From: Siphonodentalium dalli
Taxonomy: Eukaryota; Mollusca; Scaphopoda; Gadilida; Siphonodentaliidae
Direction of reading: 5' to 3'
Assembly (NCBI GenBank): GCA_032622095.1
Contig: CP136067.1
Coordinates: 134,417,990-134,481,989 of the forward strand
Length of the DNA stretch: 64,000 nucleotides
Positions within the stretch are counted from its first letter, which is position 1. Each line of letters opens with the position of its first letter. The translations under genes were made by a program, and so were the position numbers. Under the pieces are notes generated by a model that saw only the letters and a list, made by a program, of their open reading frames with translations, had not been told where the DNA came from and did not search any database. Below, one piece after another: positions 1 through 64,000 of the stretch.

Positions 1-864
1 GTTGATACCCCCCCTGGGACAAGGCTTAGTACCTACGTAGGTACTCTGAAGTACCTATTGTTTTAAGAGTGTAGGGTTGTATCATCTGCGAATGATAATA
101 TATTTAAAGATGTGGATACTGACATATCATTGACATAAATAAAAATATTGTTGGTCCTAGGACGGACCCTTGAATGACACCACATGAAACTTTGGATAGA
201 CTGGAGATGTTTCCACTATAATCTGTATATTGTCGCCTCTCTGATATGTAGTCTCTAAACCAATGATTAGCAGTCCCCCTAATACCATAGTGTTCCATCT
301 TATTTAGTAGGATTTCATGACTTATTGTGTCGAATGCTTTTGAAAGGTCAATAAATATTGCTAATGTTGAGTCTTTGGTTTTTTTATCGTTCTGTTCAAC
401 ATGATTTAAAAGATGCATTACTGGATGGATGGTGGAGTGCCCCTTCCTAAATCCGTATTGATGTTTATAGAAACGGGCATGTTCATCAAAGAAATCTATA
501 ATTCGCTTTTGCATAATTTTTTCGAGTATTTTTGAAAAACATGGTAATATGCTGATGGGTCGATTGTTCGAAAAGTTTTCTTTTTGTCCACCCTTGAAAA
601 TCGGTATTACTCTCGATATTTTCATTTTCTTCGGAAAAACTCCTTCTTTGAATGATTGATTGAATATGTGTTTAAGAGCTTTGGCTGTTTCATAATTAAA
701 TGATTTAATCAATCGATTTGATAGACCATGTACATCTTTACTTGCTTTAACTTTAAATGAGTAGCATGTGAGTATTATTTCCCGTTCTGTTGTTTCAATT
801 ATTTCTAACTCATCCGATTCTCTATTGATCAAATAATCAGTGTAATGTATGCTGACTTCGTCAA
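1..864 (-). pseudogene. LINE reverse transcriptase segment (decayed, non-LTR, CR1/Jockey-like)
   Basis: This is the reverse transcriptase half of a non-LTR retrotransposon ORF2, which would copy element RNA into the genome at a nicked target. Visible in the reverse-strand translation (832 down to 104) are the fingers motif SRVIPIFKGG, NNRPISILP, the YGFRKGHST block, the first catalytic aspartate in AIFIDLSKAFDT, and GVIQGSVLGPT. The frame then breaks; the second catalytic box FADDT is found in another frame at about 81-92, followed at once by a stop codon at 63-65. The gene is therefore dead. Its upstream endonuclease half lies at 2,248-3,646, and the two were one ORF before the transposon at 874-2,238 was inserted: the frame on both sides of that insertion is continuous once one copy of the 9-bp duplication is discounted. 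The clade (CR1 versus Jockey) is uncertain. Confidence 0.85.
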
Positions 865-873
865 CATTTTCAC

Positions 874-2238
874 TAGTCCAAGTCTTCTTGTACTAAAACC
901 AGCTAAGATATTGGGATGGCGATGCTGGCGTTTAGTCCAAGACCGCCCTATATGCTCGCTTATGACACGGCTTAAGCGTTAGTGACCCGCTCAAATAAAA
1001 CCACAATTATATGAAATAAAATATCACAATTGCGACAATAAACGGATATTTTCCGCAGAACACATGCTATTTTATCTGAAACCCACATCAGTTGTGAATT
1101 TAAAACGGTAATTTAATGCGAAAAGATACATTTACCTCAATGTTTACAATTTTTTTAAAGTATGCGAACTCGGTTGACCTCGCGAACTGTGTTCGGCATT
1201 TTCCGTTGAAAATATTCCGTAGATTTTGGACAACAACGCAAATTACGAAGAATTCTCCATTGTAATCGTAATTATGTGTGTCAATAAATAAAATAATAAA
1301 TAGATTAATTAAACATTGGAGATATAAATGTAATACATTAAATAAATTACGGGGAATTACAACCCTCTCAAAGTTTAAAACAGTGTAAACACAACGAGTA
1401 TTAGAATAAATAATATGGTGCTACATTTCCCACATTTGGTGGACTTCGGCGAAATTAAGATATATACTAAGCGAACAGAGCAATATACTGCTCTTGTTAA
1501 GCACACAAAAAATCAAACAAAATTTGTATAAATTTTTAACCTTAAGTTTGAAAAGTCCCACTAAAACGGAAGAACTATATTTCGAAACTGTGTGATTCGG
1601 TTCTGCGATTATTTTATCAACACAAAGGTCGAAATGCACATGGACGAAAATCACACGGATGGAAAGTCAGACACAAGAGTTCTAATTTGCTCCAATTTTG
1701 ACAAGTTGCTTGCGAAAATTGTCAACAAAACTACCTTTCTGATCCTCCATTATGTCATTAAGTTTTTAGAGCGGGAATTGTTCTCAAAGCACATTGGAAA
1801 CTGGACTTTGCGGCGATCGGTTTTCGCTATTTTGTTCGGAAAACCCCGCGCTATATATAGAATCGGAAAGTAGAATTCTCAGAACAAACAGCGGATTATG
1901 CCGAACTTATTCGGACCACTTCGACTTTCGGTTAAAACGTAAACAAACAGAGAAACAAATCGATGTTTATGGCAATCAACCGGAATATTCTATGTGTAAT
2001 TTAACATTAAAGTTAGATTATTATACACCATTGTGACCATAAGATGTAAGCCTTTCCGATGTATATAGCATCATGTATTGATTTGCTAGGTAAATCGAGT
2101 AAAATACACCACAGATTCCCGCCACAGATCGTGGGCGTAAGTCGTGTGGTAGGATTGGTATGCAAGCGGGCTTGGACTAAACGCCAGCATCGCCATCCCA
2201 ATATCTTAGCTGGTTTTAGTACAAGAAGACTTGGACTA
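874..2238. mobile_element. 1,365-bp MULE-like non-autonomous DNA transposon, 68-bp TIRs, 9-bp TSD
   Basis: The element has terminal inverted repeats of about 68 bp (874-941 and 2,171-2,238) that read as essentially identical when one is reverse-complemented, and it is flanked by the 9-bp direct repeat CATTTTCAC (865-873 and 2,239-2,247). Long TIRs with a 9-bp duplication are the usual signature of Mutator/MULE elements; the superfamily is an inference because no transposase is present. The longest internal ORFs (93 aa or less) show no transposase motif, so the element is non-autonomous. It sits inside the ORF of the surrounding LINE. Each TIR also begins and ends with the same direct repeat TAGTCCAAG, a possible double transposase-binding site. 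Confidence 0.85.
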
Positions 2239-2247
2239 CATTTTCAC

Positions 2248-3646
2248 CAGTCAAGTTTCCAATTTTTGAGAAGTATTCGTTGAATCGTTCCGCTATTTGC
2301 TCTTTATGTGTTATCTTAATTTCACCATCGATAAATGCAATTGGAGGACTATGAGGGTCACAATTTTTATTCATGGCTTGTTTTAAGAGTGTCCACGTCG
2401 CTTTCATGCCATTCTTTGCATTGTTAATTTTCTCGCAATAATATTGTGTTTTTCTGTTGCGTATTGTTCTCTTATATACGTGATAGTACTCTTTGTATGC
2501 ATTCATATTAGCGTTTGTCGGAGATTTTAATTTACGAATATATAATTTATTTTTCTCTAATGAAGACTTTAAAAGTCCCTTTGTCATCCACGGTTGGTGC
2601 TTTAAATATTTCGTTGGTGGTTTGTGGTATTTTAGTGGGAAAGCAGTATGGTATGCAGACATATATATTTCTAGAAAATGGTCATAACCTTCATTTGCTG
2701 ATTCACAGTTTAACACGTCTTCGTAACTTGATGTTGACAATGTATCTTTGAATTTGTTTATGTTCCTTTCACTAAAAATTATAAATGGTTCCAAGACAGA
2801 TGCTCCATTGCGAGATCTTTTAAAATTTGAACGTTCGATATGAAATGTCGCCAAATGATCCGAGACGTCTGTAATGATAATGCCTGATGTTCTTTCAGAC
2901 AGGTTGTTAGTGAAGATATTATCAATTAAAGTAGCAGAGTGTTCAGTTATCCTGGTTAGTTTCGTAATGCTTGGAGTGAACCCGAGAGTGAAAACGTTAT
3001 CGAGGAATGTACGCGTTTTTTCATGATTGTCGAAATTCAAAAGATCTATATTGAAGTCACCTATAAGATATGCTTTACAGTTTGTTTGATTTAGTTTAGC
3101 CATAATGCCATCAATCTCTTTCATAAATTTGTCAATATCTGCCCTCGGAGCAGTGTTTGGTCTATATATGCTGCCAATTATGCATCGATTTGGTTTGCCC
3201 GGATTAAGTTCAACAAAAATCGTTTCTATCACATGTGGAATAAATACCGATAGATCAGGTCTTGCACAATGTGAAAGATTTTCCCGAATAAAGAGCCCGA
3301 CTCCACCTCTACCGTCATCGGTTTCTGGTCTTGTTTTGTATTCGATATTCTGATATCCGGATAGGGAGAATTCTGCTGCGTTATTTATTTTAAACACTTC
3401 GCTTAGTGCAATTATATCAAAGACATTTTCTTTTTATTGTGTTTCAACCAAAAATTGAGTTAATGAATCCCAATTTGCATTTAAGCTCCGACAATTTAGT
3501 CCCATTATTAAGAAGTCGCTTGATTCTTTTCTTATTTCTGTTCTAAATTGTTCAGGCGAGAAATATTTACAGTTTTGGTTTACCAGGGTAAAGTCCACAT
3601 GGGGAGTATCTTGATCATCAAATTCTTGATAGAGTTTGGCACCCAA
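2248..3646 (-). pseudogene. LINE endonuclease (APE-type) and linker segment of the same element
   Basis: This is the upstream half of the LINE ORF2: an apurinic-like endonuclease that nicks target DNA to prime reverse transcription. From 3,397 downward the translation shows GGVGLFIRENL, the metal and catalytic motif LIGDFNIDLLN, TLIDNIFTN, and the terminal ISDHLATFHI (the SDH motif of APE endonucleases), followed by a long linker rich in Lys and Tyr with ...YFSKIGN. A further N-terminal piece with LNCRSLNANWDSL, the usual start of the domain, lies in another frame at 3,434-3,646, so there is at least one frameshift and a stop near 3,434. It joins the reverse transcriptase half at 1-864 across the inserted DNA transposon. 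It is not functional. Confidence 0.88.
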
Positions 3647-3659
3647 ATTATATTGTGAT

Positions 3660-4885
3660 AGTTACTGAATCTCGTCTAAGTTTAATTCAGCTATTGTCGA
3701 CATAAGTGGATGTAACGTATCTTTGATTATAATTGACCGCGCATTGATATATACATGTAGTAATACAGATATTCATATGATCACTGGAATTGTTATATTT
3801 ATGAATTTTCATGGTTGAATCTGAAATAGTGTTTATATATTGCGATTTTCGTCGTGGTTCTATGTCAGAATGTGACTCCGTCGACAACTATTGTTATAAA
3901 GGCTGAAATGGTTTATGTTACATTCAACAGACTGCATAATACATTACCACGCAAACAAAATATATAATACAGATACAAACAAGTACATGAGAACAATATA
4001 ATAATAGAAAACGTTAGCATAACACGTTATTTTAACGTAATTTATAAACACATTAAAGCTCACACCTATCTGTCACTGAGCTCTTGACATTATAATTTAA
4101 TCGGTCCATGAGAGACAACTCTACTTTGTATTGTAAGCTAGTCTATAGAAAAATAAAATAAAATAGAGTTGCCTACCCTGCTGTTATGCATATAATATAT
4201 GGACCAGGTCACTATATCGCGACTGGCATGTAATGTGTGACACACATCAAACCGTGATTTTGCACGAGACTGTCGTGTCTCGTGGGCCGATGAAGTTTCA
4301 ACTACGTGCGGGTTATACGCGGAGGGGTGCTTCCATTTCAACAGGGAATGTAATAAATCTGTTTGTAATTAGATACACGTTTGTTTACGACTATGGGTTA
4401 CTCTTCACTGCATATCGCATGGTAATGCAATATTATTTATGGAACTGAACTTTTCAACATATTTTATACATATTTACCACTATTCCAATATACGCTGATA
4501 TAGTTAACATTGCAAACCACCCCTATTTCTTAATTTCCAACGACCCGCGTTAGTGACCCCACAATATACTGTCAGGATTCTTCTTATTTGGGACGAACAG
4601 ATTACTGAGGTATAAGAAAGTAGAGAAATCTTTTTGAAACGTTTCGTGATATTTGGATTTTTGCAGCCTATATACATGGTCTTAAACAACTAGGTTTGTC
4701 TTGTTTTTATATGATAGTATATTTTATGTATCAAATACTGTTATACCCATTATTCGTCCGTTAAGAGTGTATCGTGCCTCCTAATAGAGAGGTTCAGCAA
4801 GGTTTACCAGTAGCTTTTCATAACCGTAGAAATTATTAGGGGGGTTCAGTTATGAGATATTTGGGTCCCTTTTAAAGATGCATTT
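3660..4885. other. AT-rich stretch upstream of the LINE, no gene seen
   Basis: Short ORFs on both strands (70 aa or less) have no recognisable domain or convincing splice sites. Part of the left end may be the 5' untranslated region of the reverse-strand LINE. I see nothing else that can be supported. Confidence 0.5.
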
Positions 4886-4888
4886 TTC

Positions 4889-5240
4889 ACAAATAGACAA
4901 CATATGGAATAATTTGGGTACTTTTGAGAATGCTATTTTCCACAAATAGACAACACGTGGAATAATTTGAGTCCTTTTGATAATGCTATTATTCACAAAT
5001 AGAGAGCATAATAATGCAATAATTTGTGTCGTTTTGAGATTTTATCTTCTTTATTTTTTTTTATTTTTTTATTTTTTGGTCCATCTGAGGCATCCTATTT
5101 TTCACAATTAGATAACATTGAAATAATCTTGTTACTTTTGAAGCATGATATTTTCACAAATAGACTAATTTGGATCCTGATTTGGCTACTTTTGAAACAT
5201 GTTTTTTTTTCTCTTCACAAATAGACATATGAAATGGTTG
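4889..5240. repeat. Degenerate tandem repeat, ~57-bp unit (TTCACAAATAGACAACAT...)
   Basis: About six imperfect copies of a unit containing CACAAATAGA followed by (T)GGAATAATTTG and CTTTTGA can be read in succession. Copies 1-3 are clear; later ones have drifted and are broken by a poly-T stretch at about 5,046-5,080. It is non-coding. Confidence 0.7.
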
Positions 5241-5795
5241 CGTCCTTTTAAGACATGATATGTTTGTTGACCTATACTTTTATTTGCCAGAGTTATATTC
5301 ACTTGTAATAATCAGATAATTAATAGCTTACTGCTGTTGGCAAACTTCAAATATCGATTTCCCAAGGCACACTTTCGAACTCGATATTATAACATACAAT
5401 TGCAGAATGCCAATGCAGCAGTCAGATCCATGTCAAATATCCCGTTTGTATTTCCCAATTCGGAAAGTGATTTTAATTAAATAATTGTTAGATTTTCATC
5501 TTCGCCACTTTTGATTTTGTTTACGTTGATTCTTCGAAGGCAAAAGTTGCCCAATCTGGATACTCGTCTAACGGACATTGTGAATTTTTACAACACCAAG
5601 ATTTACATAATTATTGTGTTCTTATTGTTGTAATTAATGTTCCTGTGCGTAATTATAATGTCTTTTTTGTTGCATGTATGGCAAGGCCGTATACAATTAT
5701 TAGTGGCCGAGCAACAACATTGGCATAAAATCGTTCACAATGTACTGCGCCCAAGGCTTTGACAGACAAATATTTAATTCAATAACTATGGAAAA
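5241..5795. other. No gene seen
   Basis: AT-rich DNA without a recognisable domain, RNA gene or inverted repeat. Confidence 0.4.
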
Positions 5796-5796
5796 A

Positions 5797-5862
5797 ACCT
5801 CTAGAGGTGTATATAAAACCTCTAGAGATGTATATGAAACATCTAGAGATGTATATAACACT
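5797..5862. repeat. Three tandem copies of a 21-bp unit (ACCTCTAGAGATGTATATA)
   Basis: Three successive copies of a 21-bp unit differing by a few bases. Because 21 is divisible by three, a short ORF (5,740-5,985) stays open through it, but there is no other coding evidence. Confidence 0.7.
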
Positions 5863-6017
5863 TTCTTCACTAACTACTCATTAGAGAGGAAATCACGCTT
5901 TTTGAACATAAGAGGTCGAACTTGCATCACATTTCGTAGTACCGACAACAATATATTTAGACCAGGTATATATGATTGTGACTAGAGCACTTTTGTTCAG
6001 AGCGATCATCTTTTATC

Positions 6018-6052
6018 TCTACCCCCCCCCCCCCCCCCCACACACACACATT
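6018..6052. repeat. Poly-C tract joined to (CA)n
   Basis: About 19 C residues run directly into a short CA dinucleotide repeat; low-complexity sequence only. Confidence 0.9.
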
Positions 6053-6907
6053 GAAGACCAAAATGTCTTACACTGGGAATCTGTATCTGTATCAAATAGC
6101 AATTCATATACATCCCTATGATTGGAAATTGCCCAGGTGTTAGCCTTTCCATTCTAACATGTTTTTGGGAAAGTATGACAATATTCGAATATTGGTCTAA
6201 AACTACGCATTGTACACAACAATTTTTTCGAAAATTAGACGATCAGAAAAACCAAATCATATTGTCTGTCTGAAATTACCATCTACTGATGGTTTGGGCA
6301 TAAAACTTCCAATTGGTGAAGAATTTTAACAATGCTGGGGTTGAGACACCGCAACACCCTGTCGCGACATATATGCCTTAAACTGACGATATTGTCGCAG
6401 ACAGTCATAACCGCGAAGTTCCAGAGAGAAATCTTATGTTCCATAAAACCATTAGACCTCGGTCGCGTTCCTATTTTTTCTGTTTCTGGGTTATGTACTG
6501 TAGTATTGTTATTAATATATATTGAGCTGCATTAGCCCTTGGCTAATGCACTTAACAACAAGGTTGTACACCAGTACGTGTATACAATGTAGGTACATTC
6601 TATTTATTTGTTCTTCCGCTTCGACTTAGTGCGGTTTGTTTTTGGATTGTATTTAAATTCCCTTGACGTAAAAGGTTTTAGCTCAGTGCATACCGGTCAT
6701 AATTTACTCGCCTACTTCAATACTCCAGACAACCTTTTAACAAAGTTACTCTTCGCTCATTTACTATTGATTGATTCGTTTCAAAAGTGAAGATTTCGAG
6801 AGCCCTTATCTCAGTAGCAGTCAGCGGAAAGTTGAAAATAGTTACAATATGTATGCCTATTTTCATCAACGCATTACCTAACTACATTATATGCACGAGT
6901 AACTTAC

Positions 6908-7070
6908 CCTTCAATAGCTCCCTGATTGCATCAAATGTCGCCTGGGAATCAAGTATTACCAGTCTGCCACCAAGTTGACTGCATGCGTCACGCGACTCGT
7001 TCCACGTGGCCGGGTTTTTCTCAAACACAATGCATCTCCCTCCAATTATGTACTGGTTCGGTCCGCATAT
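6908..7070 (-). CDS. C-type lectin-like domain, N-terminal exon
   Basis: This is an internal exon read on the reverse strand between a TTTCATAG acceptor at 7,071-7,072 and a GTAAGT donor starting at 6,907. It enters in phase 0 and leaves in phase 1. The 54 codons begin ICGPNQYIIGGRC and contain the pattern C, then C-x-x-F, then TWNESRDACSQLGGRLVIL. This matches the first third of a C-type lectin-like domain (the TW..A..C...GG.L core). Proteins with this fold usually bind carbohydrate outside the cell. The second half of the domain (WIGL/WND region) is not visible in the next 6.9 kb downstream, so the gene may be split by a long intron or broken. Its phase-0 acceptor is compatible with the donor of the secreted exon at 12,143-12,454, which suggests, but does not prove, one gene. 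Confidence 0.65.
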
Positions 7071-7072
7071 CT

Positions 7073-8276
7073 ATGAAATATATACAGGCAGTTAATCATT
7101 AAATTTTCACTGAGAGCTACTGCCTGGGGAAATTACAGGCGCTTACTCTCTGCCTGGCAGAATTGCAAACATCAACATCAAAAGTTATATGAAACATCTT
7201 CTCGAGACAGATTTCAATTATTACTATCATGTTGAAACACAATTAATCGAACTATCCATCTGCTTTAGTGTAAACATATGTTATTGCATAATACCGCAAC
7301 GGGATTGAGACACAAGTTTTGCAACTTACAAAGGGTCTCTCTCCCCACATAATTGTATTACACAAAATGAACATAAAATACAATTACACACAAACATGAT
7401 AATTCATATTGTAATACGACCCTGCCTAACTATGCTTAAAAGCCATGTCCTGATTGGCCAGTGGCCCGAGTTACCATGGCTATATCGTTCCAGTTTTGTG
7501 GTACAATTCTACTTTTTCCAATTGTACCACGAAAAAAATCGGTTTATTCCGATCGCCGCACGCGACTTTTCACGTTTTTTCTAACTCCGCGCAAACGGGG
7601 CATCAACGGAGTACACCCGCACCCGTAACGATTTGCATTTTGCTACATCTTGACAATCTTGCGAATTTTCTAGCGATTTGTCGCTTGAAAGCAGTTTGGT
7701 TGCCAATGAATATGGTCCAGATGATGTTATAGTATATTGATATATGTTACGACCAAAGAAAGTTACTTAATCAAACTTAATAAGTATATTAAAAGACAAA
7801 ATAAATCGGTAAAATTGTATTTTCCATGGGGCCGGGCTGTCACCGCTGTGCATTCGTCGATTCGAATCTCGATCATATTCGATATATCGGATATCAATTA
7901 GTTGAAACCGAAAGCGTTTGTTCACCAGAAGGGAAATAAGATTAGTTTAGTAAATTAGATCATTTAGTTCGCTTTGTGTAAGGAAAATGGTCCATAGTCG
8001 ATGATCATATTCATGTTGTCCCAACAAATGACCGCAATCGTTTCTCCTGTACAATTTAAATGAAAGGCACGGGCGCCGCTGAAAACACATCCGTTTTTAG
8101 CCAATCACAACGATTATTTACGCAAACATATTACCGGAGTACTCCGTGGAAAGAAACCGAGTACGCCCAATAAGAATTACACCACGAACTGTTTTTCTCA
8201 CCTGAGACCGAAAAAGCGCAGTATTTCGTTGACTATTCAGTCGAATTATGACCAGAAACTTTCAGTCGTATTACAA
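7073..8276. other. Probable intron or intergenic DNA
   Basis: No coding exon is recognised. A small hairpin related to the element at 8,277 lies at about 7,495-7,546 (TTTTGTGGTACAATT facing AATTGTACCACGAAAA). Confidence 0.45.
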
Positions 8277-8424
8277 AAGAAATAAATACACGGTGTATCG
8301 GTGTGTATGGTCAAGTTGTACCACAAAAAAACAGATTGTAGGACTCCGCTACGCGTCGTCCTACAATCAGTGTTTTGTGGTACAACTTGACCATACACAC
8401 CTCTACACCGTGTATTTATTTCTT
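8277..8424. repeat. 148-bp near-perfect palindrome (foldback MITE)
   Basis: Left arm AAGAAATAAATACACGGTGT... (8,277-8,343) is the near-perfect reverse complement of the right arm (about 8,358-8,424). The outer 21 bp are identical, a 3-bp mismatch follows, then a long GTGTGTATGGTCAAGTTGTACCAC match. The loop is CTCCGCTACGCGTCG. A single-stranded copy would fold into one ~65-bp hairpin. No clear target duplication was seen. Confidence 0.9.
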
Positions 8425-8554
8425 AAATGTATAACATCTTTTCACTTATACAATATATGATATAATATTGAGTGTGACCATAACGGTGGATATTTCACTT
8501 TATGTGGGGGTGGTTCGTCTCGTGGATCGGTGGTTCAGGTGAGTCTTCGCTTTA

Positions 8555-8837
8555 TATGTAGTGATAATACAACATGTAGTTACTTTTGCAGCAGAGGTTT
8601 GCACATTAATAAGGTGGTTAATACAGTTTAAACCGCGATGTCGAGGTTATGTATAATTGAACAGCCCTAAATATGTTCCGGTTTGTGTACTATTCTATGT
8701 AGTGATAATACAACATGTAGTTACTTTTGCAGCAGAGGTTTGCACATTAATAAGGTGGTTAATGCAGTTTAAACCGCGATGTCGAGGTTATGTATAATTG
8801 AACAGCCCTAAATATGTTCCGGTTTTGTGTACTATTC
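8555..8837. repeat. Recent tandem duplication, 141-bp unit x2
   Basis: The segment starting TATGTAGTGATAATACAACA at 8,555 is repeated from 8,696 with only one substitution and one inserted T, so it is a young duplication. It is non-coding. Confidence 0.95.
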
Positions 8838-11379
8838 AGATTAGTATCCATCTCCATCTGCTTTAACACGTAGTTGTCTATGCCAATACAATATGCAACT
8901 GTGTAAGGTTCTAAAAAATAGCAAAATGATTTGTCTGAAATTCATAAAAAAATAATTGAAGAAAATGATTATTTCCTGGTGACAGAATATCATGTTAACT
9001 GAATCAATACCGATTCAAACCGAATCAATATTTCGCGACCTGAGTTCCAATATGTCTTAAGTGTCGTAGTGGTACGAAACGTCCGGTGGGTACGGTTGGA
9101 ACCGGAATGATCGATATCTCGAATAATAACGCCGTAAAACACGGTTATTTGTTGTCCGAAGTACGCGAACGTGAGTTGTGTTGAGAACTGACCTGTCCCA
9201 TCTGTTTTCGTTAAAAATTGGGACTGGAACAATAGTGGATAGAAAATTTCTTAGTTCCATCTTTTTCTATTTCAATAGTGGCAATGTCTGAATCATTCTA
9301 CGTATATAAGTCTTCTTGTTACATGGAACAATATGGATCTAACATATGACAGAAGCCGATACCTTATTATATTTAAACAATATAGACAGGTTTATATGAA
9401 ACTACTCCAACCTTTGCAATGCAAAACAGGCTATAATATTGTAATTGAGTGGATGAATAACCATCTAGTAGCTTGATGGCTATATTCCATTTCCTAAACA
9501 AGGTTCATGTCAGTTTTAATAGGTTAATATTCTATATTATTCAAGTAGTGACACAACTGGTTAATTATTTCTGACATACATACATGTATATAAATGATCA
9601 GTCGTTTGACGCTTTAAGTACGACTGTTGACCTACATATAGTCCCAAAATGCCAAATATTTCAGTCAGGTATCACTGAATGTATATGCTAACGTTCTGAA
9701 TGTTGGCATGGTCAATTTCATGCGGAATCCACCCCACACAGTTAACACGACCAGAACCCCGTTAATATGGATTTGATACATTTCGGCACCCTCATAATTT
9801 TCCGTTTAATAGCGAAACTATGGTTGAAGGACATTCAAACCACATGTAATCGCGAGACTTAATGCTGTTGCAATGACGGTATCTATCATTTAGCCGCATG
9901 TGATATGTCCATGTGATTCATTTCGGGAAATTGAATCAATTGAATCACCCATATGAAAGTAACTAGAACTACACGTGCGCGCACATGCATATACTCTATC
10001 AACGACTTTCTGGTGTCCATTTTATCCACCCAGTTTTGGAAATACACCTGATCACCTTGGACGCCACAGTAGTAGATATTTTAATCAGACTAATTATAAC
10101 GTTATTGTGTGTGCTGAACAGCACACTTATACTCTTAGCCTCAATTACTGGCCACTCGTTTTCAAGGGATTCAATAAATTCCGTGGTGTCAACAGAAACG
10201 CCAACTTCAGCAATCAACCACCACCCAGCCTAGCCACTTCAAACACATGATCAATCACGGGGGAAGACTGCTATACATGTACCACACCAACGCCACCCTG
10301 CCACCTATATGGCATTATATATTGACTATATACAACGCACATAAGCCGATATATCCAGGTTGATTCTCCACACGATACACATCAGAATAAAATATATGAA
10401 ATGTCTTCGAAAAATTCGTCCAACCAAATTTCGAGTGACTCAAGCCACATACAAGCAAGGCATAAATATCACCAAACAATATACACGTCTCCAATTACAC
10501 GACCCGGCAATCGGAACACCGTGCTAATATAGAATGAATTATCGAATCAACAAACAATGACCCTCGCAAGGAAGAAACGTTTGAAAAACATTTCAGATTC
10601 GTATTCAACCTCAGTTATCAGAGGCTCATACCATATAAGAAGGTGTACAACTATACATGCATATCCAGTCCTGAGGCACACTTATGCCAGCTACCTGACG
10701 TGAGCGTCTATATTGCAATCACGTTTTTTTTACCACACTAGACGAACGTGTGTGCTATTGGAACAATCATAGCTGCCATAATATGTCCATGTTCAAATTG
10801 ACATTGATCCACACAGGGATGTCCGTAAAGCAATAGGTTGAGTGAATGAACACTACTCATTTAGATACATCATACTGGAAACCAACTTGACCAAAGTAGT
10901 GTACTTGGGACAAATGGGGCTTCCATAAAGTGCCGAAAATCAATTTGTTCTTCTGGTGAATAGAGTTTATAGTTTAGCTTGTGTTTTTGAAACATGGGAG
11001 AACGCCCTAAAATAGAGTCATGCCTGACTGTCATTCGCGTATTCAACAACAAATATTTAGTTCCATTTTGTTCTAAGCGCAAAATGTCATACCCTTGGTC
11101 ATTTTTCTCCAAACTTTAGAGATATAACAGTCTAGTGCGGATTGGTCCTGATAAAATTTAATAGTTAAGACATTAAGGTATCCAACGATGTGAAGTTTTC
11201 CCACTGTACCAGACCGTACACAATAAATTTCAGTCGTGACGGCAATTCTAACTTTGAAAATCGATTCACTCCAAATCATGAAAAGTGCACTTAGGACAGA
11301 TTGGAACTCAGGTCGCGATTTGTTGTGTATTTCGTGTGTTTGTGCAGGGTTTTTGTATATTTTTATGTTAAGCACGTAT
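8838..11379. other. No confident gene; possible intron between the two lectin/secreted exons
   Basis: Several short reverse-strand ORFs exist (for example 10,870-11,112 and 11,073-11,375, overlapping in two frames) but none shows a domain I recognise or a convincing exon boundary. If the exons at 6,908 and 12,143 form one gene this is its intron. Confidence 0.35.
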
Positions 11380-11452
11380 GTACCGTCTTGTGGATAAGCG
11401 CTATATAATAAATATTTAATATTACTATTTATTATTACTAATACCGAATTAA
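11380..11452 (+). repeat. LINE/SINE-type 3' tail (GCGCTATATAATAAATATT...)
   Basis: The sequence CTTGTGGATAAGCGCTATATAATAAATA followed by ATT-rich triplets resembles the 3' end of CR1/L2-type elements, compare the verified tail of the LINE ending near 62,020 (GAGCGCTATACAAATTAATTATTG). No ORF belonging to such a LINE is seen upstream, so only a truncated tail is present. Confidence 0.45.
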
Positions 11453-12142
11453 TACCGAATAAATATCAAATCAATACCGAAAATTTACCTGGTCAGTACC
11501 GAATCTATCAGGAACACATGCGCCATCTTTGAGCCTTTATTAATAATGGGTATGTACAATACTAGACTAACTTTATTTTCTAAAAACATGAACTAAATTA
11601 ATTAGTCCTAAGATGAGTCTTATAGCTACATAACGGTGCGAATTGTATTGTTCTGTATATCACTTCAAAGTGTTGTCTATAGATTGGGGAAAGTATTCAT
11701 GGAATCAGGAGAATTGTCACCTGCGCTTGAAAGACAATATTGTGAATTTTCTATTATAACTGTATTTCTCTTTCAGATATTCCTTAGGTCCAGCAACGTT
11801 ATAAACGTTCAAATTTCATAACCTCGAGAAATTGGTGACTCGATGGTGACCGAAGTGAACAATTTACCCACCCCACTCACCATGCCCCGGTGTTATATAA
11901 TCTTGTCGCAATGTTGTTAGCACATTATGAATCACACATGTCCCACGGCCCTGGTAAAACACTACTCACCTGCTACCGATACACCCGTGTATTTCTACGG
12001 ATATATTTTGTGAATACACCGCGTATAACATAAACGGTCTACTGGCATTTATCGCAGGTGTAACAAAGCTAACCCATGATAAATGAAGGAGACACGATTC
12101 TGGAACAATCGCGTTAAGAATAAACATGTATATAAGACTCAC

Positions 12143-12454
12143 CTTTATGAATATGTTCTTTTTGTTCGAGGCGTCCACATTTACACCGATGGGCGAATGT
12201 CTTAATAGCGTGCACATGCGTGTTTCAACATTATATCGAACGCGATCACACGCAGAGTTTCTGTTGCCAAGTTTTTCACATCGCAAGATGTTTGAGACTT
12301 CCGCGTCAATAATCTCCTCAACATATCCCGTTATGAACTCTGTCGAGATGATTTCAGGTGAGTTATCAGCTGATGCAACCCAAAACACACTTGCAGTGAA
12401 CAATATCAGCAAAGTTGTCCATTTTATGGCCAATTCGTGATACAATTGTGCCAT
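12143..12454 (-). CDS. Secreted protein exon: signal peptide plus cysteine motif (PAN/apple-like)
   Basis: On the reverse strand a start at 12,454 (MAQLYHELAIKW) leads into the hydrophobic segment TTLLILFTASVFWVASA, a signal peptide with a plausible cleavage site after ASA. The next ~70 residues contain LRCEKLGNRNSACDRVRYN and TRMCTLL; the C...C..(R)Y....C.L spacing resembles a PAN/apple fold, which mediates protein or sugar contacts outside the cell. The exon ends AAG followed by GTGAGT (donor at 12,142), phase 0. The ORF stays open past this donor to a second good donor, AG|GTGAGT at 11,969, so alternative donor use is possible. Another in-frame ATG lies four codons upstream at 12,466. Phase-0 exit matches the lectin exon at 7,070. 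The PAN assignment is tentative. Confidence 0.55.
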
Positions 12455-12559
12455 TTTCCCCGCCATCAAATGTGCTGTAATTTTGCTCGCCGCTGGATGG
12501 TGCATTACACTTCTGATGCCTTGCGTTTTATTTCCATGTTCAGTAGCTCCAGTCAATGG

Positions 12560-13390
12560 TAGCTGATGTCAACAGTTTGAATCATATGTGTGCATGTAAC
12601 AAGTGATGGCAAAGACGCTGTATAATCGACCGGGTGAATAGTCATATATTTATATGCAACAGCGTGACGTACACAATCGGTTGGCATATTATTCAATCGA
12701 TGAGAAGATCTGATTTGTTGGATCCTTCGAGTGCGATTGATTCAAACAGCTCACACACACTGTACAAACGAGAACCTGCGTGATTGCATGTGTGGTTACA
12801 AGTGGGATGTGAGTGTGGTTAAATTATGAAAATAAAACTATTCATCTATATAATATTTTAATTGTTTTGCTTTTGATATATTATCTCAGATTACAGGTGA
12901 TCGGAAATCACTCGCGATATGATTCTGATTTATCTTGGAAAGTTCCGCAGCATGGATACCCCCTAGGCGATGCACAATTGGACAATTATTTGTTTTATAA
13001 CGTATTTTTTAAAGAGATGGTCATTTGGTAAAGGAAGTCACCTATATTGACTCGAAGTATATAAGATACCCCACAATACTGATAACCAGTTGGCGTGGTT
13101 ATAGGTACATGCATCTTTGGTTATAATCCATACTTACCAATTGTAGTTACTCGTGTATCATCGATGGTTATCTATATGGCAATGTTATTGTCTTGAGGAA
13201 CATGTGCCACTTAAAATTAACTATGTTTTACTTAGGTGAACAGTCTTATCAGAACAATAATTTTGTGCAAAACCATGTTTTGTTGCCATAAACTGGAATA
13301 CCTTATTGTTTATTTACTCAATGCCACACTTAAGTGGCGAATATAGAGTACTAATTAATTAACATATATACATATATTTACAAAAGGGGG
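12560..13390. other. No gene seen
   Basis: AT-rich DNA with only short ORFs and no repeat unit that I can define. It may contain the promoter of the reverse-strand secreted exon, but no motif is certain. Confidence 0.35.
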
Positions 13391-13436
13391 CCCACTGTTG
13401 TCTGGCTTGCCATTTTCATATGGCGGAAGTGTATAT

Positions 13437-13756
13437 TTATACTATCATCATCATTATCATTATCACCATCACCATTATCATCATCGTCATCGTCATCATC
13501 ATCATCATAATCATCTTCATCATCGTCGTCGTCATCGTCATCATCATCATCATCATCGTCTTCATCGTCGTCATCGTCGTCGTCATAGTCTCCAAAACCA
13601 CCACCATCATCATAAGCATTATCATAAGCATCATCGTCATAATCATCGTCATCATCATCGTTATCATGATAATCAAACTCTTTATCATCGTCAGCGTCGC
13701 CGTCGTCGTCATCATCAACATCGTCGCAATTGCCATCATCGTCGTCGTTATAGTGT
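13437..13756. repeat. (CAT/CGT)n trinucleotide microsatellite, ~320 bp
   Basis: Interrupted runs of ATC, GTC and CAT triplets. ORFs stay open in three frames only because of the triplet repeat, giving poly-His, poly-Ile/Val and, on the other strand, poly-Met/Thr. Not coding. Confidence 0.95.
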
Positions 13757-14007
13757 ATGTATCTATAATATTTAATTTCCTTGAAATGATCTAGTTCTAT
13801 ACATTTTCAAAAAACTGGGTAACCGTTTTGAGTGGATATGATAATTTCTTATACATACCGTCTTTCTGAGAATGGAATATAATCGAGACTTTGCACGCAG
13901 GGCAACAAAATGTGAACACAATCAATCGGGCGACCATTGCTGTTGCTACACTCAGAAGCCTCTGGAATGAGTAGAATACTGCAAATATTAATATAATACG
14001 CGGCTAT

Positions 14008-17000
14008 CACAGTGGATCAACGGACACAAACGAAAACCGGAAGTTGCAGAGTGCGATGCGAGGAATTTGTGTTGTCAAAGTTTGCAGACACTTTCTGACA
14101 CCGTTTTTGCTGCTAATAAGCACATTTAGACATCACTTCTAAACAGTTAAAGGTAAGGGAATATTTCGTCACTAATAGTTGACACCCGACGAACAGTTAC
14201 AGTAGAATCGGCTGCCAGTGATCTATCCCGGAAAAAATGCTATTTAATCATCGTCGCGCGACTATTTCTTCCACAAACTATCCCAGAAAACGTAATTTTT
14301 CACAATTATCTCAGCCACTTTTCGCCACAACCTCCTCCTCCCACAAATTCATATTTTGAGTTTTGTCATGGATTATCCAATTTATATACAGGCATCCGTT
14401 TCGAATTACTGTCCGGTTAGTCCCAAAATGTTTAATCATTAGTCGCTAAATATTTGTCCGTTTAGTCATGATTCTACTGAAGACTACCCTCAACAACTTA
14501 TTGTGGAAAAACACATTTTCGCAGATTAAATATGCTATTCATTTTATTTTTGCGTGTCGATGAGTGTTATGGTGTCCAGGATCTTTGTGATTCCCCGGCT
14601 ACAACATGATCTTTAAGTGGTGTCTTAAACACGCGACACTGAAACTGATATCCAATTCTGAAGTCTGGCCATGGTCATATCTATATATTTAGATATATCA
14701 TAATAGACTGATTAATGTGTCATTGAAACGTAATTTGACGATTAAGGCATAAGAAAAAGTTTACATCAAAATTATCCAAAGAAAACAATCAGGTATATGG
14801 GGTGTGTATACATGTATAGCCATTTTTAAATTAGCCCAATTTTCAGTGCAAAAAAGACAGTATTTTGTAATTCCAGGTGCTATATACTTCTGACGACATG
14901 CCCACATATGTTCAGATGTGACCATTGTGAGACACAGTCTGTCGGCTTTTATGGAGCAATTGGCAATGGAACTCTATAACATCCAAGTGAACGTTTGTAA
15001 ATAAAGGTTCGCGTAACAAATCAGGAAAATACCACAAAAGTGTATGGACACTTCGTCGTGGAGGATAGTGTATGCTAGGATATGAACGATAAATTACTTA
15101 ATTTACCACTTACCAGTATCATGCAGGGATAAAATGCAACTGATTATAAATTTCTCTAAATTAGCCTTCAAATATCTGTCAAGAATCAGCCATGTATTTC
15201 ACAGCTCTAATATTTAAGCGATAACACAATCTTCAATAAACATATATTCTGTACTTCCAAAATTTGTCACCCAAAAATTAAAAATAGATAGCCATCTATG
15301 AGGAATTTCATGGCAATTTGCCAGACGATTTTTGCCATCTGCCTGAACGTAGCATAACAGACAGACGGATGCACGGACATACAACTAAAACGATGAATCG
15401 ATTTTCTTTTCGAGACGGGGGTAAGGGAAGTATATGATATTGATTCTATATCCATATAAAACAGGTTTTGCAGATCATTATAACTATGGAATTATGAACA
15501 GCCATTTAATATTGTCCTCATGATCTGATTGGATATCAATAAATGGGTATTTCTTTCTTCTGGTACCTGAACAGTTTTTACATGCGTTGCTCACTTGTGG
15601 TATACCAATTACCATATATCATCTTTTGGTCGAACATGTGTTTGTTCGTGTGCGGTACTATATGTACAGTCTGTCATCGCAATGACATGAAAATAATGGG
15701 AAGGGAGACATCATTTATAATTTGTTACAATGCGGTATGTGTGCGAATTTTATTGCCATATGCCGAATTATTTACGAATAAAGTGAACATATTTGATATT
15801 CTATTGCCTATGTTATGTATTCCAATCAAATTTGCAGTGGGGGAAAACAAAAACGAGCTATAAATGCCATATAATTACCGATTTCGGATAGGAGTCGTGT
15901 TTTTTATGAATGTTCAGTATTATGAAGGGCTATTGTAACGAAAATATTACAAGGCCATAAACTAAATTACACCCAATTGATCAATATGGTGTACACTTTT
16001 AATTTGAACCTTTGTTTGACTGAAAGTAGGATTTTCCCATGTATTGATTCATAATAATCATATTAATTAATGTAGACATAGGAATTTCAAATATTTCAAA
16101 AACAGTGAGGAATTGAGCTGACATTAAATTTTGTCAATAGTTTATAATAATTTCAACGTACATAATTTGTCGTAAATAAGACCAGTCCTGTCGAGCTTGA
16201 TACCCTGATCAGCATGTCGCCACATGCATCCCTAGCCCAATAGTATAAGCCAGGTATTCATTCCGCGTTTCGTGACTACAGACAGCGATAGCATGTCCAA
16301 TATGCCAGTTATCCCAAATATCTTACATTGTTTCTATTTCATTTCATTTTCAGAATATGTGTAAGCATCGATGCCAGAGACGGGGCTAGATATGCTATGT
16401 TTGACCAGCTTCAAAGGTACGAGAAATTCCATTCGCACCCCACCGGTCGGAATTTTCCAACTGCTACCTCAAAGTTTACAACTGTTGGACAGTTCCAACC
16501 TAACATCGCCCCATGGTGGGAATTTTTCAACTGGTTACCATTTGAGTCAGACAATTGAACGTAATTACTTATTCGAATTTTGTTCTAGTCGTTCCAAATC
16601 TCACACTAAATACTGGTTAAAATATCAAACCATTGAAAAATATATCCCGAACCCACCCAAACCAATCCCATCCCAATACAAGCTACATCCCTGGTGGGGA
16701 TGACATTGTAGCTTCTATAGTACTGAAATTATTTCCTTATAAATACTTTGATCAATTAACTTACATGCAATCTGAGGGAATGTTTCAGATACTATTATAT
16801 TGCCACTTCAATGACATCAAATTCAATACCGACCTTAAAATTCCGAGAACATACTGTTAGTTATATTATATTTTATTCTAAAATCAAGTGTGGTATGTAC
16901 CGGGACTAAGAGTCTATCTGACTCGTTCGGTTTTATTTATTATGATTATTATGATTATTATGATTATGACTATGTTTGGAGAAAATAATGAGCAAAATGT

Positions 17001-17618
17001 GTTCGATAACAAAACTAAACCAGCATACGCTTTGCAACAGAGAAAATGTAGGTCAAATGTTTCAGTGTTGACGAAAGGCAGCCAACCAAATAACCAATTT
17101 CGACTCTGGGGTGAACACCAATAACTGTCCGCCGGGTCTGGTCGATCGCGACTAAATTTCGGGGTGTACAGGGCTAACCGGGCAGTAATTTTGAAGCGGG
17201 TACCTGTATATTAATAGGAAATTTGGAATACTGATATATTCTATGACAATACTCAATATGTGCATTTGTGGGAGGACAGGCGCTTCGATCGGTATAATGG
17301 TTGTGGCGAAAAATGGCTGACATAATTGTGAAAATTTACTTTTTCTGGGATATTTTGTGGAATAAATAGTCGCGCGGCTATGATTAAATTGCATGTTTTC
17401 CCTGATAGAGCACCGGCAACTGATTCTAACTGATCATCGGGGTCGAATATTAGTGACGAAATATTCACTTAAAATTAAACTGTTTAGAAGTGGTGTCTAA
17501 ATTTGTTGATTAGAAGCAAACACGGTGTCAGAAAGTATCTGCACACTTTGACAACACAAATTCGTCTCCTCGGACTCTGCGACATCCGGTTTTCGTTTGT
17601 GTCCGTTAATCCACTGTG
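14008..17618. mobile_element. 3.6-kb element with ~335-bp inverted repeats ending in CACAGTG
   Basis: The segment 14,008-14,342 is the diverged reverse complement of about 17,289-17,618 (outermost CACAGTGGATCAACGGACAC versus CACAGTGGATTAACGGACAC, identity roughly 80-90% by eye along ~335 bp). The termini begin with the heptamer CACAGTG, as in Transib elements and RAG recombination signals. The flanks (GCTAT left, AATAT right) share only TAT, so a 5-bp target duplication is not convincing. The ~2.9-kb interior has no transposase-like ORF, so the element is non-autonomous or decayed. Superfamily is open. Confidence 0.7.
16349..16413 (+). other. Exon-like segment inside the inverted-repeat element
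   Basis: A polypyrimidine-rich acceptor (TTCATTTCATTTTCAG) precedes an open segment encoding ICVSIDARDGARYAMFDQLQ, closed by a possible donor AAAG|GTACGAG. No homologue is recognised. It may be a captured or transposase exon, or chance. Confidence 0.2.
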
Positions 17619-19490
17619 AATATCAGCACGATATGACTGGAGGATATCTCATGACATATCCTATACATCGACATCATGTTAGCCAACTGGATATTGGTAT
17701 TAATAAAGCAAAGTTAACTTCTTCTTTGTGTTTTCTCACATACATAACAAAGTCGTTTTCCCAAATAAAAGCTACAATCAATTTTAGTAACAGGCAACCC
17801 AAAGGAAACACGTTGAAACAATATCGGAGATTGGCTACGCTATTACTGTTCATATGTATACATATTCATGGTGTGACGAGCACAACAATGTAAACAGAGA
17901 AAACAATTAATTCATGTTTTTTTTCCAAAGCAATTTTGTTTACATGCAATGCAATGGAATCACGTTAACATAATTTGGAAGAGTGGTTGCGATAATTATT
18001 TTCCTAGCTATTGGGATATCTACATTGTGAAGATGGGAACAATGAAAACAGAAATAATGAATCGTTCTCAAATTAAGAATTAAGAGGCAGTCTGATTGTA
18101 TAATAACCCTTTTTAATTTGTATACAACATGGATATAAAAAGATAATACAGGTACAGAATTAAGGATTGTGTGGAATTAGAGGAAAATGTTTAGACAATA
18201 AGTTTTAAAACAATTTCAAAACGATGCTCTTTATATTGAACCTGATGATTTATTAAGTCAATCCTGCGCGAGTGAAGATGCGTCCAAAACATTACGCGTT
18301 CTTCTTCTCCACAATCAATGACGCGTCGATGTAATTATGGTTGCAATTATGACCCTCTTGCTCATTTACCGAGAAATAATTGCAACTAGTTACGTGGGCG
18401 CCGACCAATCGGAATGCTGGATTTAGTGATATTCACACTCAGTATGTAAATATTAGCTATTGAACGACAATGTAAATACTGTGAGACTATGTCGGATCAT
18501 TCCTGTCTCACGTAAATAATTCAGAAGCAGTGTTATTTACAGCCAATTCAATGGCAAAATTGGAATGATGTTTGACAGTCACTATGGTTATGCTATTTCT
18601 TTTCAAATAGTTTTCAATGTGTATTGATCGCCAATGACAAAAATATAAAGGAGCCGGGATGAAATCATTCGGTCATAGAATTTAAATATTAGGAAAAGTT
18701 ATATTCAAAACCGATTCAATGGAGGCTGGAGATGAAAGTGAAAGTTACTTTGCGAGTCGCTAATTAAATGACGCCAATGCAAAAGACCGGTGTCTTATGC
18801 ACCACAGTAGCGATATTATAACATTTGTCATGCCTTATACTATTTGCAATTATGTGATAATTGTCCACCATATTTACTATGATATTGTTACATGTATGTA
18901 TGTCAATATACTCGCCCTGTTAGTCTGTCTGCATCCACCAGGCCATTACGTGTCGCGGGCGGTTGATCTGTACTCAACACTACAGTTGCCGTATGCTCCA
19001 TGCTAACATAGAAGTCCAAAAAGTAGGCTGACCCATTTGTCGATATTTCAGACAACACACAGTAGGTCATATGAATGTCACATGTGATTACATAATGTGT
19101 TGAACGATTCTTGGCTTAGCTGACTCATCTATAACAATGTTCGTGTCCAATTCTGTTAACTGTTGAGTGTTGAGTTATTACACTGTTTTCCACTGATTAA
19201 ATAACAAAATGTTATTTTCTTCAAACAAAAAGAGACAAAAAACACCTCAGCTACGTAATGAGCTATCGTGAAATAGTGCTATCGATCATGCAAGCCCTGA
19301 TAAAACACTCTGGTAAAAGCCTGGGAAAACTGGTGCGAATTATGGTGATTTCTTTTAATTTTCGTTTGTCATTATTAAAATGTTGTCAGATCGAACATTT
19401 GATCTTTCATGTAGGGCAAATGAGGCTAAATGTAACGCTCATGTTCACGGCGGGGGCATGGCTGGTGCAGCATTAAAGTTCATGTTGCAT
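17619..19490. other. No gene seen
   Basis: AT-rich DNA; no domain-bearing ORF, RNA gene or clear repeat structure was found on either strand. Confidence 0.4.
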
Positions 19491-19494
19491 GCTC

Positions 19495-19655
19495 TTATAT
19501 AAGCGAATCTCAAATAGGGAGCCTCGCATGTTTAAAATAATACGCTGGCTTACAAGGTCAAGGTCAAATATTGTTAGGCCAATGCATTATTTTATGTACA
19601 TGCATGCGAGGCTCCAATGGATGACTCGCATTTATTAAAGAAAGCATTGGCAAAC
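19495..19655. repeat. Modular palindromic repeat, diverged copy
   Basis: Contains TTGTTAGGCCAATGCATT and two inverted modules (GCGA...CTCGCATG and ATGCGAGGCTCC...GACTCGCAT) joined by a TCAAGGTCAA-containing spacer. It is the same family as the repeats at 43,987, 59,099 and 63,777 but more degenerate. Confidence 0.7.
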
Positions 19656-19922
19656 CGTTTTCGTAACATTTCAGGAAGCTCCAGTCATGGAACGGTTAAT
19701 CTTAAAGAATTTAACCTACAACCTCAAATGTATTTCATCGACAAGCTAGAATAGGTATCTAGTACAAGTATTTATTTATTTTGGCTGGAAAAGATAGCAA
19801 TATGGACACTTCCTTAAAAACAACTCTTCCTGTTTTTGAAAGAAAATGCCCGATTTATACCAAAGTCAATCTATTTGAACTATAAACCAATCAGTGTCTA
19901 GAATACACTAATATCAATTTTT

Positions 19923-19995
19923 TTAAGGACGACCAGCTGGCCGCAGCCCAGCCGCGCATGTGTTGCGTAGCAACGCATGCGCTGGTCGTCCTTAT
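19923..19995. repeat. GC-rich 73-bp palindrome
   Basis: AAGGACGACCAGC at the left pairs with GCTGGTCGTCCTT at the right; an inner arm GCGCATG...CATGCGC (centre TTGCGTAGCAAC) adds to the hairpin. Confidence 0.85.
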
Positions 19996-20017
19996 ACTAA
20001 GTTCGTTTTCAACATGG

Positions 20018-20078
20018 GCGCCGCCATCTTGAATTTAAGGCGCCGCCATCTTGAATTTGAGGAGCCGCCATCTTGGAA
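20018..20078. promoter_or_regulatory. Three tandem GCCGCCATCTTG boxes (YY1-type sites)
   Basis: GCCGCCATCTTG occurs three times at ~20-bp spacing (with GAATTT between). Its reverse complement CAAGATGGCGGC matches the known YY1 consensus, which in animals often marks transcription start regions. The boxes lie just outside the left end of the mobile element at 20,162 and 185-240 bp before the ATGGCG start at 20,263. Function here is inferred from motif match only. Confidence 0.5.
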
Positions 20079-20262
20079 ACGTCATTGCATTTAAATTAAA
20101 ACTACAAAATATTACTATTCACATAGCTAACATAACATTATTCATTGCGTGAAGACATTACCACGGGGTAGGAACTGCTCCGCGAGACAGACACCACTTC
20201 CGATCTTCGGTCCAGTTCACTATCGATCCGTGTCCAGTTCACTCGTGATTTTTGTACAGAAA

Positions 20263-20286
20263 ATGGCGACTAAGATGACAATGTCG
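20263..20286 (+). other. Possible first coding exon (ATGGCGACTAAG...) with splice donor
   Basis: GAAAATGGCGAC resembles the TISU start element of short 5'UTR genes and the YY1 motif. The 8-codon stretch MATKMTMS ends in TCG|GTGAGT, a strong donor, phase 0. The nearest acceptor (TTTTTTTACAG at ~20,464) would give an immediate stop in phase 0, so the continuation is unknown. It lies 100 bp inside the left TIR of the transposon and could be the start of its lost transposase. Confidence 0.3.
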
Positions 20287-21399
20287 GTGAGTATTCCCCA
20301 AAATCTACATAACAAGACGTAATTTTCAAACTGTTCGCATGGAGAAACATACAATAAACACCACAAATTCAAAACACTAACAATTCAGGCAACATGAACA
20401 CTATTTCTGTGAAAAAAAATTCACATAGCGACAGTCGACAGATAACATTGTTTTTTTTTTTACAGTTTTCTGTTTAGCTGCAGATTATAAATGCGTTGCA
20501 TACACGCCTGGGATCACCAATTTCTCATGTATATATATGGTTTTATACAAAACCTAGCCCACTGTTGACATCGACGATTAGCGACGACATGGTGTACGCT
20601 CCAGTTCATTAAAACAGAAGCTCCAGTTCACTGCAAGCTAAATACGATACGCTCCAGTTCACTACATCGAACGTCGCCTTCTCAAAAAGCAGTCTTTATG
20701 TCTGAAAGTAGCTGTCAATTTGGGAAATGATAATGCAATCGAGGGCTGGTTGGCTTTTCAAAAAGATCTAAACATTTGTTTTACTCGACAAACGCGCTGA
20801 TTTTGTGAGGCAATTATGTATATATATATTTTTTTGTTTTGCACAATAGGTAAAACAAATGAATTATTTACGGTAAAAATAATTCAGATAACGCTTTTCT
20901 GTTATATATATGTATGGAACAAAATGTTAATGTAGAGGTAATTTATCAATAAGTGTGTCTTGTATTCAGTTTATTTTCGGTGTATGTACTTATACAGATG
21001 TGTGTACTCAGGAATCAGTATAGGCCTACATTGTAGATGTGCCACCATAGGCAAAATGGGACGCAGCATTCGCTGATATCACGAAAAAAAATACCCGAAC
21101 TTGCATGTATGCGCCATTAAACAATTTTTCTTTAAGGCTGAGTATGGATGTTATTATTGCAAAGAGAAGCAGGAGACGACCAAGGATGTAATCTATATGA
21201 GCACTCTCGACCAGAGACGTGGCGACAGGGGGTGGGGTGTTTCTCACCCCCGCCCCAACTTTGGTCAAAATTTTCAACAGTTGGAAATGTCATACCTGAC
21301 ACAACATTAGTTGGAAATGTTCTTGTAGTTTGATTCAAACAATTTATTGGGGGCAATTTATTGTTTTTGGACTAATATTTGCATATTTTCCTTCTTTTG

Positions 21400-22090
21400 G
21401 TAAAAAAAATTTGGACTGAAATGGCCATCAGTTAGAAATGTTCCAACCTTAAGGGTGTCAGGTTGGAAAGTTCCAACACTTGGAAAGCTTGTGTTCTTGT
21501 CCCTCCCCCATGGTCAGTCAAAAACTTCTAGTTAATTTAAGAAAACAATATTGTCCTACATTTGGTCAAAATTGTCACTAGAATTGTCATATGTTGGAAA
21601 TTTCAAACTCTATGAATGCTTGAGGCTAGTCTAGATACTAGGATTTTGCGATTTTTTCGTTCAGATTTCAAAATTTCCGCACACCGGGCCGAACCATGCA
21701 TGGTCGGCCCGCGATGTGTCCTGGTCCCTCCCCGTGGCCAACATAAAACTACTAATGAGTTTACGAAAACAATATTTTACTACATTTGGTTTAAATTGTT
21801 ACTGAAATGGTCATCAGTTGGAAAATTTCCAAACTAAGGGAGAGTATGAGGTTTGAAATTTCCATCACTAGGAAAGCTTGAGGTCAGTCTAGATGCTAGG
21901 ATTTTGCGATTTTCTTGTTTAGTTTTCAAAATTTTCTCACACCGGGCCGAACAACCATGGTCGGCCCGGTGTGTCCTGACCTATTGCTCCGTAGTTGTGT
22001 GTATTTGTCTCCAGGAGTTAGACCACTAGATGTTAGGATTTGTGCAATTTTCAGGTTCAAAATATATGAAAATTATCATACAGGGTAGAT
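21400..22090. repeat. Tandem ~255-bp repeat with CACCGGGCCGAACC palindromes
   Basis: TCTAGAT(A/G)CTAGGATTTTGCGATTTT recurs at about 21,631 and 21,886, each followed by a small palindrome (CCGGGCCGAAC...GGTCGGCCCG) and GTGTCCTG. A third, worn copy begins near 22,020. Upstream of each lies a block with (A)GTTGGAAA and TTCCAAC. The array is internal to the element at 20,162-23,701. Confidence 0.7.
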
Positions 22091-23706
22091 AGAACCATGG
22101 TTTATAACTTGGTTAGTAGGCATGTGAACACTTAGCTGCAAGGAGGGAATGAAATTATGCAAAACCTTTGGTCTGATTTAAGGGGTGTTTTGGTTTGATT
22201 CAAGGGTGGGGGTGCGAATGGTATTATGCAAAACCTTGTCTCTGGTCTTATTTCGGGGGGGGGGGTGCAGTTGGAATTATCAAGGTGGATACCCCCAACG
22301 GAGACCCTCTAGCCACGTCCCTGCTCTCGACATGCGGCCTCGGCTTCAATGGTGTACTCGTTAGTTGTGGATCGGATATCGAGTCAAATGAAATATCCCT
22401 CAACAGCATGGAGTCTTCCGGTGAAAGCATTGACCTTTCCTGTCCTTATCCATCATATATATAGGAAGGAGAAAAAGAATATCATAGCACCAACACATTA
22501 TAGGTTTAATAGCGGTTTGATCTGTATTGAGTGCATGGGCACACGCCCCGCTATCACACTTCCCATTTTCTCGTCCATGGCTGCGACATTATTTCTCCAA
22601 TATATACGTGTAGCTCATTATCTCATACCGTACGCCCCTTACGTACATATATACGTGCACTGGTTTTAAACATACATATGTTGCATAACCAATATATATT
22701 TCTTTCAATTGAAATCAATATCAGCTCTTTCGACTATAGGGGTGGTAAACAAAATTGAGAATCTCTCATCTGAATCTGCTCGAAGTGTAAAATATGAATC
22801 TACAGGACATTGTTGATCGGGTAGATTTCATTGACGGAAAATCTTCAATATCCAAATAAGCCTATATCTTCATACATTCCCCATATTGCCATCACAATAC
22901 TCGGCTCAGCTCGCCAAAGGACCTACATCCCATCCTTGATATATGTCTACTCACTTTATACCTCACCCTCATTCTCGACCCTCCTTGTTATAGGTACTAC
23001 ATTCCAATTATAAGCTAATATTGAGTCCTACATAATTCCATATACAATTAATAATTTGCTTTCAATATTGTTAAGGGAGAGGAGCAATATTCTAAGTTGA
23101 ATAACTTGTGCTCCCATCCCTTTTGATTAACTCATATCTTATTTCAGATTCTAATTTGTTAAATGTATTATGTAATGAGGGTCAAATAAAATATGTTCAA
23201 ACCAAGACAAAGAACTGGGTCTTGTGTTCGGGAAGTGAACCGATCTTATCTTCGGTGAACTGGAGCTTTTTCGTCACAGTTTCAAACCTAAATATATTAT
23301 GATTCCATGGTCATAAATATACTGTCCGCGGGGAGACAACACACTTTTGACTAATAAAACCTTGCATTATCGTGTCAGTGTCGAATGATTCGTTTTTCTC
23401 ACGTAAATTTGTGTTGATATTTACCATTGGGGCAATGGCAATTTAACACTCAAATGTCTACGCTTAATTTGGCAAATTGGCGCACTGTTTATCGGAAATT
23501 TCAAATCTCATGAACAGATGGGGATGTGCGGCAGTCATATTTAACAAAAACACGGTAAATTCTGTTTCCTTGGTGAAACCATTTACAAAATCGAGCGCCA
23601 GCCAACTTAAAAAGATCACGAGTGAACTGGAGTGCATCGGAAGTGAACTGGACAAAAGATCGCATGTGGTGTCTGTCTTGCGGAGCAGTTCCTCCCCCGT
23701 GATTAC

Positions 23707-24518
23707 ATGGTTTATACTTTAAACAATAATCATTACTTAAATCACAAATATTGCCGACCTGACTCGGGTTGCTATGCCATTCAGAAAATGACGGAAATTA
23801 CGTAAAGCTGCTCATTTTCGTTAGCCACATCGCGAAAACAACATGACTCATCTCGTTAATGTCTAAATTGTTTGTCATATCACTAAATAAACTGTTCTTT
23901 TGTTTAGTAAATTAGTAAAAGCACGTTAACGTAAACTGTTAGGTTACGTCATATGTTGTATCCAAAGCGAAGTCATATTGGCACGCGCATTACCCGCGAA
24001 CGGTATTGACGTTTTGACAGCGACATAGCACACATATCAGGCATAATGTAAGCACGATTGGCATTAAGTTTGGTTGGGTTGACGTTGTTTGATAGTGCAT
24101 GACTCCGGTGGGTGGAATCAAAATTACTCAGTGCTAGTATAAATGTCGCTCCATGCAATTGTAACCAAACTGATCAAATCTCAACCTATAAAATCACTAT
24201 AGGATGTGTACAGGTACAAACAAAAATATGTTCTTGGAAATTGAATGTTCTTCCTTACTTATATTCTAATGATTTGGGTTGTGATTTGAAACAAACAAAC
24301 AACCCAAATTATGGGTGGGGACAAACCCAAATTCTCACTGATAAGAACCCCATTTTCCAATCAAGGCCAAGTAAAGGTTGTGGGGGGCGAGTACAACTAA
24401 TATTTCATCCAAAGTTAGAATGGGCATATGGGTCTGTCGAAAACAATGGCCCCGGGGAGACATGAAAGGGTGCACGATTTGAGTGCAATATGAACATTCA
24501 GAGGGAGACCCCATCCCC
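23707..24518. other. No gene seen
   Basis: Only short ORFs; no recognisable exon or repeat boundary. Confidence 0.4.
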
Positions 24519-26640
24519 CAACCACAATAATAATAATGTATAACATTTTTAAAGCGCCTTATCCTATGAGGCCCAAAGGGCTCAGTGATACAACATATGA
24601 CATAGCTCCAACACATTCAAACACATATACGCATGTACACACAAACCATAACTACAATGAAATAAATCAATCAATTCATATACAAATCAGGATGAAGGCT
24701 GAGTATATTGTATAACACAATGCAGGAAATATGTGCTTAGCTTTGGTCGTCGTCGTTGCCATAGTGAAGTTTAAACAGATAAGTGTTGAGTTCTGTTTTG
24801 AAAGATTCCAAAGTAGCAAAATTCCTAAGTGTAAGCGGGAGTGAATTCCAACGGTTTTGGGCCATAGCATTCAAAAGATCGACGACCATAATTAACAAGG
24901 TCACGTTTTGGGACAGCAAGTAATATTTTATCAGCAGACCTTAAGCCTGGTTTACCAGTTACATAGCATGAAAGAAGAGATTCAATATACACATGGAGAG
25001 GCGAGAGACAGTCAAAGTTCTTACAACATAAGACAGCAATTTTATAGTCAATACGGGCTTAGCCAGTGAAGTTCTTTGAACATTGGTGTCAGGTCAGAAA
25101 ATTTAGGCTTCTTAAGAATAATGCGAGCAGTAATGTTCATCATACGTTGAACTTTATCAATTTATAACTTTGGTAGACCAGCCAGAAGTGGGTTACAGTA
25201 GTCAATCTTTGAAAGAACAAATGACGAAACAAAAGTTTTAGCAGCATCGGTGGTTATGAATGGCCTGATGTGAGAAATTCTCCTTATATCCAGAAATAGA
25301 CTTCTGCATAAATTGTTTATATACACTTACAGAGTACTGTCTAGGAGAATGCCCAGATATCTGACACACGACGATGGCTTTATGTCGGAATCACCTATAC
25401 GAATGCAGTCCAAATGAGTGTTCTTAATTCTGTGATATGTTCCAAATAACATTAACTCGGTTTTGTCATCATTTAAACACAGTTGATTTGCGCCCATCCA
25501 GCTTTTCACTGCCTTAATACATTGCTGCATTTCTGAGATGTTGATTGCCAACTCCGATGGTGAGCTGGGCATATAAATCAGTGTATCGTCTACATACATG
25601 TGGTATTGTATATTTCTCTGTGTGATGATTTGACCCAATGGTTTATTGTACTTGAGATAAAGCACGGACACAAGGACAGATCCCCCCTAGGGACACCAAA
25701 GGATAGTTCATATGGTTTGGAACAGAATTCACCAATTTGAACAGTCTGGAGTCTGCCTGATAGATATGACTTGAACCATTGGAGAACTTTCCCTGACATT
25801 CCGAATGTTTTGTTAAGGCGTGAAGTTATGATGTTGTGATCCAAAGTATCAAAGGCAGCAGAGAGGTCGAGAAATGAGGCTATAGTGACATTGTGATCAT
25901 CTGCTGCACAAAGCAAGTCGTTGGTGGCGCGGACAAGTGCAGTTTCCGTGCTGTGGTGTCGTCGATAAGCCGATTGGAAAGGTTCATTCATATCGTTATC
26001 CTCCAGATGTTGTCTGAGTTGATAGAGCACCACGCGCTCAAGAAGCTTGGATATAAAAGGAAGGTTAGAAACAGGTCTATAGTTCTTTAGATTGTTCCTA
26101 TCCATGTTTGGCTTTTTCAGCAATGGTTTAACCACAGCTTGTTTGAAGAAAGTGGAAACTATACCGTCTTCCATGGATGTATTCATTTTATCCTCGTAAG
26201 AAAAGTTACTAGTGAACTGTTGGTCGTTATGCTGTTTTAGAATGAGTGATGGTACAGGATCCAGAGAACACGATGTTGATGGCATTCACATGGGGACATG
26301 TTTGACCGTCTCTGTTGAAATACATTCAAACTTAACAATTTTGGTTCCAGTGAATTCCTCAAACTCAGCTTCTCCTGTAGACAATTGTTGTATGATAGCC
26401 CGAATGTTCGTAACTTTGTCTTGAAAAAATGAGGCAAATGTTTCTGGGAGTGTATCCATGGGAATGTCACTAGGTAGAGTAGAACATTTATCTTTGCCCA
26501 GCATAGTGTTGGTAATGTTGAACAGTTTCTTGGTTGATTTGCAATTTGCTACTTGTTCACTATAAAAGTCAGAGCTTGCATGCTTTATCAACTCGCTTAC
26601 ACATGTATTCATTTCCTTGAACACAAGCAACCAACGTAAT
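24519..26640 (-). pseudogene. CR1/L2-type LINE, 5'-truncated, RT with YVDD box, frameshifted
   Basis: Reverse-strand LINE ORF2 remains. In order: a linker (SSDFYSEQVANCKSTKKLF), the RT motifs VVKPLLKKPNMDRNN and YRPVSNLPFISKLLERVV, YRRHHSTETAL, first catalytic box SFLDLSAAFDTLDH, a damaged GVPRG box (normally GVPQGS), and in another frame the second catalytic box YHMYVDDTLIY. RT thumb remnants (HIRPFITTDAAKTF, KIDYCNPLLAGLP) and the C-terminal WNSLPLTLRNFATLESFKTEL follow in further frames. The 3' end is TTTAAAAATGTTATACATTATTATTATTG (complement of 24,521-24,552), a CR1/L2-like triplet tail. Several frameshifts and stops show it is inactive. The 5' end fades near 26,640 before the endonuclease. 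Confidence 0.9.
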
Positions 26641-28920
26641 TGGTTATAAGACATATGTATAGTTAATGAAACTTTGACGTTCATATAAGTCAACACATAG
26701 AGTTCTGAGTAGTGCCGGTCGTGACTGCACGGTCGTCCTTTGTTTTTACATAGATTGCAATGCCATAATGTCTTGTTTATTTTTGTTTTCACTTTTCACA
26801 AGGATTCAAATATAGTTTGATTTGATCTAGTTTTCATAATAGTTTTTTGTTCTGTTCCAAACAGGTCACCTAATTCTGATGTTTCAATTACCTCCCTTCG
26901 AATATCAACTGTGCTCACGTTTCCTAAAACATTAACTATATGGCATAGTAAGGGTCTGTTATATTTCCATCTGCATCTGCGGGGAACAGTGATTTATATG
27001 AGGGTGGAACAATTGTTTTATACATCAATATCAGTCATCAGCAATGGGGATGCCGTATTGTCCTGGGCCCCACTAAACTAAAGTACATTGTCTTGCACCC
27101 CGGAAGCAATACAGTATGCCAGTGATGCACAGACAATGTGCTATCACAATAGTTTTAGAACAGTCAGATAGAGAAATAAAAAGTCGGGGCAACTCAAAAT
27201 ACTAAGCGTTTGGTAAGATGAGTCTTAAAAGTGCGAGATTATTATTATATAATTATACACATACGTGTACCTGTATGCGTGTACGGGGCACTTGAGTTCA
27301 GTGATTTTATGATTTCAACATAAAGTTTCTCATTAGGAAAGAATACATTATTTCATCATAAGAACCATACTAAAAATAAAAAACAATGGTAAAATACTCA
27401 ATGCATGGCCTTTCAAGTACCATTTATAAAACAATGTTCACAAATACTTCCATTTTCATAACCATTATGTAGAATACAAAATCTGAATTATACAACAGAA
27501 ACCATTCCATTGTATGTTGAGTATATATTGAGTTATGTGCCTAACAAATAGGGAGTGTATCTCATTTTGGAGCCTCGATTTCTCAGAATTTGCTAACATC
27601 CATATGTTATGGTCTAGTATTTTAAACACTAGAGAAAAACAATCTTGCAAATCTTGCTGTTGTATTAATTTCCTCACTAGGTTGAGCACAGAAATGATTT
27701 CTTCATTCATCTATGATTGAAAAGACAAAAATATTCTGAAACAAAATGTGTGTTCTATTGTATGGACTTGTCAAAATTTGCATGTTACATATATCCACGT
27801 GATGAAATGCCATCTTTGATGTGATACAACTTAATAAATGTGTTATCGATGTGCCTGTGTTTCTCAAAACCACAATACCATAATAAATGGTTAAACACAC
27901 TATGGAGAAATTTCCAAAACAATGATGAAGAAAATCAATTGATGGCCCTATGAATCCTTGGCATTGCCTCTTTTCCAAAGATGCCATTTTAGGCTGTTTT
28001 TATCAAATAATTAAAATGTTGGTGCATGCATTGTAAAAAAGGAGCATTTAATGTGTAAAAGCCTTAAGTTTCCTCCGTAAATACTTAAATGTTGAAAAAT
28101 TAACATTACATTAGATATGCCAATGAGTGTCACGGGATTTCACTCATGTTTTGGGAATATTGACTCCAGATTTGAATATCGGAAACATGGGGAAGGGAAA
28201 TCATATTGACGGAATCTCAGAAAACATGCACCGAGATGCATAAAACTTTACTATCACCAAGAGTAACTGTTGTTGTGCAATGCCTGATGAAATTAACACA
28301 GCAGCAAAGCATCTCTTTGTTTTTCTCCAGTTTGTTAAATACAAGACCATAAAATATGGATTTTAGCTAGATAAATTGAGGCTCCAAAATTAGACAAACT
28401 CCAGTTAATTTGGAGGCACATAACTCTGTTATAAGCTGTTCTGTTCTATAATCAGGATTGTGTATATAAAATGGATATGGAAATGGAAGGACTAGAGAAA
28501 TTTATTTGTTATTTTTAATATCATTTGAAAAGCCATAAATGGACTAGTTTAACAAATTTTATCAAATTTATTTCATTAAATTCACCAATTTCTCCTTTCT
28601 TGATCCATTTTTATCTTCAGTATTATGGCTTTCTTGCGAGGAGATCTGACAATTGTTTTGCTGACCATAGCCTTTAAACTGTTTGGCCAAGACATTGGCC
28701 AAATGAAATTTTCTTTGGACTGCAGCAATCGAGATATCGTGCATGCCCATCGTCCTAATCTTGTAGTTTGGCTCATGCTTTTTGAGTATACTCCATCTCA
28801 AAAGTGAACCAATAAGAACACACGTATCAAAACCATATGAATATGACAAATCATTGACGTAAATTGTCGTTCCCGCTGTGTGAAAGTCAAACAAAAACGC
28901 CAATAAGATCTAAATATAAT
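26641..28920. other. No gene seen
   Basis: AT-rich DNA. The reverse-strand ORF at 28,568-28,903 and those near 27,500-27,990 show no domain I recognise and no good splice sites. Confidence 0.4.
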
Positions 28921-28924
28921 AGTA

Positions 28925-30060
28925 GAGATTCATGTCATGATCTACACATACATCTGAATGTGAATGTTGGTGTATTTGTTTTTGAATTTTATATTTATTT
29001 TTCAAATGTAGGTCATGTGGTGATATTTCTAAAAAAAAACTCAAAAGTATATTTATTGCGAAATTTTATGACTTACCTATCTGTTCAATGATATGCCTGC
29101 TTTGGTTTCCAGACAACTGCTTCAAACATAACTTTTACTCCGGAGATTTGCATGGAATTCCCCTTTCAAAATTATTCACTTGACCTCCCCCTTAAGATAT
29201 ATATTTTCACTGTTGGTAACAAGTTATCAACTCGCAGCTTCAGTGTACGTTCACACGCTGGAAATGAGCAGGAAATTTGTCGTAGATGGCTATACTGTGC
29301 TAGAAAGTGTACGTCAAAAACACTTGTATAATGTATGTGTACTCAACTATACTCCATGCGCAGTGAGATCTCGTAACTCTTAAGGAGATCAAGTGACCAA
29401 TTTTAAATGCGCATTTGCACACAATTCACCGCAACAAAAGTTACAGAGTTGCAAATATTTATGGGTGTGACTTTGTGTGGTATTGAAAACAATACATATT
29501 TATATGGCGGGTCGCTTGCAATTTGTTCCTTAGAAAGGTTAGTGTATTTATCTTTGAATTTTATACCTATTTTTCAAAAGCGTTGTAAGTGTTATAAAAG
29601 CGTTGTAATTTCAGAACAACATTATCAGAGATAAATTTATAGGCAAACATGACAATTGACCAAGCCCAGTCGCCAGTTATGTCTGTTGAACAATATGACT
29701 GCTTTAGTTCCCAGACAACAGTTTCTGCTACATATATAACTTTTGCTGCCGAGATTTGCATAGAAATCCCCATTCAAACTGTATCACTTGGCCCCGCCTT
29801 ATGTTGTTGCACAACTGACATTTGCCCGAATTGAGCCTTCGAATATATGACAAGATTGAATCGTGCCGTAATTCGTGGCATCGCTCTGATAAGAGATAAC
29901 ACAATGGAAGACAATTATTATTAATATTATTTATAATTCAAAGGTCTGAAATAAAAGGTGTATGTGAAGCATTTCATAAAAAAATTTACAAGGCAATTTT
30001 GCCAGGTGCATGATCGTAATATCACTGTAATGTTTGTCACGTAAGGGACGTTCATACACT
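28925..30060. repeat. ~1.1-kb repeat, uninterrupted copy (two related ~0.5-kb half-units)
   Basis: Contains the recurring blocks GGTGTATTTGTTTTTGAATTTTA, CAGACAACTGCTTC, TTTGCATGGAA(T/C)TCCCC and CAACTCGCAGCTTCAGTG. The first half (28,925-29,420) and second half (29,420-30,060) share these blocks, so the unit is itself a diverged tandem duplication. A second copy lies at 31,615-36,130, broken by two insertions, and this copy preserves both empty sites (29,233 region and 30,019-30,033). ORFs through it are not conserved as protein. Confidence 0.8.
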
Positions 30061-31610
30061 GGCAAGTTTGCACGGTATGCTTTGCTGGCATTTCGGCGTA
30101 GAAAAAGATATGGTAGCAGAATATGAACCGAAACAAAAATATAAAATGCATCAGTACCACAGCTGACTACGTGCGAAGTAAAATATATGTAGTACCACCT
30201 GTAGCGATGCTACATAATTTGCCTGTACATAGCATGCAATGGACCTATCCCTACGTCCCGCCCACCTGTAGGCTGCATGGTTACTGTTACTACGCACCAC
30301 AAGCCATATCAATTCCGCTATCTCTTCGGTGCTAAAATAGCTTCCGATGAGAAAGAACTGTGTTGTGAAACACCATGTAACACGATAATATAGTTCGTTC
30401 TTAATATCACGATTTTTAGATACATTTATGTGTATATATGCAACATGCAAAAGTGACTGTCGTTAGATATAAACAAAAATAGAACCAGTTTTAAACAAAA
30501 ACAGGTGTGATTATTAGGCCAACGGTGTAAATGAAGCCATTATGAAACTTCAATATCAAATAGAAAATTTAATATCGAAGCTATGCTAATGGTTCACACC
30601 TTGATGAAATAAATCAAACGGGGGTGTACATGGGGTAATTAATCTATAATCCCTCTTTTGTCGAAATAAATATAACGATATCAGTTTACCATACACGAGC
30701 GTCCTGAATGAACCCTGGTGACATCAGGCCGGATGCAAAGGATTATCAAATAATGGCCTTTTTAAATTCCACTACTTTTTTTCGGGAATAAAGTACATTA
30801 AAGAAAACGCCGACTATCATGGAGTCAGTTACATGTTGCCATGTCGAGGCAACAATGGCACAACGTGAACTTGTTCTGTGAAGGTTGCGTGTATACACCG
30901 CGATGCACGTGCAATGTGTGAAATTTCGTTGCTATTCTCTTGGAAAACATCTGTTGATTCTCATTTACACGTACATTGTCGGAAGAAGCTTTAGATTCTC
31001 AAATGGATTCAGTAAGATCGACGTTCGCACGAGATCCTACAGGTTAGTGTATATCAGACATTAGAACTCAATATTACCACGATGTTATAACAACAACAAA
31101 TGTAGGCCTATATGTATAACGAAAAACACTTCACATAAAACACATACTCGCGGCACAATTAATGTTCATAACGCATCATCGATCGGGACTACTATTTCAC
31201 GTTTTAGTCTGAAATCTGTTTTATATAAATATTGAACTTTAAATAACACTAGGATCCGAGTGTGGTTGTTGGCATGGTTTAATCCAGCGTAAAAAGATGT
31301 ATTAGTTACTTTTCTATTTAGGAAACCGAACTAAAACATGTATAAATATCGTTCGTCAACCGGACATGTTCCCCATGCACATATCAACACCATTGTAGCT
31401 TTTTAAGACATATTTTGCTCTCGTGTTCGTAAATTCCCTATAGCTTACAACTGTTGTTAGGGACCGGCTTGTGATGCGATTCATATCACTAGGCAGGCGT
31501 ATGTTGCTTCCGGGTTTAAGCTATCGGCTCATTGGCTATAATTGAAATTGGGGCGGTACCTGCACATACATTAGATCATGCCATGAATCCCTACTGTGTT
31601 ATCCACACTA
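30061..31610. other. No gene seen
   Basis: Unique-looking AT-rich DNA with no supported exon, RNA or repeat. Confidence 0.4.
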
Positions 31611-31614
31611 GAGA

Positions 31615-31994
31615 TTCATCGCATGATCAACACATACTTCTGAGTGTGACTTGATGTGGTGTTGGAAAAAAACGGTATTTATCTGGCGGGTCCGCTTGGA
31701 ACTTGTTCCATTAGAAAGTTGGTGTATTTGTTTTTTAATTTTGTATTGATTTTTCAAATGTAGGTCATGCGATGTTATTTCTAGAAAAATATCTGAAAAG
31801 TATATTTATTGCGAACTTGTATAACTTATCTAGCTGTTCAATGATATGCCTGCTTTGGTTTTATTTCCAGACAACTGCTTCAAGCAACACTTTTGCTCCG
31901 GAGATTTGCATGGAACTCCCCATTCAAAATTGTTCACTTGACCTCCCCTTAAGATATAATTTTTCATTTGGTAACAATTTATCAACTCGCAGCT
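31615..31994. repeat. Second copy of the 1.1-kb repeat, left piece
   Basis: Matches 28,925-29,245 (shared TTTTTCAAATGTAGGTCATG, GTATATTTATTGCGAA and TTTATCAACTCGCAGCT), and stops abruptly at 31,994 where the composite insertion begins. Confidence 0.85.
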
Positions 31995-31997
31995 CAG

Positions 31998-32662
31998 GCC
32001 GGCGCTTGTATTGCGCTGCAAAAGTATCAAAGCACCCACCTAAATGCACTAAAGTCGCCAAGAATCGATTGGTGATGCAGTGGACACTGGCTAGGACGGG
32101 AGAGGGTCCCCATGGCACCAGAGCGCCGTGCTTGTTTTGTGCGTGCACAAAACAAGCGCAGAGGCTCTGCGTTCTGACCAAGGCGTAGTAAGCTTACTGC
32201 AGTCGCAGAGGAATTCTTGCTGCGACCACGCGTAGCTTGTATCCGCCCTTGCTACGTCAACGGGGCGCTAATGTTGCTCGCTTGGCGCTGTCAGAGCGCC
32301 GCGCTTGTTTCGTGCATGCACAAAACAAGTTGTGCATGCACAAAACAAGCACAGAGTCTCGGCGTTCTGACCAAGGCGTAGTAAGCTTACTGCTTGGATC
32401 CGTCCTTGCTACGTCAACGGGGCGCTCATGTCGTTCGCTTTGCGCTGTCGTTGCGACGGCACTGCGCCTGGTAAGAACGCAGAACCTCTGCGCTTGTTTT
32501 GTGCATGCACAAAACAAGCGCGGCGCTCTGGCGCTCACGGTGACCCTCTCCCGTCCTAGCCAGTGTCAACTGCGTCATCAATCGGTTCTTGGATACATTA
32601 GTGCGCTTTGCTTGGCGCTTTTATAATGTTTCAGCGCAATGCAAGCGCCGACCTTAGCGCAG
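31998..32662. mobile_element. ~665-bp GC-rich foldback element
   Basis: The arms around 31,998-32,190 and 32,460-32,662 are inverted copies (GACACTGGCTAGGACGGGAG at left is found reversed at right). Short palindromes TTGTTTTGTGCATGCACAAAACAA recur inside it at least three times. It is much richer in GC than its surroundings. ORFs across it (up to 138 aa) are by-products of the palindromes. Confidence 0.8.
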
Positions 32663-32949
32663 CGGAGTGTGACAGTGGTTTAATCGGACAGCTAATCTAT
32701 TGCGGATTGTTGGGTATATTCCCCACAACCTAAAAACCGACTATGACTAGAGCAGCAGCGAAAGGATTTGCGTTCCCGCCCGAAGGGCGGCACGAGGACG
32801 GCGGTGGGCTCATCCGAAGATCGCCCTTACGCCCTGTCTTGAATCTTCTTGTGTCTTTAATCTTCAACAGTCAGGCCGCGGATCGGGTGGAGAAGTCTTG
32901 AGGTCGGGATTGGTCGTAGGTGTCTCGAATCTTGTCTTGAGAATCTTCA

Positions 32950-33030
32950 CTTGGTCTTTACCTTGTACTTTTGCCTTGATATATGTTTTGATCTTTGCCT
33001 TGATCTTTGCCTTTGCCTTGACATTGTCTC
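32950..33030. repeat. Degenerate (CTTTGCCTTGAT)n tract
   Basis: Runs of CTTTGCCTTGAT and shorter variants, read on the reverse strand as AAGGCAAAGATC. It lies between the hairpin array and the downstream end of the RT-bearing unit. Confidence 0.75.
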
Positions 33031-33040
33031 AGCATATTGG

Positions 33041-33332
33041 AAAATGCGGGACGATCCAGCGAAGACGCTGGATTGCGCATTTTCAGTTGGTTGTCGACGC
33101 CCGGGACCTTCCAATGGAGGCATTGGACTGCGGGCTGCTAAGAGAGTATGGGACGGTCCAGTGATTCCACTGGACTGCGTGTTCTCTTCTGTTACCGCCC
33201 GGGACGGTTCAATACTCCTTATTGAACTGCGGGACTTTTCTTATGCGGGATACGGACTGTCTAGCATCGCCTGCTTGACTGCGTATCCTAAAACCCGAGA
33301 CGGTCCAATAAGTCTATTGAACTGCGGGTTTT
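33041..33332. repeat. Array of six hairpins with variable stems and constant internal loop
   Basis: Each unit reads: outer stem ending CG, GGACGG (or a close variant), a 7-nt inner stem of type TYCARYR, a 4-5 nt loop, the inner complement, a 3-nt CTG (TTG once), then CG plus the outer complement. Unit 1 (33,041-33,083) pairs AAAATGCG with CGCATTTT and TCCAGCG with CGCTGGA. Unit 5 pairs GGATACG with CGTATCC. Unit 6 (33,290-33,332) pairs AAAACCCG with CGGGTTTT. Units 2-4 start near 33,099, 33,141 and 33,198. The stem sequences differ between units while pairing is kept. On the reverse strand the array begins one base after the stop codon of the RT fragment, i.e. in its 3' untranslated region. 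Confidence 0.85.
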
Positions 33333-33333
33333 T

Positions 33334-34480
33334 TCAGCCACAGAGAAGCTGTTTGCGTTGAAAACACTCAATCATTTTCGCCAGTGTACTTTCCGCCAGA
33401 TCGCGCAGGCGCTCTCTGATGGGTTCCACGTCAGCGATGGTATGCAGATCTACAATGCGGGTGTCATACGGTGCTTGCAGTGCCATTCTCAGGGCTTTGT
33501 TTTGTACCAACTGAAGCATTTTGATCGCGTGATTTGATGCCAGGTTGGTGACCACTGATGCGTATTCCATGATTGGTCTTACGAACGTTTTGTAGACTTT
33601 AAGCAGAGTGGCCATGCTAGCTCCCCAGGAAGTTCCTCTCAGCCGTCTGAGAAGATTAACTCGCTGCATGGCCCTCGTGGCTGTCTGCTTCACATGGGTT
33701 AGGATAGTGAGTCTGGTGTCCAAGGTGACGCATAGGAAGGTTACCTCTTTTGCGGAAACCAAGTCAATGCCACTGACATTGAGAGTTTGACCACCGACTT
33801 GCGTTTTCGTTTCGTAAATAGGGCGAATTGTGTTTTGTTCGCATTGAGCTTACTGCGCCATTTCGAGCACCACCTTTCCATGTCAACGAGGGCCCGCCTC
33901 AGTTTGAGCTTCACATACTTTGTACTGCCATTGGTGATCCACAGACCCAAGTCATCACCGAACTGCGACAGTTGCACTTGGTGCCTCGGGTCTATTTCAA
34001 TGTCATTGACGTAGAAAATGTAGAGCAATGGGCTTAAAACTGACCCCTGTGGTGTACCAGCGTTCAGTGGAACAGAGTCCGACGATTCTCTGTCCACCCT
34101 CTCGTTTATTGAGCGGTCGGTGAGGAAAGAGGATAGGAGCCTTACAAGTTTGACCGGGAGGCCATACTTGTGTAACTTGTACCGGAGGCCGTTGAACGCT
34201 TTTTAAACGTTAGGTAGCACTGTACCAGTTACCCATTTTTTGTGGAAGCCACTGCGTATGTCCTCCACAAGCCGGTAGATGTGTTCTACCCATTCGCATC
34301 CGTTTCGATATGCCCTCTGCCATTTGTTGAAGAATAAATTATTCTCCAGATGGTTTCGGAATCATGATGCAATTATTGCTTCGAATAGCTTGCCGATGCA
34401 GCTAAGAAGACTCATTGGTCTGTAATTTCATATCTTTGCCATTTTTGGGTATCATGATGCCGATTGCCTCTTCCCACTAT
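33334..34480 (-). pseudogene. Non-LTR reverse transcriptase fragment (Jockey/Nimb-like) with GDD box
   Basis: Reverse-strand RT remains in several frames: IGKLFEAII and fragments of the fingers and palm at 34,480-34,100 with internal stops, then a clean stretch with GTPQGSVLSPLLYIFYVNDI and QFGDDLGLW (the second catalytic box, GDD instead of the usual ADD), CSKWRSKLNANKTQ, a frameshift near 33,750, and the thumb/C-terminal part (GVTLD-like VTFLCVTLDTRLT, VYKTFVRPIMEYAS, NKALRMALQAPYDTR) ending ECFQRKQLLCG and TGA at 33,334-33,336. It would have encoded the polymerase of a LINE. Missing endonuclease, stops and frameshifts make it inactive. Its 3' flank is the hairpin array. Confidence 0.85.
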
Positions 34481-34773
34481 GACTATAGAGAACGCAGGAG
34501 ACGCTATTTATACTCTCCGCGCCGGCACAGAGAACGTTTTGCAAACGTATTGAGAACGTACTAGCAACACAATAGCAGCGACTTGAGCGCGACAAGGACT
34601 AGAGAAAGCACAGCGAGAGCGTGAGACTTGACAAAGAAGGCACGCAATAGGAGCATACTTTGTGTTAACAGTTTGACAATTTTGTACAGATTTCCTCGCT
34701 CCTCCTGCGTGTTACTCATATTTTGGTAATTTTCAGCGCAATGCAAGCGCTGGCATGAGTGTGACAGGGGTTT

Positions 34774-35510
34774 AACAATATTTATCAACTCGCAGCTTTA
34801 GTGTACGTTCACACGCTGGAAATGAGCAGGAAATTTGTCGTAGAGTGCTATACTGTGCTAGAAAGTGTACGTCAAAAACACTTGTATAATGTATGTGTAC
34901 TCAACTATACTCCATGCGCGGTGAGATCTCCGCAACTCCTTAAGGAGATCAAGTGACCAATTTTGAATGGGCATTCACATGCAATTCCCCGTAACAAAAG
35001 TTGCAATTTGTTCCTTAGGAAGGTTAGTGTATTTATCTTTGAATTTTATACCTATTATTCAAAAGTGTTGTAATTGTTACAAAAGCGTTGTAATTTCAGA
35101 ACAAAATTCTCCAAACATATTAGCCGAACATGACAATTTACCAAGCCCAATCGCCAGTTAAATGCTAGGTCTGTTGAATAATATGACTGCTTTAGTTCCC
35201 AGACAACTGCTTCATATATGACTTTTGCTGGGGAGACTTGCATGGAAATCTCCATTCAAAATGTATCACTTGAACCCGCCTTACGTTGTTGTACAACTGA
35301 CATTTGCCTGAATTGATCCTTCGAATATATGACAATATTTAACCGTGCAGTAATTCGTGGCACCGCTCTGATAAGGGATAAAACAATCGAAGACATATAT
35401 TATTAATAATTATTATAATTAAAAATTCTGAAATAAAAGGTATATGTGCAGCATTTCATAACAAATTCCAAGGCAATTTTGCCAGACGCATGCGTGAACC
35501 TAATATCACT
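34774..35510. repeat. Second copy of the 1.1-kb repeat, middle piece
   Basis: Resumes the host repeat after the composite insertion (CGCAGCTTTAGTGTACGTTCACACGCTGG, compare 29,236) and runs until the insertion at 35,511. Relative to the first copy it lacks the part equal to about 29,448-29,515. Confidence 0.85.
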
Positions 35511-36117
35511 GGGTGTATTTGAGCAAGCAGGCTGTAGCCGGCTGTAGCCTATAAGGCATGCGCAGTAGAAAGCTACAGCAGCCAAGGAAATAAATATCGA
35601 CTGTTACTAAACATTGTTATTGGACTCTGATATGGGAATTTCTTATCAGTGAGATATTTTTTAAATACTGCTGCCTGGGGACCCATAATTGTCAGTCCCA
35701 TTGTGTTGGCATCAAACTAGATATTTTATATCTATGATAAAGTTCTTGTTTGGTGAATAATTAAACTTATTTCGCAAAATGATATCTTGTTTATATATAC
35801 CTACATGTATTTAGAGAACGTTACTATATGATCGCATATCCTTTTTTAAATATCATATATCTGGAGGCATGGACTCAGTACGAGTGTTAATTGGTTCAAA
35901 TGTGCTTGCTTCAGTGAGCGAGACCACTGGTGAATAGATATACCAACATTATGCCGATATAATATTATCTATCAGCCACATTCCAAGTTCGGAGCACCGC
36001 TACGATATTTAGTGACCACCAGCTGTGGCCGGTTGCAGCTTTGTGTAGCTTGCTACTGCGCACGCCTAGCCGGCTGTAGCCGTGGCCGGTTGTAGCCTGT
36101 GATTCTCAAATACACCC
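35511..36117. mobile_element. 607-bp inverted-repeat element, GGGTGTATTTGAG ends, 3-bp TSD ACT
   Basis: The ends GGGTGTATTTGAG are inverted, and ACT flanks both sides (35,508-35,510; 36,118-36,120). The paralogous host sequence at 30,019-30,033 (ATATCACTGTAATGT) is the empty site with a single ACT. Subterminal GGCTGTAGCCGGCTGTAGCC palindromes occur at both ends. A 3-bp duplication and GGG-initial ends resemble Harbinger-type MITEs; no transposase is present. Confidence 0.85.
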
Positions 36118-36345
36118 ACTGTAATGTTGTTCACGTAAATTATCCGAGGAACACACATGCTGGTCACATGGTCTCAACATTAACAAGGGCACGAGTCTGT
36201 AAAGTCAGTCATCGGTGAGATAGCGGCAGTTACTGAAGAATTACGATAGATATGTACTTCCATTCAAGCAATAAATAGCAAGAAGTTGTATAACACGCGT
36301 CTGGTGAGTACATGTGAAGCTGTCTTGTCCAGTCCCGCAGATTAT
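36118..36345. repeat. Tail of the second 1.1-kb repeat copy and 3' flank of the EF-hand gene
   Basis: ACTGTAATGTTGTTCACGTAA matches 30,024-30,045; similarity is lost within ~40 bp. The rest is the region after the stop codon of the reverse-strand gene. Confidence 0.5.
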
Positions 36346-36500
36346 CTATGTGCGCGCTTTTTCCAGTAAGTCTCTGAATTGCTCAAGATTGTCTACCTCC
36401 CTCTTTGTCCGTCTATGTTCAACATTGAAGGTGGTTCTTGGTGCGACATTTCTTTTGATGAGGGATCGAGCTGCTAGTTTTAGCGCAACTGGCGCGCCAC
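36346..36500 (-). CDS. EF-hand protein gene, last coding exon
   Basis: This exon follows a strong acceptor on the reverse strand (TTGTTTTTTGTGTTACAG, ending at 36,501). It enters in phase 1 and runs 50 further codons to TAG at 36,346-36,348. The encoded C-terminus starts GAPVALKLAARSLIKRN and ends with the charged, probably helical tail KREVDNLEQFRDLLEKA. The phase-1 entry matches the phase-1 exit of the small exon at 37,646-37,702, so the two join without a stop. There is no match that I recognise for this tail; it is named only from the upstream EF-hand. The ORF reads like genuine protein (no low complexity, balanced composition). Confidence 0.6.
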
Positions 36501-37402
36501 CTGTAACACAAAAAACAAGACTTCTTACAGATGGTTTGTCTCTTCCGAGAAAGGTTTATATATATAGTTTCAGGGGTATAAAATAACAATATGAACCGAG
36601 GGCACCTGCCTGTGTAAGTTTCTATCAATTAATAGGAATTGTATTTAGAATGTCTTATCGTATCGGCGGTAGAGTCCTATTCTTAGAACACAAATCAGAG
36701 CGAAAGCTTTCAGAGCGTTAAAAAAACGTATCAAGAAGGAGAACTCTTGTCTTGTTGATACCCTTAGCCGGGCAAATTACATTTCGACTAAAGATTTAAC
36801 TGCGGTCGAAATAAACCACTTTATTGTGTCTGTGTAGACAAAATAATATACCAAATCTTCAGCTGTGTCTGCCTTTTAGAGAATTAACTCAATGACTTGC
36901 TTGGCGACCACGCACCGAGTAGTCTGAGCATTCTGATCGGTGGTTGCATTGTTGAACCGGCATCACGTATTTTGTCTACTCTACATACGAACTCGCATCG
37001 AAATTATCATTAAATATAGGATATTAAAATGCGCGATTAATTTGATCTGATTCACAGATTAAAGTTCGATACATGTATATTTGTGTGTAAAAAGTCGGCT
37101 TTTATCGACATATGGAGTTTGAAATCGTAGTAAAGCGTAGGCATCGTATCGGTGCTTCGTTCATCGTGTTGGTTCATCCAGCTGTTGAGTAATCCTGAAA
37201 CGCAAGCTGCCATGATGGCGCTACACAAGATTGCTCTTACCCAACAACCAGGTCCCTATTTCTCGTCTAGGTACGACGAAGCGAGCACAGTACAAGTGAC
37301 CTTGCCCAAGGGTCACAGCCTGGCGCGAGATTTGAAACAGCGTGTGGCTATATATAGCACACAACGCTTAATCTGGCCAAGCCACTGTTGTGGAGACGAG
37401 AG

Positions 37403-37478
37403 GCCACCGGCCGGGCGCGAACTCACACCGTTGCAGTAACACCATTACCAGTCCGACACTCTAACACCGGGCTACCAC
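37403..37478 (-). repeat. tRNA-derived SINE head (A and B boxes)
   Basis: On the reverse strand TAGCCCGGTGTTAGAG resembles a Pol III A box and GAGTTCGCGCCC a B box, about 50 bp apart, with tRNA-like sequence between. A proper cloverleaf with acceptor stem is not evident, so a SINE or decayed tRNA is more likely than a tRNA gene. It lies in an intron of the EF-hand gene. Confidence 0.4.
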
Positions 37479-37645
37479 TTCCACTAGATCATATATGTAA
37501 TTTCATGGAAAATATTTGAGTTAATTCATAGCGATAATTGATAATTTCGTCATGTTGTAAAGTAATGATTAGTATAATTTACTACCATTCAGCGTTCTTG
37601 CCTCACGATTATTGCAGTGTAAATTTTATATAGTTTATAACATAC

Positions 37646-37702
37646 CTTCCTGGCCCTCGAATAACCACGGTGCTTTGTAAAATTCTTGTCGACTTAATAT
37701 CC
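37646..37702 (-). CDS. EF-hand protein gene, middle exon (second half of calcium loop)
   Basis: A 57-bp exon on the reverse strand between TTTTTTTCTTTTACAG (acceptor ending 37,703) and GAAG|GTATG (donor at 37,645), phase 1 to phase 1. It encodes ILSRQEFYKAPWLFEGQE plus split glycines at both ends. Joined to the exon at 39,496-39,652 it completes the loop D-T-D-S-N-G-I-L-S-R-Q-E, which has every ligand position of a canonical 12-residue EF-hand (1, 3, 5, 9 and Glu at 12) and the expected Gly at 6 and hydrophobic at 8. This fit across an exon junction is strong evidence that the exons are real. Confidence 0.75.
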
Positions 37703-39495
37703 CTGTAAAAGAAAAAAACATTAAAATCGTACTTAGTGGTCGAACACGCGTGTGTTGAGAGAACAACAAATATACTCTGTGTGTGGCCCTGCATGTATAT
37801 TTGTGAATGCAATATAATGATCTGTTCTTTAGAAACGATGTCAAGATATAGCCACATAACTACTATTATGTTATGGTCTGATATTTAACACGGCATGCAC
37901 ACGATCATCAATATATGATTCATTGTACGTGGGTTGTTCCAGTCTCACTCAAGCTAGACCAAGATCTCATTACAATCAACTAGGTCTAGAAAGTTTCAGA
38001 GATGAACGCGGAATCCCCATTAATATCCATGTTTCAAACTCAAGCACTGTTTTGATTTGATTTGATTTTGAAGCGTACAGGTATCAGTCTGAATATGGGT
38101 TCGAATATTGACACATAACGGATCTACCATTATATTGGAACAGGACAATGCACTTCCTCCGAAATTGCACACGTAACCATACGATTTGACGACTATACGA
38201 GTCCATTCGTGAGACATTCGCGCCGTTTAACCTTCTTGTAACTCGCAATAAAGTGGTACATACATGGATCTGTTTTCTGTGATTATTTTGTGCTTAATTA
38301 TGTTGTTATCAGGTCACACTATAATAAGCGTTTTGTGTTCGCAAGATTATTGTGTGTCGCGGTGATGAATGATTGGATTGTCACTAAGTGATAGAAATGA
38401 AGACCGTGTGGCGATATGTAACATATTAATGTATACATATAATGTATGTGTGAGTTATGGTGAAAACCAGAAGCCGTATGGCAGAACGACCACTGATAGA
38501 AAGAACACAATTCTAGTGACGTAGTACCCTATTCGTAATAAGCGAGATCACTGAGTCGCGGCCGTATATTGGATTCATCCAGCTCCGTTCCGTGCATGCT
38601 TTCATAGATTCATCCAGCCCCGGTGTCCGCGCGTCGATAGGGCTATATATATACTATTTTAAAATTTCAACTCTTGTCTTAGTCGTTAAGGGTACTCAAT
38701 CCGATCAGACGCTCCTAAATTACTATGTCTTTGCCTTCGGGGGTACAGAATATTTGATTCGAGTCGAGGAACCCACCCATCAAATCTCAGAGTGATCAGA
38801 TATCGATGTTTGAGATCTATTTTAAATTTTAAGTGACCCAGTAAACAATCGACGAGTAGAAATTATCTGACCAAATTGCGGATGAAGATCGATGACTCTC
38901 AAATCCAGTGCCTTTTTTGTGTGTCGGATATTTGACAAACCGGCAAAATTTCGTTGAATAAAACGTTGATAAATGACAGGTTTTGGACAATTTTATACTA
39001 TAGAGTTGACTGTGGTTAGAATTATTTTTGGGTACTTAATCGATTCTGATAACTGAAGTGGCATTTCAATAAATGTTGCTGTTGTTGGAATCTGATGATT
39101 TGGGAACCGTCGAATCGGATTGAGTATCGTTAAATCCAATTGCTGAAATTTGTTTTAACCAACATGAGTGGAAGAAATACACCCAACCCATTCCCGTTGT
39201 CGCCTCGTCCCTGGTGATTGTAATTAATTTCCAGATCTCTATACTGGTCATTTAGCGTCGCCAAAATGAAGATAATTAAGTTGCATTACAATGCCTTTAT
39301 ATCATATATCAATATTGGTCCAGTTGTGTCGCCGTATAGTACCAGTCGATGAGCAGAATTATACCCGTAAAACAGTGTGCTGTGACCAAATGTGCACATG
39401 TACGGGTAGCTAGTAGCTACATGTATCCATCCGTACGTTGCAGTACCGGTTTGAAACTCGATCGCTACAATGCAAAAAGTGTCTATTGTACGTAC

Positions 39496-39652
39496 CGTTG
39501 CTATCGGTGTCCGCGGCGTTGAAAGCTTGTCTGCTATTCTGGTCTAATGGCACATTGTTAACTCGAACAAAGCAGCTGAAGTTAAGAACACGCCTCGGAC
39601 ATTTCCCTACCCACGAGTTGTAAGAAACTGGAACTTCATCGATCCCTGCAGA
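39496..39652 (-). CDS. EF-hand protein gene, upstream exon (first half of calcium loop)
   Basis: A 157-bp exon on the reverse strand between an acceptor (TTTTTATGTTACAG, ending 39,653) and donor AACG|GTACGT (39,495), phase 0 in, phase 1 out. It encodes SAGIDEVPVSYNSWVGKC..., a second Cys in FSCFVRVN, and ends QAFNAADTDSN with the first G base of the next codon. FNAADTDSNG is the start of an EF-hand calcium-binding loop completed in the exon at 37,646. The two cysteines would suit a secreted calcium-binding protein, but no signal-peptide exon was found upstream, so the N-terminus is missing from this annotation. The intron to the next exon is ~1.8 kb. Confidence 0.7.
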
Positions 39653-39751
39653 CTGTAACATAAAAATAGACATGTTATTTAAATTTGACAACTCATCGAT
39701 ATATAGTGCTTTCCTGTGTCGATTTTGTATGGCTGTTCTGTCGATCTGTAA

Positions 39752-39850
39752 GGGGAACCTGGTGACTCAGTCGGTAAGATGCATGGCGTACTAGGCCAAC
39801 ATAAACCGTCCAGTGCAAGATGGAGATTCGGGTTCGAATCCCGATTAATA
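39752..39850 (+). repeat. tRNA-derived SINE head
   Basis: GGTGACTCAGTCGGTAAGA (A box, 39,761-39,779) and GGTTCGAATCC (B box, 39,831-39,841) are near-consensus Pol III internal promoter boxes ~60 bp apart. The sequence between does not make a normal anticodon arm, and the 3' end has no CCA-type acceptor pairing, so it is a tRNA-derived SINE rather than a tRNA gene. Confidence 0.6.
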
Positions 39851-40970
39851 CGGATTTATCATCGACGCAAAAGGGATGTATACAGGTAGTTTGATTCGAG
39901 TCTCTGGGCAAGTTATTTTGTGGAAATGAATATAAACACCAATAATACGATAGCGGCCGGTATTCTTTCCCCGGTCATCTGCGATGTCAATGCAAACAAC
40001 ATTAAACAAGAAAGCACTGCCGTGTATGTACCGATATCCTGCAATGGGAAACCTAGTACTCATACATGTATACTCTCACGTATACACAATGAGGTTGAGT
40101 CGCCCCTGTAGTGATCGATTACAATTAACATTTCACGCAATTGGGCAGATGTCTTTCCGAATCCTCAGTTGACGGCAATACAAACTAATTAAGTTTAGTC
40201 AAATATACATCCATATCATAGATATTCGACAATCGGTTTTAGTACTTTAATTCTTGTTATGTAAAACGCACATCATTGCGAATTTTCCGGTCAACGCCAA
40301 GCGCGAATAATTGCGAAAAATTCCCAGCTTAACTGAGCTTATTATATAACATCGTGGCCCTGGAACGTTCTGTTGTGGTGCCGGTGGCATGAAAACATCT
40401 AACTAAACATGTTTGATATATATCGACATACACAAGCACGTGGAGCGTTGTACTGAAATCAGTAGCAAACTAATCGCGTGGATTATTGTTTATGTTTGGT
40501 TTGGAAACTCACGTCGTGCAGTCAATTCAAATTCTGTTAAAAATATCTCGTGTGACAGTTCTTTTTTTTGTATAGTGTGCTAAGGGGAATTCCCATCTTT
40601 CAACCAGAATGAGGAATTTCCCAGACCGTCATAAACGGAGGCACGTGGAATATGCGATACATTATACAAGTAGTTTGTCTGTGAGAATGAGGAATAATTC
40701 CACGAATCAATGTTGGATTGTGGTATATCTCTGGATGCAAATGATACTTTCCGACATCATTTTGCACGGACCACATATGCCACTTCCGTTGTGTACACAG
40801 TGTTGTGAGTCGCCAGGACATTGTGTATAACCAAAACATTATCAATAGAAAGCTCTAGACTTCAAGTCAATCGTTAACAGCATTAAACAAAATAAACATT
40901 GTCTACATGTATATACAATTTTGGATACGCGCACACATACATATACAGGTATTTACATATACATAGTACG

Positions 40971-41430
40971 TGTGTTACACTGAACCATGGCCGGTTATTG
41001 GTCCACTGCCAACTGGGTTAGGCGTTTCATATTCCAATAAAACGCACAATAACACGAAAAAACCTTGTTGACCTAGATGAATAAAAGCAGTAGATATATT
41101 AATTTGCCGGCGATCAACAATAAATCGATATTTCACAGTTAGCATATTGAGCTTACTAATAGTGTGGCATGGTATTATATGCAAACTGCAGGCGAAATTT
41201 AAGATTAAAGCAATTAAGATGAGTTTATATAAATTAATGAGGAAACAGATATATAAATGTAAGAAATCAATGTAGCTTGAGTTTGGTTTATTTTATGAGG
41301 GGTATATAATGGTCGTTGAATCACAGTATTGGCCATGAACCGCTTTGCTGTTCACACCTTGCGCCCGACGGCCACATCGATAAGCCCTTCAATAAAACAC
41401 ACCCAAAACGGCATTCATTTCTTAAGTAAA
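40971..41430. repeat. Dispersed ~0.5-kb repeat, copy 1 (GTGTTACACTGAACCATGG...)
   Basis: The left end (GTGTTACACTGAACCATGGCCGGTTATTGGTC) and right end (CGGCATTCATTTCTTAAGTAAAT) match copies at 43,407-43,915 and 50,110-50,640. The centre of this copy has drifted most. Confidence 0.65.
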
Positions 41431-41536
41431 TATAAGAGCATGTACACATGAGGCTCATTCACACCACCACTATACATTACATCACCGTAATCTCGTGAAA
41501 AAGTAGCAATATGCATGGAAACAACATTCCCGGAGT

Positions 41537-42652
41537 AAGGGTGGATACACACATGCATGTAATTTATGTATGTAAAATCCATGTATGTTACATGGTCACA
41601 CCAATCATTGATAGCGTTAGTCGCCTGCGCGCTATCGGACAATTTCAACAGGCGAGACAAGTGAGCAGTTATAAGCCATTGTTATCCTTCATCACATTTC
41701 ATCCCATTTCCTCTCTTCTGATTGGCTGAGAGTGCGTCACATGGCGGTCCGTAAATCACCTTGTTATTCTTCATCACATTTCATCCCATTTTCCTCTCTT
41801 CTGATTGGCTGAGAGTGCGTCACATGGCGGGCCGTAAATCACCTTATCAAACTAACTGCTATCAGGAAATTTCAGGCCAGTCATAAATTCGTTCATGGAT
41901 GCCGAAATGAATAAATCCTGTCTGATATCTGTGGCTGTTTTTCACGAGTTTTAATTTATTTCGAAAAGTGGATTTGAGTCCGTCGATTTTATACTTGATT
42001 TGTTTCTCGTCATTTGAGGGTCATCCAAAATAAAAATAAAATGTGCAGAATTTGAAGCTCTTTTAGGGCGATTGTGATACACAAGAGTGTTTATTTTCTC
42101 ATTAACAATCCGATATTGTGCTCGCATGCCTTGAATGACAGGCATTGGAAAATTAAGACAGACAATACCGGTTCGTTGAGATTCCTCGGATAGTTTCAGA
42201 GCGAGCTCATGTGATAACATTCAGTTGGGATTTCCATACAAATATCCATTACAGCGCCAAACAAATGAATGCAGGTACAACGTTGAAAGTAAAAAGAATG
42301 ACAATTTTCACCCAGAATTTACATAAAAGTATATGTTTCTCAAACCAAAGATGGAGTAAGTTCCTAACTGTCATAATTTTAGCTTGTATACATGCTTGAA
42401 TAAACATTTTGGACCATTATCCATGATTGGGGAGGGGCTGGTTCTCGAAAGCTTCGAATAATTATTTTAAGCGGCCTGACGACTTCGTTCAGTCAACGGC
42501 TTCCTGTCAACGGCTCACTGTGGTCAAACATAACCGCAATGATTGGGTTGTCAGCGGACACAATGTTATATTACATGGTCTGTATGATCCATGTAAAACG
42601 ACAAATACACGACATTTACAGAGATTACATGCATGTGTGTATCCACACTAAG
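41537..42652. mobile_element. 1.1-kb element with GTGGATACACACATGCATG inverted ends
   Basis: GTGGATACACACATGCATGTAAT near 41,540 is repeated in inverse orientation at ~42,630-42,652. Related ends occur at 53,573 and 57,243, and a segment near 42,120-42,235 resembles 55,620-55,738, so a larger sister copy occupies 53.57-57.24 kb. No convincing target duplication or transposase was found. Confidence 0.5.
41679..41843. repeat. Recent tandem duplication, 82-bp unit x2
   Basis: TTGTTAT(C/T)CTTCATCACATTTC...GTAAATCACC occurs twice in succession with three differences. It contains CTGATTGGCTGAGAG, which includes an inverted CCAAT box. Non-coding. Confidence 0.95.
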
Positions 42653-43406
42653 ACGACAATATAGTGGGTCTCATATAATTGAACGAATGTCTGATATATA
42701 CATTGTATCGCTTCCAGCACAACGCCAGTATTTGTATAGATAACATGTAGCTTAGTGATGTGACAATTCAATTCATTTATTTTCTCACTCCCTTAATAAA
42801 GGTATGGAGATAAATATAGCCAGTGTGTATATGCGCCCTTATTATACAAGTGTTATCAATGAGGCTTATGAATATATATATATTCCCACAGGAATATGTC
42901 CAACGTGTATAATAGCAATTTGAAATGTTAAAGAACATTATAATTTATAAATGTTTGATATTGATTTTGTGATCTTTTCAATTATGAGATATGGAGGATC
43001 TAACAAATATATATGATGCATTTTAAAATCATCTCCTCTGCATGTGCGTTACTTCTGAATCAGAATTTATTTCACTGTAGTTTAGTGTAAATTAGTATGT
43101 TCCCCAGGTGAGAATTAACGCATGTTCATTATTTATAAACGAACATCGTGGATGTAAACGATTTCGAAAATATAGAGTAGTCTATCAGGGTGACCCGGCG
43201 TTGACAAGAATAAAGTGACGCGGAGCGCTCCGCTGCCGAAATTTGACGGGGATTGAGAGCACTCTTTGTCATTAAAACTGTGGTATTCAGTCAGGTAGGT
43301 CGCCTGCTGCTTTACTCGTCACGTGATGAAAACTGGATAATAATTAATAAATCAAGTGAACGTGTATGTAAGCATTAACGCTATATATATTTTGCATATC
43401 CCATCT
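42653..43406. other. No gene seen
   Basis: AT-rich DNA without supported features. Confidence 0.4.
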
Positions 43407-43915
43407 GTGTTACACTAAATCATGGTCGGTGATTGGTCATCTGCCAGGCGGGCCACCTGTTTCATATCTCAATGATACACATAACCCAATAACACACATA
43501 CCGTAACACGAACATGACGTCAGAAATTATTGACCTATATAATCTTACATGTATCTAATCACTAAAAACGGTCAGAATAATAATTGGTCGTGCTTTTCAA
43601 AGTACAACCGAATTGCATCTGAAGCCAGTTATTTATATCGATCGCGTTATCGTTGCTAAGTGCTTGTCAATATTATATTGTGCCGACTTAATGTGCTGCG
43701 TGGGCTAGTCTCAAATTGTCGGCAGATTTTGTGAAAATAAATAAGTATAGACTCAGCTTTTTTATGGGAACAAATCATCAAAAGCTCTAACATATTAGAA
43801 ATGTAGTAGATGCACAGGTGTGTTATTGGGGGTACGGCGCCGTTGTCACACACATACACACACAATGTTCCCATAACGATCACAGCGCCGTAACCCCCAA
43901 TTACACACACTACAT
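43407..43915. repeat. Dispersed ~0.5-kb repeat, copy 2
   Basis: Shares long blocks with 50,110-50,640, e.g. CAGTTATTTATATCGA, CGTTATCGTTGCTAA, GTGAAAATAAATAAG and TTTTTATGGGAA. Non-coding. Confidence 0.85.
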
Positions 43916-43986
43916 ATACAATAATTTCTTAACCCTTCCATGACTGGATCTTCCTGAAATTTTGTGAAAACCCTTTCATAATGAAT

Positions 43987-44132
43987 TATCTTATATATGC
44001 GAGTCTCCCATAGGGAGCATCGCATATATATAAGAGAATACATTGGCCTAACAATATTTATCTTGATCATGTAAGCCAGTGCATTCTCTTATATATACAA
44101 GGCTCCATACGGAGACCCGCATAAATAAGATA
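43987..44132. repeat. Modular palindromic repeat, double-hairpin copy
   Basis: Two hairpin modules (TTATATATGCGAGTCTCCCATAGGGAGCATCGCATATATATAA and TTATATATACAAGGCTCCATACGGAGACCCGCATAAATAA, each partly paired) are joined by GGCCTAACAATATTTATCTT. Same family as 59,099 and 63,777. Confidence 0.8.
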
Positions 44133-44210
44133 AAATCACTGGCACTGGATCTTTAACGCTGCACTATAGCTAGCGCAGCTCCCGCATGAACGGGTTAAAT
44201 GACATCACGT

Positions 44211-45380
44211 TTTGAGCTAAGATCAACCGCCCGCGTGACTTGGGTCCTGGCAAACTCATTGGTCGAGTAAAGTGACGAGCGATATACTTAACCCTTTATT
44301 TACCAAATGGGTTATCCAATACAACTATAGTACTTTAAGCATATATTTAATGTAGCCTCCAACTATATCAATATATAATGGAATGATTTCATGAAAAACA
44401 TAGACCACGGCAGACAGACGAACATATAACATATAAGTGCAAACGGAGTCTTATTCATTATGGGGAAATGTTCAGATAACGATTGCAATGGTCATTTGTT
44501 GAACTTCTTCCTAAGGGAACTACTCGTCAATTACCCCTATATACAAAAAATCAGCTCTGATGGTTCAGCCGTTTGGTCGCATATAAGCGGACAAACAAAC
44601 TAACAAACAACATTGAGTTTTATTAGTTTCCAACAAGGTGTGTCGCTTTAAAGATGGTCTGTCTTATCCGAGCCACAATTACAACAACAACATTTTTATA
44701 AATCTCGATTCCAAGATTACAAATACCTATATATATTATATTGTGAATACATGCAGTACACCGAAGAGTTGTATATTATGTGTCTTTTATGACATAACAA
44801 AGTGGTTTATTTTTATTGTAAGATCGTGGTGGAATCTATATTTTAAATACACTTTGTCGTGATTAGGGCCGCTATAACAATATGGAGTTGTCCTTCTTGG
44901 CGCGCTATTGGTATGCTCTTTACGATCGAGCGGATTTCTGTTTTAATAACAGCACCTAAAGTGTTTTGATAAGAAATTATATTATAAAATTGTTGAAACG
45001 ATCAAAATGTGCGCAAAGCGCACAAAGGGGCCGCGTCTGCCACAGGCCACTCCGACGCTCAATAAAGGCTCCGTCTGTCTGTCCGGATTTTCTCCAAGAT
45101 CCCTGGACCGATCTCAACTAAATTTGGTGTGGTGACTCGGGTTACCCTGTCAGAGGTTTTAACGTCGTTATGATGGAGGTTATAACGGCGTTAGCTTTTC
45201 AAAATTTTGATTAAAACAATTGAATTAAAGAAAACAAAATTGTGTTAATTTGAGCAAGGAGCTCAATCTAAAATAAATTCATTTAAAGAAAACCGCACAT
45301 ATTTCGCGTCGCGCGGACTACTGTTCTAATAACAGCACCCGTAACGTCCCGTTGATGTGATACGAAATTCCAGGCAATTC
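44211..45380. other. No gene; includes a GTCTGTCTGTCCG-type repeat fragment
   Basis: Around 44,990-45,200 lies a segment with GTCTGTCTGTCCGGATTTTC and GATCTCAACTAAATTTGG, a repeat style also seen at 54,978-55,560. The rest has no recognisable feature. Confidence 0.4.
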
Positions 45381-45388
45381 TTCAAGGA

Positions 45389-45952
45389 TTGTCCACTTAT
45401 AAATGGACAATCGGTACCTAAAATGGTCATTAATAAATGGACAATCCAACCACGCGTGGCACGCGAGTTTGGGATTGTCCACTAAATGAAGACATGTTTT
45501 GTTAATCCTGCATGAAGGGCAATAACTCTATAAATAATGTTAATTTGCTAAATAACGGTGATTTGTATGAGAAGCAGTGTTTTTGACGAAATAACGGATA
45601 TATTTGAAGAAGAGTTTCTGACGAAATAACGGAAATATTCGAAGAAGTGTTTTTAAAGAGCGTTCCCCCAAGCCCACCCACCCAAGGGAAGAATTTGACT
45701 TATATTTCACAAAAGTTGATCTGTTGTGGTGTTGCAAATTTCTCTTACAAATCTCCGTCATTTAGTAAAGGTACATTCTTTATAGAGTTATTACCCTTCA
45801 GATTTAATATGAAGCTAACATGCACGATTATTTATATATGTCGTGATTTAGTGGACAATCCCAAGCTCGCGTGCCACGCGTGATCGGATTGTCCATTTAT
45901 TAACGACCATTTTAGGTAGCGATTGTCCATTTATAAGTGGACAATCTTAGGC
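45389..45952. mobile_element. ~565-bp foldback MITE with GATTGTCCAC ends
   Basis: Left ~106 bp and right ~103 bp are near-perfect inverted copies. Each contains the 24-bp palindrome ATTGTCCACTTATAAATGGA plus CAAT, and further TGGACAATCC motifs. It lies within or just beyond the downstream side of the peptide gene at 46,064. A target duplication was not identified. Confidence 0.8.
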
Positions 45953-46063
45953 GCATTAGGTGAGAAATTCTATATACAACTTATATTAATTGATAGAAAC
46001 TTTATCCGGAAGAGATAAACCGTATTTAATTCCATTGACGCAAACACAGATTGGCGCACTTAC

Positions 46064-46204
46064 CCGTTTTTTCCGGCCACAAATCGGTATACAATCCCAC
46101 GTACATCTCCAACTGACATCACACGTTCGAGTGCAGATTCGCCGGCAACCTGCGTTTCTTCCCCATGCTTCGACAGCCGTAAGAATAGCAAGTATTGCCA
46201 GCAT
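46064..46204 (-). CDS. Cysteine-rich secreted peptide, paralogue A, exon 1
   Basis: Reverse-strand exon from ATG (46,204) to a phase-0 donor CGG|GTAAGT (46,063). It encodes a short hydrophobic signal (MLAILAILTAVEA), a few residues, then CRRICTRTC, a 5-residue spacer DVSWR, and CTWDCIPIC followed by GRKKR. The pattern is C-x3-C-x3-C-x5-C-x3-C-x3-C. In known secreted peptides, GRKKR after the last Cys is a furin-type cleavage site with a glycine amide donor, so the mature peptide would be cationic and C-terminally amidated. An in-frame TAA just upstream of the ATG supports this start. Its signal is shorter than in paralogues B and C. The second exon is not identified. Function unknown; antimicrobial or toxin-like roles are possibilities only. 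Confidence 0.7.
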
Positions 46205-46493
46205 GCTGGCTTATAGTGGGGTCCCGGGCATGAACAACCATAACATTCTCCACACAAGGCTGTATGTAACGGGCGGCTTGCTTGTGTATATGTGTGAGAC
46301 CCTGCTTGGATATCCGTACAATAAATACAGACCAATGCCTGTAGAAATATTGCTCAAAGGATTATAGCGAGTTGTATGGCCGAAGGGGTGTGTATCGTTA
46401 TATAAGTAAAATATATAGATTGTTACTGAATATCTATACCAGCACAGCAGTAATATGTAAACATTAACGTAATCGTCTTTAATTTTGTGATTG

Positions 46494-46588
46494 CGATTCT
46501 TGCGTTGTGCATTTCCTATGTTCAGTCACATTGGAGGTCAATTGATAAGTACTGTAGTCACGCAAGTGTAGAAAATAGCCGACAGCTT
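46494..46588. repeat. Split ~200-bp repeat, left half (copy 1)
   Basis: TGTGCATTTCCTATGTTCAG...TAGCCGACAGCTT equals the first half of the intact copy at 47,595-47,805; its second half resumes at 47,454, beyond the inserted element. Confidence 0.9.
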
Positions 46589-47453
46589 CAGGGGGGGGGG
46601 GGGAACAGGGTGGAAAAAATTGTCTTCTTCGGTTTGGGTACCCCCCCCCCCCCCCAAACAGCAAAGACCGCAGTTTTTTTCCACTGACCATTTGCCCCCC
46701 TCCCCCCCCCCCCCCGAAAAATCAAATCTACCCCAGCCGGACAACAACTTGGTTTAACCGGAAACCGAAAAAAACACCGGAGCATACAATTCACGAGAAG
46801 GTGCTTGGTAACTTAGTTTAGATTATTACACTGTTATTGTGACTAAAATGGTCATTGTCTACCAGTAGAACGCAGATTTGTACCTCGTGATGTCATGTAT
46901 ATTGGTGATCGCAACGCTTTGTATGCACTTTAAAAAATGACAACTAGTCATTACCTCGACTTTGAAAAAGATGCAAATGAGATGAGTGAGATACCAGCAT
47001 ATAACTGTTTTCTGATACCATTGGAGGAGAAATTGTTTAATACATGGGATAGTTCTGCAGTAAAAAATTGCCAGATAAGCGATCGCAGGGTAGAATTCTG
47101 CATTCGACTGGTAGACACTGACATAGTCGGCATTATTAAGAGGGTTAATGGGGTCAATATCACATGTAAACCAAGACAGTGGTTATCCAAAATTGTTTTA
47201 GGTGGATTGTACTGCTCATGTATATATGATTTGGATATTAAGGTTAATCCATATTCTATAAAATGAGAGAAAATTGAAGTTGTGAGTCTGAAAATACATA
47301 TTTGGAAAAATATTACATGCAAATTTTTCCGACAACCCCCCCCCCCCCTAAATGTATAAGGAAAAAATTTACGTGTACATTTTTGACGTCTATGTACCCC
47401 CCACCCCCGGTACGTTGTGTCCCGCAGTTTTTTTCCGCCCCCCCCCCCCCCCT
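46589..47453. mobile_element. 865-bp hAT-like element with poly-G/poly-C termini, 8-bp TSD GACAGCTT
   Basis: Begins CAG followed by ~12 G and ends with ~12 C and CT(G). GACAGCTT flanks both sides (46,581-46,588; 47,454-47,461). The paralogous repeat at 47,595-47,805 is the empty site. An 8-bp duplication with CAGGG-type ends is typical of hAT elements; this is an inference. Additional C-runs occur inside (about 46,640, 46,705, 47,336, 47,397). Confidence 0.8.
46937..47266 (+). CDS. Hypothetical 109-aa ORF inside the hAT-like element
   Basis: An intact ATG-to-TGA ORF with ordinary composition (starts MTTSHYLDFEKDANEMSEIP, contains four Cys) carried by the element. No domain is recognised, and it is too short for a transposase. 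It could be the remnant of a captured host exon or chance; the complementary strand is also open over the same stretch, which lowers confidence. Confidence 0.25.
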   Translation: MTTSHYLDFEKDANEMSEIPAYNCFLIPLEEKLFNTWDSSAVKNCQISDRRVEFCIRLVDTDIVGIIKRVNGVNITCKPRQWLSKIVLGGLYCSCIYDLDIKVNPYSIK

Positions 47454-47805
47454 GACAGCTTTAGTAATAATTACCTACATGTCTGGGCTTGAGATGGGTA
47501 AAGTCACCACGCCGTTACGCGGAGTTGCCATATGCACGCGCGAAGATTATTTTCGACCCTATGGATATGTGTTATTGCGCTAATTTTCCGACTCGATTCT
47601 TGCATTGTGCATTTCCTATGTTGAGTCACATTGGAGGTCAATTGATAAGTACTGTAGTCACGCATGTGTAGAAAATAGCCGGCATCTTTAGTAATAATTA
47701 CCTGCATGTCTGGGCTTGAGAGCTTGTAAAGTCACCACGCCGTTACGCGGAGTTTCTGTGCACGCGCGAAGATTATTTTCGACCCTATGAATACCGCTGA
47801 GAACA
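47454..47805. repeat. Right half of split repeat plus intact tandem copy 2
   Basis: 47,454-47,580 (GACAGCTTTAGTAATAATTACC...) completes copy 1; 47,595-47,805 is a second full copy (TGTGCATTTCC... to ...TTTTCGACCCTATGA). Confidence 0.9.
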
Positions 47806-48620
47806 GTAGGTAACAAGAAAACCAATGTCAGAAATGGTAACGCGCTCAAGATCATATATTATATATCCATGGTTGTAATTATGGAATATAAAATATATTG
47901 GTTTCGTGAATGACCAACACATAATTCAGTTAAAATAACAATAACAACCAGCAGCTAATTAACGAACAGGCGGCCGACTCGGCCGTCTCCGACCACAATC
48001 CCCAGTGGGCTGCAGAACGAAAAATGTCTATAAAAGTTTAAATATAATACTTACAAATTATCTTTTTCATTTCTTTTATTTGCCATTGATATAGCTTGTC
48101 ACAAACTTAAAATCAACATTATTGACATAATAATGTAAAGGACAATAAACTAAATTGAAATTCCCAACTATACTCCTTTTACCGGACTCGGCCTCAGGGT
48201 TGCAGTTCGACTTTTAAATCCGTCCCAAAAATTCCCATTTCTATAAATAAAACCCCCAGCGCCCATAAGATACACAAATCTCTACATTAGTATACACGCG
48301 GAGCGCGGAATAATTAACCCATCGTCTAAATCAAATCATTTCGTCTGGTCTACATATCAAAGCTTTGACCTATTTGAAGAGGAATATACCCCCTATAACA
48401 TATTCAAAATCGACTTTGAGAAGATGTTTTCAGAGATTTTAAAATGCCAATTTTTCGGCCTTGTGAAGTAATTTTGTATACAATATCCATTATCGGCTAC
48501 TCTAGAGCGCCTTACTCATTCATCCGATATATATCAGTTTATGTGAAATCACGAGAGAAAATAGAGTGAGGACAGAATATAATGCAATCGCTATCAAAAT
48601 TGCCATATTATTGTTTCAGA
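47806..48620. other. No gene seen
   Basis: AT-rich DNA; no supported feature. Confidence 0.4.
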
Positions 48621-49895
48621 GTCTGATGTTCATAACGTTGTTTCAGCTTCTGTGTTTGATGATTGTTCACTGAACGTTTCAAATCATCGCCGCGTCCATG
48701 TTAGTTTAGGCTTGAACGTTCAATCCGAAACCGGAAACATTCTTTTAAATCCGTGCATACAATACAAATGGAAATCTTTTTCACGTGATCCAGAATCAAT
48801 TTTACGGTATAAATCTAGAGTAGAAGCATGTCTTCCAGACTTCGAGATAACAGACAACGAGTCTGTAAACATGTATTATGATCGAGTGGTTTCTGCTATT
48901 CACGCGTCTGCCAATAAGGAGGTTCCAAAGCGTAAATACAAAAAAAAACATATTAAACCATACTGGAACACTGAATTGTCAAATCGTCATAAGTACATGC
49001 GTGAGCTAAGATTGCAATGGATATCCGAAGGAAGACCTACATGTACATGTTCTCGGTACCCTTCGTATGTCAACTACAAAAACGCCAAACGTCAGTTTCG
49101 CTCAGAACATAGGAACACAATGTACCAATATTTGGCACAATGTGACGCAGAACTCGAACAAACTGCTGAGATGGATCAGGAACTTTTCTTTCACTTATTA
49201 AACTCGAGACGCCGTAGAAATCGAAATAGCTGTTCGACATACTTTGAACACACCGGTAAGGTAATTCGTACTCCAGAAGAAGTATATGAGGCCTGGTCTT
49301 CGTACTTTGAATGTCTTTATGCACCACTAAATAGTGATTACGTTCAGTGATTCATGGCATACACATGTTGAAGATTTCGTGAGAACAGAATATCTCAGAT
49401 CAAACGGCGATCCTATTGATATCAAGCTATGTTATCCTGTCACATTCGAAGAGCTCGCGGATCTGCGTGCCGCTCCTACCAAAAACAAAGCGCAGGGTTT
49501 TGACAAACTAAATTATGAACATATAATCTATGGCGGCGATGAAGTATTACACAGAACTGCTTACATGTTCACCAAAATACTCCAATCTCATCACGTTCCG
49601 GATAAATCCAAGCTTGGAATCATGGTTCCCCTCCACAAAGGAGGCACAAAACCCAAACACTTATTTGATAACTACAGGGCCATTACCATTCTCCCCGTCA
49701 TATATAAATATCTTGAGAACGTTATTCTGTCGCGCCTCCAAAATAATGTTGAACATCTCATTCGGACTAACCCTCTCCAATACGGGTTCCAGAAAGGTGT
49801 CGGGGCAATGATGGCCTCATATATGGTACAAGAGTGTATATCATTCGCTATGGAGGGAGGCAATAAACTGTACTCGCGCACGGTAACATTCGACC
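48621..49895 (+). pseudogene. LINE fragment: endonuclease end, linker and start of RT
   Basis: Forward-strand LINE remains in two frames that overlap near 49,334-49,350 (frameshift). The first part begins near the end of an APE endonuclease (SNHRRVHVSLGL, SDH changed to SNH) and continues through a Lys/Arg-rich linker. The second part enters the RT fingers: KNKAQGFDKLNYEHI, GIMVPLHKGGTKPK, NYRAITILPVIYKYLENVI, LQYGFQKGVGAMMAS. Similarity ends after TVTFDQ, exactly before the first catalytic aspartate motif, so the palm is missing. Inactive; 5' and 3' truncated. Confidence 0.88.
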
Positions 49896-50109
49896 AAGTT
49901 GTTATCTGTTATTTGATTGACGAATTTTCTGTAATTTTCAATTCACATTGCGAAAGCCGTGAGGGCCTTGGTGTAAACAGCAGTGCCTTGAATCAAAAGG
50001 TGTGCATAGGTACCGAAATGCACGTTACAGAAAAAAGTGTGATGTCAGGGATTCGACAATCTTGTCATGCTCACACTAGGCATTTCATTTTAATATGTAC
50101 ACAGCCCAC

Positions 50110-50640
50110 CTGTGTTAAACAAAATATTGTTCGGTGATTGGTCAACTGCCAAGTGGGTCACCCGTTTTATTCCCCAATAACACACAGACCGTAACATGAA
50201 CACGACGTCACAAATTGTTGACCTAATCTGACATAATCATTAATAGCGTTCAACAGAATAATTGGTCGTACTTTTCAGCCGAATTGCATCTGACGCCAGT
50301 TATTTATATCGACCACGTTATCGTTGCTAAATGCTTGGCGATCTTATAATGGGCTGACTTAATGTGTTGAGTGAGCTAGTCTCAAATAATCGGAAGATGT
50401 GAAAATAAATAAGAATACATTCAGTTTTTTATGGGAATAAATCATCAAAAAGCTATACAAATATAAGAAATTGATGAACTAGATGTACGTGTTATCTGGG
50501 GGATACGGCGCTTTAATTGTTGTGTGCACATTTAGTGAGAACTTCGCGGTTCACACAATATGCCCCAACGACCACAGCGCCGTATCCACGAATAACACAC
50601 ACCCACTACATTCATTTCTTAAATAATATGTGTATACACC
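50110..50640. repeat. Dispersed ~0.5-kb repeat, copy 3
   Basis: Close to the copy at 43,407-43,915 along nearly its full length; its end (CATTCATTTCTTAAATAAT) also matches 40,971-41,430. Confidence 0.85.
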
Positions 50641-51047
50641 CGATACAAGTATAATATTATAACAGTAGTGACGGCCTTAAAGATGTTTATATTGAAGAAG
50701 TAAAACCAGGAAGGCAGATGTCAATGGAGTTGGATGTGGTGTCTTAATTGCATCTCGGATAACAGTCATGCATGCATGCATTACTGGTTACCAATGAGGA
50801 CCTTTAGGTCTCTTCTCCCCTTCTCGGGACATTAACAAACTTTAATGGTGGAAAGCGTGTTTTAAACATAACAACACTTGATTACTCTCTATATTATTAA
50901 AACAAAGCCATTATTTAAAAGCCATAAGTATGTCAAAATGTATTTTGTTTGGTTCTTCTCACTATCATATCGATGAGGATTGTAACTTTTCCAACAAGGT
51001 GTGTGGCTTTGTCTTTTGTCACTAAACACCAAGATTGACACACTTAT

Positions 51048-51209
51048 CCGTTTCTTTCGGCCACAAACCGAGTTGCAAACCCACGTACATCTCCACCAAC
51101 TACACAAGGGATTGCAGACTCGCCGGCAACCTGTTTTTATTCCCCAGCCGCCAACCAACGTAAGAATAACAAACAGTGGGAACGCACATGCGTACACGTA
51201 TCGATACAT
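51048..51209 (-). CDS. Cysteine-rich secreted peptide, paralogue B, exon 1 (donor lost)
   Basis: ATG at 51,209 starts MYRYVYACAFPLFVILTLVG, a signal peptide nearly identical to paralogue C, followed by GCRRVCNPLC, spacer SWWR, CTWVCNSVC and GRKKR: C-x3-C-x3-C-x4-C-x3-C-x3-C. The mature peptide would be small, cationic, Trp-rich and possibly amidated. The base after GRKKR breaks the splice donor: the other copies read GTAAGT or GTAAAT here, this one reads ATAAGT (51,047-51,042). Translation would therefore read through to a stop at 50,889, adding ~50 unrelated residues after the processing site; a peptide could still be released if the RKKR site is cut. It may be a recent pseudogene or an allele. 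No exon 2 homologue is seen downstream. Confidence 0.65.
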
Positions 51210-51235
51210 CTTTTGTATCCAGGTAAAAATCACTC

Positions 51236-51590
51236 GCAGTTGGTAAATGTGATTTGTTTCTTAATTGTAAAACAACTGTCATCAACAAATACTTGAAAAT
51301 ATAGATTAATATCTTCTTTGACAAATGTCTAAACATTGTTAATGTAAATATTACTAGTATGCGTTTGAATGTTTCCGGCGGTATCGAAATATATCCATAA
51401 ATACACGAACTACCCTTCTACGGCCATTATATGTCACAGAAACTCACGCATAAATCATAAAAAATACAACTTTGAACTTGTGTTTGCCTCCTCTATCCAT
51501 GATACGGTATAAATAAAGAGCATGTATTTAACATATGTGCGAACAATTGTAAACACCTGGTAAATGGCTGTGACAGTGGCAAGTATTGTA
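51236..51590. repeat. Duplicated block between peptide genes (copy 1)
   Basis: About 350 bp (AAAACAACTGTCATCAACAA ... GAACAATTGTAAACA) are shared with 59,255-59,622 at high identity. The block lies 3' of paralogue C, and the sister block lies 3' of paralogue E, so gene and flank were duplicated together. It contains the candidate second exon of C. Confidence 0.9.
51427..51492 (-). CDS. Candidate exon 2 of peptide paralogue C
   Basis: 160 bp downstream of the donor of C, an AG (TATCATGGATAG) is followed by an in-phase stretch of 21 codons and TAA. It encodes RRQTQVQ then SCIFYDLCVSFCDI, three more Cys (C-x5-C-x3-C). The sister block at 59,471-59,536 keeps the same frame, the same Cys and the same stop despite several substitutions. 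The upstream pyrimidine tract is weak and the whole block is conserved, not only the exon, so this assignment is tentative. If correct, the tail after GRKKR would be a cysteine-bearing C-terminal propeptide. Confidence 0.3.
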   Translation of the reverse strand, partial: RRQTQVQSCIFYDLCVSFCDI

Positions 51591-51651
51591 CTATAAAATA
51601 CTATACAAAATTAAGTAAATGTGAATATTCTCATATAATTATGTGATTTAC

Positions 51652-51840
51652 CCTTTTCTTTCGACCACAGACTGTTTTGCAACTCTGAGTGCATCTTCTC
51701 CTCCTCCAAAACCACCAACCGGATCCACCAGAACAGACTGGATGACAAACTCGCCGGCAACCTGTTGTTGTTCCCCAGCCGCCAACCAACGTAAGAATAA
51801 CAAGCAGTAGGAACACACATGCGTAGATGTATCGATACAT
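51652..51840 (-). CDS. Cysteine-rich secreted peptide, paralogue C, exon 1
   Basis: ATG at 51,840; signal peptide MYRYIYACVFLLLVILTLVG; then CRRVCHPVC, a 13-residue spacer containing WWFWRRRR, and CTQSCKTVCGRKKR. The pattern is C-x3-C-x3-C-x13-C-x3-C-x3-C. The exon ends AGG|GTAAAT (donor 51,651), phase 0, immediately after RKKR. The strong positive charge with a Trp/Phe cluster between two cysteine triplets is the sort of amphipathic design seen in antimicrobial peptides, but no named family fits that I know. Its Cys core differs from paralogue E by one residue, although their signal peptides are different, so the two domains have separate histories. Start, frame and donor are intact. Confidence 0.75.
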
Positions 51841-53560
51841 CTTTTGGATCCAGGAAAAAATCACCAAACCACACTAGACTGGCTTTAACGCGCGTTTCGT
51901 CGAAATGTATAATTGACTTTTATCGGATACCTCCACCTTGTACATTTCTTAATTGATTGAAATGCATCGCAAAAGCTAAGCATTTATAGTAGTAATTGTA
52001 TAAGCAACATGGCTACTGGTGTGCATCTTTGTCGTGGTCCCAAACGAAACAACTTGTATCTAGTGTGATATCTTCAATTTGATTGGTCGATAGCTACACA
52101 AGATAAACCCGCATAGGCGCATACACCCACAATGTCTTCCGAATCGTGTAGCTTGCGTCACAACGCGGTAGTAAACCAGTTAATTGATCAAAATATGCTA
52201 ACCGCCAATTTCCACAAAATTCACACACTTCTTCTACATTAACACGATGAATCGAATCGCATGGGTTAAAGATACCATATTTGGTGCCTATATTTGCGAA
52301 TATTCTACATGTATATAACTTCACGGGGACCATCTAGATGGCACCAAAGGGGTCTCACATGGGTCACTTTTTTACTAGGAAGATAATGGTGCGGGTTAAA
52401 ATTTGCTAAGGTGTCAGGGGCAGAAAAGGGGAGGGGGACAAAAACTTATACATAATCAGGGATGGAGAGAGGAGGGCCACTGACATTGATAAGAATGTTT
52501 TAGTCGCCGTTATCTACCAAAGTTATATATAGTTATATCCATAATTTGTTCAAAGGAGATTTTGGCGTTCAAATTCCACAACCTCGACAAATGGTCACCG
52601 AATTAAATGACTTGAACAGTTAAATCTTCTCAACTGTCATATTGATATGGGGACGGGAATCAGGGCATTCATAATATATAGTCAGCTAGTAAAAACAGAC
52701 ACACAGAAGAAAGCATTAAAAGCATATATATCATTCTATTTAAGAGATACGTATATTCTTGCAAAATAAGGGACCTTGAACCGTCAGAGGATGGCTAGAA
52801 TGGCGCATGTATTATAACACAATTGTGTCTATCCCATTCAAGATGTTTTCCACAAAAAGATACCATTTTGGAAGACAGATGGAAATGTATAGAAAGCCTG
52901 TTCAAAATAGTGTTCACAGCTGTGCAGTCAACTATAGTTTCTTCGGAGATAAAAGAAAACACAGTCAGACGGCCACAACTTTTACAGGATCCTCCAATAC
53001 TGGCATCTGACAAGGTTACATCTGCCGACACAGAGAATTTCTTTTATCTTTTAGAACAGACTCATAGCCTAACATAAACAACTTAAAATCTCACTCCATG
53101 TCGGGCATATGTAGCCGATATATACCAACATTTCTTTTAAACTGAGAATAACTAGAGGTGGGCTGTCCCAAAAGATTGCCCGTATCGTACAAATGTATGC
53201 ATGTCGAAAAAGGGGGATAACTCCACAAAACAAGTCGGACACACCTCATAATCGTAGGTGCACAGGCTCCCTGAGTACTCTTTTGTGTCAAGTTTAAAAA
53301 CAATTGACCGAAAAATGTAGGAATAAAAGCTCGCACAAAATTGTATTCACGCCCCGACGGAGAGTCGGACGGGAAGATTGAATGGACAGACGGCTGGACA
53401 AGCTGTCTCCAATATACCTCCCCCGCCCCCATAACTCGTTGCGGGGGGGGGGGTATAATTAGCAAGTATATCACCATGAACAAAAGACCACATGGACGTT
53501 TCTTTAAAACATATGTATCTTGTGGAGATGTGATAACCAGGTGCCCTCGCAATCTTAGTC
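51841..53560. other. 5' flank of paralogue C and intergenic DNA, no gene seen
   Basis: Upstream of the ATG at 51,840 a weak A/T-rich promoter may exist, but no motif is certain. ORFs at 52,094-53,552 show no domain. Poly-G (53,443-53,453) is low complexity. Confidence 0.35.
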
Positions 53561-53798
53561 TCCGTGTAATGGTGGATACACACTTGCATGTAATTTATGT
53601 ATGTAAATTACATGTATTTTTTCATGGACACACCAATCACTGATAGCATTAATCACCTGCGCGCGAGCGGTTCATCGTTAACTGGCGAGAAAATTGAGTA
53701 GTTATTAACGCCCATCGGGTGTATACTGGTGGGAAATTTTCATATCGCTGTGTGTCTGTGGACGTTTTATAAATAGATAATCGGTTTTTCCGGTTTTG

Positions 53799-54335
53799 AC
53801 AATTCGCAGTAGGTCCCTATTTGCGGAAGTCTATTTGCGGAGGTCCCCGAATTCGCGGAGTTCCCCTAAAATTGTCGAAATGTGTTGACTTTAACGAGGG
53901 AACGGGTGCGTATATGTCAATTGATACGTATATTAAACAAATAACGACACGATCATCATAATAGTGGTTTGTTCTATCAAGCATATGATCATCATCATCT
54001 TCATCATCATCATAATACGGAACAAGACTTGCGACTTTTAGTCCCAATAACATTATTTGCAATGCTTTTTTACATATATATGTATCGTCATTCGATATTT
54101 ACTTGTATACTTTAGTAAAAAGGGAAATAGTATTCAACCAACTGATAGCATGTTGTGACAATTCGCAGTAGGTCCCTATTTGCGGAGGTATATTTGCGGA
54201 GATCCCCTAAAATGGTCGAAATATGTTTATTTTAATGAGGGAACGGATGCGTACATGTCAATTGATACGTATTTTAAAGAAATAACGACACTATCATCAT
54301 AATAGTGGTTTGTTCTATCAATCATATCATATTCG
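53799..54335. repeat. Duplicated ~190-bp block with GACAATTCGCAGTAGGTCCC
   Basis: 53,799-53,985 and 54,157-54,335 share GACAATTCGCAGTAGGTCCC...ATTTGCGGA, TCAATTGATACGTAT and ATCATCATAATAGTGGTTTG. The first copy has an extra TTGCGGAGGTCCCC-type internal repeat and a short CAT microsatellite behind it. Confidence 0.9.
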
Positions 54336-54977
54336 CTGGATTGATAGTTGCAGTATGTAACTATTATGACCGCATTAATTGCTTTCAATGTTTAGATATC
54401 GACAATGGCTGGACCACTGTTGAAGATTTTATGGCGGGAACACAATGACTCAGATTTTTGATCCTCATTTAGAGACTTCTGGTGTGGTTAATTAGAAACC
54501 TGCAGTAATAAGCCGTATCTTTTGTAATAATTTGAAGGATTCGTTGTTTTAACGGAATTCTGAGGCGGTGCATTCATGTAACCAATATATTTAACATTTT
54601 TTTTTATAATTTATATTTATGCGTAATAATATAATCTTGAGGGCGTTACCATTTCTGATTATGGTTTTCTTGTAAGCGATTGTCAAACTGACTTATGTTG
54701 TTAAATTTTAAGTCAGTCATATCATGTCTTTTCGCATGGTTACCGAAAGGATTCAAGTCTGTATGATACCTGGCATTTTGTTAATGCATGAATAACAGAA
54801 GCCTCATTTGAACAGGAGGTGGTGGAATATACATGGTACACGATTAACCCATAAACATGGTGAATCACACGTTAAGAGAACATGGATGTACACTGTATGT
54901 CATTTCTAGAGATTCGCACGTCATGAATGTTCGTTAGTCTAATCGACACATGGTCAGGATAAGGATATTTATTTATA

Positions 54978-55560
54978 CCCCCGCAATGAAGTTGTGGGGG
55001 GGGGGTATATTGGAATAAGCTTGTCTGTCGTCCGTCCGTCGTCCGCCTGGGCGACCGTCCGTGAACACATATTTGACCGGAGTTTGTCTTAGTCGTTTTT
55101 GATCATTTTCCTTGAAACTTGGCACCGATATCAACCACCATGGGGACCTGTACCTGCGATTATGACGTCTGTCGGAATGTTTTTGGTGGAGTTATCCCCC
55201 TTTTACGACTTAGAACATGTTTTGCAAGATGCAAAATTTTGTACGAGGTTTTATTTCTACATTTATAGGTCAGTTATTTTTAAACTTGGCCCATATATTT
55301 AGTACCATGGGGATCCTGTGCACCTGCGATTGCGACGTCTGTCAGACTTTTTTGTGTGCCTTTGTCGACATTAATTTTTCGCAACATGCATAATTTTTTC
55401 CGCGCTTTTATTCCTACATTTTTCGGTCAATAAGTTAGGATTATGGTTAGGGTTGGGCACATGCGATGGGAATCTTTTATTTTATTAGTTTAACTTTAAT
55501 GTTTACTGACAAGTGAGACATTTTAGTGTTTTAAAAACATGGGGCGTATCCTTAGTCGCA
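54978..55560. repeat. Poly-G flanked (GTCCGTCC)-type dispersed repeat
   Basis: CCCCGCAATGAAGTTGTGGGGGGGGG followed by GGAATAAGCTTGTCTGTCGTCCGTCCGTC and a duplicated segment (ACCATGGGGA(C/T)C..TG...CCTGCGATT) at 55,137 and 55,307. This repeat style is common in molluscan and other marine invertebrate genomes (general knowledge, not searched). Confidence 0.6.
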
Positions 55561-55737
55561 TTGGGACAGTCACACCTCTAGTTTTTATTATGCATGGTCT
55601 GAGCTCAAATTTTGACAAACCGATATTGTTGTCTCGTTCCTTGAATAACAGGCATGGAAAATTTCAGAAAGAAAATACCAGTAGGCTGATAATGCGGGGA
55701 TATTGTTGAGTGAGAGCTCAAGCGAAAACATTCTAGG

Positions 55738-56810
55738 ATATGATAGGATAGGATAGGATATTTTATTTAAATATACATATATTAAAGCATAATACATTTG
55801 ACAAATATTATGTTGTATATTCGAGGGGTGGCATAGTCAGGCTAGACTGTCTTAATGCCACCCCCTTAAAATGAAAAGATGTTATGATAGGCGGTCATGA
55901 TTTCTTGTACAATGCACGGCTATATAATTATGTATCACACAATGGCTGTATTATATACATGGAGGGTATACGTCTAGATAAATTGTTTATTGGTTACTCG
56001 ATGGTTTGTCTCTTTCTTGTCAGTGGGTTGTTCCTTGAAAGTCGAGTAGGAAGTACTGAGTGAGGTTGAGGATTGCGGTATGGGGGAAGTCACTTATTGA
56101 GGAGCTACCACACAGTCGGGACATCTTTGATTGTTGCATTTAATTGTTGCAGCATATTTTTTAATGCAATCGGCATGTAAACGTCGTTTAAATGTGTGTC
56201 TGGATTGGTATGATGTAAATTCGTTATCTAAGTTGTTCCATATAGTTGGAAAGGAATGAAATGGTAGTTGTTGGGACCAAGATGTTCTTGGTTTTTGTTT
56301 AAATAGTGGGTGCTTTTGCCGGGTGGCTGGTCCGGTTTTCCGTTTGGAAAACATGTCGGTAAATGATTCTATTAAACGCATATGATACCAATCATGCATG
56401 AAAACAGCCGCTTGTACTTTGTGGATGTCGTAGATTTTGAGAATATTTTCATTTTTAAAGAGAGGATCTGTGTGGCTTCTATATTTCTTATTACATATAA
56501 CTCGTATTGCGCGTTTTTGAAGCAAGAACATTTTTTTGACCGCAGGGACATGTCCCCATATTTGAACACCGTAGGCTAAATGGCTTTGTATTAGAGCATA
56601 ATATAATGTTTTAAGTGCGCTACCAGGAAAGAAGTGTTTAACTTTATTGATGTGGTATATGGCATTCACCATTTTTGAACAAACAGAGGACACGTGTTTT
56701 TTGAAAGTGAGGTTTTCATCTATATGGATTCCTAGGAATTTTGTGGAGGATTCGTGCTCAAGATTTCCTATCTTGTTTAGTTCCGTATTATTTAAGTAAA
56801 CCATTCTATT
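55738..56810 (-). pseudogene. LINE 3' fragment: RT thumb and C-terminal cysteine motif, (TATCC)n tail
   Basis: A 236-aa reverse-strand ORF (56,804-56,094) is the C-terminal part of a non-LTR ORF2: KFLGIHIDENLTFKKHVS, LKTLYYALIQSHLAYGVQIWG, LLQKRAIRVICNKKYRSHTDPLF, a late IWNNLDNEFTS block and a final CNNQRCPDC. It starts after the catalytic boxes, so no polymerase activity is possible. The 3' end carries a pentanucleotide tail, (TATCC)n on the reverse strand (55,738-55,763). The long intact frame suggests a fairly young, 5'-truncated insertion. It may be the same family as the LINE at 1-3,646. Confidence 0.9.
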
Positions 56811-57868
56811 ACTAATGCATGTACATCGTTGGAATTAGAAACGGGTGACACCCCTACCATTATTCAGCCAGTATTTACAGAAGAATATCTGGCCAAAGGT
56901 TGAACATATTCATATATGTCACAATTTTATAATATACAAGCTTGAATGAAAACATTTTCGATCATGATGCATGAACGGTGGGGGGGGGGGGGGGGGGGGC
57001 ACGAACGTTTTCGTTATGTAAGGGACTTGGTTAAATGTATCATATATCGGAATAATCTGGGCAAGAATGTACACTATATGTAATGTATTACTTAAATTGC
57101 CCATAGTTAGAAGTGCGGTCAAACAAATACGTAATGATTGGGTTGTCAGTGGACAAATATTACATGACCTGTAATTCTCCTGTATGTCATTAAATACACG
57201 ATATGTACGGAGATTACATGTGCACGCATGTGTGTATGCACCATAAAACTCAAGTGTCGTCTTTTATATTTGCGAACTAATGTGTTTACGATGTCCATGT
57301 TTTTAATCCAATAAAAACTATTTAAATTACAAAAAAGACAACTCCAACTACGTCGACTATACGATTTAAACATGATAAGGTCTGAAGTACGCGCAGTTGT
57401 AAATAAATAAATAATTCTTTATTGTTGGGACGAATTAATCACCATAAACAAAATGACAATCACTCCGCCAAGGTGAGCATGCACTACGTACTGCTAACCC
57501 ATGAATACCAATTACGTTTTGTGATGCCATTTTGATATATACCTTATGAGAATATGTGTAACACTTTAAGCAAGGGTTTTCTATAGTTCCGCCAAATGTC
57601 CACACGTCGTAGAGGTTTTCACATCACTTTAACCTGGACAACGCCGGACAACCATGCTGTAGCAGCACGGTATTGAAGGTTATGGACATAATGTATAGAA
57701 TGTTAGATTTAAATAAAACAAATATATTCATTAATTACGAGACCAAAATATGGGGATTTTATTTGTCCAAACAAAATCAGAATTGGCCAAATAATTGTGT
57801 GAATACGGTAGCTATTAGCGACCCAAGTTTGAAGTTATCCGTTTTTCAATGTAAACGTTTCTATTTAC
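56811..57868. other. No gene; poly-G tract at 56,981-56,999
   Basis: Contains the right end of the proposed sister element (57,130-57,243) and the 3' side of paralogue D. A possible exon for D (acceptor CCGTGCTGCTACAG) exists near 57,665 but encodes only ~10 residues before a stop and is not annotated. Confidence 0.35.
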
Positions 57869-58072
57869 CCGTTTTCGCCGTCTACAAACAAGTTTGCATT
57901 TCCAAGTGCATCTTCTCAGTCGCCACCAAGCAGTGTTAACACCAGAACCACGAGGGCAGATCCGTCGACAAACCCGAGTACAAGCATTGTTTCGTTTTAT
58001 CATCGGATTAATCCGTCGAATATTGAATCCACGAACCGTTCCGGCATCGATCGAACGAGCCATCAAATCCAT
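57869..58072 (-). CDS. Cysteine-rich secreted peptide, paralogue D, exon 1 (original ATG lost)
   Basis: The exon ends CGG|GTAAAT (donor 57,868) after RRRKR. The cysteine core is CTRVCRRIC, a 15-residue spacer with TAWWRLRR, then CTWKCKLVC: C-x3-C-x3-C-x15-C-x3-C-x3-C. The residue before the basic site is Arg, not Gly, so amidation is not expected, unlike its paralogues. The reading frame continues upstream to 58,114, where the codon that aligns with the start of paralogue E (MRLCIYILSLL) is ATA, giving ATA-RIGIYFLSSLAVC. The first in-frame ATG is 58,072, which removes most of the signal peptide. It is either a decaying gene or uses another start. The core itself is intact. Confidence 0.6.
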
Positions 58073-58114
58073 GCATACCGCCAATGATGACAGGAAGTAT
58101 ATGCCGATACGTAT

Positions 58115-59098
58115 GACACTTTAAGATTCTAGATCAACGAAACTTCATTAAGAAATTAGCATTCAGTTGTCGCAATTGCAATATAAAACACAATGAGATG
58201 CACGGACTTAGTGTTGCTAAATATGTGTTTTCACGATTAAACCCCGTGGCTGTTTTGAGCAAAACTATTTCATGATTTTTATTTTGATCTTAGGATGTAT
58301 ATAGGGTAACATATTTTTGCTGCACCCTTTGCACATCTCGAAGTAACCTGAGGATATTTTTACGAACGATTTTTATCCCATAAATTGCTGTTGAGATTTA
58401 TAGTTCATCAATTATATATAAGAAATGCATAATTTTCCAGTAACCTATTCGGCGAACTATTTTTGGTGTTAAAATTTGATAAATTGTTTCTAATCAACGT
58501 TTACTACGTTTACGTGTACAGCGAGGCCTATATGTATGATTCCTTACATTATTGTGTAGCTGTAATTTGTTCGACAATATAGCCTTCGACTATAGTGCTA
58601 TGTCAATGATACAACAACCAACGACACATAGACCGTAATTAATATCTTTCTTCACCCAAAATGGTGGAATTTCTGTGCCGAAGTGTTCACACAATTCCCA
58701 GTGATGTTTTGCCAGCTGCGTGAAGGTAGCTTTAACCATTTCAGTGCCAGGAGCCGATATCATCGGCCCTAATTTACGGTCTGTAAAATCGGCCCTAAAG
58801 AAATTAAAAAATAAACAACAAATTATTTATTTTTTTTAGATTTTTTGGGGTTTAATTTTTTGGGGTATGCTTAATCATGCTATAGCGAATTTAAAAACAA
58901 ACTGGATAAAACATTAGGGGCATGTTATAACTCAAAACTATCACCAAGTATTCATAGTAATAATTTTTATGCCCATGAAAACTGTAAGATTCCCTGACAC
59001 TAAACCTACAAAATAAGTCTGTTAAAGAATATAAGAGAAAATTATTAAAATTGTAAAAAATTGTAAAATATAATAACAAGTGATGAAAAATTGTTAGG
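58115..59098. other. No gene seen
   Basis: AT-rich DNA between paralogues; the reverse-strand ORF 58,891-59,205 is hydrophobic but shows no domain. Confidence 0.35.
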
Positions 59099-59165
59099 CC
59101 AATGCATTCTTTTATAAATGCGAGGCGACCTATGGTCGATTCGCATATATAAGAGAATGCATTGG
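59099..59165. repeat. Modular palindromic repeat, single hairpin
   Basis: CCAATGCATTCTTTTATAAATGCGA pairs with TCGCATATATAAGAGAATGC plus ATTGG around a loop GGCGACCTATGGTCGAT. Flanked by TTGTTAGG left and CACAGGGTAT right, the same flanks (inverted) as at 63,777. Confidence 0.9.
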
Positions 59166-59254
59166 CACAGGGTATATGGGTTGATACAAAAATCGGACTT
59201 GGCACTGAAAGGGTTAAAGACAGACATAATTTCAGACATCGGTTTAATCAGACT

Positions 59255-59622
59255 CAATGTGGGTAAATGTGAATTTTTTTTTAATTGTAAAACAACTGTC
59301 ATCAACAAATACTTGAAAATATAAATTAATACTTTCTTTGACAACATTTGATCCAATAATGAGAATTCGCATGTCCACACATTGTTAATATAAATATTAC
59401 TAGTATGCGTTTGAATGTTTCCCGGTATCGACATATGTCGATAAATACTTGAACTGCCGTTCTACCGCCATTATATATCACAGAGAGACACACATAAATC
59501 ATAAAAAATACAACTTTGAACACGTGTTTGCCCCCTCTATCCATGATATGGTAGAAATAGAGAACATGTATTTAACATATTTGCGAACAATTGTAAACAG
59601 CTGGAAATGGCTGTGACCATGG
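59255..59622. repeat. Duplicated block between peptide genes (copy 2)
   Basis: Paralogous to 51,236-51,590. At the position where the first block is bordered by paralogue B, this copy instead borders unrelated sequence and a palindromic repeat, so the B-equivalent gene is missing. A small insertion (about 59,347-59,373) distinguishes the copies. Confidence 0.9.
59471..59536 (-). CDS. Candidate exon 2 of peptide paralogue E
   Basis: After AG in CATATCATGGATAG, 21 codons encode RGQTRVQ then SCIFYDLCVSLCDI and TAA, in phase with the donor of paralogue E. It equals the candidate exon at 51,427 with three amino-acid changes and all three Cys retained. If real, the E intron is 2.6 kb because a LINE sits in it. 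Tentative for the same reasons as its sister. Confidence 0.3.
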   Translation of the reverse strand, partial: RGQTRVQSCIFYDLCVSLCDI

Positions 59623-59627
59623 GACGT

Positions 59628-62020
59628 ATTTTTCAATGCAAACGGATCCGACAGAACTGGCGGTGGTGTTGCTTTGATGTGTAGAGAAAACATAAAACTG
59701 ATGTCATCAACCAGCGGGGAAAAATCCTCGTTTGAATTCCTCGAGTGGAAACTTAAACTACACAACGATGTTCTGCGTGGCGTTTGCCTATATCGTCCTC
59801 CGTTTTCTGACAACCATCCAGTTACAACCTGCACCTTCTTAAAGGAATTCAAAGAATATCTTAAATCGCTGGTTGTGTATCCAGAAAAAACTCATCATCT
59901 GCGGTGACTTCAACATTCATGTCGATGATGTTAACGACGCCACTGCTCGAAACTTTGACAAACTCCTAGATTCGTATGGACTGACACAACACGTCACAAC
60001 TACTACACATGAATCTGGACATATTCTAGACCTCATCATCACCAGATGTTCAGACGACTTTTCCATAACCCCACCAACCGTGACAACTAAACTCTCAGAG
60101 CATTCCTTTGTGGACTGCACAATCAGCACCCTCAGACAGAAGTTGACAAAGAAAACTGTGACTTTCCGCAAAATTAACAACATCAATATTGAGAAATTCG
60201 ACAGTGACATAAAAGAATCAGATCTGCATAAACAACAATGGACTGATTTAAATGGACTTGTGTCTTGTTACAATAACACGTTATCCCAGCTGCTATCCAA
60301 AATGCACCAACTAAGACCAAAACAATAGTCATGCGTCCAACGCTACCCTGGTTCAACGACAACCTGAAAGTACTCAAAGCCGACCGGAGAAAAAAGGAGA
60401 GGACCCGAGGCACGTCTGCAGAACATGAAAGATCGTACTGTAATGCCCGAAACAAGTTCTCCAATCAACTAATGGAAGCCCGGAAGTCACACTACACCGA
60501 CTCGATCAACAAGTGCGAAGGTGACACCAGGCAACTTTTCAAAGTTGTGAAAAAGATGTGTGAGGAGAAACCGAATGAGACACTACCACCGCATGATGAC
60601 GCAGGACAATTGGCGGAGCAGTTTGGTGAATTCTTTTCTGAAAAGATAGAACTTATCCAAAAGAAGATTGACAACATCACCGTGAAAGCGCCTTGTGTCG
60701 ACAAAGGGGAAGCCACGGAAACGTTCACAACATTCGATGATCTCGACCTTGACGACGTCGTTAAAATCATCAAACGCTCTTCAAATGCATCTTGTGAACT
60801 CGATCCTATACCAACAACGCTACTCAAGAAATGTGACTCCCTGATACCTATCATCACCCAGTTGATAAACCTATCATTAAGCGAAGGACATGTTCCCAGT
60901 AGCTGGAAAACAGCCATAGTTCACCCTCTTCTCAAGAAATCCGGTGCTGACCTTGTTTTCAAGAACTTCCGACCCGTCAGCAACCTATCCTTCATTTCTA
61001 AATTGTGTGAAAAGGCAGTGATAGACCAACTCATTCGGCACAGCGAACAACATGCACCTCTTCCAATAAACACTTCTGCTTTCCGTCAACACCATTCAAC
61101 TGAAACCGCGCTGCTTAAAGTCCAAAATGATATTCTCTGCATGGAAACAAGAAAGGTCACTCTGCTTGTGCTACTAGATTTGAGCGCTGCTTTCGACACT
61201 GTCCGCCATGATATTCTTCTAGATACACTACAATCTGACTTTGGTGTTCGCGGCACTGCAGCTATCTGGTTGAAATCTTACCTCACGAACCGATCACAGC
61301 AAATATCCATTAATGGCTCAAAGTCTACAAATTTCCCCATCGAGTGCGGAGTTCCACAAGGAAGTTGTCTTGGACCCGTGCTGTTCTTATTCTACATTTC
61401 GAAATTATTCTCAGTTGTTGAAAGTCACCATGCTTTTGTCACGTCACACTTAGATTACTGTAATTCTTTACTGTATGGACTACCGGATTACCAGTGTGAT
61501 CGCCTGCAAAAGGTGCTAAATGCTGCGGCGCGAGTTGTATCATACACTCCTCGGCATGAACATGTAACTCCAGTTCTCAAGCAATTACACTGGCTGCCAG
61601 TGGAGTATCGAACCATGTTCAAAATTATTTTGCTTGTATTCAAATCTCGTAATAACATGTCATCATTGTATATACAGGATATGATCAAAGACAGAAATGT
61701 GTGTACATATGGATTACGATCTGATAGCAGTATGCTTTTTACATTCCTTTTAACAAACAGAAAACGTTTGGCGATAGGGCATTTTCATTTGCAGGTCCAC
61801 ATCTATGGAATAGCATGCCACCTCACTTGAAAATATTCACTGATTTAAATAAGTTTAAGACCGGCCTCAAAACATATCTCTTTGATGTAGCATTTAATTC
61901 CTAGATATATGTGCATGTACATGTATTAAGCTGATTAGGCAATGAGCTCGATGTAATGTAAAGCGCCGTTGAATTTGTACTCATAATATTGAGCGCTATA
62001 CAAATTAATTATTGTATTGT
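59628..62020 (+). pseudogene. CR1/L2-like LINE, 5'-truncated, in-frame deletion of the YADD region
   Basis: A forward-strand LINE lies in the intron of paralogue E. The endonuclease part (GGGVALMCRENIKLMSS, LIICGDFNIHVDD, ILDLIITRCSDD, LSEHSFVDC) has frameshifts near 59,885 and 60,325. A 499-aa ORF (60,331-61,830) then carries WFNDNLKVLKADRR, VHPLLKKSG, FRPVSNLSFISKLCEKAV, FRQHHSTETAL, the first catalytic box LLDLSAAFDTVRHD and GVPQGSCLGPVLF. It jumps in frame from SVVESH to HAFVTSHLDYCNSLLYGLP, so the second catalytic YADD box and ~100 residues are missing. The thumb follows (LQKVLNAAARVV, LHWLPVEYR), then a frameshift before the C-terminus. The 3' end is GAGCGCTATACAAATTAATT and (ATTGT)n, typical of CR1/L2 tails. 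Inactive. Confidence 0.93.
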
Positions 62021-62140
62021 ATTGTATCAATAGTTCATGTATCTGCCAACCTGTTATACCTATTTACAAATTATTGTAATGGTAAAATACTATAGAAAAA
62101 TAAGTAAATGTGAATATTCTCATATAATTATGTGATTTAC

Positions 62141-62359
62141 CCGTTTCTTTCGACCACAAACTGTTTTGCAACTCTGAGTGCATCTTCTCCTCCTCCAAAA
62201 CCACCAACCGGAGCTACCAGAACATACAGGATGACAAACTCGCCGACAACTTGTATTTGTCTTTCCGTGATAATTTGGATAACCTTTCTTAATACTAAGT
62301 GACCTGTCCGCCAACACCAACCCTACCAACAGTGACAGAATATATATGCACAGCCGCAT
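62141..62359 (-). CDS. Cysteine-rich secreted peptide, paralogue E, exon 1
   Basis: ATG at 62,359 starts MRLCIYILSLLVGLVLA, a clear signal peptide, then a ~20-residue pro-segment (DRSLSIKKGYPNYHG...), CRRVCHPVC, a 13-residue spacer with WWFWRRRR, and CTQSCKTVCGRKKR. The exon ends CGG|GTAAAT (donor 62,140), phase 0. The cysteine core is almost identical to paralogue C and the intron start is the same sequence in both (GTAAATCACATAATTATATG), so they are recent duplicates. The N-terminal half is unlike C and instead resembles D, suggesting exchange of the leader between paralogues. Start, frame and donor look intact; likely the best candidate for an active gene along with C and A. Function unknown. 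Confidence 0.75.
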
Positions 62360-62467
62360 TGCACGTCAAAAATCTTAATCACAACAAATCCTGTAAGTCG
62401 CCTATCATCGGTTACTTTAACACTTTTAGGATGCGAAGTTTATACGATGTGAGGAAATGAGCACTGT

Positions 62468-62880
62468 TAAATACTCTCGATGCAGGAAGTTATGTGCACT
62501 TTGAGCATCCTAAACAAACCAACAAGGTCTGATTTTCCACGAAAACCTTTCATAATGTTATAAAGAAATCCATGCATTAAATTTATTCGCCAAGAAATTA
62601 AATACTGTCGATACAAGAAGTTATTATGGACTTTGAGCATCCTAAGCGAACAACAATTAAGGTCTGATTTTCCACGAAAACCTTTAATAATTTTATAAAG
62701 AAAACCATCCATCCAATTTATACGCCCAGAAATGAGCGCAATTAAATACTGTCGATACAGGAAGTTGTGTGCACTCTGAGTATAAAAAAAAACACGCACA
62801 CAAAAAGGTCTGATTTCCCAAGAACACCTTTCATAATGTTATAAAGAAAGCCATCCATCTAATGTATGCGCATTTCAGAG
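62468..62880. repeat. Three tandem copies of a ~135-bp unit
   Basis: AAATACT(C/G)TCGAT(G/A)CA(G)GAAGTT... AAGGTCTGATTTTCCACGAA ...TAATGTTATAAAGAAA recurs three times upstream of paralogue E. The first two copies are closest; the third has an A-rich insertion. It may overlap the promoter region of the peptide gene. Confidence 0.9.
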
Positions 62881-63027
62881 AGCGGCTTACTATACTATTT
62901 ATGTGTGGTCTGTGATGGTCTCCAAAACATATTCCCCGCCAGATCTCACGTACACACCATAAAGCCCCCGATCCGTGCGTGCTCTATATCAGTATATTTC
63001 AACGCACTGAACTGAACTCAACTGAAA

Positions 63028-63336
63028 TGGCGCCTCATCAAATTCCGAACTAGAAACCACATGCTTCCTATAGAGAAAGGATCGCGGAACAACGTTGAAA
63101 TTACTCAACGAGTATGCACGCTATGTAGTGCCGAGATTGGTGACGAATACCACATAATTTTATGCTGTAATGAACTTAGAGAACTAAGAGAAAAGTATCT
63201 TAAGCCATACTACTATAAGAGGCCAAATGTATTGAAATTAGCCACACTTTTCAGAACCCACAACAAGAAAACATTGAGAAAATTATCATTATTCATACGA
63301 AATGCGCTAAAAGTAGTACAATCTGAGTCCTCTTGA
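63028..63336 (+). pseudogene. LINE C-terminal fragment with CCHC-type zinc motif
   Basis: Open from TGGCGCCTCATC (WRLIKFRTRNHMLPIEKG) to TGA at 63,334. It contains RVCTLCSAEIGDEYHIILCC, the C-x2-C-x8-H-x3-C zinc motif typical of the extreme C-terminus of some non-LTR ORF2 proteins, followed by a basic tail. Only the 3' end of the element is left, so no enzyme activity remains. The clade is not certain. Confidence 0.7.
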
Positions 63337-63776
63337 GGCTTAATTCCTATATACAACCATTCAAAATCGATATCCAATAACCGAACACGAAAACGATAAC
63401 GCCGAACACAACAGTAAACCGATATAGCTATCAGATAAATATAATTATATACATATCAAGTTACTATTACTGTATACAACTATATTATATCCACATGTGC
63501 ATCCATGCAACAATTATATTTTCATCTATTTTTGCAATATGTTTCTGTTATATCTATTTTGATGATCAGAATACTATTAAATTGAAATGAATTGATTTGT
63601 CGAGAGCTGTGTTCTATATTGTGTAGTGTTGTACTAAGTTAAGCACACCACTATACTTATATAGTATCGTGTTAAATTTAGCACACTACTGTCACAAACT
63701 AGCATGCCAGAAGCCATGAATATATGTGACCCACCATATCAAATCCAGTCGTAAGTCGGGATTTTTTTACCCTGTG
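63337..63776. other. No gene seen
   Basis: AT-rich flank; GTTGTACTAAGTTAAGCACACCACTA and TATCGTGTTAAATTTAGCACACTAC form a weak duplication at ~63,630-63,690. Confidence 0.4.
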
Positions 63777-63843
63777 CCAATGCATTCTCTTATATATGCG
63801 AGTCGACCATAGGTCACCTCGCATATATAAGAGAATGCATTGG
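63777..63843. repeat. Perfect 26-bp-arm palindrome (modular palindromic repeat)
   Basis: The 26-bp arm starting CCAATGCATTCTCTTATATA (63,777-63,802) is exactly reverse-complementary to 63,818-63,843; the 15-nt loop is TCGACCATAGGTCAC. It is followed by CCTAACAATTTTTTAC. Another copy in opposite orientation starts at the end of the window (63,976 onward, TTAGGCCAATGCATTCTC). Confidence 0.95.
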
Positions 63844-64000
63844 CCTAACAATTTTTTACAATTTTATTAATATTTTCTTGTATTCTTTAACAATTTTATA
63901 ATTTCACCCATACAGAGCCCCAGACAAACATGAGCAGACGACACTCTTCTGTATGCTTCTATATAATGATAAAAAATTGTTAGGCCAATGCATTCTCTTA

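Follow-up and report, generated by a model that had tools for sequence, protein, structure and literature searches.

Results

A hairpin array behind the ORF2 stop codon of a LINE remnant

The window (the whole stretch of DNA that was analysed, 64 kb) carries a LINE remnant on its minus strand and, directly past the stop codon of the remnant's ORF2, an array of six hairpins; the features are collected in Table 1. The reverse transcriptase (RT) fragment of ORF2 was recognised as RVT_1 (1.7e-16), and a frame shift leads from it into the C-terminal part. Protein relatives are on record (93 proteins); a search with the C-terminal ORF2 part as query found none. Between the array and the 3' end that is common to the copies described below lie 279-286 bases (286 in the window copy).

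Table 1. Positions in the window of the LINE remnant, its parts and the six hairpin units
Feature	Position	Strand	Basis or remarks
Whole LINE remnant, 5'-truncated	32754..34475	-	alignment with other copies
Remaining LINE 3' UTR past the array, to the common 3' end	32754..33039	-	end of alignment with L029
Hairpin unit 1	33040..33084	.	outer stem 9 bp; end pair lost in subfamily C
Hairpin unit 2	33099..33135	.	5-bp outer and 7-bp inner stem; mismatch at the closing position in A, B and C alike
Hairpin unit 3	33140..33188	.	outer stem 11 bp including 3 G-T pairs
Hairpin unit 4	33198..33233	.	4-bp outer stem; T-A at the inner pair 33209/33225 in the window and subfamily A, C-G in B and C
Hairpin unit 5	33248..33288	.	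outer stem 7 bp; family-wide T-T mismatch
Hairpin unit 6	33290..33332	.	outer stem 8 bp; family-wide C-A mismatch; starts one base past the ORF2 stop
ORF2 C-terminal part, ending ..QRKQLLCG then TGA	33334..33849	-	open frame
Reverse transcriptase part of ORF2 (RVT_1), out of frame with respect to the C-terminal part	33744..34202	-	Pfam

The first-pass annotation had read six hairpins in a single array, and this array is confirmed at 33040-33332. Each unit is built from an outer stem of 4-11 bp, an asymmetric internal loop, an inner stem of about 8 bp and a terminal loop of 4-5 bases. The outer stems had been put at 4-10 bp, which is right at the lower end and too short at the upper, where unit 3 reaches 11 bp. 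An inner stem of 7 bp, as first described, is found in unit 2; the other five units have 8 bp, position 6 of the GGACGG strand pairing with the first base of CTG. Once this closing pair is counted, the constant internal loop is not 6/3, as had been claimed, but 5/2 (GGACG opposite TG on the plus strand). The closing pair itself is G-C in units 3-6 and A-T in unit 1, and its position is mismatched in unit 2.

Across the six units 86 of 92 pairs are Watson-Crick, whichever strand is read. Unit 3 had been said to hold its outer stem partly by G-T pairs, and the three such pairs are real, one being present in subfamilies A, B and C (defined below), one in A and B only and one private to the window copy. 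The single mismatches pointed out in units 5 and 6 are likewise present in all three subfamily majorities. Unit 5 of the window copy lacks one base of the constant internal strand, which is kept in the other 20 aligned arrays. The linkers between the units appear unrelated by eye, and the array as a whole can be read as three dimers of about 100 bases, in which odd units resemble odd units and even units resemble even ones. An open frame of 136 aa spans the array on the plus strand.

Adjoining the LINE end is a separate element (31992-32658) with long inverted ends of 123 and 66 bases, 82% and 92% complementary, which contains palindromes around GTGCATGCAC. Open frames that resemble remnants of other LINEs lie at 104-3433, 25590-26285, 48583-50137, 56094-56834 and 60277-61830, two of them confirmed by Pfam.

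Folding and covariation of the array in the window

The array folds at z-scores of -6.4 (plus strand) and -5.5 (minus strand), with none of 100 shuffles as low, and its antisense strand has a lower folding energy than its sense strand (-131 vs -114 kcal/mol). Short perfect hairpins (38 in the 64-kb window) are densest in the 300-base bin of the array, which holds four, the best bin clear of the array holding two. Folding energy alone is not unique to the array: in a rougher scan by bins (115 bins, up to base 34200, eight shuffles per bin), three other bins had a lower z.

Two-sided changes were found in 9 of the 18 pairs compared among the six window units, in 15 cells against 5.6 in shuffles (0/500), the outer stem of unit 5 being one column out of register in this count. 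Such cell counts overstate the number of independent events, because some changes are common by descent, as the dimer structure of the array implies. A covariance model, R1, built solely from the six units of the window, scored these units at 38.6-55.7 bits and gave no more than 14.5 bits elsewhere in the window; reverse-strand matches of R1 to the array itself reached 23.2 bits. On the five other LINE-like stretches of the window the model found nothing strong.

The array in the LINE family of the host genome

With the array as a DNA query, the host genome (2.23 Gb in 9 contigs) yielded 182 candidates, of which 40 were scored matches, one of them that of the window itself. The other 39 array-similar copies were fetched; they carry the array by selection. 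In all 20 copies with long flanks LINE sequence lies upstream of the array, and the placement behind the TGA, remarked at first in the window copy, is common to the LINE family. Three subfamilies were set by eye: A (7 rows, the window included), B (10 rows) and C (23 rows). Their median divergence in the array, measured from the group majority, is 1.7%, 1.5% and 0.3%, respectively, and the low value of group C indicates that the LINE family has been active recently.

The pair 33209/33225 in unit 4 is compensated between the subfamilies, with a T-G pair at this place in L037. Positions 33066 and 33182 switch between G-C and G-T in the plus-strand reading, the change at 33040 in subfamily C breaks the end pair of unit 1, and the difference at 33128 sits in the mismatched position of unit 2. 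The remaining differences between subfamilies are in loops or linkers.

The long copies have an ORF2 with APE endonuclease and RT and an ORF1 with knuckle-like CxxC motifs. Exo_endo_phos, Exo_endo_phos_2 and RVT_1 were found in L041 and also, in two pieces, in L045. The ORF1 matches to zf-CCHC_6 and zf-CCHC in Pfam are weak (E 0.003-0.72) and below the cut-offs, the CxxC motifs being visible in the translation. Tentatively, we class this APE-type family with two ORFs as Jockey-like.

The nearly identical 3' arrays of group C are joined to several 5' ends, about 15-32% different from that of L048 where alignable; 5' ends seem to have been exchanged between subfamilies. The 3' tail of L041 carries, near its end, an inverted piece of hairpin unit 5, which is likely to be the product of a template switch. 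Two pairs of same-strand matches, at G000:C6:213825569 and 213830849 (5.3 kb apart) and at G000:C9:84796444 and 84800797 (4.4 kb apart), have the spacing that would be expected of tandem LINE copies. The L045 copy (LINE at about 497-6037 of the locus) lies among tRNA genes, seven by Rfam. On its flanks a 12-base repeat, GACTGAGCTAGC, resembles part of a tRNA gene, so the copy may have inserted into such a gene; the flanking stretch read for L048 has no repeat of this kind. In the 5' UTR (from about 1861 in L045 and about 1725 in L048, sense strand, to the ORF1 start) there are two further related hairpins of a different kind, with CTAATT..TTCG or TCCG..AATTA and, by eye, outer stems GGTG/CACC and GGCG/CGCC.

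Next, copies were sampled through their RT instead of their array. The RT of a relative (P0002) used as query gave 147 scored places among 25702 candidates. Of these 3' ends, 38 were fetched, picked to span the match types, and their membership of the family was judged by the ORF2 end or its sequence. The module is present in all 14 RT-found 3' ends of the family (L089, L090, L092-L099, L101-L104), with two units only in L103 and a shortened array in L099 and L104; no family copy in this sample lacks the array altogether. None of the 24 fetched 3' ends of other families was scored by the covariance model, and seven of these (L072-L074, L091, L105, L106, L108) have one weak descriptor match in ORF2 coding sequence that the model left unscored. 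Several of the other families of the RT group have ORF2 frames of 928-986 aa. The 3' array thus marks one LINE family, and its absence from the fetched 3' ends of other families of the RT group indicates that a 3' array is no general need. The idea of a structured RNA region of the retrotransposon past the RT stop is supported by the RT-found copies and by the covariation.

A genome-contig search for RT gave five weak RT loci, all without the module. Matches of the motif pattern in viral contigs were rejected as apparent chance, L001 being a phage gene; the covariance model found no array in the viral-contig pattern matches L002-L015 (best 11.8 bits), and RT-based searches of viral contigs gave no matches. 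At gathering score Rfam, self-cleaving ribozymes included, had no matches in the window, and in L045, L041, L121 and L117 it recognised only the seven tRNA genes, all in L045. Comparison with Rfam turned up no family of this kind.

A second array inside ORF1

R1 also matched 4.5-4.8 kb upstream in L048 and L045, within the N-terminal coding part of ORF1 and in the same orientation. This second array begins about 50 bases past the ORF1 ATG. Among 20 five-prime windows of other copies it was found in five (best 4.8e-14) and not in the other 15, which may be truncated or out of register. Searching at the DNA level for the 5' array yielded 23 candidates with 41 matches; a 31-base pattern, allowed three mismatches at most, matched 24 times and its backward control never. 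Five diverged copies (L130-L134) were fetched for the 5' array.

The 5' units lie in one ORF1 frame (4/4 in L048 and L121, 3/4 in L045) and encode, for example, LQLSDVTGRSR, TQPSNETGRSR and LQPETNIGWSQ. A single frame reads through the 5' array in L110, L117 and L120; stops or frameshifts occur in the 5' stretch read of L045, L123, L132 and L133.

The 5' alignment comprises 30 units from eight loci, in 26 distinct rows. Three near copies of L117 (L110, L120 and L123) were left out of it, as was L133, which is broken and close to L134; unit a of L132 and L133 fails the descriptor. In the aligned units 90.4% of 312 cells are paired, as compared with 21-47% in slid structures, a share that is inflated because the descriptor tolerates at most three inner mismatches and one outer mismatch. 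Two-sided changes occur in all 12 pairs, in 72 cells against 24.2 in shuffles (0/500). The invariant columns are the C of the internal loop, its partner G and the last C of the bulge, and mismatches are frequent at the last two inner pairs (in 10 and 8 of the 26 rows).

When orthologous 5' units are compared, 46 pairwise cells are two-sided and 161 one-sided; random re-pairing gives a mean of 19.6 two-sided cells, and 11 of 2000 re-pairings reach 46. In unit a, the second outer pair from the loop is A-T in L121, T-A in L117 and C-G in L045, a compensated pair that changes ORF1 residues on either side (N/I/T on one, V/D/G on the other). In unit d two inner pairs change from C-G to T-A, L132 having U-G as an intermediate state, and in unit c L117 has G-C for A-T and L131 A-T for G-C. 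A counter-case is unit a of L134, which is left with C-A. Covariation of the stems, claimed originally for the six window units, is thus found by shuffle counts between units and in the independent second array, and it extends to the comparison between subfamilies.

Relationship of the two arrays and their reading frames

In its family form, 3' unit 3 is identical to 5' unit b at 29 of 35 core bases. Of the six bases that differ, four belong to two compensated pairs, a fifth lies in the loop, and the sixth determines whether an outer pair forms. Most simply, the module would have been copied from one end of the LINE to the other.

Successive 3' units fall in two alternating frames, and the distances between like units (96, 99, 105 and 102 bases) are all multiples of three. 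Past the ORF2 TGA, 28 of the 40 rows have an open frame of 83 codons, two have no stop within the stretch read and ten have a shorter frame, among them all seven group A rows; shuffling the array left a given frame open in 81 of 2000 cases. The compensated change of unit 4 creates a stop at codon 41 past the TGA in the group A majority. This change closes the frame in group A, so the pairing has been kept there and the peptide frame has not. The open frame may be a relic of an origin in the in-frame ORF1 array, or it could encode a read-through peptide in B and C.

Discussion

An account of function has to start from what was observed: a hairpin module whose stems covary, which the LINE carries at both ends, and a 3' unit 4 whose pairing subfamily A has kept despite closure of the frame. 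Read on the sense strand, the module starts with an outer stem that ends in a G-C pair. Next come C-A on one side and (C or G)-G-U-C-C on the other, where the C is paired with G, the A lies across from C or G, and U-C-C forms a bulge; about 8 bp of inner stem, topped by a loop of 4-5 bases, complete the hairpin.

We propose, with about even confidence, that the array is a cis-acting structured RNA element at both ends of the LINE, which would be bound by the element's own protein for the choice or arrangement of its template. The U-C-C bulge and the mismatch would be read by a protein, most likely the ORF1 or ORF2 protein of the element and, as a second choice, a host protein; a bulge repeated in arrays would suit an RNA-binding protein that reads sequence. 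Several sites per end could mark the full-length transcript as the element's own template, and they could gather the transcript into an RNP, for which the R2 protein, with structured RNA at the ORF start and in the 3' UTR, offers a comparison. The sense strand is preferred because of the positions of the arrays at both ends of the transcript. Wobble pairs favour neither strand, as G-U is hardly above A-C on the sense strand (19 vs 16 cells in the 5' units and 3 vs 3 in the 3' units). This is where the sense-RNA reading is weakest. A more specific version, which we put forward only tentatively, is that both ends carry the same multi-copy hairpin address, copied from ORF1 to the 3' UTR or in reverse, and that the element's own protein would bridge the ends and accept only its own full-length RNA.

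The structural evidence would serve equally well for a site of a host RNA-binding protein, repeated for avidity, that acts in export, stability, translation or localisation. For arrayed hairpins in a 3' UTR there is a host precedent, the six MAT2A hairpins methylated by METTL16 (PMC7927073). Even so, we regard a host protein as unlikely to be the main reader. The METTL16 nonamer UACAGARAA, searched as [TC]ACAGA[AG]A[AGT] on the sense strand, is absent from the window array and from 12 five-prime stretches, the Rfam match to MAT2A_B is at chance level (19.2 bits against a gathering score of 45, E 0.63), and the other fetched families do without a 3' array. A role in translation, in which the hairpins modulate how ribosomes initiate, reinitiate or terminate and might let them read through the UGA into the array, would account for a 3' array that starts directly at the TGA and a 5' array so close to the ORF1 ATG, and both the frame that is open for 83 codons in most rows, as few shuffles are, and the spacing of like units in multiples of three would agree with it. 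The stop at codon 41 in the group A majority, arising from a change that preserves pairing, argues the other way; the spacing may merely reflect descent from an in-frame ORF1 array, and a plain block to the ribosome needs no conserved bulge. We consider this role improbable.

Much the same judgement, if anything a little less favourable, applies to a structure that acts as DNA or cDNA, where hairpins in the first cDNA strand, or inverted repeats that are extruded, might serve, for instance, integration or recombination between copies. What speaks for it is the sense strand, which shows no clear preference of G-U over A-C, the lower folding energy of the antisense strand and the near-uniform group C 3' arrays on several different 5' ends, a sign of recombination. 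However, the arrays are placed with reference to the transcript, at its ORF1 start and its ORF2 stop, and the bulge sequence is conserved on one side only. Finally, the arms might have been kept complementary by mutation, without selection, through quasi-palindrome correction or template switching, and template switching does seem to occur, as in the inverted unit 5 piece of the L041 tail. Against this, the non-complementary loop strands are conserved in sequence and length while the arms change, and L037 (3' unit 4) and L132 (5' unit d) show possible step-wise intermediates; we hold such an origin to be very improbable.

If the element's own protein does read the array, the arrays would bear on how a LINE protein chooses its own RNA and a full-length template (cis preference), which is an open question for most LINEs. 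To our knowledge, a repeated-hairpin template code has been described in no LINE. The family offers a natural system for a direct test, with a repeated, mutable module at both RNA ends and young copies with long open frames, and the related families without a 3' array in the same genome are built-in controls.

The literature searched contained no element with such a module, a result that does not establish its absence from print. A k-turn has tandem G-A and A-G pairs beside a three-base bulge; this identity was rejected for the module, whose bulge-adjacent pairs are G-C and C-G on either strand. Multi-hairpin packaging signals, such as the retroviral psi reaching into gag and the coat-protein hairpins of MS2, resemble the arrangement proposed here in that repeated protein-binding hairpins lie near the start of the first gene; unlike these, a LINE has no virion.

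UnaL2 has the 3'-end stem-loop of a stringent-type LINE. In LINEs of this type (SART1 and plant LINEs) a stem-loop of the 3' UTR is thought to be read by the element's protein, as here proposed, and the plant stem-loops have a variable stem with conserved flanking and loop bases (PMC3747384). Theirs is single and near the 3' end, whereas the array described here extends from the stop codon to about 280 bases short of the 3' end, and the window family has a second array in ORF1. The 3' UTR of MAT2A, with its METTL16 targets, also has six hairpins with a common motif (PMC7927073), but MAT2A is a host gene and its motif is UACAGAGAA.

In R2, as is proposed for the family described here, structured RNA is found at the ORF start and in the 3' UTR of a non-LTR element. 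In R2 both are bound by the protein, which uses the RNA from the ORF start and that from the 3' UTR in competition; its 5' RNA includes a pseudoknot, and R2 has a single ORF and an rDNA target (PMC12203849). The LINE family of the window differs from it in having two ORFs, an APE-type endonuclease and one small module that is repeated at both ends.
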